From positions 1 through 41,956 of the forward strand of contig MNJR01000066.1 of NCBI GenBank assembly GCA_001920415.1: DNA of 41,956 bases, written 5' to 3'. Positions within the stretch are counted from its first letter, which is position 1, and each line of letters starts with the position of its first letter. The stretch comes from Acidobacteria bacterium 13_1_20CM_3_53_8 (lineage in GTDB: Bacteria; Acidobacteriota; Blastocatellia; Pyrinomonadales; Pyrinomonadaceae). The translations under genes and the position numbers were made by a program. Below, piece after piece: positions 1 through 41,956 of the stretch. The notes beneath the pieces are model-generated. The model was given only the letters and a program-made list of their open reading frames with translations. It ran no database searches and was not told the origin of the DNA.

Positions 1-58
1 AATGTTGATGTATGGAGGGCGTTGCCCTGGTTTTTGTAGCTGACTAAGGAGGTGGGGC

Positions 59-3000
59 ATGAGGACTGACTGCTATTGCAAGGCTGGAACATTTTATGAA
101 CGAATGAAACCCTCATCTCTGGCTTACGTTTCTCTCCTGTCAATCGCATTGATAGCCGTTGCCCTGGTTCTGCTTCCCTCCTCTTCAAAAGCTGCTAAAG
201 CAAATCTGAATGAGGCTTCGGTGCAGGCTGCGACGAGCGCGCCTGACCTCACTTGGATTTCAGGCGGTCACGCTGGCGGCGTTGGTAAAGCGGCGCTCTC
301 GCCGGATGGGCAGATTCTTGCGACAGCAGATTACGCTGAAGTTTACCTGTGGCGATATTCGGATGGGCAGTTGTTGGGAACCATTGGCATGGCGGGCGTT
401 GATACTGTCAACTGCATTAAGTTCACGCCGGACGGCCAGTATGTTGTTGCTGGCGGCTCTTGGATTCCGGGCTATCCCGGAAATCCTTCAACGCTCAGGG
501 TGTGGCGAGTTTCAGACAGAAGCTTGGTGCGTCAATTCGATCTGCATAGTTCAGTAGGAAGTTTCGCGCTTTCAGCAGATGGACATTTCATTGTCGCAGG
601 GCACGGGTATGAGTCCGTTCTAGTCTTGGACTTCAACACAGGGGCGACGCTGCAAACTCTTGGGCCTTTCGCGTACACAGCTGTGGCGATTTCGCCGGAT
701 GGAAGTATGGCCGCAGCAACGGGCGCGGATCATTTTGGCGATCCTCCATCGGTTAATGTCTGGCGCAGGTCGGACGGAACGCTGATAACAAAGCTCACGG
801 GTCTCAGCTTCATTTCAAACTCGATTGCTTTCTCGCCTGACGGGCAATATCTTGCGGCGGGCGATTGGGGCGGCAATGGAACTCACGGGAAAGTGATTGT
901 GTGGCAAGCCAATGGAGAAAACTTTACTCCGATTCAAAGTCTAACTACACAATTGACTAGCTCTATTTACAGTCTGGCCTTTTCGCCGGACAGTCAGACA
1001 ATCGCCGCAGGTGGAGTTGATGATGAGCTATGGCTATGGCATCTGCCTGACGGCTCGCTGACTCAGTCAATCTCCGTGAATTTTAACAACGCCATCTGGA
1101 ACATAATCTTTTCAGACAACAACACGATTTTTGTGGGCGGCGCTAAAAACGTAAGCGACATCTTACGCGCTTCTGACGGAGCATGGTTGCGCGAAATTGG
1201 CGGCAACAGAGAGTTTGTTACTGCGGTCGCTTTCTCGCCCGATGGAAAATATTTTGCAGCCGATAACGGTAGCGTCGGGGGAGGCGGCAACTTCTGGGTA
1301 CAGATGTTTCAGTCTGACACTGGAGAGGGCGTGCGCGCATTCCCCATACATGAAGACATCATCAACTCCGTTGCGTTTTCGCCCGACGGACAACTACTAG
1401 CCTCTGCTTCAGGCTCGCAACCTCCAGACACGCGCGACACGCGCATCTTCATCGCGCGAGTTTCAAATGGACTTCAACAACTCGTACTCCCAGGGCACGC
1501 AGGAGGTACAACTTCAATCGCCTTTTCACCAGATAGCCAACTGCTCGCCTCCGGCGGCAGAGACAACGTGTTAGCCCTCTGGCGTGTGTCGGATGGAGCG
1601 GTGCTACGCTACGTCAGAGGACATTCAAACTGGGTGCAGTCGGTCGCATTTTCACCCGATGGTCAAACCATCGCTTCCGGCGGCGACTCTACAGTCAAGC
1701 TATGGAATGTCTCAGACCTAAGCTTAATCCGCACGATTCCCGGCAACGGTTATCCAGTAGGCTCTATAAGCTTTTCGCCTGACGGTCAAACTCTAGCGCT
1801 CACAACTTACAGCGCTATCCAACTCTGGCGCGTATCAGATGGAACTCTGTTGCGCACAATGTACGTTGAAGCCGGTGTCACAAATTTAGGGAACGTAGTC
1901 TTTTCAAGAGACGGAAGCGTTGTGATGGTTGCGGACGGCAGTTACCCGCCGACCATATGGTTCTGGAGAGTTTCGGACGGAGCCGTGCTTCAAACATACA
2001 AACAGGAGACGGGCTGGGTGCAGCCTCCGGTTTTAGCAGTCTCGCCTGATAACACGCAGCTTGGCATAGGGCGCTATGACTCGATTGTTGAAATGGCGCG
2101 TTTTTCAATCTCGAACGCTTCCTCGTACACGCCTAACTATGAAGGCAATGATGAGGCGACCGATTGTAATTCAATTTCAGGTTGGGCGTGGGACAGCAAT
2201 CAGCCCGATGGCATCGTCAATGTTGACATCTACGACGGCCAGACATTTTTAGCTACTATTCCTGCCAACAATTTCCGTCAAGACCTTTACGTTGCAGGCA
2301 AAGGTAGCGGCTATCATGGATTCAGCTACACAATCCCGGCAAGTTTCAAGAACGGAACGCCGCACAACTTCGGCGTCAGGGTCTCCGGCACAAGCACAGA
2401 GCTAGTAAACTCTCCCAGGTCTGTGACGTGCGGCTCGCCGCCTCCTCCGCCTCCTTCTTCTAACAGTGGTACGTGGACGACTGCGCCTCCTATGCCAACT
2501 GCGCGTCAGGGCTTCGCTGTCGGTGTAATCAACGGGAAACTATATGCAGTCGGCGGCGACAGCACCATTGGCCCAGGGTATGGCGGTGTGACGCCCAATC
2601 CTCTGAACACTCTGGAGGTTTATGACCCGGCGACTAACGCTTGGTCTACGCTTGCTCCCATGCCTACGGCGCGCTTTGGCCTGACCGCAGGAGTAATCAA
2701 TGGAAAACTCTACGCTGTGGGTGGCTTTAATAGCGGTTATCTGAGGACGCTTGAAGCGTATGATCCTGCAACCAATACATGGTCAACGCTCGCTCCTATG
2801 CCTGCGGCTCGCTATGAAATGGCTGCCGAAGTCATTGACGGAAATCTCTATGTTGCTGGCGGTTATGATCCGGCGGGCAATTCGAACACGCTACAAGTCT
2901 ATGACCCTGCGACCAACTTCTGGTCAACGTGGTCTCCTATGCCGTTGGGGCGATATAGATTGGCCGCCACTGTCATTAGCGGGAAACTCTACGCCGTTGC

Positions 3001-4612
3001 AGGTTCCCCCTTTAGCACCAACTCAAGCAGCCTGCAAGCCTTTGATCCGTCAACAAACACATGGGCAGTGATGGCAGACCTGTCAATGGGTCTGGATAGT
3101 TTGGCTGCCGGAGCAATCAACGGGAAACTCTACACTGTTGGGGGAACTAGCTCCACCGGCCCCACAAACGCTGTGAACGTCTACAACCCTACAACCAGCG
3201 CATGGTCTTCGGTGGTCGCTATGCCGACGGCGCGCAAGCTTCTGGCAGCCGGGGTGATTAATGGAAAACTCTATGCGCTTGGTGGAATAAACAGTAACAA
3301 GGTCGTCCTCAATACGATGGAGGTCTTGACGCCCGCACAGTCCATTAGCGGGCACGTGACAAATTCGAGCAGCCACAGCGGACTCGCAGGTGTCACGCTG
3401 ACTATCAGCGGTGGTACACAAGCCACAGTGACAACAGATCAGAACGGCTACTACTCGTTCACCAACTTACCGGCAGGAGCGAACTACGGCATCACGCCTA
3501 CAATGTCCGGCTACACTTTCACTCCGCAAAACCCTGTCGTCAGAGGCTTGAGCACAGATGAGGTGATGAACTTTCAAGCCAGCACGGCACCTACAGCCGC
3601 GCCAGCTTCGATTAGCGGTCGCGTGATAAATGCGGACGGCACTTCATTGGCCGGAGTAACCATAATGCTCAACGCTGCGCGCATGGCAATCACGGATGCC
3701 AACGGCCAATACAGCTTTGATAATCTGGAGGCGGGCGGCTTCTATACGGTCACGCCGCGCTTCGTCAACTACAGCTTCAACCCGCAGAGCCGAGCGTTCT
3801 CTCTGGTCTCAGGCAGAACGGACGCAGTATTCACAGCAGCGCCCGACTCTACACAAACCGAGAATCCTCTGGACACTTCTGAATACTTCGTCAGAGAGCA
3901 GTATCTAGATTTCTTAGGACGTGAGCCTGACGAAGGAGGATTTAATTACTGGAGCACCCGTATCAACGAGTGCGCAGGAGATGCAGACTGCGTTCGACAG
4001 AGAAGAATAGATGTTTCCGCCGCTTACTTCTTCTCCCAAGAATTTCAGGATACAGGCTCATTCGTCTATCGCCTATATAAAGCTGGCCTGAGCAGGCGTC
4101 TCTCTTACGCAGAGTTTAACTCGGACAGAGGCCAGGTGCTCGCGGGCACAGACATGTACGCGCGCAGGGTCGCGTTCGCAGATTCGTTTGTAGAGAGGCC
4201 GGAGTTCATTCAGAAATACAACAACGCAACCACAGCCGAAGGCTTCGTTGATGCTCTTCTGCGCAACATAGAGCAGGTGAGCAGCGTTGACCTATCTGCA
4301 CGGCGTGATTCGCTGATAGCGAAATACAACTCAGGACAAAACATTGCGGAGAGCCGCAGCCTCGCACTGAGAGAGGCAATAGATGACGCCGCGTTCAAGT
4401 CAGCGGAGAACAATCGCTCGTTCGTTCTGATGCAATACTATGGATATTTAAGAAGAGACGTGGACGAGGGCGGATACCAGTTCTGGCTAGACGTGCTGAG
4501 CAACCGCGTAGCGGGCAACTACCGGTCAATGGTCTGCGCCTTCATCACCTCGACCGAATATCAGAGGAGGTTCAGTTCAGTAGCCACGCACAGTAACAGT
4601 GAGTGTAGATAG
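59..4612 (+). CDS. Secreted mosaic protein: WD40, Kelch, carboxypeptidase-regulatory-like and DUF4214 domains
   Basis: Large exported protein of 1517 residues with no recognisable catalytic site. After a hydrophobic signal segment (about residues 21-45, ending near SSKAAKA), WD40-type blades carrying the recurrent phrase FSPDGQ and ending LWRVSDG run from about 63 to 685. A spacer domain of about 100 residues ends in a run of prolines near 794. Kelch repeats (VINGKLYAVGG, YDPATNxWS) fill 804-1094. Two beta-sandwich carboxypeptidase-regulatory-like domains (SISGHVTN, SISGRVIN) lie at 1094-1257, and two DUF4214 units (FLGREPDEGGFNYW, YLRRDVDEGGYQFW) at 1270-1513. The start is set by AAGGAGGT at 46-53, five bases before ATG 59; a second ATG at 104 would also leave the signal peptide intact. 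WD40 and Kelch domains normally form propellers for protein binding, and DUF4214 is common in secreted proteins. A role at the cell surface is inferred only. Confidence 0.9.
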   Translation: MRTDCYCKAGTFYERMKPSSLAYVSLLSIALIAVALVLLPSSSKAAKANLNEASVQAATSAPDLTWISGGHAGGVGKAALSPDGQILATADYAEVYLWRYSDGQLLGTIGMAGVDTVNCIKFTPDGQYVVAGGSWIPGYPGNPSTLRVWRVSDRSLVRQFDLHSSVGSFALSADGHFIVAGHGYESVLVLDFNTGATLQTLGPFAYTAVAISPDGSMAAATGADHFGDPPSVNVWRRSDGTLITKLTGLSFISNSIAFSPDGQYLAAGDWGGNGTHGKVIVWQANGENFTPIQSLTTQLTSSIYSLAFSPDSQTIAAGGVDDELWLWHLPDGSLTQSISVNFNNAIWNIIFSDNNTIFVGGAKNVSDILRASDGAWLREIGGNREFVTAVAFSPDGKYFAADNGSVGGGGNFWVQMFQSDTGEGVRAFPIHEDIINSVAFSPDGQLLASASGSQPPDTRDTRIFIARVSNGLQQLVLPGHAGGTTSIAFSPDSQLLASGGRDNVLALWRVSDGAVLRYVRGHSNWVQSVAFSPDGQTIASGGDSTVKLWNVSDLSLIRTIPGNGYPVGSISFSPDGQTLALTTYSAIQLWRVSDGTLLRTMYVEAGVTNLGNVVFSRDGSVVMVADGSYPPTIWFWRVSDGAVLQTYKQETGWVQPPVLAVSPDNTQLGIGRYDSIVEMARFSISNASSYTPNYEGNDEATDCNSISGWAWDSNQPDGIVNVDIYDGQTFLATIPANNFRQDLYVAGKGSGYHGFSYTIPASFKNGTPHNFGVRVSGTSTELVNSPRSVTCGSPPPPPPSSNSGTWTTAPPMPTARQGFAVGVINGKLYAVGGDSTIGPGYGGVTPNPLNTLEVYDPATNAWSTLAPMPTARFGLTAGVINGKLYAVGGFNSGYLRTLEAYDPATNTWSTLAPMPAARYEMAAEVIDGNLYVAGGYDPAGNSNTLQVYDPATNFWSTWSPMPLGRYRLAATVISGKLYAVAGSPFSTNSSSLQAFDPSTNTWAVMADLSMGLDSLAAGAINGKLYTVGGTSSTGPTNAVNVYNPTTSAWSSVVAMPTARKLLAAGVINGKLYALGGINSNKVVLNTMEVLTPAQSISGHVTNSSSHSGLAGVTLTISGGTQATVTTDQNGYYSFTNLPAGANYGITPTMSGYTFTPQNPVVRGLSTDEVMNFQASTAPTAAPASISGRVINADGTSLAGVTIMLNAARMAITDANGQYSFDNLEAGGFYTVTPRFVNYSFNPQSRAFSLVSGRTDAVFTAAPDSTQTENPLDTSEYFVREQYLDFLGREPDEGGFNYWSTRINECAGDADCVRQRRIDVSAAYFFSQEFQDTGSFVYRLYKAGLSRRLSYAEFNSDRGQVLAGTDMYARRVAFADSFVERPEFIQKYNNATTAEGFVDALLRNIEQVSSVDLSARRDSLIAKYNSGQNIAESRSLALREAIDDAAFKSAENNRSFVLMQYYGYLRRDVDEGGYQFWLDVLSNRVAGNYRSMVCAFITSTEYQRRFSSVATHSNSECR

Positions 4613-4720
4613 TTAAAAGCAGGACTCTAGCGGTTTGCAATTGCACCTGACCATTGTGGCAAACCGTCAAGTAAGTACCGCGCTCAAGAGGCAAGGCGGA
4701 AAGAAAAAACAGATGTCGGA

Positions 4721-4852
4721 AAAGTCTGGAGTCGGACTGATTTTCGATTTTGGATTTTAGATTTTCGATTGGAAGAAGCGAAAAGCTTTTAAATCGAAAA
4801 TCGCAAATCCAAAATCGAAAATCAGTCCGACTCCAGACTCCAGACTTTTTTA
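4721..4852. repeat. Long inverted repeat, TTTTGGATTTT family, with T-run
   Basis: The left arm 4722-4770 and right arm 4791-4839 are near-perfect complements. The arms contain tandem variants of GATTTTCGATTTTGGA and the outer segment AGTCTGGAGTCGGACTGA. A T-run at 4846-4851 follows the right arm, so the element could terminate transcription from the upstream gene. It fills much of the 417-base gap 4613-5029; the rest shows only the promoter at 4912. Confidence 0.85.
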
Positions 4853-4911
4853 CAAGCGTCTGCCTTTCCATTCTTTGCTATCGCCATCTGGGGAAATTTC
4901 GCAAATTTAAC

Positions 4912-4939
4912 TTGACTGTTAAACTGGCATGTGTAAAAT
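4912..4939 (+). promoter_or_regulatory. Sigma70-type promoter for the receiver-domain gene
   Basis: TTGACT (4912-4917), 16 bases, then TAAAAT (4934-4939): five of six matches to each consensus box. It lies about 90 bases upstream of the ATG at 5030, which has GAGGTG nearby as a ribosome site. Confidence 0.6.
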
Positions 4940-5029
4940 GGCAGGACTTTTCTGCGGATTACAATCCCTAAAAAGCTTATCCCTCGCTCGCTGACATTTT
5001 AATCAAAGCTGAAAACGAGGTGTCTCTCT

Positions 5030-5482
5030 ATGCCCCCAAGGAAGACAAGTCGCTCGCCCCGTCCCCTTATTCTGGTCATTGACGAAAATGAGCAGAACCG
5101 GGTCATGCTGCGGTTCTATCTAACCAAAGAATACTATGATGTGGTAGAGGCTCTGACCAGCCAGGAAGCTTTTCAAAAAGCTATGGAGATGCCCCCTGAT
5201 CTGGTTATGATTGACCTGAATAATCCGCACCTGAGCGGCGTCTTAACCGCTCAGCGGCTTCGATCCATTCAGGGAATGAGCCACGTCCCGATTATCGCTT
5301 ACGCAGGCCCGGACAGTCAGGCATGCCGTGACGCCGTGCTGGCTTCGGGCTGCGATGCTTACGTCATTAAACCCGTAAACCCTTCTGTGATGATGAATGT
5401 CATCAAGAGTCAGTTGCACAGGCGCTCGACCGGGGTACTGCCTAGCAGTGACGTGACGCAACTGATATTCGCGGCAAAATAA
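5030..5482 (+). CDS. Single-domain response regulator (receiver domain)
   Basis: A 150-residue protein consisting of one CheY-like receiver domain (about 12-130) with a short basic N-terminus and an unstructured tail; there is no output domain. The acidic pocket is D18/E19 (VIDENEQN), the phosphoacceptor is D62 (VMIDLNNP) and the conserved lysine is K114 (VIKPV). The usual Thr/Ser before the fourth beta strand is replaced: the segment reads VPIIAYAG, with Ala92 where Thr/Ser normally sits. Phosphorylation-dependent signalling may therefore differ from canonical CheY proteins. No histidine kinase is adjacent, so the partner is unknown. It is monocistronic, with its own promoter at 4912-4939. 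Confidence 0.85.
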   Translation: MPPRKTSRSPRPLILVIDENEQNRVMLRFYLTKEYYDVVEALTSQEAFQKAMEMPPDLVMIDLNNPHLSGVLTAQRLRSIQGMSHVPIIAYAGPDSQACRDAVLASGCDAYVIKPVNPSVMMNVIKSQLHRRSTGVLPSSDVTQLIFAAK

Positions 5483-5500
5483 AGGGGGCAGCTTTTTTAC

Positions 5501-5528
5501 TTGACACTAGACTGAAACTTTATAAAAT
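5501..5528 (+). promoter_or_regulatory. Strong sigma70-type promoter in front of a non-coding stretch
   Basis: TTGACA (5501-5506), 16 bases, then TAAAAT (5523-5528). It sits just after the receiver gene's stop, and no plus-strand gene follows until 6208. The expected start of transcription is near 5535, directly ahead of the hairpin series at 5548-5659. Confidence 0.6.
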
Positions 5529-5534
5529 GCCTGC

Positions 5535-5670
5535 CACCTTGGGCGTTGCCGCTTGCGGGGTGAGGACGTAAGCGGCTTGAAGCTGAACGCTTCCGCCCCT
5601 CACAGTCACCCCAACGTGACAGTGATGACAGGCGGCGGTGGGTTGAGGACATCGCCGCCTATAATTTTTT
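5535..5670 (+). ncRNA. Candidate structured small RNA with GGA-loop hairpins
   Basis: Four stem-loops follow the promoter. H1 pairs 5548-5557 with 5567-5576 (10 bp, one G-U) around loop GGGTGAGGA. H2 pairs 5579-5583 with 5589-5593. H3 pairs 5600-5609 with 5616-5625 (one A-A mismatch). H4 pairs 5631-5640 with 5650-5659 (10 bp, one G-U) around loop GGTTGAGGA and is followed by TATAATTTTTT, like an intrinsic terminator. H1 and H4 share stem length and nearly identical 9-nt loops ending GAGGA, although their stem sequences differ. CCTCAC (5598-5603) could also pair with GTGAGG in the H1 loop. GGA in hairpin loops is the hallmark of CsrA/RsmA-sequestering RNAs, but this link is inference. I do not recognise a named RNA family. 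A short reading frame across it has no ribosome site. Confidence 0.55.
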
Positions 5671-5726
5671 CCGCGAATTTGATACAGAACATCTCACGCC
5701 CCTGCAAAGGAGAAAGAGAGAGCATG

Positions 5727-5799
5727 ATCCACTAAACCACACGAAACAACACGAAGAGAACTCAATCAATTTCGTGTCGTTTCGTGTGGTTTAGTGGAT
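5727..5799. repeat. Inverted repeat, TTCGTGTxGTTTCGTGTGG family
   Basis: The 29-nt arms 5727-5755 and 5771-5799 match at 28 positions (one G-U). The element lies between convergent genes. Together with the RNA candidate it accounts for most of the 382-base gap 5483-5864. Confidence 0.85.
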
Positions 5800-5864
5800 A
5801 ACTCTTCCCTTCATCCTTTCTGAACCCTTATATCGAACTTACATTAACCAACATTTTCGCAGGC

Positions 5865-6050
5865 TTACGCTTCATCTTCCGGCTCGTCAACACGCTCTAT
5901 CTTCGCATCGTCGTCAATTGCCACTTGATCCAGAAAATGATGCTGGTCGTCGTAAAAATCCCACATCCCTTCGTGGAAGTTCATTTCGTAATCTACAGCC
6001 TTCGGTATGATTGTTTCTGTACCGTTCCGATATTTAATACGCATTGCCAT
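5865..6050 (-). CDS. Small acidic hypothetical protein (61 aa)
   Basis: Encodes 61 residues with a strongly acidic tail (DDDAKIERVDEPEDEA) and a YRNGTETIIP start reminiscent of small beta-rich proteins. The ribosome site GGAGAG lies seven bases before the ATG, which supports real translation. There is no signal peptide or membrane segment. It is monocistronic, convergent with the preceding plus-strand elements and divergent from the M23 peptidase gene. I do not recognise a family, and no function is claimed. Confidence 0.6.
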   Translation of the reverse strand: MAMRIKYRNGTETIIPKAVDYEMNFHEGMWDFYDDQHHFLDQVAIDDDAKIERVDEPEDEA

Positions 6051-6207
6051 TGTCTACTCTCCAGAGAGATATTCAAGAGGTTGGGTTTTGCAGGGTTCTC
6101 AATTTTCATGGGATTTACAAATTCTCAATCCCCTTCTTAAAGTGTATGGCTTAGTGTAATACTCAATCCTTCTGGCATAAAATGGCTTCCAAGGTAGGAG
6201 TAGAAAG

Positions 6208-7218
6208 ATGATGAAAAGCTCACGTCGTGAATTTCTAGGCGCACTGCTAGGCGCGCCGCTTGTTGTGGCGAGCGGTTGCAAGGCAATGCGGCACGAACAA
6301 TCTTTTGCTGTCTCGGCAGAAGCAGCCCCAGAAGCAGCCATAACGCCGCGCGTGACCAACTACAACGCGAGCGGGCGTGCGCTCATCGTTGAAGGAAAGA
6401 CGCTTCTTGTGGCGCTCACTTTCACGACTTCGATGAATCAGTTGAGCGGGAGTTTTCCTGTTCAGTTCGAAGCTGAGTCAGCAGGAAGCCAGAGCCTGAC
6501 AGAAGAACAGCCTCTCTACTTTTATCCTGCTGGAGACGGGCGCTCCTTTCGTACATTTCTATCAGCGCCGCTCGATGCAATCGCAGACTCTTATCAATTG
6601 CGCGTGACTGCGCGGCCACAAAATGGCGCTCAGCAGCAAGCCTCTCTCCCCTATTCCGTTCAGACAGGAGCGTATCGTCAGACGACGCTTACTCTGGATA
6701 GAAATTTCAGTAATCCTTCGCCCGAAATTTTAGAGCAGATGCGCCATGATTTTCAGACCATGCTGGAAATCTATCAGCGTAGAACAGAGCGGCGGTGGAG
6801 CAAGCCCTTTGTGAGACCCGTCGCGGGGCCTGATAGAGCCAATTTCGGCGACAAGCGAACCGTTAATGGAACAAAGCATTATCGTCATCAGGGACTCGAC
6901 TATCGCGCGCCAATTGGCACACCCGTTCATGCCATCAACGACGGAATAGTTGCCCTCTCAGGCGAGCAGTGGACGCCGGGGCAGACCATCTGCATAGATC
7001 ATGGCGGAGGCGTTTTTTCCAAATACCTACACCTTTCAGAACGTCACGCGCACGAAGGCGACGCCGTGCGGCGCGACGATGTAATAGCGCTTTCCGGGAA
7101 CACCGGCGGACAGCGCCCCGCGCCGCACCTTCATCTCGATCTGGTCGTCAACGGCACGCACGTTGATCCCACTGATTTCATGAACACGGCTGCGCGTCTG
7201 ATTGAGTTGGAAGGGTAA
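6208..7218 (+). CDS. Tat-exported M23 peptidase lipoprotein
   Basis: Zinc metallopeptidase of the lysostaphin/LytM (M23) fold, expected to cut peptide bridges in peptidoglycan or to act as an envelope regulator. The N-terminus carries a twin-arginine motif (SRREFL, residues 5-10), a hydrophobic stretch and a lipobox ending at C24 (VASGC), so a Tat-exported lipoprotein is likely. The middle (about 45-165) is a beta-rich domain. The catalytic domain occupies about 220-325 with H227 and D231 (HQGLD) and H307/H309 (HLHL), the full zinc-site pattern. The ribosome site AGGAG (6196-6200) is seven bases from ATG 6208. The gene stands alone and is followed by a long inverted repeat. Confidence 0.88.
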   Translation: MMKSSRREFLGALLGAPLVVASGCKAMRHEQSFAVSAEAAPEAAITPRVTNYNASGRALIVEGKTLLVALTFTTSMNQLSGSFPVQFEAESAGSQSLTEEQPLYFYPAGDGRSFRTFLSAPLDAIADSYQLRVTARPQNGAQQQASLPYSVQTGAYRQTTLTLDRNFSNPSPEILEQMRHDFQTMLEIYQRRTERRWSKPFVRPVAGPDRANFGDKRTVNGTKHYRHQGLDYRAPIGTPVHAINDGIVALSGEQWTPGQTICIDHGGGVFSKYLHLSERHAHEGDAVRRDDVIALSGNTGGQRPAPHLHLDLVVNGTHVDPTDFMNTAARLIELEG

Positions 7219-7220
7219 GG

Positions 7221-7369
7221 AAAGGCAAAAGTAAAAAGGTAAAAGGCAAAAGGAAGGCTGAAACCATTTTTAATCTTTAATTCACGCCTGCAAGGCGTGT
7301 CCACACTTTTGCCTTTTTACTTTTACCTTTTGACTTCCCTTTGCCTTTTACCTTTTTACTTTTGCCTTT
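7221..7369. repeat. Inverted repeat, GCAAAAGTAAAAAGG family (copy 1)
   Basis: Perfect 29-nt arms lie at 7221-7249 and 7341-7369 between convergent genes. The loop carries GGAAGGCTGAAACC, which recurs in the other two copies (19795-19919 and 38831-38951). The arms are built from short units GGCAAAAGTAAAAAGG and GTAAAAGG. An internal hairpin (ACGCCTGCAAGGCGT) sits in the loop. Confidence 0.9.
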
Positions 7370-7754
7370 AATTGCCTCCATGCCTCGCGTCGCGCTCTGC
7401 AATCATGGTGTCGAACTTTTGTTGCTGGTCTGATGTGAGCAGAGCGCGTATGCGTGTGCGCGCGTGCTGGCGTATGGCGTCGTATTTGGGGTTGACCTCA
7501 GTGCGAAGCTGCCTGTAATTGTCGCGCGTCTCTTCTATGATTGCGCGAATCTGCGTGGCCTGCTGGTCATTCAGATTCAGGTTGCGCTGTAAGGATTCAA
7601 AGAAATCTTGATGAGCGGGCGGGCAAGGCCTTCCCTGGCCGATTGCGCGCAGACGATAGGCACTGGCGAGCGCTGCTCCTGTCACGCAGCCCAGAACGAA
7701 AATGCTCAACACTGCGGCGACAACTTTGAGTCTTGTATTTCCCCGAAATTTCAT
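7368..7754 (-). CDS. Spy/CpxP-like periplasmic protein, envelope-stress or metal sensor type
   Basis: A 128-residue protein with one N-terminal hydrophobic segment (about 9-30), then an all-helical periplasmic domain. It resembles the LTxxQ family: NLNLNDQQATQIRAIIEET and LLTSDQQQKF are the two repeat-like helix starts. Members act as periplasmic chaperones or as sensors that restrain extracytoplasmic sigma factors. Its ATG overlaps the stop of the anti-sigma gene by four bases (ATGA, 7751-7754), so it is translationally coupled as the third gene of the sigma / anti-sigma operon. The most economical reading is a periplasmic sensor feeding that module. Direct metal ligands cannot be identified with confidence. 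Confidence 0.75.
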   Translation of the reverse strand: MKFRGNTRLKVVAAVLSIFVLGCVTGAALASAYRLRAIGQGRPCPPAHQDFFESLQRNLNLNDQQATQIRAIIEETRDNYRQLRTEVNPKYDAIRQHARTRIRALLTSDQQQKFDTMIAERDARHGGN

Positions 7755-8182
7755 TTGGTCGCCTCCCTGTCTTCGTTCATGATGGTTGCCAGCACGTCAT
7801 CGTTAGAAATCGCCGTCTGGTCTGTGAACACTACACGCTCTACGCCTGTGTCCCGCTCGCCTAGCAGCGCAGTGTCACTGATGCCCGCAGAGTTCTGAGT
7901 GCCCGTGCCAGCGGAAAGGAAGAGTAGAAAAGCGAAGACCGCGACCAGCGCCATTGATGGAACGGCGCGCCACAGAATTCTCAGTGTAGTAATCCAGTTC
8001 TCGCTCTCTGCGCGCCGTTCGCGCTCTGCATTGATGCGTGCGCGCAGGCGCGCGAGAAGGAAGGGCGACTGCGTGGCTGCGTCAGCTTCCGATTCGTTTG
8101 CAGCAGAGAGGCGTACAATGTCGCGCCCTACGCTGTCCAGGCGTTCGCGCGATTCCTTTCGGTTCTCTTTTCTGTTAAGCAT
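7751..8182 (-). CDS. Membrane-anchored anti-sigma factor (putative)
   Basis: A 143-residue protein with a charged cytoplasmic N-terminus (about 1-70, rich in Arg/Glu), a single membrane helix (about 73-95, SMALVAVFAFLLFLSAG) and a short periplasmic tail. This is the usual layout of a small anti-sigma factor, and it sits directly downstream of an ECF sigma gene. No zinc-binding anti-sigma motif (HxxxCxxC) is present, so the assignment rests on topology and position. AGGTG precedes the ATG by seven bases. The gene overlaps the Spy-like gene by ATGA, supporting one operon. Confidence 0.65.
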   Translation of the reverse strand: MLNRKENRKESRERLDSVGRDIVRLSAANESEADAATQSPFLLARLRARINAERERRAESENWITTLRILWRAVPSMALVAVFAFLLFLSAGTGTQNSAGISDTALLGERDTGVERVVFTDQTAISNDDVLATIMNEDREATK

Positions 8183-8261
8183 CGGTTTTCACCTGCATTC
8201 GGCCAAAAACTTGGTTCGAGCGAGGCTTCTATAAATGAAGACGCGCGCGCGCAGTCGTCGG

Positions 8262-8879
8262 TTACATTAATCTCTTCAGAAGGCCGCGCAGACGCTGTCG
8301 TGCGCGATGCGCTCGCACCTTTACTTTAGCCGCAGACCATTTTGTAAGGCCAGCTATCTCGGCTACGGATAGTCCTTCAACGTCCAGCATAACAAGTACG
8401 AAGCGATCTTCGGGGCTGAGTTTTGCCATCAACTTTCCGGCAAGTTCTCGGGCGATTGCAGCAGATTCTACATCTTTTTCGCCGCTGCTCAATCGCTCTT
8501 GCAACCACTCGGCCTCTTCTGCCGTAACTTCGCTCAAAGAACTTTCGTGACGCCGTTTTTGACGACGCAACTCGTCGTAGCTTGCGTTGAATGCTATGCG
8601 CGCGAGCCACGCCGCAAAGGATTGCTCCTTCTGGTTTGTGAAATCACCAAGCGCGAAGAAAGCTTTTGCAAAACTCTCCTGAACTATCTCTTCAATCTGT
8701 TCGCGCTGGCGAAAGAAACGGCTGGCAATCAGAGCAACGCGGCGGCGGTGACGATTGAATAACTCCTCGAACGCATCTTCATAGCCCTCACGCACCCGCT
8801 CTACAAGCTCAACATCCGTAGGCTCGGCAGATGAGATCGCAGACGACTGGATGGTTTCAGGCTCTGAAGTTTCTGCCAT
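8262..8879 (-). CDS. ECF-type RNA polymerase sigma factor
   Basis: A 205-residue alternative sigma factor of the extracytoplasmic-function class. Region 2 covers about 35-105 (FEELFNRHRRRVALIASRFF, then EQIEEIVQESFAKAF for core binding and -10 recognition). Region 4 covers about 145-200 (KLSPEDRFVLVMLDVEG, then a helix-turn-helix LSVAEIAGLTKWSAAKVKVR) for -35 recognition. It is the first gene of an operon with a membrane anti-sigma and a Spy-like periplasmic protein; an 80-base gap separates it from the anti-sigma gene. Response to an envelope signal is inferred from those neighbours. Confidence 0.88.
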   Translation of the reverse strand: MAETSEPETIQSSAISSAEPTDVELVERVREGYEDAFEELFNRHRRRVALIASRFFRQREQIEEIVQESFAKAFFALGDFTNQKEQSFAAWLARIAFNASYDELRRQKRRHESSLSEVTAEEAEWLQERLSSGEKDVESAAIARELAGKLMAKLSPEDRFVLVMLDVEGLSVAEIAGLTKWSAAKVKVRAHRARQRLRGLLKRLM

Positions 8880-8978
8880 CTCATGGATTATAAGGCTGAG
8901 CAGTCAGACTTGTAATCTAGACGGAGGATTGATTCCGACTAAGAAATCATTTCAAAACCTGTAGGAGTCGAACCTCTT

Positions 8979-9180
8979 AGCGAGCTTAAGCATTTTCCTT
9001 TGCGCCTTTGCGTGAACATGCAATTCACATGAATCTTAAGAATTAATAGAATTGATGGTTCTCGCAAAGGCGCAAAGATAAAAGATAAGCTCGCAAACGA
9101 GTTGAGCAGTTATTACGGGTTTTGAAATAAGTTCTTAATCTCACGCTGGAGACGCTAAGAAAAGACGCAAGCTAAAACTC
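8979..9180. repeat. Inverted repeat, CAAAGGCGCAAAG family (copy 1) plus partial unit
   Basis: The arms at about 8981-9026 and 9049-9093 pair through CGAGCTTA, TTTGCGCCTTTGCG and GAATT segments. Homologous copies with related loops lie at 26793-26908 and 36761-36888. A further piece at 9138-9160 (CTCACGCTGGAGACGCTAAGA) resembles the hairpin at 15206-15251. These elements fill the 326-base gap 8880-9205 upstream of the sigma operon; no clear promoter was identified there. Confidence 0.8.
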
Positions 9181-9205
9181 CTTATCTAACTCGTAAGATT
9201 AAAGT

Positions 9206-9964
9206 TTACTCTGGCACGAGGGCTACTCTGAATCCTGTGAGCGACCATTCGGTTTCGCCTTTGACTTCGTTGATGTAAGAGAAATCGCCGGGCGCGTTCG
9301 AGCCTACAGCGTAGCAGGTCGCGTTGCCCTGTTCGTCACGATAGAAGCCAAGCTCAAGCGTTTCGGTCTCGCTCCACTCAGAATGAAAAATAGTGCCTAC
9401 AAGGTTGAAGATGGCCGGAGGGCAGACGGTCACTCTGTAACCTCGCGGCAATAGATTTCGCGCGCGCCAGTCTTCGTTGACCACACGCACGAATTCACGC
9501 AGCGAAAGATAGTTGTGCGCGTAGCGCGTTCCATTTGTAATGCCTGCGCGTCCAAGATAGATGGCGAAGGGGTCTGCTGTGGCGTCAAAGCCGTAGCGAG
9601 TTCCATAAAACTGGCGGTTGCCCGGCAGGTAGCAGGGCTTCTGTGTCACCTCTACGCCGATTACCTGCCCTTGATGTTTGCTATGACCCCTAAAAATCTC
9701 TTCTCTATAACTCAGCCCGTGCTCACGCTGATTAGCGAAATCGCGCGCTGCCATCGGATAGAAGCGCGCAAAGTATGCGTTGTCAAGAGGCACTGCTTCC
9801 GCAGAAGGAATGATGTGCCACTCTATGTTGAAATAATTGAACTGCTCTGAGGCGTTGGAAGGGGGCGCGAATTCTTCTGCTTCAGGTTTTAGCAGCTTCG
9901 CGCCCTGTTTGAGTCCGAAGGTATCGAGCAATCTCTCTGCCTTCTCTTCCAATCCGTTATCCAT
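9206..9964 (-). CDS. Hypothetical protein of unknown family (252 aa)
   Basis: Soluble protein without signal peptide or membrane segments, rich in aromatic residues. Patches that might be conserved are FNIEWHIIPS, YLPGNRQFYGTRYGF and LPRGYRVTVCPPAIF. I do not recognise the family. The ATG at 9964 is preferred because GGGGAG lies about nine bases before it; an in-frame TTG at 9997 would add 11 residues. It is encoded alone, divergent from the RND efflux operon. It could be a small regulatory or binding protein, but no function is assigned. Confidence 0.7.
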   Translation of the reverse strand: MDNGLEEKAERLLDTFGLKQGAKLLKPEAEEFAPPSNASEQFNYFNIEWHIIPSAEAVPLDNAYFARFYPMAARDFANQREHGLSYREEIFRGHSKHQGQVIGVEVTQKPCYLPGNRQFYGTRYGFDATADPFAIYLGRAGITNGTRYAHNYLSLREFVRVVNEDWRARNLLPRGYRVTVCPPAIFNLVGTIFHSEWSETETLELGFYRDEQGNATCYAVGSNAPGDFSYINEVKGETEWSLTGFRVALVPE

Positions 9965-10112
9965 AACACGGCGCTCCCCTCGTGACACATTTGACAAAGT
10001 AACTCATTGTTCGTTACCCATACTAAAGCAGAAGGCAAAGACAAAGAAACTGTAACCGCCAGCGAGGCAATACCGTCTATTAATTAAGTTGAGTCGGAAG
10101 TCCGGTCTACCT

Positions 10113-11471
10113 ATGTCATCGTTTATTCTCCACATTAATTTTCGCAGCGCGCACCATTTGCTCTGCGCGCTGCTAGTAGCATCTCTGCTGGCCTCTGCCT
10201 GCTCACGTTCTACTTCCAAGACGGGCAACCGTGATAACAGGAACGGCGATTCAAGCGCGGCTCAGGCAGCCGAAGTCAACGTCATCCCTGTAACGACAGC
10301 CAAAGTTGAGGCGCGCACAGTTCCTACATTCATAGAAGCAATTGGAAGTTTGACAGCAACCGAAACCTCTAATGTCGCTCCGCAGACATCAGGGCAAGTT
10401 GCATCCACGCCCGTCAACGTTGGCGCGTTCGTGCGACAGGGAGAGGTGATAGCGAAACTGAATGAGCGCGACGCGCGACTTCGTCTTCAACAGTCGCAGG
10501 CGAGCGCGAAGCAATCTGCGGCTGCTGTCAGGCAGGCAGAAGCGCGGCTAGGCCTTGGGCCAAACAGCCGGTTCGACGCGAGCACTATCCCGGAAGTCAG
10601 ATCAGCCGCAGCAGCATACGACGCTGCCTTGTCCCAGCAACGATTAGCCGAAGCTAATGCAAAACGCTACGCAGAGTTGGTGGAGACGGGCGATGTTGCG
10701 CGCAGCGTTTACGATCAATATCGCACGCAGGCCGAGACTGCTCGCGCCCAAGCCAATAACGCTCGTCAGCAGATGGAGACGGCCATCAATCAGGCAAGGC
10801 AGAACAATCAAGCCATTCAATCTGCTCAGGCCGCGTTCGAGGCTTCGCAGGCTCAAGTCGCCATCGCACAAAAGGCCGTAAGCGACACAGCCGTTCGCGC
10901 TCCCTACTCAGGCTATGTTAGCTCGCGCCCCGTAGCCGTTGGCGAGTACGTGACCACTGCGTCTGTCATAGCAACAGTGCTATTGACCAATCCTCTCAAA
11001 TTGCAGTTGCTTGTGCCGGAGGCGCAGGCTCCAAGAGTTCAAACGGGCATGGCCGTAGCATTGAGCGTTGAAGCTTATCCCGACAGGAAATTCAACGGGC
11101 GCGTGACGGCTATCAACCCTGCGATTGACCCTGTATCGCGCTCGTTCACGGTCGAAGCCGAAGTTGATAACCCTGACAACGCTCTGCGCTCAGGCATGTT
11201 CACCACTGCGCGCATTGCGCTGCCCGGCGGCGCGCAGAGCATCTTCGCCCCGCGCGAGGCAGTGATTCATGACCAGAACACAAACTCATATAGAGTCTTC
11301 GTAATTCAGGGCACAACTGCGCATCTACGCATCGTGCAGGTCGGCGACGAAGAGAACGGAATGATTCAGATTAATTCCGGCCTTCAGCCAGACGAAGAGG
11401 TCGCAACGAACAACCAGCAACAGCTTTATGAAGGAGCGAAGGTGCAACCGACACGGCAGCCGGGAGGCTGA
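10113..11471 (+). CDS. RND efflux periplasmic adaptor lipoprotein (HlyD/AcrA family)
   Basis: Membrane fusion protein bridging the inner-membrane pump and outer-membrane channel. It has a lipoprotein signal with the lipobox LASAC just before the linker RSTSKTG. The first half of a lipoyl domain reads ETSNVAPQTSGQV, then a long alpha-helical hairpin (about 130-250, Ala/Gln-rich) and the return half-lipoyl APYSGYVSSRPVAVGEYV. The beta-barrel domain has LSVEAYPDRKFNGRVTAINP. Its 452 residues are somewhat longer than typical AcrA homologues. ATG 10113 is chosen; an in-frame TTG at 10089 adds eight residues. It is the first gene of an operon with the pump (gap 129 bases holding a repeat) and a TolC-like channel. 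Confidence 0.9.
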   Translation: MSSFILHINFRSAHHLLCALLVASLLASACSRSTSKTGNRDNRNGDSSAAQAAEVNVIPVTTAKVEARTVPTFIEAIGSLTATETSNVAPQTSGQVASTPVNVGAFVRQGEVIAKLNERDARLRLQQSQASAKQSAAAVRQAEARLGLGPNSRFDASTIPEVRSAAAAYDAALSQQRLAEANAKRYAELVETGDVARSVYDQYRTQAETARAQANNARQQMETAINQARQNNQAIQSAQAAFEASQAQVAIAQKAVSDTAVRAPYSGYVSSRPVAVGEYVTTASVIATVLLTNPLKLQLLVPEAQAPRVQTGMAVALSVEAYPDRKFNGRVTAINPAIDPVSRSFTVEAEVDNPDNALRSGMFTTARIALPGGAQSIFAPREAVIHDQNTNSYRVFVIQGTTAHLRIVQVGDEENGMIQINSGLQPDEEVATNNQQQLYEGAKVQPTRQPGG

Positions 11472-11474
11472 ACC

Positions 11475-11595
11475 GATTTTGGATTTTGGATTTTGGATTT
11501 TGGATTCAATCAGCAATGAATGTTGAGCTTCAAACTCCAAAATTCAAGCATGACAAGCACGCTAATCTAAAATCCAAAATCTAAAATCCAAAATT
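11475..11595. repeat. Inverted repeat, TTTTGGATTTT family, inside the RND operon
   Basis: The left arm 11475-11507 is a near-tandem run of GGATTTT; the right arm 11564-11595 is the complementary AATCCAAAATCTAAA series. It sits between adaptor and pump, and ends five bases before the pump's ATG, so it could modulate pump translation. Confidence 0.85.
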
Positions 11596-11600
11596 GAGCC

Positions 11601-14600
11601 ATGCAGAAGTTAGCTGAAATTTGCGTTCGTCGTCCGGTCTTTGCGACCGTGATTATCTTAGCGCTGACGGTTATCGGCGGGTTCTCGTTCTTTACGCTCG
11701 GCGTTGACCGCTTTCCGAAAATTGATATTCCTACAGTCTCCGTGAGCACGACGAACACGGGCGCTGCGCCTGCGGAGATGGAGACGGAAGTCACGGATGT
11801 GCTGGAAGGCGCGGTCAATACAGCGACCGGAATTGACGAACTGCGCTCTTCATCCAGCACAGGGCGCTCGTCCATCACCATCAGTTTCGACCTCTCGAAA
11901 GATGTGGACGTGGCGACCCAAGAGGTGCGCGACAAAATCAACGCGGTGTTGAATCGCCTGCCCGCTACAGCCGATCCGCCCATCGTGCAGAAAGCCGACC
12001 CGGACGCCACTCCCATTCTGCTCTATTCCATGACCGGGCCTTACTCTGTCTTGCAGCTTACGGACATCGCAAACAACCAGATAGTCAAGCGCATAGAGTC
12101 TGCTTACGGCGTCGGCGACATTTTCGTTTACGGCGCGCGTCAACGCCAGATAAACGTGCACATTGATCCCCAGAAACTTCGCTCATACAGCCTTTCGACT
12201 GTTGATGTATCGAGCGCGCTAAGGTCTCAGAATCTTGAGTTGCCGGGCGGTCGCATCAATGAAGGCGCAAGGACTGTGACGCTGCGCACTATGAGCCGCG
12301 TCACGCGCGTAGAAGATTTTAATAACATAGTCGTGGCGAACCGGAACGGCTATTCAGTCAAGATTGGCGACATTGGAAGCGTAGAAGACAGCGGCGTTGA
12401 CCCAAACTCTATTTCGAGTCTGAACGGCGGCCCTGCTGTCACGCTCGCTATACGCAAGCAGTCAGGCTCGAACACCGTTGCCGTCATCAACGCGGTCAAG
12501 CAGCGCATGGCCGAAGTAATTCCGACCTTGCCGCACGATCTGCAATTCGCAATCGTGCGCGACCAGTCAGAGTTTATTGAAAACTCTCTGCATGCCATCG
12601 AAGAGCACTTAATCATAGGAGGCTTGCTGGCCGCGCTCGTCGTCTTCATCTTCCTATGGAATTTTCGCTCGACGATCATCGCGGCCATAGCGATTCCGAC
12701 TTCAATCATAGCAGCGTTCGCATTCCTTGCGGCGTTCGGCTATTCGCTGAACCAGATGACTATGCTCGCGCTCACTCTTATGGTCGGCATAGTGATTGAC
12801 GACGCGATTGTTGTTCTCGAAAACATCTACCGTTTTGTAGAAGAGAAAGGAATGCACCCGTTTCAGGCCGCGATTGAAGGAACGCGCGAGATTGGTCTTG
12901 CTGTTCTGGCAACGACGCTTTCATTGCTAGCGGTCTTCCTGCCTGTAGGTTTTATGGGCGGCATCGTCGGACGATTCATGTCCAGTTTCGGTCTCACTTC
13001 TGCCGCAGCGATTGCCGTCAGCCTTCTGGTCTCGTTCACGTTGACGCCAATGCTGGCGGCGCGTTGGATTAAGGCGAAGCGCGAAGAGCCGCTGCCCGCA
13101 GGCCCTGTGGCCGTAGCCGCAACAGGCAAAGGCACTCAGCCAGACGACGAGCAGCCGGAAGAGTTCATGGAGAAAGCGCACGAAGCTTCGTCTAAGGAAT
13201 CCCGTTTTTATCGCCCGATTGATCGCACGTACAAGTGGCTGCTCGAATGGTCAATGGCTCATCGTTGGATTATTGTCATCGTAAGCCTTGTCGTCATCGT
13301 TTCGATAATTCCCATGTACAAACTCGCTGGCATAAACTTTCTGCCGGACGAGGACGAATCTTCTTATCAGGTAAGCTTGCGCGCTCCGCAAGGGACTAGC
13401 CTCGCAGCAACTCAATCAATTCTTGACCATCTGGCGCGCGATATACGCGAGCAGATTCCGGGAGTTGAAGCGACGCTCGCAATCGCTGGCTTTGGCGGAC
13501 AGGCTTCACCTAATACTGGACAGATAACCGTCAGATTAAAACCGCCACAGAATCGCTCGCTTTCGCAGGCCGACATCATACAGCGCACGCGCGCAATAGC
13601 GCGTCGCTATCCAAGAGAGCTTGTCATAGGAGCATCAGCGATTTCATCAATCTCAAGCGCCATTGGCGGCGGGCGCTCATCAGCGCTTGCCTTCTACCTT
13701 AGCGGCCCAGACCTGCAAAAGCTTGATGAATATTCGCAGAAGATAATTGACATCATAAAGCAGAACTCGAACATTCAGGATGCTGACCGCTCGCTTGTGC
13801 TAGGCAACCCGGAGGCGCGCGTAATCATTGATCGCCAGCGCGCAGCAGACCTTGGCGTGAAGGCTGGCGACATAGCTCAGGTCTTGAACACGATGGTCGC
13901 AGGCTCGAAAGTGACTACGTTCAGCGAAGGCTCTGACCAGTATGACGTTGTGTTGATGGCCGAAGATCAGTATCGCCAGAACACAGGCTTGCTGAACCAA
14001 CTGGCCGTGCCTTCATCAAACGGCGGGACGATAGAGCTTTCTAAAGTCGTGCATCTGGAAGAGGGCACGAGTCCGACTTCTATTGATAGAATCAACCGCC
14101 AGCGACAGGTGACAATCACGGCAAGCGTCAGCCCAAGCGGTTCTGAAACCGAAGCGCTCAAAGCATTGCAGACGGCAGCCGCGCAGGTAGGCATGGACGC
14201 AGGATACACCACGGGCGTTACAGGGCAGTCGAAGCAGTTGGGGCAGGCCAACTACTATTTCATGCTTGCCTTTCTTCTCTCTTTCATCTTCATGTATCTG
14301 GTGCTCGCCGCGCAGTTCGAATCGTTCATACATCCAGTCACAATCCTGCTGACGCTGCCGCTCTCGATTCCGTTCGCGCTGCTGTCAACATTCATCGCAG
14401 GGCAGAAGCTGAACATCTTTTCGGCGCTAGGCATTCTAGTCCTCTTCGGCATAGTGAAGAAGAACGCCATCTTGCAGATTGACCACACGAATGAATTGCG
14501 CTCGCACGGCATGGAGCGCTACACAGCAATCATTCAGGCAAATAGAGACCGATTGCGTCCCATCCTGATGACTACGATTGCGCTCGTCGCAGGCATGATT

Positions 14601-14927
14601 CCGCTCATACTTGGGCGCGGCGCTGGCGCTGCCACGAACCGCTCCATAGGCGTGCTGGTCGTAGGCGGACAATCCCTTTGTCTGCTTCTTACACTTTTGG
14701 CCGTGCCTGTCTTCTACTCGCTCTTTGAAGATTTGAGCGAGTCGCGCGTGTGGGGCTATGTCGGCACGAAGTATGGAACATTCGTGGGCGGAGCGCGCAG
14801 ACGATTTGCGGGCGGGTGGACGGCTTTCGCAAATATCTTTTCCCGATCATCAAAACCTCAAACTCAATCGCCTGAACTTAAGAAACCTCGTAAGGACAAG
14901 TATGCGGATCAAGCTTCAGGTGATTGA
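11601..14927 (+). CDS. RND multidrug efflux permease, HAE1/AcrB family
   Basis: Proton-driven inner-membrane pump, 1108 residues, with the usual two repeats of six membrane helices and two large periplasmic loops. Family marks seen: N-terminal RRPVFATVIILALTVIGG, GVDRFPKIDIP, porter-domain EMETEVTDVLEGAVNT, and VGIVIDDAIVVLENIYR in helix 4, which carries the two aspartates of the proton relay. The second half has FGIVKKNAILQIDH and GMIPLILGRGAGA. A linker of about 60 charged residues (near 493-545) separates the halves, and a charged C-terminal tail follows the last helix. Drug classes cannot be read from sequence; the AcrB-type porter loops and absence of metal-specific motifs favour hydrophobic compounds. 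The Shine-Dalgarno is weak because a repeat abuts the start. Confidence 0.93.
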   Translation: MQKLAEICVRRPVFATVIILALTVIGGFSFFTLGVDRFPKIDIPTVSVSTTNTGAAPAEMETEVTDVLEGAVNTATGIDELRSSSSTGRSSITISFDLSKDVDVATQEVRDKINAVLNRLPATADPPIVQKADPDATPILLYSMTGPYSVLQLTDIANNQIVKRIESAYGVGDIFVYGARQRQINVHIDPQKLRSYSLSTVDVSSALRSQNLELPGGRINEGARTVTLRTMSRVTRVEDFNNIVVANRNGYSVKIGDIGSVEDSGVDPNSISSLNGGPAVTLAIRKQSGSNTVAVINAVKQRMAEVIPTLPHDLQFAIVRDQSEFIENSLHAIEEHLIIGGLLAALVVFIFLWNFRSTIIAAIAIPTSIIAAFAFLAAFGYSLNQMTMLALTLMVGIVIDDAIVVLENIYRFVEEKGMHPFQAAIEGTREIGLAVLATTLSLLAVFLPVGFMGGIVGRFMSSFGLTSAAAIAVSLLVSFTLTPMLAARWIKAKREEPLPAGPVAVAATGKGTQPDDEQPEEFMEKAHEASSKESRFYRPIDRTYKWLLEWSMAHRWIIVIVSLVVIVSIIPMYKLAGINFLPDEDESSYQVSLRAPQGTSLAATQSILDHLARDIREQIPGVEATLAIAGFGGQASPNTGQITVRLKPPQNRSLSQADIIQRTRAIARRYPRELVIGASAISSISSAIGGGRSSALAFYLSGPDLQKLDEYSQKIIDIIKQNSNIQDADRSLVLGNPEARVIIDRQRAADLGVKAGDIAQVLNTMVAGSKVTTFSEGSDQYDVVLMAEDQYRQNTGLLNQLAVPSSNGGTIELSKVVHLEEGTSPTSIDRINRQRQVTITASVSPSGSETEALKALQTAAAQVGMDAGYTTGVTGQSKQLGQANYYFMLAFLLSFIFMYLVLAAQFESFIHPVTILLTLPLSIPFALLSTFIAGQKLNIFSALGILVLFGIVKKNAILQIDHTNELRSHGMERYTAIIQANRDRLRPILMTTIALVAGMIPLILGRGAGAATNRSIGVLVVGGQSLCLLLTLLAVPVFYSLFEDLSESRVWGYVGTKYGTFVGGARRRFAGGWTAFANIFSRSSKPQTQSPELKKPRKDKYADQASGD

Positions 14928-15275
14928 GAGAGCTTTTCAAAAAGCTTTCCGTTCTCTCTCTTAGCGTCTTAGAAGTTTTATGGAAATTCCGAATCTAGCG
15001 CCGAAGGCGCAGCAAGAAGGTAGCCAGACGTGAAACGTCTGGAATCAGTCAACGTGATAAGAGATCGCGCATTGAAGATGCGCGCGAGAACAATCTGGCG
15101 CATCTTCAACGCGCATCTCTTTTATCTACCGTATACCAGACGTTGCACGTCTGGCTACCTTCTACGAGCCGCTTCGCGCGCTGAAAGGGAGTTTTCAAAC
15201 AGTTTCTTAGCGTCTCCAGCGTGAGGTAAAGTTTCACGCAAAGACGCTAAGAGAGAACGCAAAGAGTTGAGCTAC
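14928..15275. repeat. Complex of nested inverted repeats between pump and TolC genes
   Basis: This 400-base gap (14928-15327) holds three structures. A 27-nt pair lies at 15016-15042 and 15136-15162 (GGTAGCCAGACG type). Nested inside it, a 22-nt pair lies at 15061-15083 and 15098-15120 (GCGCATCTTCAACGCGC type). A hairpin at 15206-15251 has stem CTTAGCGTCT and an inner stem GCGTGA. The last resembles pieces near 9138-9160. No coding sequence with support was seen here. Confidence 0.8.
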
Positions 15276-15327
15276 AGGTTTTGATATGAGTTCTTAGTTG
15301 AAGACTATTACGCGAGGACAGAAAAAG

Positions 15328-17604
15328 ATGATGCGCTACATTGAGCAGATTGAGAATGGAAGAAACTGCATAAAAATTTTTCGCGCGAGTTCACATTGTT
15401 TCATTAAGCGTTCGCGCCTTGTGCTCTTCTGCGCTCTCATCTTCTTTACATTATCTTTCGCTTCGGTCGTTAACGTCTCGGCGCAACAGACATCTCCAAC
15501 TCCCGCGCCGACAACGCCGCAGCCTGCTCCCACACAGTTGCCGCCCAACGCTCCGGGTTCAATCGTAAGCCCCAGCAACGAAACTCAACAGAGCACGCAG
15601 CCGCAGACAGTGCCGCAGCAGGAGCAGCAACAGACAACGCCGAACACGCAGGGGCCGCGCCCCCCTACACCGCAAACGCCCGGACAGACAACGCCGGGCA
15701 CAGGACTGCCCACGACGGCAGCGCCAGCCGGAACAGCCGCGCCGCAAACCAATCAGGGAAATCCTGCGACCGGCGCGCAACAAGGCGTGCCGCAAACGCC
15801 TGGGCAGAACATTGGCATCTCGACAGGCGTAGCCCCTGCCGAATTGCCGCAAGAGCCGCCGCCAATCGCGCCCAATTATCAAGCGCCGCCGCGACCGCTT
15901 CCCTCAGCCGAGCGCGTAGGCGTTGACGTTTCCGATCAAGTGCCTCTCTCTTTGAACGACGCGATACGAATGGCGCTCAACAGCAGCAATGATATTGACG
16001 AGTCGCGTATAGATGTGCAGATAGCCGAGTACAGCTTGAGGGCAGCGCGCGGAGTTTACGACCCGCTGCTTTCGTCTGAGAGTTTTTACGAGCGTGCGAC
16101 GACGCCTACAAGCTCAACACTGGGCGGCGCGGGCGCAAGCGGAGCCGTGACGCAGACTGACGAGACGGGTTCGCTAAGGCTCGGCGGATTCTCGCCCTGG
16201 GCTGGCGGCTCTTACGAATTGGATTTCTCTTCGACTCGCTTGACGACCACGAATCAGAACGTCAGGCTCAACCCTCAGTTCCCAACTGCTCTCACCTTCA
16301 CCTACACACAACCGCTCTGGCGCGGCCTGCGCTTTGACAACAATCGCAGACAGATTGAGATTGCGAAAAAAAATCTCTCTCTGAGCGATGCGCAGTTTCG
16401 CCAGCGCGCCATTGATGTCATCACTGAGGTCGAGCAGGCTTACTGGGATTTGGCCTTCGCGCTCAGAAATCTTCAGGTGCAGATTGACGCAGTGAAGCAG
16501 GCGCGCATACAGGTCGAGAGCAACCAGCGTATGGTCGCTCAAGGCGTACTCGCGCCGATTGATATAGTGGCTGCGCAGACACAGGTGACCACATTCGAGC
16601 AGAACGTTTACACAGCGCAGGAGGCTGTGACGCAGGCCGAGAACACTTTGAAGACGCTGATTCTTCCCAATCGTTCCGAAGCGCTCTGGGCGCGCTCGAT
16701 CACTCCAGTAACTCCTGTGAGCCTGGAAGCTCCGCCCGTTCCATTAGAACAAGCTGTGCGAGTGGCGATTAGCAATCGTCCCGAATTAGCGCAACTGCGA
16801 ACCAGCGCGGACATCAACCAGATAAACGTGCGATATTACAACGACCAGACCAAACCGCAGGTTGATCTCGTCGGAACATACACCACAGCAGGATTGGCTG
16901 GAACGCTTGTAACGCCTCAAGCATCAACGACCAGCACGAACGCTCTGCTGACACAGCGCGTCAACGATCTTTCGGCGCTTGCGGGTCTTCAGCCACTTCC
17001 GACCTCAACTTCTACGACCATTGCGCCGAATCTGGTTGGAGGCTACACGCAGTCGCTCAGAAATCTTATTGACCAGAATTATCCAACGGCGCGCGTGGGC
17101 GTGCGCGTTTCGCTTCCCCTGAGAAATCGGACTGCGGAAGCAAATCTTGCAGGCGCACGAGCGCAGAGTGCTCGCATCAGAGATCAACTAGCGCAGCAGG
17201 AACAGTTGATAGAAGCCGACGTGCGCAACTCTCTTCAAGCAGTTCGTTCTGCTCAAGCGCGTCTTGCATCGGCAGCCGCCGCGCGCTCTTCAGCCGAACA
17301 ACAATATGCCAGCGAGCAGAGACAGTTTCGCGCGGGCACTACGACAGTCTTCCTTGTTCTGCAAAGACAGACAGACCTGCTCGCAGCGCGTGCGCGCGAA
17401 CTGCAAGCGCAGACTGACCTAAACAAAGCCATCTCTAAATTCCAGCACGCGACAGGCAGCACGCTCGAAGTCAACAACGTTTCGATACGCACAGACACGC
17501 GGCAACTTGAGCAACGCTCGGCACGAAGCGACGGCGAAGATGCACAGCCTGCGCCGGGCGGCGTGGCTTCTTCAACAGAGTCGCATTCATCCACACAACC
17601 ATGA
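15328..17604 (+). CDS. TolC-family outer membrane efflux protein with Pro/Gln-rich linker
   Basis: Outer-membrane channel protein of the efflux pump. A signal segment (LVLFCALIFFTLSFASV, cleavage near NVSAQQ) is followed by about 140 residues of Pro/Gln/Thr-rich low-complexity linker, unusual in length for this family. The OEP domain with coiled-coil helices follows: LNDAIRMALNSSNDI, FTYTQPLWRG, ITEVEQAYWDLAFA, and in the second repeat VAISNRPELAQLRTSADI, RVGVRVSLPLRNRTAEA. Its 758 residues exceed the usual 420-500, owing to the linker and an inserted loop. ATG 15328 is preferred with GAGGA nine bases upstream; an in-frame TTG lies at 15298. The stop overlaps the next gene by ATGA. Confidence 0.9.
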   Translation: MMRYIEQIENGRNCIKIFRASSHCFIKRSRLVLFCALIFFTLSFASVVNVSAQQTSPTPAPTTPQPAPTQLPPNAPGSIVSPSNETQQSTQPQTVPQQEQQQTTPNTQGPRPPTPQTPGQTTPGTGLPTTAAPAGTAAPQTNQGNPATGAQQGVPQTPGQNIGISTGVAPAELPQEPPPIAPNYQAPPRPLPSAERVGVDVSDQVPLSLNDAIRMALNSSNDIDESRIDVQIAEYSLRAARGVYDPLLSSESFYERATTPTSSTLGGAGASGAVTQTDETGSLRLGGFSPWAGGSYELDFSSTRLTTTNQNVRLNPQFPTALTFTYTQPLWRGLRFDNNRRQIEIAKKNLSLSDAQFRQRAIDVITEVEQAYWDLAFALRNLQVQIDAVKQARIQVESNQRMVAQGVLAPIDIVAAQTQVTTFEQNVYTAQEAVTQAENTLKTLILPNRSEALWARSITPVTPVSLEAPPVPLEQAVRVAISNRPELAQLRTSADINQINVRYYNDQTKPQVDLVGTYTTAGLAGTLVTPQASTTSTNALLTQRVNDLSALAGLQPLPTSTSTTIAPNLVGGYTQSLRNLIDQNYPTARVGVRVSLPLRNRTAEANLAGARAQSARIRDQLAQQEQLIEADVRNSLQAVRSAQARLASAAAARSSAEQQYASEQRQFRAGTTTVFLVLQRQTDLLAARARELQAQTDLNKAISKFQHATGSTLEVNNVSIRTDTRQLEQRSARSDGEDAQPAPGGVASSTESHSSTQP

Positions 17605-18248
17605 TCGCGCGAATAGCCAGAAAAATTTTCTGTCTCCTCCTGGCGCTCGTAACGCTTGCCCTGTGTTCGTCGTGCCGTTCAACTGCGGGCGACAACTCCG
17701 GCGGCGTCATAGTCGTGAACTCTCCGGCCACAGGTGAAGTCAAACGAATACTCGTCGTCGAAGGCACTAAGGTTGACGCTGGCACGCCTATCATAGAAAT
17801 AGCTGTTCAGAATGAAACTCCTACGGTCACGCCCAGCCTAGGCGAGAGCGCTGAATCGCGCGCGTCCCGAACGCTTGTAGCTTCTAACGCAGAGATTGAA
17901 GCGGCTCGCGCCGAAGTTGTGCGCCACGAAGCTGAAGTACAGCGCCTTACTCCGCTCGTAGCATCGGGTGAAGCTTCGCAGGCGCAACTTGACGGCGAGC
18001 GTGCGCTGTACGACCGCGCGCAACAGCGACTTCAAAAAGCTCAGGCGGCGGCGCGAGAAGCTGAGAGCGGATTAATTGCCGCTCGCCAGCCCGGAGTCAA
18101 TCAACAAACGAGCGCAGTCGCAACGCCCACCGTGCAGATTGTCAACGCGACCGCCACTTCCGCAGGAACTGTTAGCGTCATCAGCGCTCGCGTAGGCCAG
18201 CGCGTAACTATGGGCCAACCTCTGGCTACGATTCGCGCAGATGATTAG
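17601..18248 (+). CDS. Short adaptor-like lipoprotein with split lipoyl domain and coiled coil
   Basis: A 215-residue exported protein built like a miniature HlyD adaptor. It has a signal peptide (about 1-24), a half-lipoyl motif (VVNSPATGEVKRILVVEG, GTPIIEI), a helical hairpin (about 90-160, AEIEAARAEVVRHEAEVQRL) and the second half-lipoyl (TSAGTVSVISARVGQRVTMG). The beta-barrel and membrane-proximal domains of full adaptors are missing. CSSC near residue 25 is lipobox-like but not a perfect consensus. It is coupled to the TolC gene by an ATGA overlap at 17601-17604. It may be an accessory adaptor for this pump. Confidence 0.75.
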   Translation: MIARIARKIFCLLLALVTLALCSSCRSTAGDNSGGVIVVNSPATGEVKRILVVEGTKVDAGTPIIEIAVQNETPTVTPSLGESAESRASRTLVASNAEIEAARAEVVRHEAEVQRLTPLVASGEASQAQLDGERALYDRAQQRLQKAQAAAREAESGLIAARQPGVNQQTSAVATPTVQIVNATATSAGTVSVISARVGQRVTMGQPLATIRADD

Positions 18249-18278
18249 CGCCGTTCGTGTAAACGTTAAGCTCTATCT

Positions 18279-18479
18279 ATGAATTCGCCACATGCAATCA
18301 ACATAGGGCCGCGCGAGCAGCGCAAACGTCGCATCATGGGATTTGCGGCACTCGCTGCCGGCGTCCTTCTAGCATTCGCGCTCATAGCACTGTACGCGCC
18401 GCGATGGTCGCGCATTATACTTTTCTTCCCAATTTGGATAGCCGCGCTCGGACTCTTTCAGGCGCGCGAGAAGACTTGA
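18279..18479 (+). CDS. Small two-helix membrane protein (66 aa)
   Basis: Encodes 66 residues: a basic start (GPREQRKRRI) followed by two hydrophobic helices (about 20-41 and 45-60, separated by APRWSR). Position 30 bases downstream of the adaptor-like gene and in the same direction suggests it belongs to the efflux operon transcript. The layout resembles many small inner-membrane proteins of unknown role. The ribosome site is weak. No family recognised. Confidence 0.6.
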   Translation: MNSPHAINIGPREQRKRRIMGFAALAAGVLLAFALIALYAPRWSRIILFFPIWIAALGLFQAREKT

Positions 18480-18485
18480 ATCGCT

Positions 18486-18644
18486 ATGGCCGCGCGCGGG
18501 ACGCGCAACATGGATGAAGGCGAAGAGCAGGTTGAAGACAGGAGCGAGGCTGATAAGCTAAGAATGAATGCGCGGCGAATCAATCTGCGTGCGCTCGTTA
18601 TAGCAATCATCGTCACGCTGGTCGCGCTTGCTTTTCCGGCATAG
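18486..18644 (+). CDS. Small single-pass membrane protein (52 aa)
   Basis: A reading frame of 52 residues that starts six bases after the preceding stop, with GAGAAG at 18468-18473 as a possible ribosome site. The first about 30 residues are highly charged (MDEGEEQVEDRSEADKLR), followed by a basic hinge (MNARRINLR) and one hydrophobic helix (ALVIAIIVTLVALAFPA) to the end, the layout of a tail-anchored protein. The positive-inside charge pattern and tight spacing argue for a real gene. An internal ATG at 18511 is an alternative start. Function unknown. Confidence 0.5.
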   Translation: MAARGTRNMDEGEEQVEDRSEADKLRMNARRINLRALVIAIIVTLVALAFPA

Positions 18645-18670
18645 ATGTAATTCAAAACGAGGTGGGCACA

Positions 18671-19090
18671 ATGAGAGACTTAAGAACTTTGCTATCTGCT
18701 TTAATCATCGCTCTATGCGTTGTCGTGGGAATATCCGCACGCGCATATTTTCCTGAAACCGCTACCGCTTCAACTCAGAACATAGCAGGTCTGGAAAGTA
18801 GCGTCAGGTCGCTCGAACAGCGTCTAAACTTTATCGAAACAAGAATCGGCAGGCTCGAACAACAGTCTGTGCTCAGCTCTACGACGCAAACCTCTTCAAC
18901 GCGAAATGAACTAGAGTTCAATCTGCTACAACGGCAGATAGGAACATTGCAAGGGCAGATCAAGGAGATAGAGTGCGGTCTGGTAAGGCTTGATGAACGG
19001 ACTCTGTCGTCGCGCGCCAGGGCTGAAAGGTCTAACGACCCTTGCCGTCTTAATCCAGATGCGCCGCTTCGATTTTCCACACCTCGCTGA
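18671..19090 (+). CDS. Membrane-anchored coiled-coil protein (hypothetical)
   Basis: Encodes 139 residues: a hydrophobic anchor or signal segment (about 5-26, LLSALIIALCVVVGISARAYF), then a coiled coil (about 38-65, LESSVRSLEQRLNFIETRIGRLEQQ) and a second helical stretch with LLQRQIGTLQGQIKEIE, ending in a polar tail. GAGGTGG (18659-18665) lies five bases before ATG 18671; a GTG at 18662 is the alternative. It follows the two small membrane proteins in the same direction and probably closes that transcript, since a hairpin follows at 19104. No family recognised. Confidence 0.65.
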   Translation: MRDLRTLLSALIIALCVVVGISARAYFPETATASTQNIAGLESSVRSLEQRLNFIETRIGRLEQQSVLSSTTQTSSTRNELEFNLLQRQIGTLQGQIKEIECGLVRLDERTLSSRARAERSNDPCRLNPDAPLRFSTPR

Positions 19091-19103
19091 AGCGAATGAC
19101 GAA

Positions 19104-19136
19104 AACGGCTGCCGGTCGAGGGACAGCCGTTCTCTT
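19104..19136 (+). terminator. Possible terminator hairpin after the coiled-coil gene
   Basis: An 8-bp stem AACGGCTG / CAGCCGTT (19104-19111 with 19124-19131) is followed by TCTCTTC, a weak U-tract. It lies between convergent genes and could serve both strands. Confidence 0.4.
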
Positions 19137-19183
19137 CAGGGTGGCATGAGGTTTTTGGTAGAAGGGACAGGGGCTTGCGGGGC

Positions 19184-19633
19184 TTATGCTGGGGCTGCGC
19201 TACGGGACGCCGTTCGTGTCTGATGATGATAGCCCGCATGCCTGATTGAATCTCTGTATTGAGTAGGAGTGATGCCGTAAACTTTCTTAAAATCTTTGGC
19301 GAAGTGGCTCTGGTCGCTTAAGCCAACTTTGTGCATCACTTCCTTAACGCTTAGATTCGTCGCGGCCAGAAGATCGCAAGCGTGCTCAAGACGAATGGAT
19401 TTCAAATAATGTGCGGGCGAATCATTCGTCTCGGATTTGAAAAGGTGGCTAAGGTGCCAGATCGAAAGACTCACTTCGCGCGCCAAATCTTTGAGGCGTA
19501 AATCGCTGCGATGATAGTTTTCACGCAAAAATTGAAGCGCTCGCAGAACTCTTCTGTCGCCGCATTCGGCGTGAGGCTGAAGGCTTGCTACTTCACACTC
19601 TTTAGAGATTATGGCGCTCGCAGTTGATGGCAT
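19184..19633 (-). CDS. AraC-family DNA-binding protein, minimal form
   Basis: A 149-residue regulator made almost only of the double helix-turn-helix AraC domain (about 35-135). The first HTH is LRLKDLAREVSLSIWHLSHLFK and the second LSVKEVMHKVGLSDQSHFAKDFKK, closing with the family signature YGITPTQYRDS. There is no recognisable ligand-binding domain in the first 30 residues. ATG 19633 is preferred (AGGTG seven bases upstream); GTG 19642 is an alternative. It is divergent from the DUF6986 gene, so it may act on that promoter region, although a 370-base gap with an inverted repeat separates them. Confidence 0.85.
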   Translation of the reverse strand: MPSTASAIISKECEVASLQPHAECGDRRVLRALQFLRENYHRSDLRLKDLAREVSLSIWHLSHLFKSETNDSPAHYLKSIRLEHACDLLAATNLSVKEVMHKVGLSDQSHFAKDFKKVYGITPTQYRDSIRHAGYHHQTRTASRSAAPA

Positions 19634-19794
19634 CGCTTTCACCTATTCGTCTTTAGCTACTTCTAATTCAAGAGCAAAATCGGCCTTGCTCTGTTTCTCC
19701 CATCGGCCTCTGTTTCATTCATGCAACAAAGAGTAAACCCATCGCGTCCGCAGTTCAAGCACAATCATTGTGCCGTTCTTGTCGGGTGCTCACA

Positions 19795-19919
19795 AAAGGC
19801 AAAAGTAAAAAGGTAAAAGGCAAAAGGTAAAAGTAAAAAGGCAAAAGTGCGGCATAAAGCAATTTAATAAAAGCGGTCTCAGCCTTCCTTTTGCCTTTTA
19901 CCTTTTTACTTTTGCCTTT
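19795..19919. repeat. Inverted repeat, GCAAAAGTAAAAAGG family (copy 2)
   Basis: Perfect 33-nt arms at 19795-19827 and 19887-19919 lie in the divergent 370-base gap 19634-20003. The loop holds GCGGTCTCAGCCTTCC, matching the loop of copies 1 and 3. No promoter could be assigned with confidence in the remainder of the gap. Confidence 0.9.
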
Positions 19920-20003
19920 AGAATCTCGCATACTGGCTCGCACAAATTTTCTGAGAACATGGAGAGAAAGCGCTGTGAGAGGTTGCGCTTCCATAGGAGG
20001 ATT

Positions 20004-21437
20004 ATGAAGAGATCGCTCGCCGCAGATTCGACGCCTGAGATTATCGGCAGATTACAGAAAGCAAATGAGGATTTTGCAATGAAATATCCGGGCGAGACTG
20101 GACGGCGTCAGCCAGTGCACACCGTTTATGGCGGCGCTCATCTTTTCAAAGCCGACTCGGCGCAGCGTCTTGGCAGTTTGGCCCAACGCTCGCTCGAACA
20201 GTTCGCGCCGGATTTCGTTCTGTTCGCCAAAGCTGTAGGGCTGCCCGGCGCTGACGGTCTGGATGAAGCGCGCGCGGGCGAGTACCTATCACGCATTGAA
20301 TCAAGTGGAGAATCTATTAAAGAAGAGAAAGCTGTCTGGCTCGCTCACGCAATTTACACGCGGGTTTGGGAGAAGCTTAGGCGCGAGCCTGTAGAGGATT
20401 TTCGTATTGACTTCGAGGACGGCTATGGAAATCGTCCTGATGCGGAAGAGGACGGCCACGCGGAGTTGGCCGCGAAAGAGGTTGCAAAAGGACTTTCGGC
20501 AAATTCCCTTCCTCCGTTCATAGGCATACGCATCAAGCCGTTCACGGAAGAGTTGAAGGAGCGCAGTATTCGCACGCTGGACATTTTCGTCTCGACGCTT
20601 TACGAAGAGGCTGGAAAACTTCCTGAAAACTTTTTCATCACTCTTCCCAAGGTCACTATTCCCGAACAGGTCGCAGCGCTCTCAGACCTGTTCGACGCGC
20701 TGGAGCAATCGGCAGGCATAGAGTCCGGCACTCTCAAGATGGAGATGATGATTGAGACCACGCAGTCAATCATCAACCATCGCGGCGAGGCTAACATTCC
20801 TCTTCTGCTAGAAGCTGCCAGAGGCCGTTGCGTTGCAGCGCACTTCGGGACTTACGATTACACTGCGAGTTGCAACATCACAGCCGCTCACCAGCACATG
20901 ATGCACCCTGCGTGCGACTTTGCGCGCAACATGATGCAGGTCGCGTTGGGCGGCACAGGCATCTGGCTATCGGACGGCGCGACCAACATCATGCCCGTCG
21001 CGCCGCATCGCGTGGCAGAAGGAGCGAAGCTTTCAACCGAACAGATTGAAGAGAATTTGACGACAGTTCATCGCGCGTGGCGGCTGCATTACGAGCACAT
21101 TCAACATTCGCTCACGAACGCATTCTATCAGGGATGGGATTTGCATCCGGCTCAATTGCCCACGCGCTACGCGGCCATCTACGCCTTCTTTCTAGACAGC
21201 CTTGAAGCAGCGAGCGAGCGGCTCAGGAATTTTGTTGAGAAGGCTGCGAAGGCAACTTTAGTCGGTGATGTATTCGACGACGCGGCCACAGGACAGGGCT
21301 TGCTCAACTATTTTCTGCGGGCTATTAACTGCGGAGCGATTACTGAATCGGAAGCGCTTGAGCTTTCGAGCCTGACATTGCCGGAACTTCGCTCAGGTTC
21401 GTTCGTCAAGATTCTGAAGAACAGACAAAGCTTGTGA
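20004..21437 (+). CDS. DUF6986-type aldolase/citrate-lyase-like protein
   Basis: A 477-residue TIM-barrel-type enzyme related to the HpcH/HpaI and citrate-lyase-beta superfamily, often labelled phosphoenolpyruvate kinase or aldolase without proof. Seen: DFRIDFEDGYGNRPDAEEDGH, an acidic cluster as in the metal site of citrate-lyase-like enzymes; GIRIKPFTEEL; KMEMMIETTQSI, where the E of the MIET strand is the usual metal ligand; and HFGTYDYTASCNI. AGGAGG precedes ATG 20004 by three bases; an in-frame ATG at 19959 would add 15 residues. Homologues sit beside allantoin genes and malate synthase in some actinobacteria (recalled, not checked). Here it lies 1.2 kb from the urate/allantoin cluster, so glyoxylate or ureidoglycolate processing is a fair guess. 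Confidence 0.75.
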   Translation: MKRSLAADSTPEIIGRLQKANEDFAMKYPGETGRRQPVHTVYGGAHLFKADSAQRLGSLAQRSLEQFAPDFVLFAKAVGLPGADGLDEARAGEYLSRIESSGESIKEEKAVWLAHAIYTRVWEKLRREPVEDFRIDFEDGYGNRPDAEEDGHAELAAKEVAKGLSANSLPPFIGIRIKPFTEELKERSIRTLDIFVSTLYEEAGKLPENFFITLPKVTIPEQVAALSDLFDALEQSAGIESGTLKMEMMIETTQSIINHRGEANIPLLLEAARGRCVAAHFGTYDYTASCNITAAHQHMMHPACDFARNMMQVALGGTGIWLSDGATNIMPVAPHRVAEGAKLSTEQIEENLTTVHRAWRLHYEHIQHSLTNAFYQGWDLHPAQLPTRYAAIYAFFLDSLEAASERLRNFVEKAAKATLVGDVFDDAATGQGLLNYFLRAINCGAITESEALELSSLTLPELRSGSFVKILKNRQSL

Positions 21438-21467
21438 GAAGAAGTCGAGTCGAATTAAAACCGTAAT

Positions 21468-21558
21468 GTCTCACGCAAAGACGCTGTAGAAGCAAAGAAG
21501 AGACGCAAGAAGAAGTGATATTCAACCTCTTTGCGTTTCTTTGCGCCTTTGCGTGAGA
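21468..21558. repeat. Inverted repeat, CAAAGGCGC/CACGCAAAG family variant
   Basis: GTCTCACGCAAAG (21468-21480) pairs with CTTTGCGTGAGAC-type sequence ending at 21558; the inner parts are imperfect. It is related to the CAAAGGCGC elements but shorter. It lies between two co-directional genes. Confidence 0.7.
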
Positions 21559-21636
21559 CCCTTTTTCTTTTCATTCAACAGTGTCTTTCGTACATTTGCC
21601 CGGCTCGAACAACATTCATTTCAGGAGTCACACATT

Positions 21637-21930
21637 ATGGCGCTTCAACTTAAGACTCGTCTCTTAGGGCTGTTTCTATTTGTGCTCTTCGCAGGTGCGA
21701 TAATTTATGACTGGAATCTCTTAATCAACTATGGCTACTTTTATCCTAAGCTCGCAGGCATAGCGCCGTTCGGCGCGCTCGGATCATTACTGATGATAAT
21801 TCATCCTGCGTCGGCAGGTCGTCCCAACCCGTCAGATAAAGCAAGCAAAGTTATAGGAATAATCGTCGTCATCATCGGCCTGATAATCGGAGGCATCAAC
21901 TTTTACTTGATGCATACATATCAACCATAA
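21637..21930 (+). CDS. Small integral membrane protein, three helices (97 aa)
   Basis: A 97-residue protein with three hydrophobic helices (about 9-27, 41-60 and 73-95; IIVVIIGLIIGGINFYLM is the last). The start at ATG 21637 is set by CAGGAG nine bases upstream; a longer in-frame extension upstream lies in repeat sequence and is unlikely to be coding. No catalytic or binding motif is visible. It is isolated by repeats on both sides, suggesting its own transcript. No family recognised. Confidence 0.65.
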   Translation: MALQLKTRLLGLFLFVLFAGAIIYDWNLLINYGYFYPKLAGIAPFGALGSLLMIIHPASAGRPNPSDKASKVIGIIVVIIGLIIGGINFYLMHTYQP

Positions 21931-21933
21931 GAA

Positions 21934-22076
21934 CAGTGACAAGTGACGAGTGACAAGAATAATTTTTCATTCTAAGTTTTAAGAAAGGAGCGAAAGCTTC
22001 TTCTTAATCTGAAAACTTAATGCTGATAATTAAAGATTAAAAATTCTCTCTTGCTCGTCACTTGTTACTTGTCACT
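21934..22076. repeat. Inverted repeat, GTGACAAGTGACGAG family
   Basis: AGTGACAAGTGACGAGTGACAA (from 21935) pairs imperfectly with TTGCTCGTCACTTGTTACTTGTCACT (22051-22076). Inner AT-rich parts also have partial complementarity. It lies between two co-directional genes. Confidence 0.75.
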
Positions 22077-22179
22077 GCCCTTCACGGCCTTACCTTCATT
22101 TGCAAAGGAACATAGACTTGCGGCAATATTAGTTCCCGAATACTCTGAACCAATCGCTTTTCGAGGAGACAGACCTATT

Positions 22180-22506
22180 ATGGCTTACACTTATGAAGAG
22201 TTGCGTCACAAGACGCTGGCGCAGTTGCGCGAGATTGCAGCCGGGATAGAAGAGCACGAGGCCGTTCAAGGCTATACTCAGTTGAATAAAGAGCACCTGC
22301 TCGTAGCCGTCTGTAAAGCGCTGGGCGTTGATATGCACCAGCATCACGAGGTCAAGGGCATCAACAAGACTGCGGTCAAATCAAGAATCAAAGAGTTGAA
22401 GAAAAAGCGCGATGAAGCTATTTCAGCGCACGATCACGACCAGCTAAAACTCATACGCCGCAACATACACAACCTGAAACGTCAAATTCATAAGGCAACG
22501 GTGTGA
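22180..22506 (+). CDS. Rho N-terminal/SAP-like domain protein (108 aa)
   Basis: A 108-residue basic protein. The first half (about 2-50) resembles the Rho_N/SAP-type helical domain: TYEELRHKTLAQLREIAAGIEE followed by LNKEHLLVAVCKALGVD, the pattern of a small nucleic-acid-binding fold. The second half is a Lys/Arg-rich helix (IKELKKKRDEAI, LIRRNIHNLKRQIHKATV). Binding RNA or DNA is therefore plausible, but no target is evident. ATG 22180 is preferred over an in-frame upstream ATG at 22051 because that extension runs through an inverted repeat; AGGAG lies 11 bases before the chosen start, a rather long gap. Confidence 0.6.
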   Translation: MAYTYEELRHKTLAQLREIAAGIEEHEAVQGYTQLNKEHLLVAVCKALGVDMHQHHEVKGINKTAVKSRIKELKKKRDEAISAHDHDQLKLIRRNIHNLKRQIHKATV

Positions 22507-22507
22507 A

Positions 22508-22605
22508 GAACAGTTTTCAGTTTTTAGTTTTCAGTTTTCAGTTAGTCGTCATCAAAGTTCGCAGCTTTTTCTGAAAACTAAAAACTGAAAACTGAAAACT
22601 GTTCT
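22508..22605. repeat. Inverted repeat, CAGTTTTCAGTTTTTAG family
   Basis: Arms of about 34 nt (22508-22541 and 22572-22605) are made of CAGTTTT units. The order of the units differs slightly between arms, so pairing is imperfect internally. It lies exactly between convergent stops (22506 and 22607) and may serve as a shared terminator. Confidence 0.85.
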
Positions 22606-22606
22606 T

Positions 22607-23734
22607 CTACGCTCTTCTAATTATCTTCGCTGCTATCCAGCCCAGTAAAATCAGGCCTGCCAGCCTGGCCCAGTTGTAACGGTCGCCGTATGTGGCCGCA
22701 GGGAAATGGTTGCTTATCATTGTGAAGACCAGGGGCACGACCATGAATGTGTTGTGCTTCGAGCGCAGCTTGGCGCGCACGCCCAACGCTTCGTCAACTG
22801 TACGCCCCTCGCTCGTTGCCGCAATCATCTTTCTTTGCGCGGGCAGGATTCTCATCCACACGTTCGCGGCCATGATTGTTCCGAAGATTGCGCCGACGTG
22901 AATGTACATCGCGCGCCCGCTCAGCACGCGCGACAGGCCGTAGGCCACGCCAACTATCAAAGCGTAAGATACTATGGCGAATAGCGCCTGATTTTTTACG
23001 AGCGGCGATTGAGCCAAAAGGTCATAGACAATCCAAGAGACTATGATTACCCCAACACCGATTGCCGTAGCCGTGCCCACGCTTATGTCCATCACGTCCC
23101 TGTCAACAAGCACGCCGCCCATGTAATAAACAAGCGTGAGCAGCATTGCGCCGCTTATCCACGTCAGAGCCGCTTCCCACTTGAACCAGTGCAACTCGTG
23201 CGGTCCGGGACGCTTCTGCTTCTCCACAACATAAAAGCCTCCGCTGTGCACCATCCAGACCTCTGCCTCTTTCTCGCCCTTCGATTCCGCTTCGGTGAAG
23301 CGCCCGTCGAGCCATGTGAAAAAGTATGTCGTGCCGATCCAGAGTATTCCCGCAAAAACGTGAAACCAGCGAGTGAGCAGGTTGAGCCATTCGCTGACAG
23401 TTGGGTCAATCGTGAAAGGGCTGAGCAGAAGCGGAACGTGATAGTGCTGTGCCGCATCATCAATCATGAAAGTCACGCTCACCTGCGGATAAAAGCATTT
23501 TACATTGAGCAAAGAAAAGTAGGCTCCAACATCGAAAGTGAGCCGGTAAATCCCTACATCCAGATTCAGGCTTGATAGAATGAAGAGTTTGACGCGCCCA
23601 TCCTCATCCGTCCATGCCTGACTCAATGGCAACCAGCTTTCATCATTAACATTTCGCATCTCAAGGCTGACCTGCACACCGCTCGCAGGTCTGCCACGTG
23701 ATACATCCAGAATGTGTGTTGAGATAGTGCTCAT
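22607..23734 (-). CDS. puuD: Fusion of 5-hydroxyisourate hydrolase and PuuD-type membrane urate oxidase domain
   Basis: Residues 1-107 are a transthyretin-like HIU hydrolase: THILDVSRGRPA, conserved H7, R47 (DEDGRVK) and H99 (HYHVPLLLSP). The C-terminal YRGS signature that should follow is absent; the chain reads SPFTIDPTVSEWLN and enters a PuuD membrane domain (about 115-375). This domain shows WFHVFAGILWIG, HSGGFYVVEK, HELHWFKWEA, GTIMAANVW and KHNTFMVVPL, with conserved histidines expected to bind heme b. The chain ends right after the last helix, so the cytochrome c domain found in described PuuD proteins is missing. The protein would oxidise urate and hydrolyse the product in one polypeptide. 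It is the last gene of the purine cluster, 102 bases from uraD. Confidence 0.88.
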   Translation of the reverse strand: MSTISTHILDVSRGRPASGVQVSLEMRNVNDESWLPLSQAWTDEDGRVKLFILSSLNLDVGIYRLTFDVGAYFSLLNVKCFYPQVSVTFMIDDAAQHYHVPLLLSPFTIDPTVSEWLNLLTRWFHVFAGILWIGTTYFFTWLDGRFTEAESKGEKEAEVWMVHSGGFYVVEKQKRPGPHELHWFKWEAALTWISGAMLLTLVYYMGGVLVDRDVMDISVGTATAIGVGVIIVSWIVYDLLAQSPLVKNQALFAIVSYALIVGVAYGLSRVLSGRAMYIHVGAIFGTIMAANVWMRILPAQRKMIAATSEGRTVDEALGVRAKLRSKHNTFMVVPLVFTMISNHFPAATYGDRYNWARLAGLILLGWIAAKIIRRA

Positions 23735-23744
23735 CGGTAAAATT

Positions 23745-23838
23745 GATTTTGGATTTTAGATTTTGGATTAGCGAACGGGTTGAAGATTAGCAACAAGCTC
23801 TCTTTCAATCCAAAATCCAAAATCTAAAATCCAAAATC
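23745..23838. repeat. Inverted repeat, TTTTGGATTTT family, inside the purine cluster
   Basis: The left arm 23745-23769 (GATTTTGGATTTTAGA series) pairs with 23807-23838. It lies between uraD and the HIU hydrolase-PuuD gene, all transcribed leftwards. Confidence 0.88.
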
Positions 23839-24352
23839 ACTCTGTCTCCAGACTTTCTAGAAGTTTTTTCAATCTTAGTTGAGTTATCTTCCGCTGCTCT
23901 TCCGCCGCTATGCGAATCTCTGTCTGCGGGTCGTTGCGTAAACGCTCGCGCAAGTTTTCAAGCATCTCTTCGGTTGTCTTTCCGCTCGCGCACACAATGT
24001 AGATGTAGCCGAACTTTCTTTCGTATGAGTGATTCAATTCAGCCATTTCAGTTAGCAATTCCTCGGAAGATTTTCGTGTGCCCGACTGTTCTTCCGAAGA
24101 CCACGCGCGAGCCTGCGCGTCCTGCGCTAGAGCGGCTTTTCGTTCACCAATCTTCGGGTGGTGGCTGAAAGCTTCAAGCCAATCTATTTCGTCCAATCCC
24201 CACCAGGTGCTGTCGGCCTTGACCAATAATTCTTGAAAATCCTCGAAGGGTCGGGCGCTAGCCATCTCTTCCGCCCATTTCACAGAACCGCAGCATTTCA
24301 GAAATTCTGCTTCGGCTTCCACGCGCGCCAACTTGTTCAATCGTTCAATCAC
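23837..24352 (-). CDS. uraD: OHCU decarboxylase
   Basis: 2-oxo-4-hydroxy-4-carboxy-5-ureidoimidazoline decarboxylase, converting OHCU to S-allantoin, the step after HIU hydrolase. A 171-residue all-helical protein of normal family length. Seen: FLKCCGSVKWAEEM near the start, the signature FSHHPKIGE with catalytic H65, the WSSEEQSG segment, and YERKFGYIYIVCASGKTTEEML in the active-site wall. The likely start is GTG at 24352, without a clear ribosome site. It lies 45 bases downstream of allantoicase in the same direction. Confidence 0.92.
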   Translation of the reverse strand: MIERLNKLARVEAEAEFLKCCGSVKWAEEMASARPFEDFQELLVKADSTWWGLDEIDWLEAFSHHPKIGERKAALAQDAQARAWSSEEQSGTRKSSEELLTEMAELNHSYERKFGYIYIVCASGKTTEEMLENLRERLRNDPQTEIRIAAEEQRKITQLRLKKLLESLETE

Positions 24353-24397
24353 TTCAAGGAGTTTATGCGAATCATCAGACCCTTCTATCTTTCGCAG

Positions 24398-25387
24398 CTA
24401 TTCTATTCTGCCGTAAACGCGCAGGCGACTTACGCCGCCGTCCGGGTAGATGTTGAATCGCAAGTGTGTAGCGGCAACGTCACGCTTAATCTCGTCTTCG
24501 TAAAAGTGGCGCGTGTGCGCCTGCAACTTCACGCGCGGGAGAATTTCGCGCCAGTCTGCGCTCGCAAGCTTTTCTTGCGACTCATTATCAAAATCGCAGA
24601 CTTCCAATGAACAGCTTTCTGGATAGTTACCTTTGAAATGAGCCGTATCAACTTCAACGCGATTAATCTCGCCGCGCTTCCCCAACTGAATGACGACCCA
24701 ATCGTATCCAGGCCCACGCCGTCGCTTCGTCTCCCAGCCGTCGCTCATGTCCTGCGCGCGTCCGGGCATAATTAGATTGTGGCGATGACCGAAGAACATG
24801 TCGCTGCAATCAATGACGCGCCCGCCGTTCTCGACAGCAGCCAAATCAATCTCGCCTCCGCGCCGCCTGATACTTTCCCAATCGGGCAAGACCTCGCCGT
24901 AAACTCTCAAGCGCGCGACACCTCCGTCCGGGTAGATTTTGAAACGAAGATGAGAGGCGCGCTCCTCTGATTTGATTTCAAAAAGGTTCTGCGAATCGCC
25001 TTGAAGTTTTGATTCAGATAAAATCTCTTTCCATACTGAATCGTCAGCAATCAACTCTTCAACGCTCGGCTGTCCTCTAAGGTCGCAAACTTCCAATGAA
25101 CAGCTTTCGGGATAGTTACCTCTAAAAAAGCTTGTGTCAACCAGCACGCCTCTTATGATTCCACGAAAACCCAGGCGCACCACGCACCAATCGTAACCCG
25201 GCGTGCGACGCCTGCGCGTCTCCCACCCGTCCATCCATTTGCCTCTGTCTGTGTACTTGCCCTCGACGAAAACCGGCGCAGAAGGTTTCAGCAAATTCTC
25301 CTTCTCCGCGAAAAATTCGTCATTGGCAGCGACCACAGCGCCTCCAAGTCGCTCGGAAGCCAGATCAACAAGCTCTGTAAATTCCAT
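24398..25387 (-). CDS. alc: Allantoicase
   Basis: Allantoate amidinohydrolase releasing urea and ureidoglycolate. The 329 residues form the two homologous beta-sandwich repeats typical of the family: VRLGFRGIIRGVLVDTSFFRG with NYPESCSLEVCDLRG, then VIQLGKRGEINRVEVDTAHFKG with NYPESCSLEVCDFDN. Both repeats end in HLRF(K/N)IYPDGGV(A/S)RLRVYG. The near-identical NYPESCSLEVCD strings mark the internal duplication. It starts eight bases after allantoinase, implying one operon. The reaction feeds ureidoglycolate towards glyoxylate; no ureidoglycolate lyase was recognised in the window. Confidence 0.95.
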   Translation of the reverse strand: MEFTELVDLASERLGGAVVAANDEFFAEKENLLKPSAPVFVEGKYTDRGKWMDGWETRRRRTPGYDWCVVRLGFRGIIRGVLVDTSFFRGNYPESCSLEVCDLRGQPSVEELIADDSVWKEILSESKLQGDSQNLFEIKSEERASHLRFKIYPDGGVARLRVYGEVLPDWESIRRRGGEIDLAAVENGGRVIDCSDMFFGHRHNLIMPGRAQDMSDGWETKRRRGPGYDWVVIQLGKRGEINRVEVDTAHFKGNYPESCSLEVCDFDNESQEKLASADWREILPRVKLQAHTRHFYEDEIKRDVAATHLRFNIYPDGGVSRLRVYGRIE

Positions 25388-25395
25388 AAAAATTT

Positions 25396-26769
25396 CTAAA
25401 ACTCTCCGCGAAGAATTTTCCTGCCGGTTGGTTGTTGGGCGAACTCGCCCCGGTCGAAAATCTTACAGCCTCGCAGGAATGTGGCTTCTACTTTCCCGCG
25501 CAAACTTTTTCCACTATACGGCGTGAGCTTATGACGATGATGAAGTATCTGAGGCTCTACGCGAAACTCTTCATCAGGATTCCAGATTACTAGGTCTGCA
25601 TCGAAGCCTTCTGAAATTCTTCCCTTTCTCTCCTGAAGCCCTACGAGACGCGCGGGCGCATGTGCAAGGAGCCTGACCAAATCGCTTATAGAAAAATCTC
25701 GCTTGCGCATCAGCGTCCACATCACTGGTAGACGCAACTGTAGGGACGAAATCCCGCCCCACGCTTGAAGAAAATCGCCCGTTTCGCCTAGCTTCATCTC
25801 AGGCGGGCAAGGGCTGTGATCCGAGACCACCATATCAATCAAGCCTTCACGCAGCGCGCTCCACAGCTTTTCACAATTCTCACGCTCTCGAATAGGCGGG
25901 CAGCACTTGAACTCTGTAGCCCCGTCAGGAATCTCTTCCGCTGCGAACGCAAGATAGTGCGGGCAAGTCTCAACCGTTATAGGCACTCCGTCCCTCTTCG
26001 CCTCGCTTAAAGCGGGCAAGGAATCCGAAGAAGAGTGATGAACGATGTGCACACGCGCGCCCGTCTCGCGGCTCAGGCGAATTACTAGAGCGACGGCGTC
26101 ATCTTCCGCTTTGCGAGGGCGCGACCGTAAGAAAGTAGAGTAATGACGCGGGTCAGAATTTCCACTCACTTGCTCGGCAAGTGAGTGCTCGATTGGCTCT
26201 GGCACTTCCGCGTGAACTATGAGCAGCGCGCCGATTTGATAAAGCTTCTTCATGGCTGCCCGAAGGTCTTCTTCAGTCACGTTCGGAAATTCATCAACGC
26301 CAGAATGAACCAGAAAACATTTGAAGCCAACAACGCCCGTCTCGAAGAGCGGTTGCAACTCTTCCGTATTTCCCGGAACAACGCCGCCCCAGAAAGCAAC
26401 GTCAACCCAGCACTGCCCTTGTGCCGCCGCAAGTTTTTTCTTAAATCCCTCAACCGTTGTCGTCGGCGGAATGCTGTTAAGCGGCATCTCTACAAGAGTC
26501 GTCACGCCGCCCGCAGCAGCCGCGCGCGTAGCAGTCCAGAATCCTTCCCACTCAGTCCTGCCCGGTTCATTGATATGCACGTGAGTGTCAACAAGCCCCG
26601 GCATGATAATCGAATGCTCGTTCGCTTCGTAAAGTTCAGGGCCTTTCTCAATCTCGTCAAAAGATTTTACGGCGACGATTCGACCGCCGCCTATATGCAC
26701 GGACGCTGGCGCAATTGTTTCTCCCATCACGACACTCTTGCCGCGTATGATTAGATCAACTGAAGACAT
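25396..26769 (-). CDS. allB: Allantoinase
   Basis: Opens the hydantoin ring of allantoin to allantoate. The 457 residues belong to the amidohydrolase superfamily with complete metal sites: H63 and H65 (DTHVHINEPGR), probable carbamylated K150 (GFKCFLVHSG), H186 (IVHAEVP), H244/H245 (HIVHHSS) and D317 (VVSDHSPCPPE). Composition and length match bacterial AllB. It is the first gene of the catabolic stretch after the repeat-filled gap from xdhB, followed by allantoicase, uraD and the urate oxidase fusion. Confidence 0.95.
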   Translation of the reverse strand: MSSVDLIIRGKSVVMGETIAPASVHIGGGRIVAVKSFDEIEKGPELYEANEHSIIMPGLVDTHVHINEPGRTEWEGFWTATRAAAAGGVTTLVEMPLNSIPPTTTVEGFKKKLAAAQGQCWVDVAFWGGVVPGNTEELQPLFETGVVGFKCFLVHSGVDEFPNVTEEDLRAAMKKLYQIGALLIVHAEVPEPIEHSLAEQVSGNSDPRHYSTFLRSRPRKAEDDAVALVIRLSRETGARVHIVHHSSSDSLPALSEAKRDGVPITVETCPHYLAFAAEEIPDGATEFKCCPPIRERENCEKLWSALREGLIDMVVSDHSPCPPEMKLGETGDFLQAWGGISSLQLRLPVMWTLMRKRDFSISDLVRLLAHAPARLVGLQERKGRISEGFDADLVIWNPDEEFRVEPQILHHRHKLTPYSGKSLRGKVEATFLRGCKIFDRGEFAQQPTGRKILRGEF

Positions 26770-26792
26770 TAGACTATTACAAAACCCACTTT

Positions 26793-26908
26793 GCGAGCTT
26801 ATCTCTTATCTTTGCGCCTTTGCGTGAACCCTCAATTCACGTCAATCTTGAGCATTAATAGAATTGAAGGTTCTCGCAAAGGCGCAAAGAGAAATACTTA
26901 AGCTCGCA
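26793..26908. repeat. Inverted repeat, CAAAGGCGCAAAG family (copy 2)
   Basis: GCGAGCTTATCTCTTATCTTTGCGCCTTTGCG-type left arm (26793-26824) pairs with the right arm through CGCAAAGGCGCAAAGAG and AAGCTCGC to 26908. The loop with TAATAGAATTGAAGG is homologous to those of the 8981 and 36761 copies. It separates xdhB from allB. Confidence 0.85.
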
Positions 26909-26940
26909 AAAGGTTGCAGTCGAAGTTATCAAAAAAATTA

Positions 26941-27816
26941 TTAGTTTAGTTCGCCATCTCTAACTGTTTTTAGAAAATCTTCCAGAAGGTTTGCTGCGAC
27001 GCGCAGGCGATACTTCGCGGTCGAGCGAATGTCGTCAATCGGCGCAATCTCATTTATCAACGCAGCCCGCGCAGCGCTTATCGTCCTTTCGTCAACAGAC
27101 TTCCCTCTCAGAACCGCTTCTGTCTTTTCGCAACGCAGCACAATGGGAGCGACGCTTCCCAACGCGATTCGCACATCAGCAACACTCTCATCTTCAATCT
27201 TAGCCACGCCAGCGAAACAGACTTTCGAGATTGCCTGCGCTTTACGCGTGCCGACTTTTCGATAATAGTGGCGTAAAGATTTTGTCGTTCGCGGCAGGCG
27301 TATTCCGGTCAGAAGCTCGTCGTCGCGCAGCTTCATCTGCTTGTAGCCCGTGTGAAAATCTTTGTAGGGAATCTTGCGCGCTCCCTTTGAAGATAGAAGC
27401 TCAAGCTCTGCATCATAGGCGAGCAGAGCAGGTGGCGAGTCGGCAGCGGGCGAAGCGTTAACGATGTTGCCGCCAATCGTGCCGCGATTCTGAATGGCAA
27501 TGCCGCCCGTCTCGCGCGCCGCCACGCAGAGCATAGGAAACTCTTCCTGCAAAATCGAATTGCGCCGCACTTCCGTGTAAGTCGTAAGCGCCCCAAGCGT
27601 CACGCTTTCATCAGTGACTTCGATTCCACGAAGTTCCGCCAGATTCCAGACGCTGAAGAATTTCGTGTGCTCAAGCTTCCCTGCTTCCAAGAGCACCATC
27701 AAGTCAGTCCCGCCCGCGAACGGCTTCCACATGCCCGGCTCGTTCGCCAGAAAAGCAAGCGCTTCTTCTAAATCTTTAGGAACTCTTAATTCGTAATCCG
27801 GCAGATAGGCTCTCAT
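26941..27816 (-). CDS. xdhB: Xanthine dehydrogenase, FAD-binding subunit
   Basis: FAD subunit of a three-component molybdenum hydroxylase, passing electrons from the iron-sulfur centres to the acceptor. It has 291 residues, normal for the separate-subunit form. The FAD_binding_5 signatures are KPFAGGTDLMVLLEAG (about 32-47) and RGTIGGNIVNASPAADS (about 111-127); a CO dehydrogenase flavoprotein C-terminal domain follows (about 175-280). Together with the adjacent allantoin genes this makes xanthine the likely substrate. It starts 18 bases after the NlpC/P60 gene, which interrupts the usual xdh gene order. Confidence 0.92.
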   Translation of the reverse strand: MRAYLPDYELRVPKDLEEALAFLANEPGMWKPFAGGTDLMVLLEAGKLEHTKFFSVWNLAELRGIEVTDESVTLGALTTYTEVRRNSILQEEFPMLCVAARETGGIAIQNRGTIGGNIVNASPAADSPPALLAYDAELELLSSKGARKIPYKDFHTGYKQMKLRDDELLTGIRLPRTTKSLRHYYRKVGTRKAQAISKVCFAGVAKIEDESVADVRIALGSVAPIVLRCEKTEAVLRGKSVDERTISAARAALINEIAPIDDIRSTAKYRLRVAANLLEDFLKTVRDGELN

Positions 27817-27834
27817 CTCAAGTTAAGCAATCTA

Positions 27835-28590
27835 TCAATTCTCGAACTGTTGCCAGCGCATAATGTGAACAGGAACTTTGAACCAAATGTTGTCGGAAGG
27901 CGCTCTGACTTTAATCACGCGCATAGGGCCGGGGTCTGCTTCTATCCACGTTTGATCTCCTATGTAAGCCAGCGTATGAAGGCCGTCCGCTGTGACCGCT
28001 ATGTCTCCGGGCAAAAGCAGCGAGTGATCCAATTCATTAATACTTCCAACCGCCAGGAGGTCTCTAGTCCTCTTGCGATAACCCGCCAGCAACATGCTTG
28101 CAGACTCGTCGTGCCACCATAGAGACGATGCTTCACGAATCAATCCCGGATTCGCAGTTAAAATTCCCTGCTTGAAATCTGCGTTCACGAGTCCGCGCCG
28201 CACAAGGCCAGAACAATCAATACCGAAGCGGTTCTCGCCGCCCCAGACATATCTCGTCCCCTCGTATTGCATCAAGGAATTCACATACGCCTGCCGCATA
28301 GCAGCCGCATTACTGGCGCGACCCGGCAAGAAAAAGAGCGTCGCTACAATCAGGACGATTAAAAGCAGAATGAAGCGTAAAAGTTTTTTATTCCAGAAGA
28401 GAAACAGCGCGCCGCACCATAGCGCGAGGACGCAAATTAAAGAGCCGAATCGTAAAATATTTGTGCTGACGGGATAGAGGATAAGTGCGAAGAGGATTAG
28501 CCACAACGCTAACCATGCACAGAGCGACAGCAATCTGATACTTCCCGACAGGCCAAAACGATTTGCCGGAATTGCATTAGCTTCGCTCAT
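27835..28590 (-). CDS. Membrane-anchored NlpC/P60 (C40) peptidase-like protein
   Basis: A 251-residue protein with three hydrophobic helices in the first 90 residues, then an NlpC/P60 domain (about 100-245). The catalytic cysteine is C126 in RFGIDCSGLVRRG, preceded by YVWGG, and H205 (GLHTLAYIG) is the likely catalytic histidine. NlpC/P60 enzymes usually cut D-Glu/meso-Dap linkages in cell-wall peptides. ATG 28590 overlaps the xdhC stop (ATGA, 28587-28590), and xdhB follows 18 bases later, so this gene is embedded in the xanthine dehydrogenase operon. A role there is unexplained; the domain's papain-like fold could also serve another amide hydrolysis. The family assignment is firm, the biological role is not. 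Confidence 0.82.
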   Translation of the reverse strand: MSEANAIPANRFGLSGSIRLLSLCAWLALWLILFALILYPVSTNILRFGSLICVLALWCGALFLFWNKKLLRFILLLIVLIVATLFFLPGRASNAAAMRQAYVNSLMQYEGTRYVWGGENRFGIDCSGLVRRGLVNADFKQGILTANPGLIREASSLWWHDESASMLLAGYRKRTRDLLAVGSINELDHSLLLPGDIAVTADGLHTLAYIGDQTWIEADPGPMRVIKVRAPSDNIWFKVPVHIMRWQQFEN

Positions 28591-29081
28591 ACTTTTACAT
28601 CTTCCTCCTGACAAGCTCTTACAACGGCTTCAAAAATTTTCATGTACCCAGTGCAGCGGCAGAGATTCCCTGCAAGTCCATCACGTATCTCCGCTTCCGT
28701 AGGTTTCTCTGTTTTTTCTAGAAGATTAATGGCGGCAATGACCATGCCCGGCGTGCAGATGCCGCATTGCGCGCCGCCATGTTGAATGAACGCTTCTTGA
28801 ACGGCATGCAGTTTTTGGTCATTTGCAATGCCTTCGATTGTTTTAATCTCCGCGCCAGCGACTTGCGCTACAGGCACTAGACAGCTATTGACTATCTCGC
28901 CGTTAATCAGAACAGAGCATGCGCCGCACTCGCCTTCGCCGCAACCCTCTTTCGTTCCTGTGAGACGCAATTCTTCACGAAGAGCATCCAGCAGGCGCGC
29001 CATTGGATATGCATGAAGGACGCGCTCCTCGCCGTTCACTGCGCACGTAATCTCTACTTTGTTTACTTCAGACAAACCCAA
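28587..29081 (-). CDS. xdhC: Xanthine dehydrogenase, 2Fe-2S subunit
   Basis: Iron-sulfur subunit with two [2Fe-2S] centres. The plant-type ferredoxin domain has C47, C52, C55 and C67 ([16 protein letters not shown]). The second domain has C106/C109 (QCGICTPG) and C141/C143 (NLCRCTGY). The 164 residues match small-subunit length. The start appears to be TTG at 29081 with GGAG about eight bases upstream, just after the xdhA stop. There is no ATG before the conserved core, so a non-ATG start is needed. Confidence 0.92.
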
Positions 29082-29090
29082 AAAACTCCG

Positions 29091-31337
29091 TCAAATAGTT
29101 TCCGTTTCCAACTCTTCCATCAACGATTCAGGCACGAGCGGGATGTGGTTGATGCTCACGCCGGTTGCGTTTTCGATTGCGCTCAAGATTGCCGGTGCGG
29201 CTCCGTCCATAGGAAGCTCGCCTATGCCTTTCGCTCCGGCTGGCCCGTAGGCGTAAGGGTTTTCGGCAAAAAAGACTCTGATGGGCGGGATGTCTGCGGA
29301 CGTTGGGATTATGTAGTTGGTCATTTGATTGTTCGCCATTCGCCCGTCGCGCCACACCACATTTTCATAAAGCGTGTAGCCAATGCCTTGCGCCACTCCG
29401 CCTTCAATCTGCCCTGTGGCGAGCACAGGATTAATCACGCGACCCACTTCCTGCACGGCAACGAAATCGTCAACGTGCGCTTCGTAAACCGTAGGATCAA
29501 CCGTCACCTCTGCAACGTAGACAGCCCAGGCGTATGCGCCGTAAGCGTCGCCGCGATAGTGCTCGTCGTCCCAGTTGATGCCTTCGGGCTGCTGGTATTT
29601 TGAGAAAGATTTCAACGCGCCATGCTTTTCAATATAAGCGCGACAGGCATTACTGAAATCTTCAGAAGTGTAGCCGCTATCTTTCAAAAAACCGCTGCCC
29701 ACAAGCGTTTGCTTCAAGCCAAGCGCGGCGGATTCTACTAACTTGCCGACTATCATGCACGTGCGCGAAGCTACGGTTGGCCCACTGTTGGGGACGTTGC
29801 TGGTGTCGGGTTTAGCAACCTCGATTAAATTGTAATCAATGCCGAGCGCTTCCGATGCTATCTGCCCAAAAATCGTGTTCGTGCCCTGACCAATCTCTGT
29901 GCTCGCGGCGAGTATGCGAACGTTGCCCTGCTCAGTAGCTTCGGCGCCGACAACGGATTCCAGATACTTTTCGCCGGAGCCTGTGAAGCCAGCGCCGTGC
30001 ATGAATGAAGCGAAACCAATTCCTTTCTTCAAGCGCGAACTCTTGTTCTGTTCGGCAAACTTTTCACGCTTCTCGTTATAACCGGAAAGCTCGAACGCGC
30101 GATCCATCAACCCGCTCAAATCAACTTTCTCATGAATCACCTGCTGGGTCGCAGTGGTCTGCCCCTCTTGAATAAAGTTACGGCGACGAAATTCTTCTGG
30201 ACTCAAGCCAAGAGTTTTGGCGATCTTGTCCATGTGACGCTCTAGCCCAAAAATGCTTTGCGGCGCGCCGAAGCCGCGAAAAGCTCCGTGCGGCGGCGCG
30301 TTTGTGGCTACGGCTCGACTGCGAATACGAACGTTCGGACAAAGATATGGGCCAGCAGCGTGAATCGTGCCGCGCGAGAGCACTACGGCTGAAAGAGTAG
30401 CGTAAGCTCCGCCGTCCACAGTGAAATCAATCTCCATCCCTAAAAGTTTTCCATCACGACTCACAGCAGTTCGGTGGCGCGTGTGCGATGGATGGCGCTT
30501 GGTCGTGGCCGCCATATCTTCCGCGCGGTCGTAAATAATTTTCACAGGGCGACCTGATTTCCAGGAAAGAAGCGCTGCGTGTCCGGCTATCATGGAAGGA
30601 TACTCTTCTTTGCCTCCGAAGCCTCCGCCCGTCTCTGTCTGAACAACGCGCACCTTCTCTTCCGGCAGATTGAAAAGTTTTATGAGCGCTTTGTGAACGT
30701 AGTAAGGGCACTGCATAGAACCCCAGACGGTCACGCCGTCTTCATGGTTAGCAATCGCAATCATCCCATTGTTCTCGATGTAAAGCTGCTCCTGCGCGCC
30801 CGTCAGGTATTCGCCTTCGACTATGACATCTGCGCTCTCCCAGACTTCGTCAACATTCCCCTTATCAACCAGAAAACTTTTGAAAACATTATCTTCGCCC
30901 CAGATTATCTCTCTCTTATTAACGGAATCTTCTATGGTGAAAACAGGACTGAACTCTTCAATCTCAAAACGAATTGATCTTCGGGCCTTTTCAACCAAAA
31001 ACTTGTCCTCATGCGCCAGAAGCAGCACAGGCTCTTCCGTGTGATTAAAAAATTCTTCGACCAGATAAGGCTGATCGTTCAAGATAAGCGCGACGTAGTT
31101 TTCGCCCGGAATATCCTTAGCCGTCACGATTGTGAATTCGTCCCAGGGAACATTTTCGCCAAAAATTATCTCCTTGATTCGACCACGCGGCGATGTGGTG
31201 CGCACGGTTGCGCCGTAAAGCATTTCGGGGAATCGAATGTCGTCAACGTAACGCGCCGCGCCCGTCACCTTGTCGCGCCCCTCTTTTCGCGGGACGGATT
31301 TCCCTACAAATCGCCTCTCAGTTTTCGGTGAACTCAT
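29091..31337 (-). CDS. xdhA: Xanthine dehydrogenase, molybdopterin-binding subunit
   Basis: Catalytic Mo subunit of 748 residues. Seen: VGKSVPRKEGRDKVTGAARY at the N-terminus, ETGGGFGGKEEYPS (the Glu after GGK is typical of xanthine-specific enzymes), GAFRGFGAPQ with the substrate-positioning Arg, EIGQGTNTIFGQIA, and GAKGIGELPMDGAAPA with the catalytic Glu of the GxGE motif. The AYXCSFR motif of CO dehydrogenase is absent. ATG 31337 is preferred over GTG 31340. It is the first intact gene of the operon; the permease remnant upstream ends 29 bases away. Confidence 0.93.
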   Translation of the reverse strand: MSSPKTERRFVGKSVPRKEGRDKVTGAARYVDDIRFPEMLYGATVRTTSPRGRIKEIIFGENVPWDEFTIVTAKDIPGENYVALILNDQPYLVEEFFNHTEEPVLLLAHEDKFLVEKARRSIRFEIEEFSPVFTIEDSVNKREIIWGEDNVFKSFLVDKGNVDEVWESADVIVEGEYLTGAQEQLYIENNGMIAIANHEDGVTVWGSMQCPYYVHKALIKLFNLPEEKVRVVQTETGGGFGGKEEYPSMIAGHAALLSWKSGRPVKIIYDRAEDMAATTKRHPSHTRHRTAVSRDGKLLGMEIDFTVDGGAYATLSAVVLSRGTIHAAGPYLCPNVRIRSRAVATNAPPHGAFRGFGAPQSIFGLERHMDKIAKTLGLSPEEFRRRNFIQEGQTTATQQVIHEKVDLSGLMDRAFELSGYNEKREKFAEQNKSSRLKKGIGFASFMHGAGFTGSGEKYLESVVGAEATEQGNVRILAASTEIGQGTNTIFGQIASEALGIDYNLIEVAKPDTSNVPNSGPTVASRTCMIVGKLVESAALGLKQTLVGSGFLKDSGYTSEDFSNACRAYIEKHGALKSFSKYQQPEGINWDDEHYRGDAYGAYAWAVYVAEVTVDPTVYEAHVDDFVAVQEVGRVINPVLATGQIEGGVAQGIGYTLYENVVWRDGRMANNQMTNYIIPTSADIPPIRVFFAENPYAYGPAGAKGIGELPMDGAAPAILSAIENATGVSINHIPLVPESLMEELETETI

Positions 31338-31366
31338 CACTCTCTACTTTACAACGCCTTTCCGTC

Positions 31367-31793
31367 TCAATGAAACTTCCCGTGCTCAAGCGCGAGCAAT
31401 CCGATTGATATAACTGCCAGCGCATACATCACCGTATGAATCTCGCGCCGACGCCCCGCTATAAGGAAAAGCCCTACGTGCGAGATGAATCCCCAGAGTA
31501 TGCCCTGCGTTATTGAGAACGTAAGCGGAATAAGTATGATTGTCAAAAATGCAGGGAGCAACTCTTCAAAGCGATCAAATGCCAGTTGCCCAAGCATAAG
31601 CACCCATCAAGAGCGTCATCACAAAACAGACGAGCACGGTCGCCGTCAGCACGCCACTGAAAGACATGCCTGTTCCTTCGGTCGCCAGGATAGAAGGGTT
31701 GACGATCACTATGTAAGCCATAGTGAAGAACGTAGTGACCCCTACAATCGCTTCCGTCCTAAAATTTGGTTTTTGATCAGGCTGCGAATCCAT
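31367..31793 (-). pseudogene. Remnant of an AzgA/NCS2-type purine permease, internally deleted
   Basis: The first about 65 residues are a normal AzgA-type start (TEAIVGVTTFFTMAYIVIVNPSIL, then VLVCFVMTLLMGAYA). The reading then stops near 31575, and a second frame beginning at 31603 gives the normal C-terminal end (FEELLPAFLTIILIPLTFSITQGILWGFI) to the stop at 31367. Full-length homologues have over 400 residues, so about 300 residues of the middle are missing and the ends are out of frame. It lies directly upstream of xdhA on the same strand, where a purine uptake gene would be expected. Confidence 0.85.
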
Positions 31794-31923
31794 ACATCTG
31801 CGCACAACAGATATAGGTCGCGCATTGTGGCACAGGTAGGACTCTTTTTGAAGAGCTTACGGTAAGGTTTGCAGCAACTCCACTTCAACGCTGCAACAGG
31901 CGTGATTCACCAACGAGCACAAA

Positions 31924-32618
31924 TTTCCAATCCGCTTTAGACGCGGCGTTCATTCTCACGTTTGGCCCAAACCGCAGGATTGCTTCTGGATTTGTTTCAA
32001 TCCGCTTTAGACGCGGCGTTCATTCTCACTTGCGTCGCGGTGACTTCACGTGGCGCTCCAACCGTTTCAATCCGCTTTCATCGCGGCGTTCATTCTCACC
32101 TCCAGCCAGTTGACGAGAACGTCCGCGCTGTTCCCCTCAAGGAGTTGGGCGACAGTTTCAATCCGCTTTCATCGCGGCGTTCATTCTCACTCCTAGTCGA
32201 ACGATCAACTCTGCTTGACGCTTACGTTTCAATCCGCTTTAGACGCGGCGTTCATTCTCACGGCAATCGCGTCGGTCCGTCCGGCAATCCGTCGAAGTTT
32301 CAATCCGCTTTAGACGCGGCGTTCATTCTCACCAACCGTCCTGAACAGGACTTAGCCTTGGAGACTAAAAGTTTCAATCCGCTTTAGACGCGGCGTTCAT
32401 TCTCACGAGTCGGAAATCTTCGCTATCGGTGTCTCGCTCGGGTTTCAATCCGCTTTCAACGCGGTATTTATTCTCACTTTCGAGATTTCAGATTTTCGGA
32501 CACACGACTTTCAGTTTCAATCCGCTTTAGACGCGGCGTTCATTCTCACCTTCTTTATCACAGCGCCCGCCGATGTTCAAGAGTTTCAATCCGATTCTAT
32601 CGCGGCGTTCACTCTTGT
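31924..32618 (-). CRISPR. CRISPR array, 10 repeats and 9 spacers, no cas genes in the window
   Basis: The 36-nt repeats begin GTTTCAATCCGC and end CATTCTCAC on the plus strand, starting at 31924, 31994, 32064, 32155, 32226, 32297, 32371, 32442, 32514 and 32583. Spacers are 33-38 nt except the third, 55 nt (32100-32154). On the minus strand the repeat ends in ATTGAAAC, the usual 5' handle of type I and III crRNAs, so leftward transcription is inferred. A short stem CCGC/GCGG is kept while its loop varies (TTTAGAC, TTTCATC, TTTCAAC). Both terminal repeats are degenerate: the first has four changed bases at its start, the last ends CACTCTTGT. The two small genes upstream could supply transcription. 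Confidence 0.95.
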
Positions 32619-32655
32619 ATAAAATTTATTTCCTCTGAATCTCGCCGCGCTTGCA

Positions 32656-32892
32656 TTAAACAGATGCCGACAAAGCGCGCGCCAACTCAGTTGGAACTTC
32701 GACAGGAAAGAAGCGTTGAGCAGAGTACCAATAGCCTTCGCCGCTCTCATCAATGATTGTCAGATAGCCATGCTTCGCAGCTTCGGCGTCAGCCACTATT
32801 CGATACAGCTTGCCGAACTCTAGCGAAGCCTCGTAGCCTTCATTATTGATGCAGACTGCAAATTGCAGCGTAGCGTTGCGACGTTTTCTCAT
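32656..32892 (-). CDS. Small conserved hypothetical protein, second gene of a pair (78 aa)
   Basis: A 78-residue soluble protein: FAVCINNEGYEASLEFGKLYRIVADAEA at 11-38, then a likely conserved LTIIDESGEGYWYSAQRFFPVEVP. From memory this resembles a widespread family of small proteins in cyanobacteria and other free-living bacteria, described only as hypothetical. It follows the partner gene after two bases (stop at 32895, start at 32892), so the two are co-translated. It runs leftwards straight into the CRISPR array, only 37 bases away. Confidence 0.7.
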   Translation of the reverse strand: MRKRRNATLQFAVCINNEGYEASLEFGKLYRIVADAEAAKHGYLTIIDESGEGYWYSAQRFFPVEVPTELARALSASV

Positions 32893-32894
32893 AT

Positions 32895-33131
32895 CTAGTC
32901 AATCAACGGCGGAATGATTTTATGTTCGAATTGTCCGATGCCATGCGCCTCATACCAATGAATTTCCGCCGTGTGAATAGTACCATTAATCAAGCGCACA
33001 GTAGCAATACCTTTTAGCTTTCTCCATCGCCCTTTGCCATATTGCCGACGCAGCCGTGCCAGATCGCGGATTCTTCTATCAACCGCGATTACTTCAATTT
33101 CCGCTACTCTTCCTATTATCTCAAAGTCCAT
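32895..33131 (-). CDS. Small conserved hypothetical protein, first gene of a pair (78 aa)
   Basis: A 78-residue basic protein with a central motif YGKGRWRKLKGIATVRL and a C-terminal AEIHWYEAHGIGQFEHKI. The pattern (GRWRKLKGIA, then HWYEAHGIG) matches, from memory, a small family of unknown function often found next to a partner like the downstream gene. The basic N-terminal half and compact length would fit a nucleic-acid binder, but no catalytic residue can be named. The gene pair is organised like a toxin-antitoxin module, which is a hypothesis only. Confidence 0.7.
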   Translation of the reverse strand: MDFEIIGRVAEIEVIAVDRRIRDLARLRRQYGKGRWRKLKGIATVRLINGTIHTAEIHWYEAHGIGQFEHKIIPPLID

Positions 33132-33219
33132 TGCAGCTTAAACTATCGCCGGGCATTCTAGTTCGGTTTTCAGCGAGTGCGAAACCGGGCGTCCTATTCA
33201 TCCATTCAGCTATGGAGCG

Positions 33220-34848
33220 CTAAACTTTAGCCCTGCTGCGTGGATGAAATCGCTCGATATAGTTTCGATAAGCTCTGATCTCTTCCTCAGCCCTATCTGA
33301 AGACCAGCCAAAATATTTTGCGGCGATTCGCGCTGCCGCTTCGTCTGCATCAAGTCCTGCGAAAGAATCCAGTCCAACCATCGTTCGACGCAGAAGGCAG
33401 TCGGCAAGCGTTTGCGCCATCTCATGCTCGAACGCCATGACGACTTCTGCGCCGATAGCTCCTGTCAAAGAACTGAAAACCTCTTTCAAGTCTCGGCTGG
33501 ATGCAGCAAGCTTCAACACTTCGCTAGCACGCGAACCGTAGATTCCCAAAAGTCTTTCGGAGCTTTTTTCAGATAAGAAATTTTTGTTCTTGAATTGCTC
33601 TCGCAGTGCAGCGATGTCTCGCGCTCCGGGAAGTGGTTCTCGCGCAGTCAAACATTCAGGCGCATTTTTTTTCAATTTCCGAAAAATCTCATCAACCGCC
33701 TGCTCTGCGAGATTGCGGTATGTGGTTAATTTGCCTCCAACGATTGAAAGAAAGTTTTGAAGACGCGGGGCGTGATCGTGTATGAAGTGGCGTCGAGTGA
33801 TGGCGGCGCTCGGTCGCCCTGCGCTGTAAGCGAGCGGGCGCACGCCTGAGTAAGTGTAAAGAACAGATGAGCGCGTCAGGCTAGATGATGGCAAGACACG
33901 GTTAGTCTCTCTGAGCAGGTAATCAATCTCGTCATCTTCAGCTTCAAGATAATCCAGATTGCCTTCGTAAGAGATGTCCGTTGTGCCTATTAGATAAAGA
34001 TTGTTCCAGGGGATTATGAAGAAGGGGCGTTGGTCTTTCATCGCTTCGACGTAAAGGGCAACGTCGGGCGCGCCCGGAAATTTGCTGACGATAATGTGGC
34101 TGCCCTTCGTCCCGCCTATCATTCGCGGCGGCGCTTCGTTCAGAAGTCCAGCCACTTCGTCAACCCAGGGGCCTGCGGCGTTGACAATGATTGCGCCGCG
34201 CGCTCTGTAAGTCGCGCCGCTCAACAGGTCTGTGAATTCAATGCCGCGTGCTTCTACGCCTTCAACAATGATCTTATCAACTCGCGCGTAATTCAGAACC
34301 TTTGCGCCGTGCTCTGTTGCCGAGAGAGCATTTTCAAGAACCAGTCTTTCTGCGAACTCAACCTGCGCGTCGTAGTAAACAACTGCGCCGCTCAATCCTT
34401 CCGGGTCAAGTCCGGGCACGCGCCGCAGCGTCTCATCGCGCGAAAGCGAGCGGTGATGTTCTAGCGATTTGTCGAACGATAGCAGGTCGTATGCGATCAT
34501 GCCTGCGCGAATCATCAATCGTCCGCGCCCGGCTTTCGCAGGATAGAAAGGGATGAGCAATGGCAGAGGCTTAACCAGATGGGGCGCTATGTGGAACAAT
34601 CGCTCGCGCTCGCGCAAAGATTCTCGTACAAGCGAGATTTCGCCGTACTCAAGATAGCGAAGCCCGCCATGAATCAGACGTGTTGACCACCCGCTCGTCC
34701 CGCTCGAAAGGTCGCCTTTGTCCAGCAGAAGAACCTTCAGCCCGCGCATAGCCGCGTCGCGCGCAATGCCAGCGCCGTTGATTCCCGCTCCTATGACGAT
34801 TACGTCAAACGGAACTTTTTCTATTTCAGAAGCGGCGGCTCTCAACAT
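33220..34848 (-). CDS. glpD: Aerobic glycerol-3-phosphate dehydrogenase
   Basis: FAD-dependent, membrane-associated enzyme oxidising glycerol-3-phosphate to dihydroxyacetone phosphate and reducing quinone. The 542 residues match the family. FAD site: FDVIVIGAGINGAGIARD at 14-31. Substrate and FAD-region signature: GTSGWSTRLIHGGLRYLE near 50-67; further IIVNAAGPWVDEV, GTTDISYEG and GGKLTTYRNLAEQAVD. The C-terminal capping domain is complete. It lies 313 bases from glycerol kinase, transcribed in the same direction, forming the standard glycerol pathway; no glycerol facilitator gene is present in the window. Confidence 0.95.
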   Translation of the reverse strand: MLRAAASEIEKVPFDVIVIGAGINGAGIARDAAMRGLKVLLLDKGDLSSGTSGWSTRLIHGGLRYLEYGEISLVRESLRERERLFHIAPHLVKPLPLLIPFYPAKAGRGRLMIRAGMIAYDLLSFDKSLEHHRSLSRDETLRRVPGLDPEGLSGAVVYYDAQVEFAERLVLENALSATEHGAKVLNYARVDKIIVEGVEARGIEFTDLLSGATYRARGAIIVNAAGPWVDEVAGLLNEAPPRMIGGTKGSHIIVSKFPGAPDVALYVEAMKDQRPFFIIPWNNLYLIGTTDISYEGNLDYLEAEDDEIDYLLRETNRVLPSSSLTRSSVLYTYSGVRPLAYSAGRPSAAITRRHFIHDHAPRLQNFLSIVGGKLTTYRNLAEQAVDEIFRKLKKNAPECLTAREPLPGARDIAALREQFKNKNFLSEKSSERLLGIYGSRASEVLKLAASSRDLKEVFSSLTGAIGAEVVMAFEHEMAQTLADCLLRRTMVGLDSFAGLDADEAAARIAAKYFGWSSDRAEEEIRAYRNYIERFHPRSRAKV

Positions 34849-34877
34849 TTAATTATTCAACTTACGCGAAATTATGA

Positions 34878-35120
34878 TTTAAGCCCGCGCATGCGGGCGA
34901 CCGTCTAAAGCCCACGCTAGTGGGCGACAGCATAAAGCCCAGTGCGTGAGCGCTGGGTTAAGATAGCAATCAAAATTATTAAAGCCCGCGTGAGCGGGCG
35001 ACAGCGCGTTGATAATTACAGGGCTGTCGCCATCTTCGATGGCTCGCTATTCATACTTGCACTCTAACCCAGCCCGTCAGGGCTGGGCTTTATGCTGCCG
35101 CCCGCTCTCGCGGGCTTAAA
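34878..35120. repeat. AAGCCCGC...GCGGGC repeat cluster between glpK and glpD
   Basis: The 313-base gap 34849-35161 is full of short GC-rich palindromes. Units read AAGCCCGCGCATGCGGGCGA, AAGCCCACGCTAGTGGGCGA, AAGCCCAGTGCGTGAGCGCTGGG and AAGCCCGCGTGAGCGGGCGA. On the other side of an imperfect spacer, inverted counterparts end CCCAGCCCGTCAGGGCTGGG and CCGCCCGCTCTCGCGGGCTT. The overall cluster is itself an inverted repeat. It is a REP/BIME-like arrangement. Confidence 0.88.
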
Positions 35121-35161
35121 TCTATATTCTGTATGAAGCATGTTAATCAAATGGATGGCAC

Positions 35162-36667
35162 TCAACTCTCAAGCGCCCAGCCGCGCGCTCTTTCGACAGC
35201 CCTGAGCCATCGGCTGTAAAGACGCTCGCGCTCTGTTTCTACGATTCGCGGCTCGTATCGTCTGCTTACTTTCCATTTCACTTCCAACTCTTCCCTGCTC
35301 TTCCAGAATCCCACAGCAAGACCTGCAAGATAAGCCGCGCCGAGCGATGTTGTCTCCGTGATCGAAGGCACCGCCAGGGGGACGCCAAGTATGTCCGATT
35401 GAAACTGCATCAGGAATTGATTGTTCACAGCCCCGCCGTCAACGCGCAACTCAGTCAAACGAATTCCAGAATCGCGCTCCATAGCGCCAACCACGTCGCG
35501 CGTCTGGTAGCACATGCTCTCAAGCGCTGCGCGTGCTACATGCGCTCTGGTTGTGCCGCGCGTCATGCCTATCAGAAGAGCGCGCGCGTATGCATCCCAA
35601 TGTGGAGCGCCCAGCCCAACCAGAGCCGGAACGAAATAGACACCATCATTCGATTTCAAAGACTGCGCAAGCGCTTCTGTCTCCGCAGCGTTTTTAATGA
35701 TTCCAAGCCCGTCGCGCAACCATTGAACGCCTGCGCCTGTGATGAAGACTGAACCTTCCAATGCGTACTCGACAGGTTCATCTGCGATTCCCCAAGCAAT
35801 CGTCGTGAGCAATCCTGCGCGACTCTGAACAGCCTGCGTGCCTGTGTTCAGAAGTATGAAAGAGCCTGTGCCGTAAGTGTTCTTCGCAGTGCCCGCGTGA
35901 TAACAGCCTTGCCCGAACAGCGCCGCCTGCTGGTCGCCTGCTATGCCAGCTACGGGTATGCTCGCGCCGAAAAATATTTCCGGGTCTGTGTGGCCGTAGA
36001 TGAAAGATGAGGGTTTTACTTCGGGAAGAATGGTGCGCGGCACATCAAGAATTTGAAGAAGCTCGTCATCCCAGCAAAGCGTCTTGATGTTGTAAAGCAG
36101 AGTGCGAGATGCGTTTGAGTAATCAGTGACGTGCGCCGCGCCACCGGTCAATTTCCACACGAGCCAGGAGTCAATTGTGCCGAAAGCGATTTCTCCAAGA
36201 GCGGCGCGCTCCCTCAAATTTTTGACGTTATCCAGAAGCCACTTTATCTTCGTCCCGGAAAAGTAGGCGTCAATCACTAATCCAGTCTTCTCTCTGAAAA
36301 GCTCTTCGAGGTTGTTTCTCTTCAACTCGTCGCAGGTTGATGCCGTGCGGCGATCCTGCCAGACGATTGCGCGCGCGACTGCTTCGCCCGTGCTGCGCTC
36401 CCACATCACAGCCGTTTCGCGCTGGTTCGTTATTCCAATTGCGCGCAATTCCCCGGCCTTCACTTTCGCCTTCATTAATGCTTCTTCAACCAGCCGGATT
36501 GAAACTCGCCAAATCTCTTCTGCGTCGTGCTCGACCCAACCGGGTTGCGGGTAGTGCTGCGTGAATTCAGAATATGCCTGTCCGCGTATGCCGCCCTCAT
36601 GGTCGAAGACAATTACCTTCGTCCCCGTCGTCCCCTGATCAATCGCAAGCACGTAACCCGTAGTCAT
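35162..36667 (-). CDS. glpK: Glycerol kinase
   Basis: ATP:glycerol 3-phosphotransferase of the FGGY kinase family, 501 residues as usual. Seen: ATP-site [16 protein letters not shown] at 7-22, glycerol-site segment [12 protein letters not shown] and [36 protein letters not shown], and FGGY motif 2 region [27 protein letters not shown] lies six bases before the ATG. Product glycerol-3-phosphate is oxidised by the adjacent GlpD. Confidence 0.96.
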
Positions 36668-36760
36668 TATCTACCTCCCGGAACAAGTTGGCGCTCGTCT
36701 TCCTTTTTCAGTAGAGGGTTAATTTCACCATAGAAGAAAATATTAATGGGTAAACACTCA

Positions 36761-36888
36761 ACTCTTTGCGAGCTTTGCTCTTTTCTTTGCGCCTTTGCGA
36801 GAACCCTCAATTCTCTTGATGCTCAAGAATTATGTGAATTGAAGGTTCACGCAAAGGCGCAAAGGGAAATGCTTAAGCTCGCTAAGAG
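36761..36888. repeat. Inverted repeat, CAAAGGCGCAAAG family (copy 3)
   Basis: The arms (about 36761-36822 and 36837-36888) pair through CTCTTTGCGAGC, TTTGCGCCTTTGCG and GGTTC segments, with a loop homologous to copies 1 and 2. It lies in the 362-base divergent gap 36668-37029; nothing else was recognised there. Confidence 0.85.
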
Positions 36889-37029
36889 ATTTTCTATTGC
36901 TCTCTTGATGAAAATGTCTCACTACCCTTTTTCTCGCAGGTCTCTTACGTTTCTACGAATGTGATAGTATCAAATCTACTCCGCACGAAGACGGATGCTG
37001 GAAATTTTTACTATACATGGGAAATTATT

Positions 37030-37581
37030 ATGAACTGTCCTGTTTGCGAATCAACCGAATTAATACAGGGTGCATTGGAAGCAAACCTTACCTCCATGAA
37101 GTGTCCAGATTGCAAAGGCAACTGGATTCATGGCGCTGAATACTGGAAGTGGTTGGAAAAGCATGGCCCGAATCTGCCGGAGATGCCAGAGCCAGTCAAC
37201 GATTTGCAGTCCTCTGAAACAGGCAAGTATTTAGACTGCCCTGAATGCCAGTTCCGAATGTCAAAATTTCTCGTCGGCCACGGAATCGGTTTCACGCTTG
37301 ACCATTGCGAGGGATGCAAAGGTATATGGCTAGACGGCAATGAGTGGGAGGCTTTGAAGAGTCGCAATCTTCACGACGACCTGAACGCTATGCTCACTGA
37401 GTTCTGGCAGGCCAGCGCGCGAAGAGAAGCAAGACGAAAGCATCTCGAAAAGATTTATACTCAAAAATTCGGCGCAGAAGATTTCGCTGAGATAAGACGC
37501 GTGCGCGTGTGGCTGGACAATCACCGAAACAAGCAGGAGTTGATAGCCTTTCTGACAGACAAAGACCCATTCGGGATTTAA
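37030..37581 (+). CDS. Zinc-ribbon (TFIIB-type) protein
   Basis: A 183-residue protein with two zinc-ribbon modules: C3/C6 with C25/C28 (NCPVC, KCPDC) and C70/C73 with C93/C96 (DCPEC, HCEGC). Each is followed by the family's GxWxxGxE-like segment (KGNWIHGAEYW, KGIWLDGNEWE). Such zf-TFIIB proteins are common, small and uncharacterised. The C-terminal third is helical and charged. ATG 37030 is chosen because the conserved cysteine follows at once; GTG 36961 is an in-frame extension without support. Its stop is immediately followed by the next gene's ATG. Confidence 0.8.
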   Translation: MNCPVCESTELIQGALEANLTSMKCPDCKGNWIHGAEYWKWLEKHGPNLPEMPEPVNDLQSSETGKYLDCPECQFRMSKFLVGHGIGFTLDHCEGCKGIWLDGNEWEALKSRNLHDDLNAMLTEFWQASARREARRKHLEKIYTQKFGAEDFAEIRRVRVWLDNHRNKQELIAFLTDKDPFGI

Positions 37582-38829
37582 ATGGAAGAGACCAGAAGAA
37601 AAAAGAGTCTTTCGGGGAAATTACTGCTTGTTCTCTGGGGATTGATAATAGGCTGCCTCATGGCCGAAATAGGTTTGCGCATCATAGGATATTCGTATCC
37701 GCTCTTTTATGTGACGGACTACGAAAGAGGCTATGCGCCGGAACCAAATGTTGAAGGCTGGTTCTGGGTTGAGAACAAGGTTTACGTACGCATCAATAGC
37801 CAAGGCTTTCGTGACCGGGAACGTTCAAGAACCAAACCCGCTAACACTGTGCGCGTAGCCATCTTAGGCGATTCGTTTGCAGAGGCCAGGCAAGTGCCTA
37901 TGGAAGACACGTTCTGGGCTGTGATGGAGCAAAGATTGCAATCATGCCCGGCGCTTGCAGGAAAGAAAATAGAGGTTATCAATTTTGGCGTAGGAGGCTA
38001 CGGCACTGCTCAGGAATTGCTCACGTTGCGTCAAAGAGTTTGGGATTATTCGCCTGACATAGTAGTGCTCGCAGTGACGACGTTCAATGACATCATTGAT
38101 AATTACCGACCGCTCAAGCAGACGGAAGAGATTCCCTACTTCGTCTACCAGAACGGTCAACTCGTGTACGACGCTTCGTTCAGGAATTCATCTACATATC
38201 GCTGGCACGATTCCAAGCTGTTCAAGACTTGGGAATGGCTGCACAATCACTCGCGCCTTATACAGCTTCTACACCACGCTCAATACGCCACACGAACCCG
38301 GATTTCAGACTGGCGAGCACGACGACGCATGGAGCAATCATCTGCTTCTCAATCTACTACCACGCAACAAACAGAGATTAGAACAGTTTCAGCCGAAGAT
38401 GTAGGCTTGAATAACATGATCTATCGTGCGCCTGATGATGATACGTGGAAGGAGGCTTGGAGAGTTACAGAAGGTCTCATAACAGAGACGCGCAACGAAG
38501 TGGAGCAGCACGGAGCGAAATTTCTGTTTGTAGCCATCAGTACAGACATACAAGTTTACCCGAACACAGCAGTTCGTCAGGCGTTGATGAAGCGTCTGGG
38601 CGTTGACGATCTCTTCTATCCCAACCAACGTCTTCAAGCTCTGGCCGACCGCGAAGGCATAGCATTTTTAGATTTAGCAGCGCCTATGCAAACTTACGCA
38701 GATCAAAATCGAGTCTTCCTGCATGGGTTCGACAGCGATATTGGTAACGGACACTGGAACGAGGCCGGACATCATCTAGCGGCAGAACTAATCTCCCAAA
38801 AACTCTGCGACCGGAACTTTTTCAGATGA
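37582..38829 (+). CDS. SGNH/GDSL-family hydrolase, membrane-anchored
   Basis: A 415-residue protein with one N-terminal membrane helix (about 10-32) and an SGNH-hydrolase domain (about 85-410). Block I is ILGDSFAEA with nucleophile S98; block II is NFGVGGYGTAQE; a later block is NGHWNEAGHHLAAELI with H391, the likely catalytic histidine. The block III Asn motif is less clear (VTTFNDIID). Such enzymes act as esterases or as O-acyl transfer/removal enzymes on cell-surface sugars. It starts directly on the stop of the zinc-ribbon gene, so the two are coupled. Substrate unknown. Confidence 0.82.
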   Translation: MEETRRKKSLSGKLLLVLWGLIIGCLMAEIGLRIIGYSYPLFYVTDYERGYAPEPNVEGWFWVENKVYVRINSQGFRDRERSRTKPANTVRVAILGDSFAEARQVPMEDTFWAVMEQRLQSCPALAGKKIEVINFGVGGYGTAQELLTLRQRVWDYSPDIVVLAVTTFNDIIDNYRPLKQTEEIPYFVYQNGQLVYDASFRNSSTYRWHDSKLFKTWEWLHNHSRLIQLLHHAQYATRTRISDWRARRRMEQSSASQSTTTQQTEIRTVSAEDVGLNNMIYRAPDDDTWKEAWRVTEGLITETRNEVEQHGAKFLFVAISTDIQVYPNTAVRQALMKRLGVDDLFYPNQRLQALADREGIAFLDLAAPMQTYADQNRVFLHGFDSDIGNGHWNEAGHHLAAELISQKLCDRNFFR

Positions 38830-38830
38830 G

Positions 38831-38951
38831 AAAAGCAAAGGAAAGTAAAAAGGTAAAAGTAAAAAGGCAAAAGTGAGGGGAAGCCAAATTTTTATTAAAA
38901 GCGGTTTCAGCCTTCCTTTTGCCTTTTACCTTTTTACTTTTGCCTTTCTTT
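38831..38951. repeat. Inverted repeat, GCAAAAGTAAAAAGG family (copy 3)
   Basis: Imperfect arms (about 38831-38872 and 38911-38951) share the loop phrase AAAGCGGTTTCAGCCTTCC with copies 1 and 2. It lies between convergent genes and could act as a bidirectional terminator. Confidence 0.85.
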
Positions 38952-38953
38952 TA

Positions 38954-39844
38954 CTATCTTCTCGGAAATAGAAACTTGAGAATCGCTTCCACGCGCGCGG
39001 CCCACGCCTGCTCGTTGTGAATAGCGCCTTCGGCGACGAAGAATGAAAGGTCGTGGCCGTCTCGCCAGCCTTTAGCGACAAGCGCATCGTGCAAAAGGCG
39101 CGCGTCCTCTGCCGTCTGAAGATGCTCTTCATCGCTACTTCCTTCGTGCGTCCCAATATCCAGCCAGATGCGCAATGATGGTTTTCTGTTCAAGTTCAAA
39201 ACGTCGCGCACGATAGTTCTGTTATCCCAGAAGACAGAAGGCGAGACTACTGCAAGCTTGCCGAAGACGTTCGGATATTTTAGGCCTAAGTAAAGAGAGA
39301 CAAGCCCGCCAAGAGATGAACCGCCCAAGCCTGTGTTTCGCGAATCGCGCTTCGTGCGATAGTGTGAATCAATGAAAGGTTTTAATTCTTCGACCAGCAT
39401 CCGACCATAAAGGTCTGCCTTACCGCCCATGTTGTATTTTGCGCTGCGCGTCGGCGTGTATTCATCAATGCGAGCTTTGCCAGCATTGTAAACGCCTACG
39501 ATGATTAGCGGCTCAATCGCACCTGACTGAATAAGCGACTGAGCGTTCTCATCAACTCGCCACTCCTGGCCGGGAATGAAGCTGGTCGCGCCGTCGAACA
39601 GATTCTGCCCGTCGTGAAGATAGAGCACCGGGTATAGCCTTTTCACATCAGTATCGTAGCCGGGCGGAAGATAAACGATAACGTCCCGGTCGTCCGCAAG
39701 GAAGCGCGAATGAAACTGTTTGTGAGTGCGGAATTCCCCTGCGAGCGTGTGTTGCGAGCGCGCAGCATCCTGCGCCGAACAAAGATTTTTGTTGGCAATT
39801 AAGACTAGAACTATGATTGCCAGACGCTTAAGAGCTTTACTCAC
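38954..39844 (-). CDS. Secreted alpha/beta-hydrolase, Fes/esterase-D type
   Basis: A 296-residue exported esterase. A signal peptide (about 1-24, IIVLVLIANKNLCSAQ) precedes the fold. Typical strings are VIVYLPPGYD, YPVLYLHDGQNLFD and IIVGVYNAGKARIDEYTP. The nucleophile elbow is GGSSLGG with S177, and H276 (EGAIHNEQAW) is the likely catalytic histidine. Family members cleave ferric-enterobactin, feruloyl or other esters, so the substrate cannot be set. The GTG start at 39844 is supported by GGAGG six bases upstream. It stands alone between two inverted repeats. Confidence 0.85.
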   Translation of the reverse strand: MSKALKRLAIIVLVLIANKNLCSAQDAARSQHTLAGEFRTHKQFHSRFLADDRDVIVYLPPGYDTDVKRLYPVLYLHDGQNLFDGATSFIPGQEWRVDENAQSLIQSGAIEPLIIVGVYNAGKARIDEYTPTRSAKYNMGGKADLYGRMLVEELKPFIDSHYRTKRDSRNTGLGGSSLGGLVSLYLGLKYPNVFGKLAVVSPSVFWDNRTIVRDVLNLNRKPSLRIWLDIGTHEGSSDEEHLQTAEDARLLHDALVAKGWRDGHDLSFFVAEGAIHNEQAWAARVEAILKFLFPRR

Positions 39845-39865
39845 TCGCTACCTCCAATAAGAGGA

Positions 39866-39964
39866 GGAAAAGGGGAAATGGGTAAAAGGGGAAGAGGGAA
39901 AGAGGGGAAAAGGTAAAGGCTAACTGCTTTCTCCTTTTCCCCTTTTACCCATTTCCCCTTTTCC
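39866..39964. repeat. Inverted repeat, GGGGAAAAGG/ATGGGTAAAAGG type
   Basis: Perfect 28-nt arms at 39866-39893 and 39937-39964 with purine-only left arm units GGGGAAATGGGTAAAAGGGG. It lies between two leftward genes. Confidence 0.9.
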
Positions 39965-40007
39965 CCTTCCTTTCTCATCCTTGCTCTTCTTTCGGTATTA
40001 TTTCGAG

Positions 40008-40064
40008 AAAGAAAATACCAGCAACCTCGCGCAACGGCAAAGCGAAGCGCGTGGCTGCTGGCAT
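40008..40064 (-). terminator. Intrinsic terminator of the DUF4097 operon
   Basis: On the minus strand a strong hairpin (TGCCAGCAGCCACGCGC with GCGCGAGGTTGCTGG, about 40018-40063) is followed by TATTTTCTTTCT. It lies 20 bases after the DUF4097 stop and fits the end of that transcript. Confidence 0.7.
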
Positions 40065-40083
40065 GGGGAAAGTTTTGGGAGAT

Positions 40084-40899
40084 TTACGAGGTGGTAGTGG
40101 CCGTCGTGGCGCGCGTCAGATGTATGTTCCCGTTGATGCCTGAAATTTTAATTGGCGCACCGCCCGTTCCTATGTGCGCGCTGTACTTCGAGTGCATTGA
40201 CTCTTCGTTTACAGCAACATTAGGAATGTCTGAACGAAGCTTGCCGTTGATTCCGCTGGCAGTCAAATCCGCGTTCACAGTATCCGCAAGACGAAGCTCT
40301 ATGCCGCCATTGACGCCGCTGATGCGCATACCATCCTGACCCAACTGATTCACAGAGATCGCTACGGGGCCGTTGACGCCTGATATATTCGAGTAATCGC
40401 TGGCCTGCGCCACATCAACTTTGCCGTTGACGCCATGAACTTCTACCGAGCCATCAACTTCGCCTGCGGCCACGCGCCCGTTCACGCCTCGGACGCTGAG
40501 CGCAATCTTTCGGGGAACTTTCAGGACGACCTGCTGCTTCACTTCGCTGTGGAACATTCGCCAGAAAGCCCAACTGTGTCGCTGCTCGCTGCGTACGACC
40601 AGACTCGAAGAGCTTTGGTCTATTGTGACCGGACGGCTGTCAAGATCACTTTCGCTGCCCGCAGTGCTAAGCACATAAACCTCTGCTGTGCCTGTGTCTG
40701 TGTCTGCTGTCTGAATGTCAACAGTGCCATTGATGCCAGAGACCTCAACACGCGCGCCAGGGTCAAGCTGGTAAGTCTGGCGAATCTCACGGCGAACCTC
40801 TCCGGTCGAGCGACCTAAGATACTGCCGCCTCGGCTAATCACACCTAGCACGGCTGCTGCGATGACCAGAAGCACCACCAGGAAAATCCGTTTCTTCAT
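40084..40899 (-). CDS. DUF4097-type repeat protein, single-pass membrane or exported
   Basis: A 271-residue protein with an N-terminal hydrophobic segment (about 5-24) and a right-handed beta-type domain typical of DUF4097 proteins. It has regular strand repeats around V(S/R/H/S)G(V/I)NG: VEVSGINGTVDIQ, VRGVNGRVAAGEV, VHGVNGKVDVAQ, ISGVNGPVAI, ISGVNGGIELR, ASGINGKLRS, ISGINGNIHL. Function in the family is unknown; it is often near regulatory genes. Its ATG overlaps the stop of the 63-residue gene (ATGA, 40896-40899), so it is the third gene of an operon with the HEAGH protein. A terminator follows. Confidence 0.78.
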   Translation of the reverse strand: MKKRIFLVVLLVIAAAVLGVISRGGSILGRSTGEVRREIRQTYQLDPGARVEVSGINGTVDIQTADTDTGTAEVYVLSTAGSESDLDSRPVTIDQSSSSLVVRSEQRHSWAFWRMFHSEVKQQVVLKVPRKIALSVRGVNGRVAAGEVDGSVEVHGVNGKVDVAQASDYSNISGVNGPVAISVNQLGQDGMRISGVNGGIELRLADTVNADLTASGINGKLRSDIPNVAVNEESMHSKYSAHIGTGGAPIKISGINGNIHLTRATTATTTS

Positions 40900-41087
40900 T
40901 TTGCCTTTACCTTTCGCTCTTTATTTGAAGAGACTTTAAAAGAGCCATTCGAAGCTACACGAAGTGTAACGAAAGAAGAGCCTTTAAGGTTTCCGAATTT
41001 TTGTAGCTCAGTTTCAGCTAGCCATTTGTAATCGCGTGCGAGATGCGCGACCGCAATCGTCAATCCCGCAACGACCGCTTTAATCAT
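40896..41087 (-). CDS. Small hypothetical protein (63 aa), coupled in operon
   Basis: A 63-residue basic protein with a hydrophobic start (MIKAVVAGLTIAVAHLA) and a Lys-rich end (KERKVKAK). It overlaps the preceding gene by eight bases and the following by four, which argues that it is translated. No family recognised. It may instead be a short linker reading frame allowing re-initiation. The overlaps on both sides are its main support. Confidence 0.5.
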   Translation of the reverse strand: MIKAVVAGLTIAVAHLARDYKWLAETELQKFGNLKGSSFVTLRVASNGSFKVSSNKERKVKAK

Positions 41088-41580
41088 GTAACCATTTAAT
41101 CATGTTCGGATATGGAGCGATTCCCATTTCCTTAGCCCTTTTATCATCTGCCGTCAAACCAATCCACTGTAGAGTCGGCACTGCGAAGTAACGACCTTGC
41201 GTGAAGTTCTCTATAAGGGATAGAGAGCCGCCGCGATAGCCTTCTTCATGAAATACCACAGATGGCTCCAGCCCAAGATGCACCAGAGCCGCATACGACC
41301 ATGCGATAGCCATTAACTCTTCCCCGCCTCTTCTTCCTATGTAGCTCTGAAGCTGATTTCTTCTGCTCGCAGGAACAACTGCCAGATGCCCGGCCTCATG
41401 CAGTAAATCTCCTGGATATTTCAACTTGCTCTCATCAATCAAGATTACTCCACAATTGACTGAAATTCCGGGTAAGAAAGTCTCCTCACGGATTACAGCG
41501 GCTTTAACTTCCAGACCTAGCTCGATCAGGAAGTTAACGATTCTAACGGTCAGTTCATTTTTGAATTCATTGTCAGCCAT
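41080..41580 (-). CDS. HExxH putative zinc metalloprotein (166 aa)
   Basis: A 166-residue soluble protein with the zinc-peptidase motif HEAGH (H61, E62, H65) in LLHEAGHLAVVP, flanked by GVILIDESKLKYPGD and EELMAIAWSYAALVHLG, the latter perhaps carrying the third ligand E. The family seems present in several soil bacteria as a hypothetical protein. It is the first gene of the operon with the 63-residue and DUF4097 genes. Actual protease activity is unproven; the HExxH motif and its placement in a predicted helix are the evidence. Confidence 0.7.
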   Translation of the reverse strand: MADNEFKNELTVRIVNFLIELGLEVKAAVIREETFLPGISVNCGVILIDESKLKYPGDLLHEAGHLAVVPASRRNQLQSYIGRRGGEELMAIAWSYAALVHLGLEPSVVFHEEGYRGGSLSLIENFTQGRYFAVPTLQWIGLTADDKRAKEMGIAPYPNMIKWLHD

Positions 41581-41882
41581 AATTCCAACTCAACAGTTGC
41601 AGGATCATACGCCAGTCCAGCTTACACGGAAACCGGGTCTCTTGATCCAACTGAGCGCCTAACACCTGAATTAACCCACGCCGAGCATAAAGAATTCAAG
41701 CCAGAAGGAACAAGCTGATGATGAAAGGGATACTATCGAGGCGGCGGGTTCTATGAATTGTTAGGCTAGACGCTCTCATGTAGTGGTGGAGGCAGAATGA
41801 ACACACTCGTAACTAAGCAAGGCGCTGCGCTCTATACAGGATAGAATATGGGCCTGTTCTGCGAAGTCTGGCCGTTACAATT
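41581..41882. other. Non-coding gap, no recognisable feature
   Basis: I see no reading frame with a ribosome site, no long inverted repeat and no clear promoter in this gap. It is upstream of the HExxH gene. Confidence 0.6.
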
Positions 41883-41956
41883 CTAGCTGGTTGGCTCTTT
41901 ACTTATGGAGTGGAGTTGTTCATCAATATATTTAATGCGTTCCTCATAGAATTGTA
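41883..41956 (-). CDS. C-terminal fragment of a gene cut by the window edge (tentative)
   Basis: Reading leftwards from the edge, one frame is open and gives QFYEERIKYIDEQLHSISK followed by EPTS and a stop at 41883-41885. The charged helical look fits a protein C-terminus. The rest lies outside the window, so no family can be named. Confidence 0.35.
   Translation of the reverse strand, partial: QFYEERIKYIDEQLHSISKEPTS

Follow-up and report, generated by a model that had tools for sequence, protein, structure and literature searches.

A predicted class-wide small RNA family of Blastocatellia with a near-invariant hairpin loop, and RapZ as a candidate partner

Introduction

Does the non-coding stretch at 5501-5670 contain the gene of an independent RNA and, if so, what would its repeated hairpin loop bind? 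The window is the whole 41,956-nt stretch of Acidobacteria bacterium 13_1_20CM_3_53_8 that was analysed; the locus lies in the gap 3′ of a response-regulator-receiver gene (end 5482). To our knowledge, little is known about the small RNAs (sRNAs) of Acidobacteria, a dominant soil phylum. The original prediction was that of an sRNA gene whose twin loops, carried by divergent stems, bind a ligand in trans, most simply a protein of the CsrA/RsmA type.

The locus and its predicted transcript

A sigma-70-type promoter is found on the forward strand at 5501-5528 (TTGACA, 5501-5506; 16-nt spacer; TAAAAT, 5523-5528). It matches the consensus at 11 of 12 positions, which agrees with its description as near-consensus, and is the sole such site across 5380-5820, where shuffles predict 0.2. 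The predicted transcript is about 135 nt long (5535-5670, forward strand); its 5′ end is placed from the −10 box and its 3′ end from the T-run.

Four stem-loops had been proposed and all are recovered. The fold is more stable than that of shuffled sequences (z −2.81; 2 of 200 shuffles equally good). P2 (5548-5576) is a G-loop hairpin supported by the fold and by covariation (10-bp stem, 5548-5557/5567-5576; loop GGGTGAGGA, 5558-5566). P3 (5579-5593), defined by alignment and covariation, is the hairpin GAAGC-TGAAC-GCTTC with a conserved UGAAY pentaloop. Both are enclosed by P1, whose 5′ strand GGGCG (5541-5545) pairs with CGCCC (5594-5598); P1 was detected by permutation across 21 homologues and reads, for example, GAGCG/CGCTC in L035. 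The next hairpin (5600-5625; fold, relatives) has a CCCAAC loop, and at its position the copies L009, L034, L067 and L073 have CACAGCCCCWAAAGCTGTG-like hairpins; it is, with P3, one of two hairpins between the G-loop hairpins of the window. The last element (5630-5670) is an intrinsic terminator, identified by the G-hairpin survey and the terminator rule: a second G-hairpin (stem 5630-5640/5650-5660; loop GGTTGAGGA, 5641-5649) followed by the T-run ATAATTTTTT. The twin 9-nt loops on unrelated stems are thus near-identical, as claimed, but the last stem has 11 bp, not 10. The simple terminator scan accepts loops of 3-8 nt only, so this terminator, with its 9-nt loop, is not listed by it.

The minimum-energy fold adds a 5′ hairpin at 5526-5547. 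Because the predicted start is near 5535, this hairpin is probably not wholly transcribed; relatives favour the P1 helix over it. CCTCAC (5598-5603) had been proposed to mask the first loop. This pairing is possible in the window copy but is not conserved in relatives. A long imperfect inverted repeat (ATCCACTAAACCACACGAAA... / ...TTTCGTGTGGTTTAGTGGAT), with no sequence kinship to the family, lies just 3′ of the RNA (5728-5798).

Homologues, covariation and spread

A blastn search covering 60 genomes gave two clear homologues, whose stems differ and whose loop is identical. Further homologues were collected with a covariance model built from three sequences and by scanning the genome_contigs collection with a pattern; their records bear the names Pyrinomonadaceae, Blastocatellia and Chloracidobacterium. 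With E below 1e-10, 14 genomes contain 34 full-length loci. Matches of model R1 past about E 1e-4 were mostly chance on inspection. Pattern matches in L070 (Bathyarchaeota) and L075 (Alphaproteobacteria) have neither promoter nor terminator and were judged to be chance.

Covariation in the G-loop and UGAAY hairpins was measured on an alignment of 21 sequences. These sequences were chosen mainly by loop and core and not by stem, so the selection itself presupposes little of the pairing; the exceptions are a few sequences contributed by the first model, in which four inner stem pairs were included. Paired cells amount to 89.6% (77.6% in shuffles) and cells changed on both sides to 32 (12.3 in shuffles); none of 500 shuffles was as high in either measure. 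For P1 the mean is 4.29 pairs against 3.86, a value that none of 2000 permutations equalled. The homologues also keep the flanking signals: TTGAC-N-(16 nt)-TANAAT-like hexamers stand at the same position, with fixed 16-nt spacing from TTGAC to the −10 box, in 18 of 21 window-branch copies, and a terminator is found by the simple rule in 19 of 21. The window hairpins are not due to chance, since homologues from other genomes keep the loop and keep the stem with compensatory changes.

Three loops only, among 72 distinct G-hairpins picked at up to one loop mismatch, depart from GGGTGAGGA. A near-invariant loop on covarying stems makes a role of the loop in recognition well supported by the comparison, and the proposal of an independent sRNA gene with a trans ligand is strengthened by it. 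In the genome of the window, 30 occurrences of the GGGTGAGGA 9-mer were examined. Four lie on perfect stems of 9-11 bp; these are the G-loop RNAs of contigs C3 (window), C25, C119 and C136. Of the remaining 26, one has 7 pairs and none of the rest more than 3.

No covariance model of Rfam matches the window RNA at gathering score, and at E up to 10 no sensible match was obtained for the window RNA or for 14 related loci; the covariance search proposed earlier finds relatives but no Rfam family. A search of the open-access literature on the loop sequence gave nothing relevant among the 12 of 59 matches listed; the family could be present in papers behind subscription or in RNA-seq data that are unpublished. 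Acido-1 and Acido-Lenti-1 (RF01686, RF01687) are likewise uncharacterised sRNA motifs reported from Acidobacteria, but the family RNAs match neither model; separate Acido-Lenti-1-like elements occur nearby in one genome only. They are a pair in L120 of G009 (1148-1193, reverse strand, 36.7 bits; 1280-1325, forward strand, 26.6 bits; gathering score 37); the family RNA that stands between the EIIA gene and rapZ in this genome is a few hundred bases away.

Sequence comparison identifies 5501-5670 as a small structured RNA gene that belongs to a class-wide family, previously uncatalogued as judged against Rfam 15 and the open-access literature.

Module order, promoters and gene neighbourhood

The family modules are the hairpin with the near-invariant GGGUGAGGA loop, the hairpin with the UGAAY pentaloop and an intrinsic terminator. 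In the window branch, the P1 helix surrounds the GGGUGAGGA hairpin and the UGAAY hairpin, and the terminator follows. Model R2 matched just the G-hairpin in many genomes, and a second architecture was found on reading these matches. In this second, more widespread branch the UGAAY hairpin comes first, the G-hairpin second and the terminator last, its loop often being CUCCCAC or CCCAA. With a cut-off of E 0.001, the model of this branch, R3, detects the family in 94 of 162 genomes from the class Blastocatellia and in 41 of 53 genera (best E 2.7e-44); model E-values are rough and many of the genomes are fragmented assemblies. Beyond Blastocatellia, R3 gives one weak match only, in a single genome (E 7.7e-4). 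In genus g9 the family is nearly absent (R3 matches seen in G092 and G142 only), although rpoN and hfq are present in this genus and each of the six g9 stretches read contains rapZ; this suggests a loss there.

The order of the two conserved hairpins thus depends on the branch, suggesting that they are recognised independently. Two G-loops in one RNA are the most that were found. This design, noted in the window, recurs on unrelated stems in L094 and in a similar L063 copy near 6753. In L049 (1470-1552), a hairpin whose loop is CUUGUGGGAGG-like is followed by a terminator hairpin with the complete GGGTGAGGA loop; this may be another architecture within the family. Terminator loops of the sequence GUGGGAG are found in L035, L067, L073 and L135, and the perfectly complementary CUCCCAC in L119, L123 and L138 (the glmM-linked copy); by their sequences, the RNAs of the family could kiss one another through these loops.

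The branches differ in their promoters and neighbours. GG-N10-GC is the signature of sigma-54 promoters. It stands at a fixed upstream distance in 18 of 18 core copies (the best-conserved copies of the second branch), against 4.3% of shuffles. The gene glmM immediately precedes the RNA, in the same orientation, in 19 of 23 core copies, against 0 of 16 window-branch copies. The order in the genome of the window is cdaA, YbbR-like gene, glmM, RNA, M3-peptidase-like gene, aroB (the YbbR-like, M3-peptidase-like and aroB labels were given by reading). In G009, one paralogue lies between an EIIA gene and rapZ. Window-branch copies have no neighbouring gene in common, which argues for action in trans.

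Candidate partners of the loop

The reading that we hold with middling confidence, from sequence and synteny, is that of a multi-copy sRNA acting in trans, whose loop would bind a shared partner, with RapZ as the leading candidate. The G-loop, present twice in the window RNA, would contact this one partner; paralogues with different promoters would feed one pool, so that the window copy would serve as a decoy or titrator. RapZ is an adaptor that binds two stem-loops of GlmY and GlmZ in Escherichia coli, and if it is the partner, the RNA would play in Acidobacteria the part that GlmY/GlmZ play in controlling amino-sugar supply. RapZ leads because the best-conserved paralogue is apparently driven by sigma-54 and lies directly 3′ of glmM, and because rapZ lies in the rpoN operon: the genome of the window has rpoN and encodes in that operon a RapZ equivalog (E 8.3e-100). 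Within the reading of a shared trans partner, the case for RapZ itself is, by this analogy, about evenly balanced. GlmY is a sigma-54-driven decoy for RapZ (PMC7073468), and RapZ needs two stem-loops for RNA binding (PMC9841335). The resemblance to the GlmY/GlmZ-RapZ system of Enterobacteriaceae extends to the two stem-loops with a terminator, to related RNAs of shared structure, to the link with glucosamine-phosphate metabolism and to the presence of RapZ and RpoN in the same genome; the sigma-54 likeness concerns the glmM-linked paralogue only, the window copy having a sigma-70 promoter. There are differences: homology to GlmY/GlmZ is not detectable and their Rfam models are not matched, the family locus is glmM, the loop is near-invariant and the modules occur in either order. 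E. coli RapZ reads shape and charge, not loop sequence (PMC9841335), which leaves the near-invariant 9-nt loop unexplained and counts against RapZ. Co-occurrence was dropped as a discriminator and does not single RapZ out, since 10 of the 14 RNA-negative genomes examined have rapZ. The gene glmS was not found within the genome stretches examined. A fuller proposal seems to us rather unlikely, though worth stating: an independent sRNA-RapZ circuit, in which the sigma-54-driven glmM RNA and differently promoted paralogues, the window copy included, would compete for one sequence-specific loop-binding protein and tune amino-sugar and envelope supply, with modules working in either order.

A near-invariant single-stranded loop is also expected of a base-pairing seed, and a base-pairing sRNA, whose GGGUGAGGA loop would be a seed for mRNAs or a partner sRNA with UCCUCACCC-like sites, in the manner of Yfr1/Yfr2, is a possible alternative to which we give appreciable but lesser credence. 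Hfq is present in the genome of the window and in 153 of 162 genomes of the class, and the GUGGGAG terminator loops of some members are complementary to CUCCCAC of the core terminators of the second branch. The cyanobacterial precedent is close: the loci of the multi-copy Yfr2 family are not conserved, and its conserved motif is nearly complementary to Yfr1 (PMC6778093), Yfr1 carries ACUCCUCACAC (PMC2190773), and both systems share a conserved G-rich motif, conservation over a large clade and a lack of CsrA/RsmA homologues, RsmA homologues not being found in cyanobacteria with Yfr RNAs (PMC2662882). The family differs in that it has no Rfam match, that its motif is a 9-nt hairpin loop and that no Yfr1-like partner was found. 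Against base pairing stand the sites themselves: among 30 of the 31 TCCTCACCC sites of the genome of the window that were examined, one only abuts a possible start codon and no partner sRNA is evident. Moreover, the loop is G-rich, unlike the usual C-rich anti-Shine-Dalgarno seed, and base pairing leaves the UGAAY loop unexplained. The one abutting site is in L185, where TCCTCACCC, which complements the loop exactly, stands immediately before the ATG of a 443-aa frame inside a longer stop-free frame; it is a possible target. Overall, this antisense-target scan of the genome gave nothing convincing.

The ligand originally proposed fares worse. Decoys of CsrA/RsmA (CsrB, RsmX/Y/Z) do have repeated GGA-containing loops on divergent stems, and GGA lies inside the hairpin loops here, more than once per RNA in some members. 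However, CsrA (PF02599), for which a check had been advised, is found neither in the 96%-complete genome of the window nor in 56 of the 60 genomes searched (control genomes were positive), and is also missing from G029 and G004, the genomes of the closest homologues; in addition, the family has at most two G-loops per RNA and a 9-nt loop conserved along its whole length. A CsrA/RsmA decoy is accordingly barely credible. A structured element with an intrinsic terminator could also be a leader or attenuator acting in cis on a downstream gene, but no downstream gene is common to the window branch, and the next long same-strand gene of the window starts more than 500 nt past the terminator, which makes this highly improbable. 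We think it equally far-fetched that the element is a non-regulatory dispersed hairpin repeat, mobile or REP-like: window-branch copies do occur several times per genome at unrelated sites, but they come as whole units of promoter, RNA and terminator in which the spacer is fixed at 16 nt, and the family has two promoter classes, glmM synteny and compensatory changes.

Significance

The family offers a predicted class-wide, multi-copy sRNA in which the loop is fixed and the modules are swapped, and of which one member is putatively sigma-54-driven and syntenic with glmM. RapZ occurs in diverse bacteria, and its RNA partners in the literature cited here (PMC9841335, PMC7073468) are enterobacterial. 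The family would thus be a concrete candidate for a RapZ partner beyond Enterobacteriaceae.
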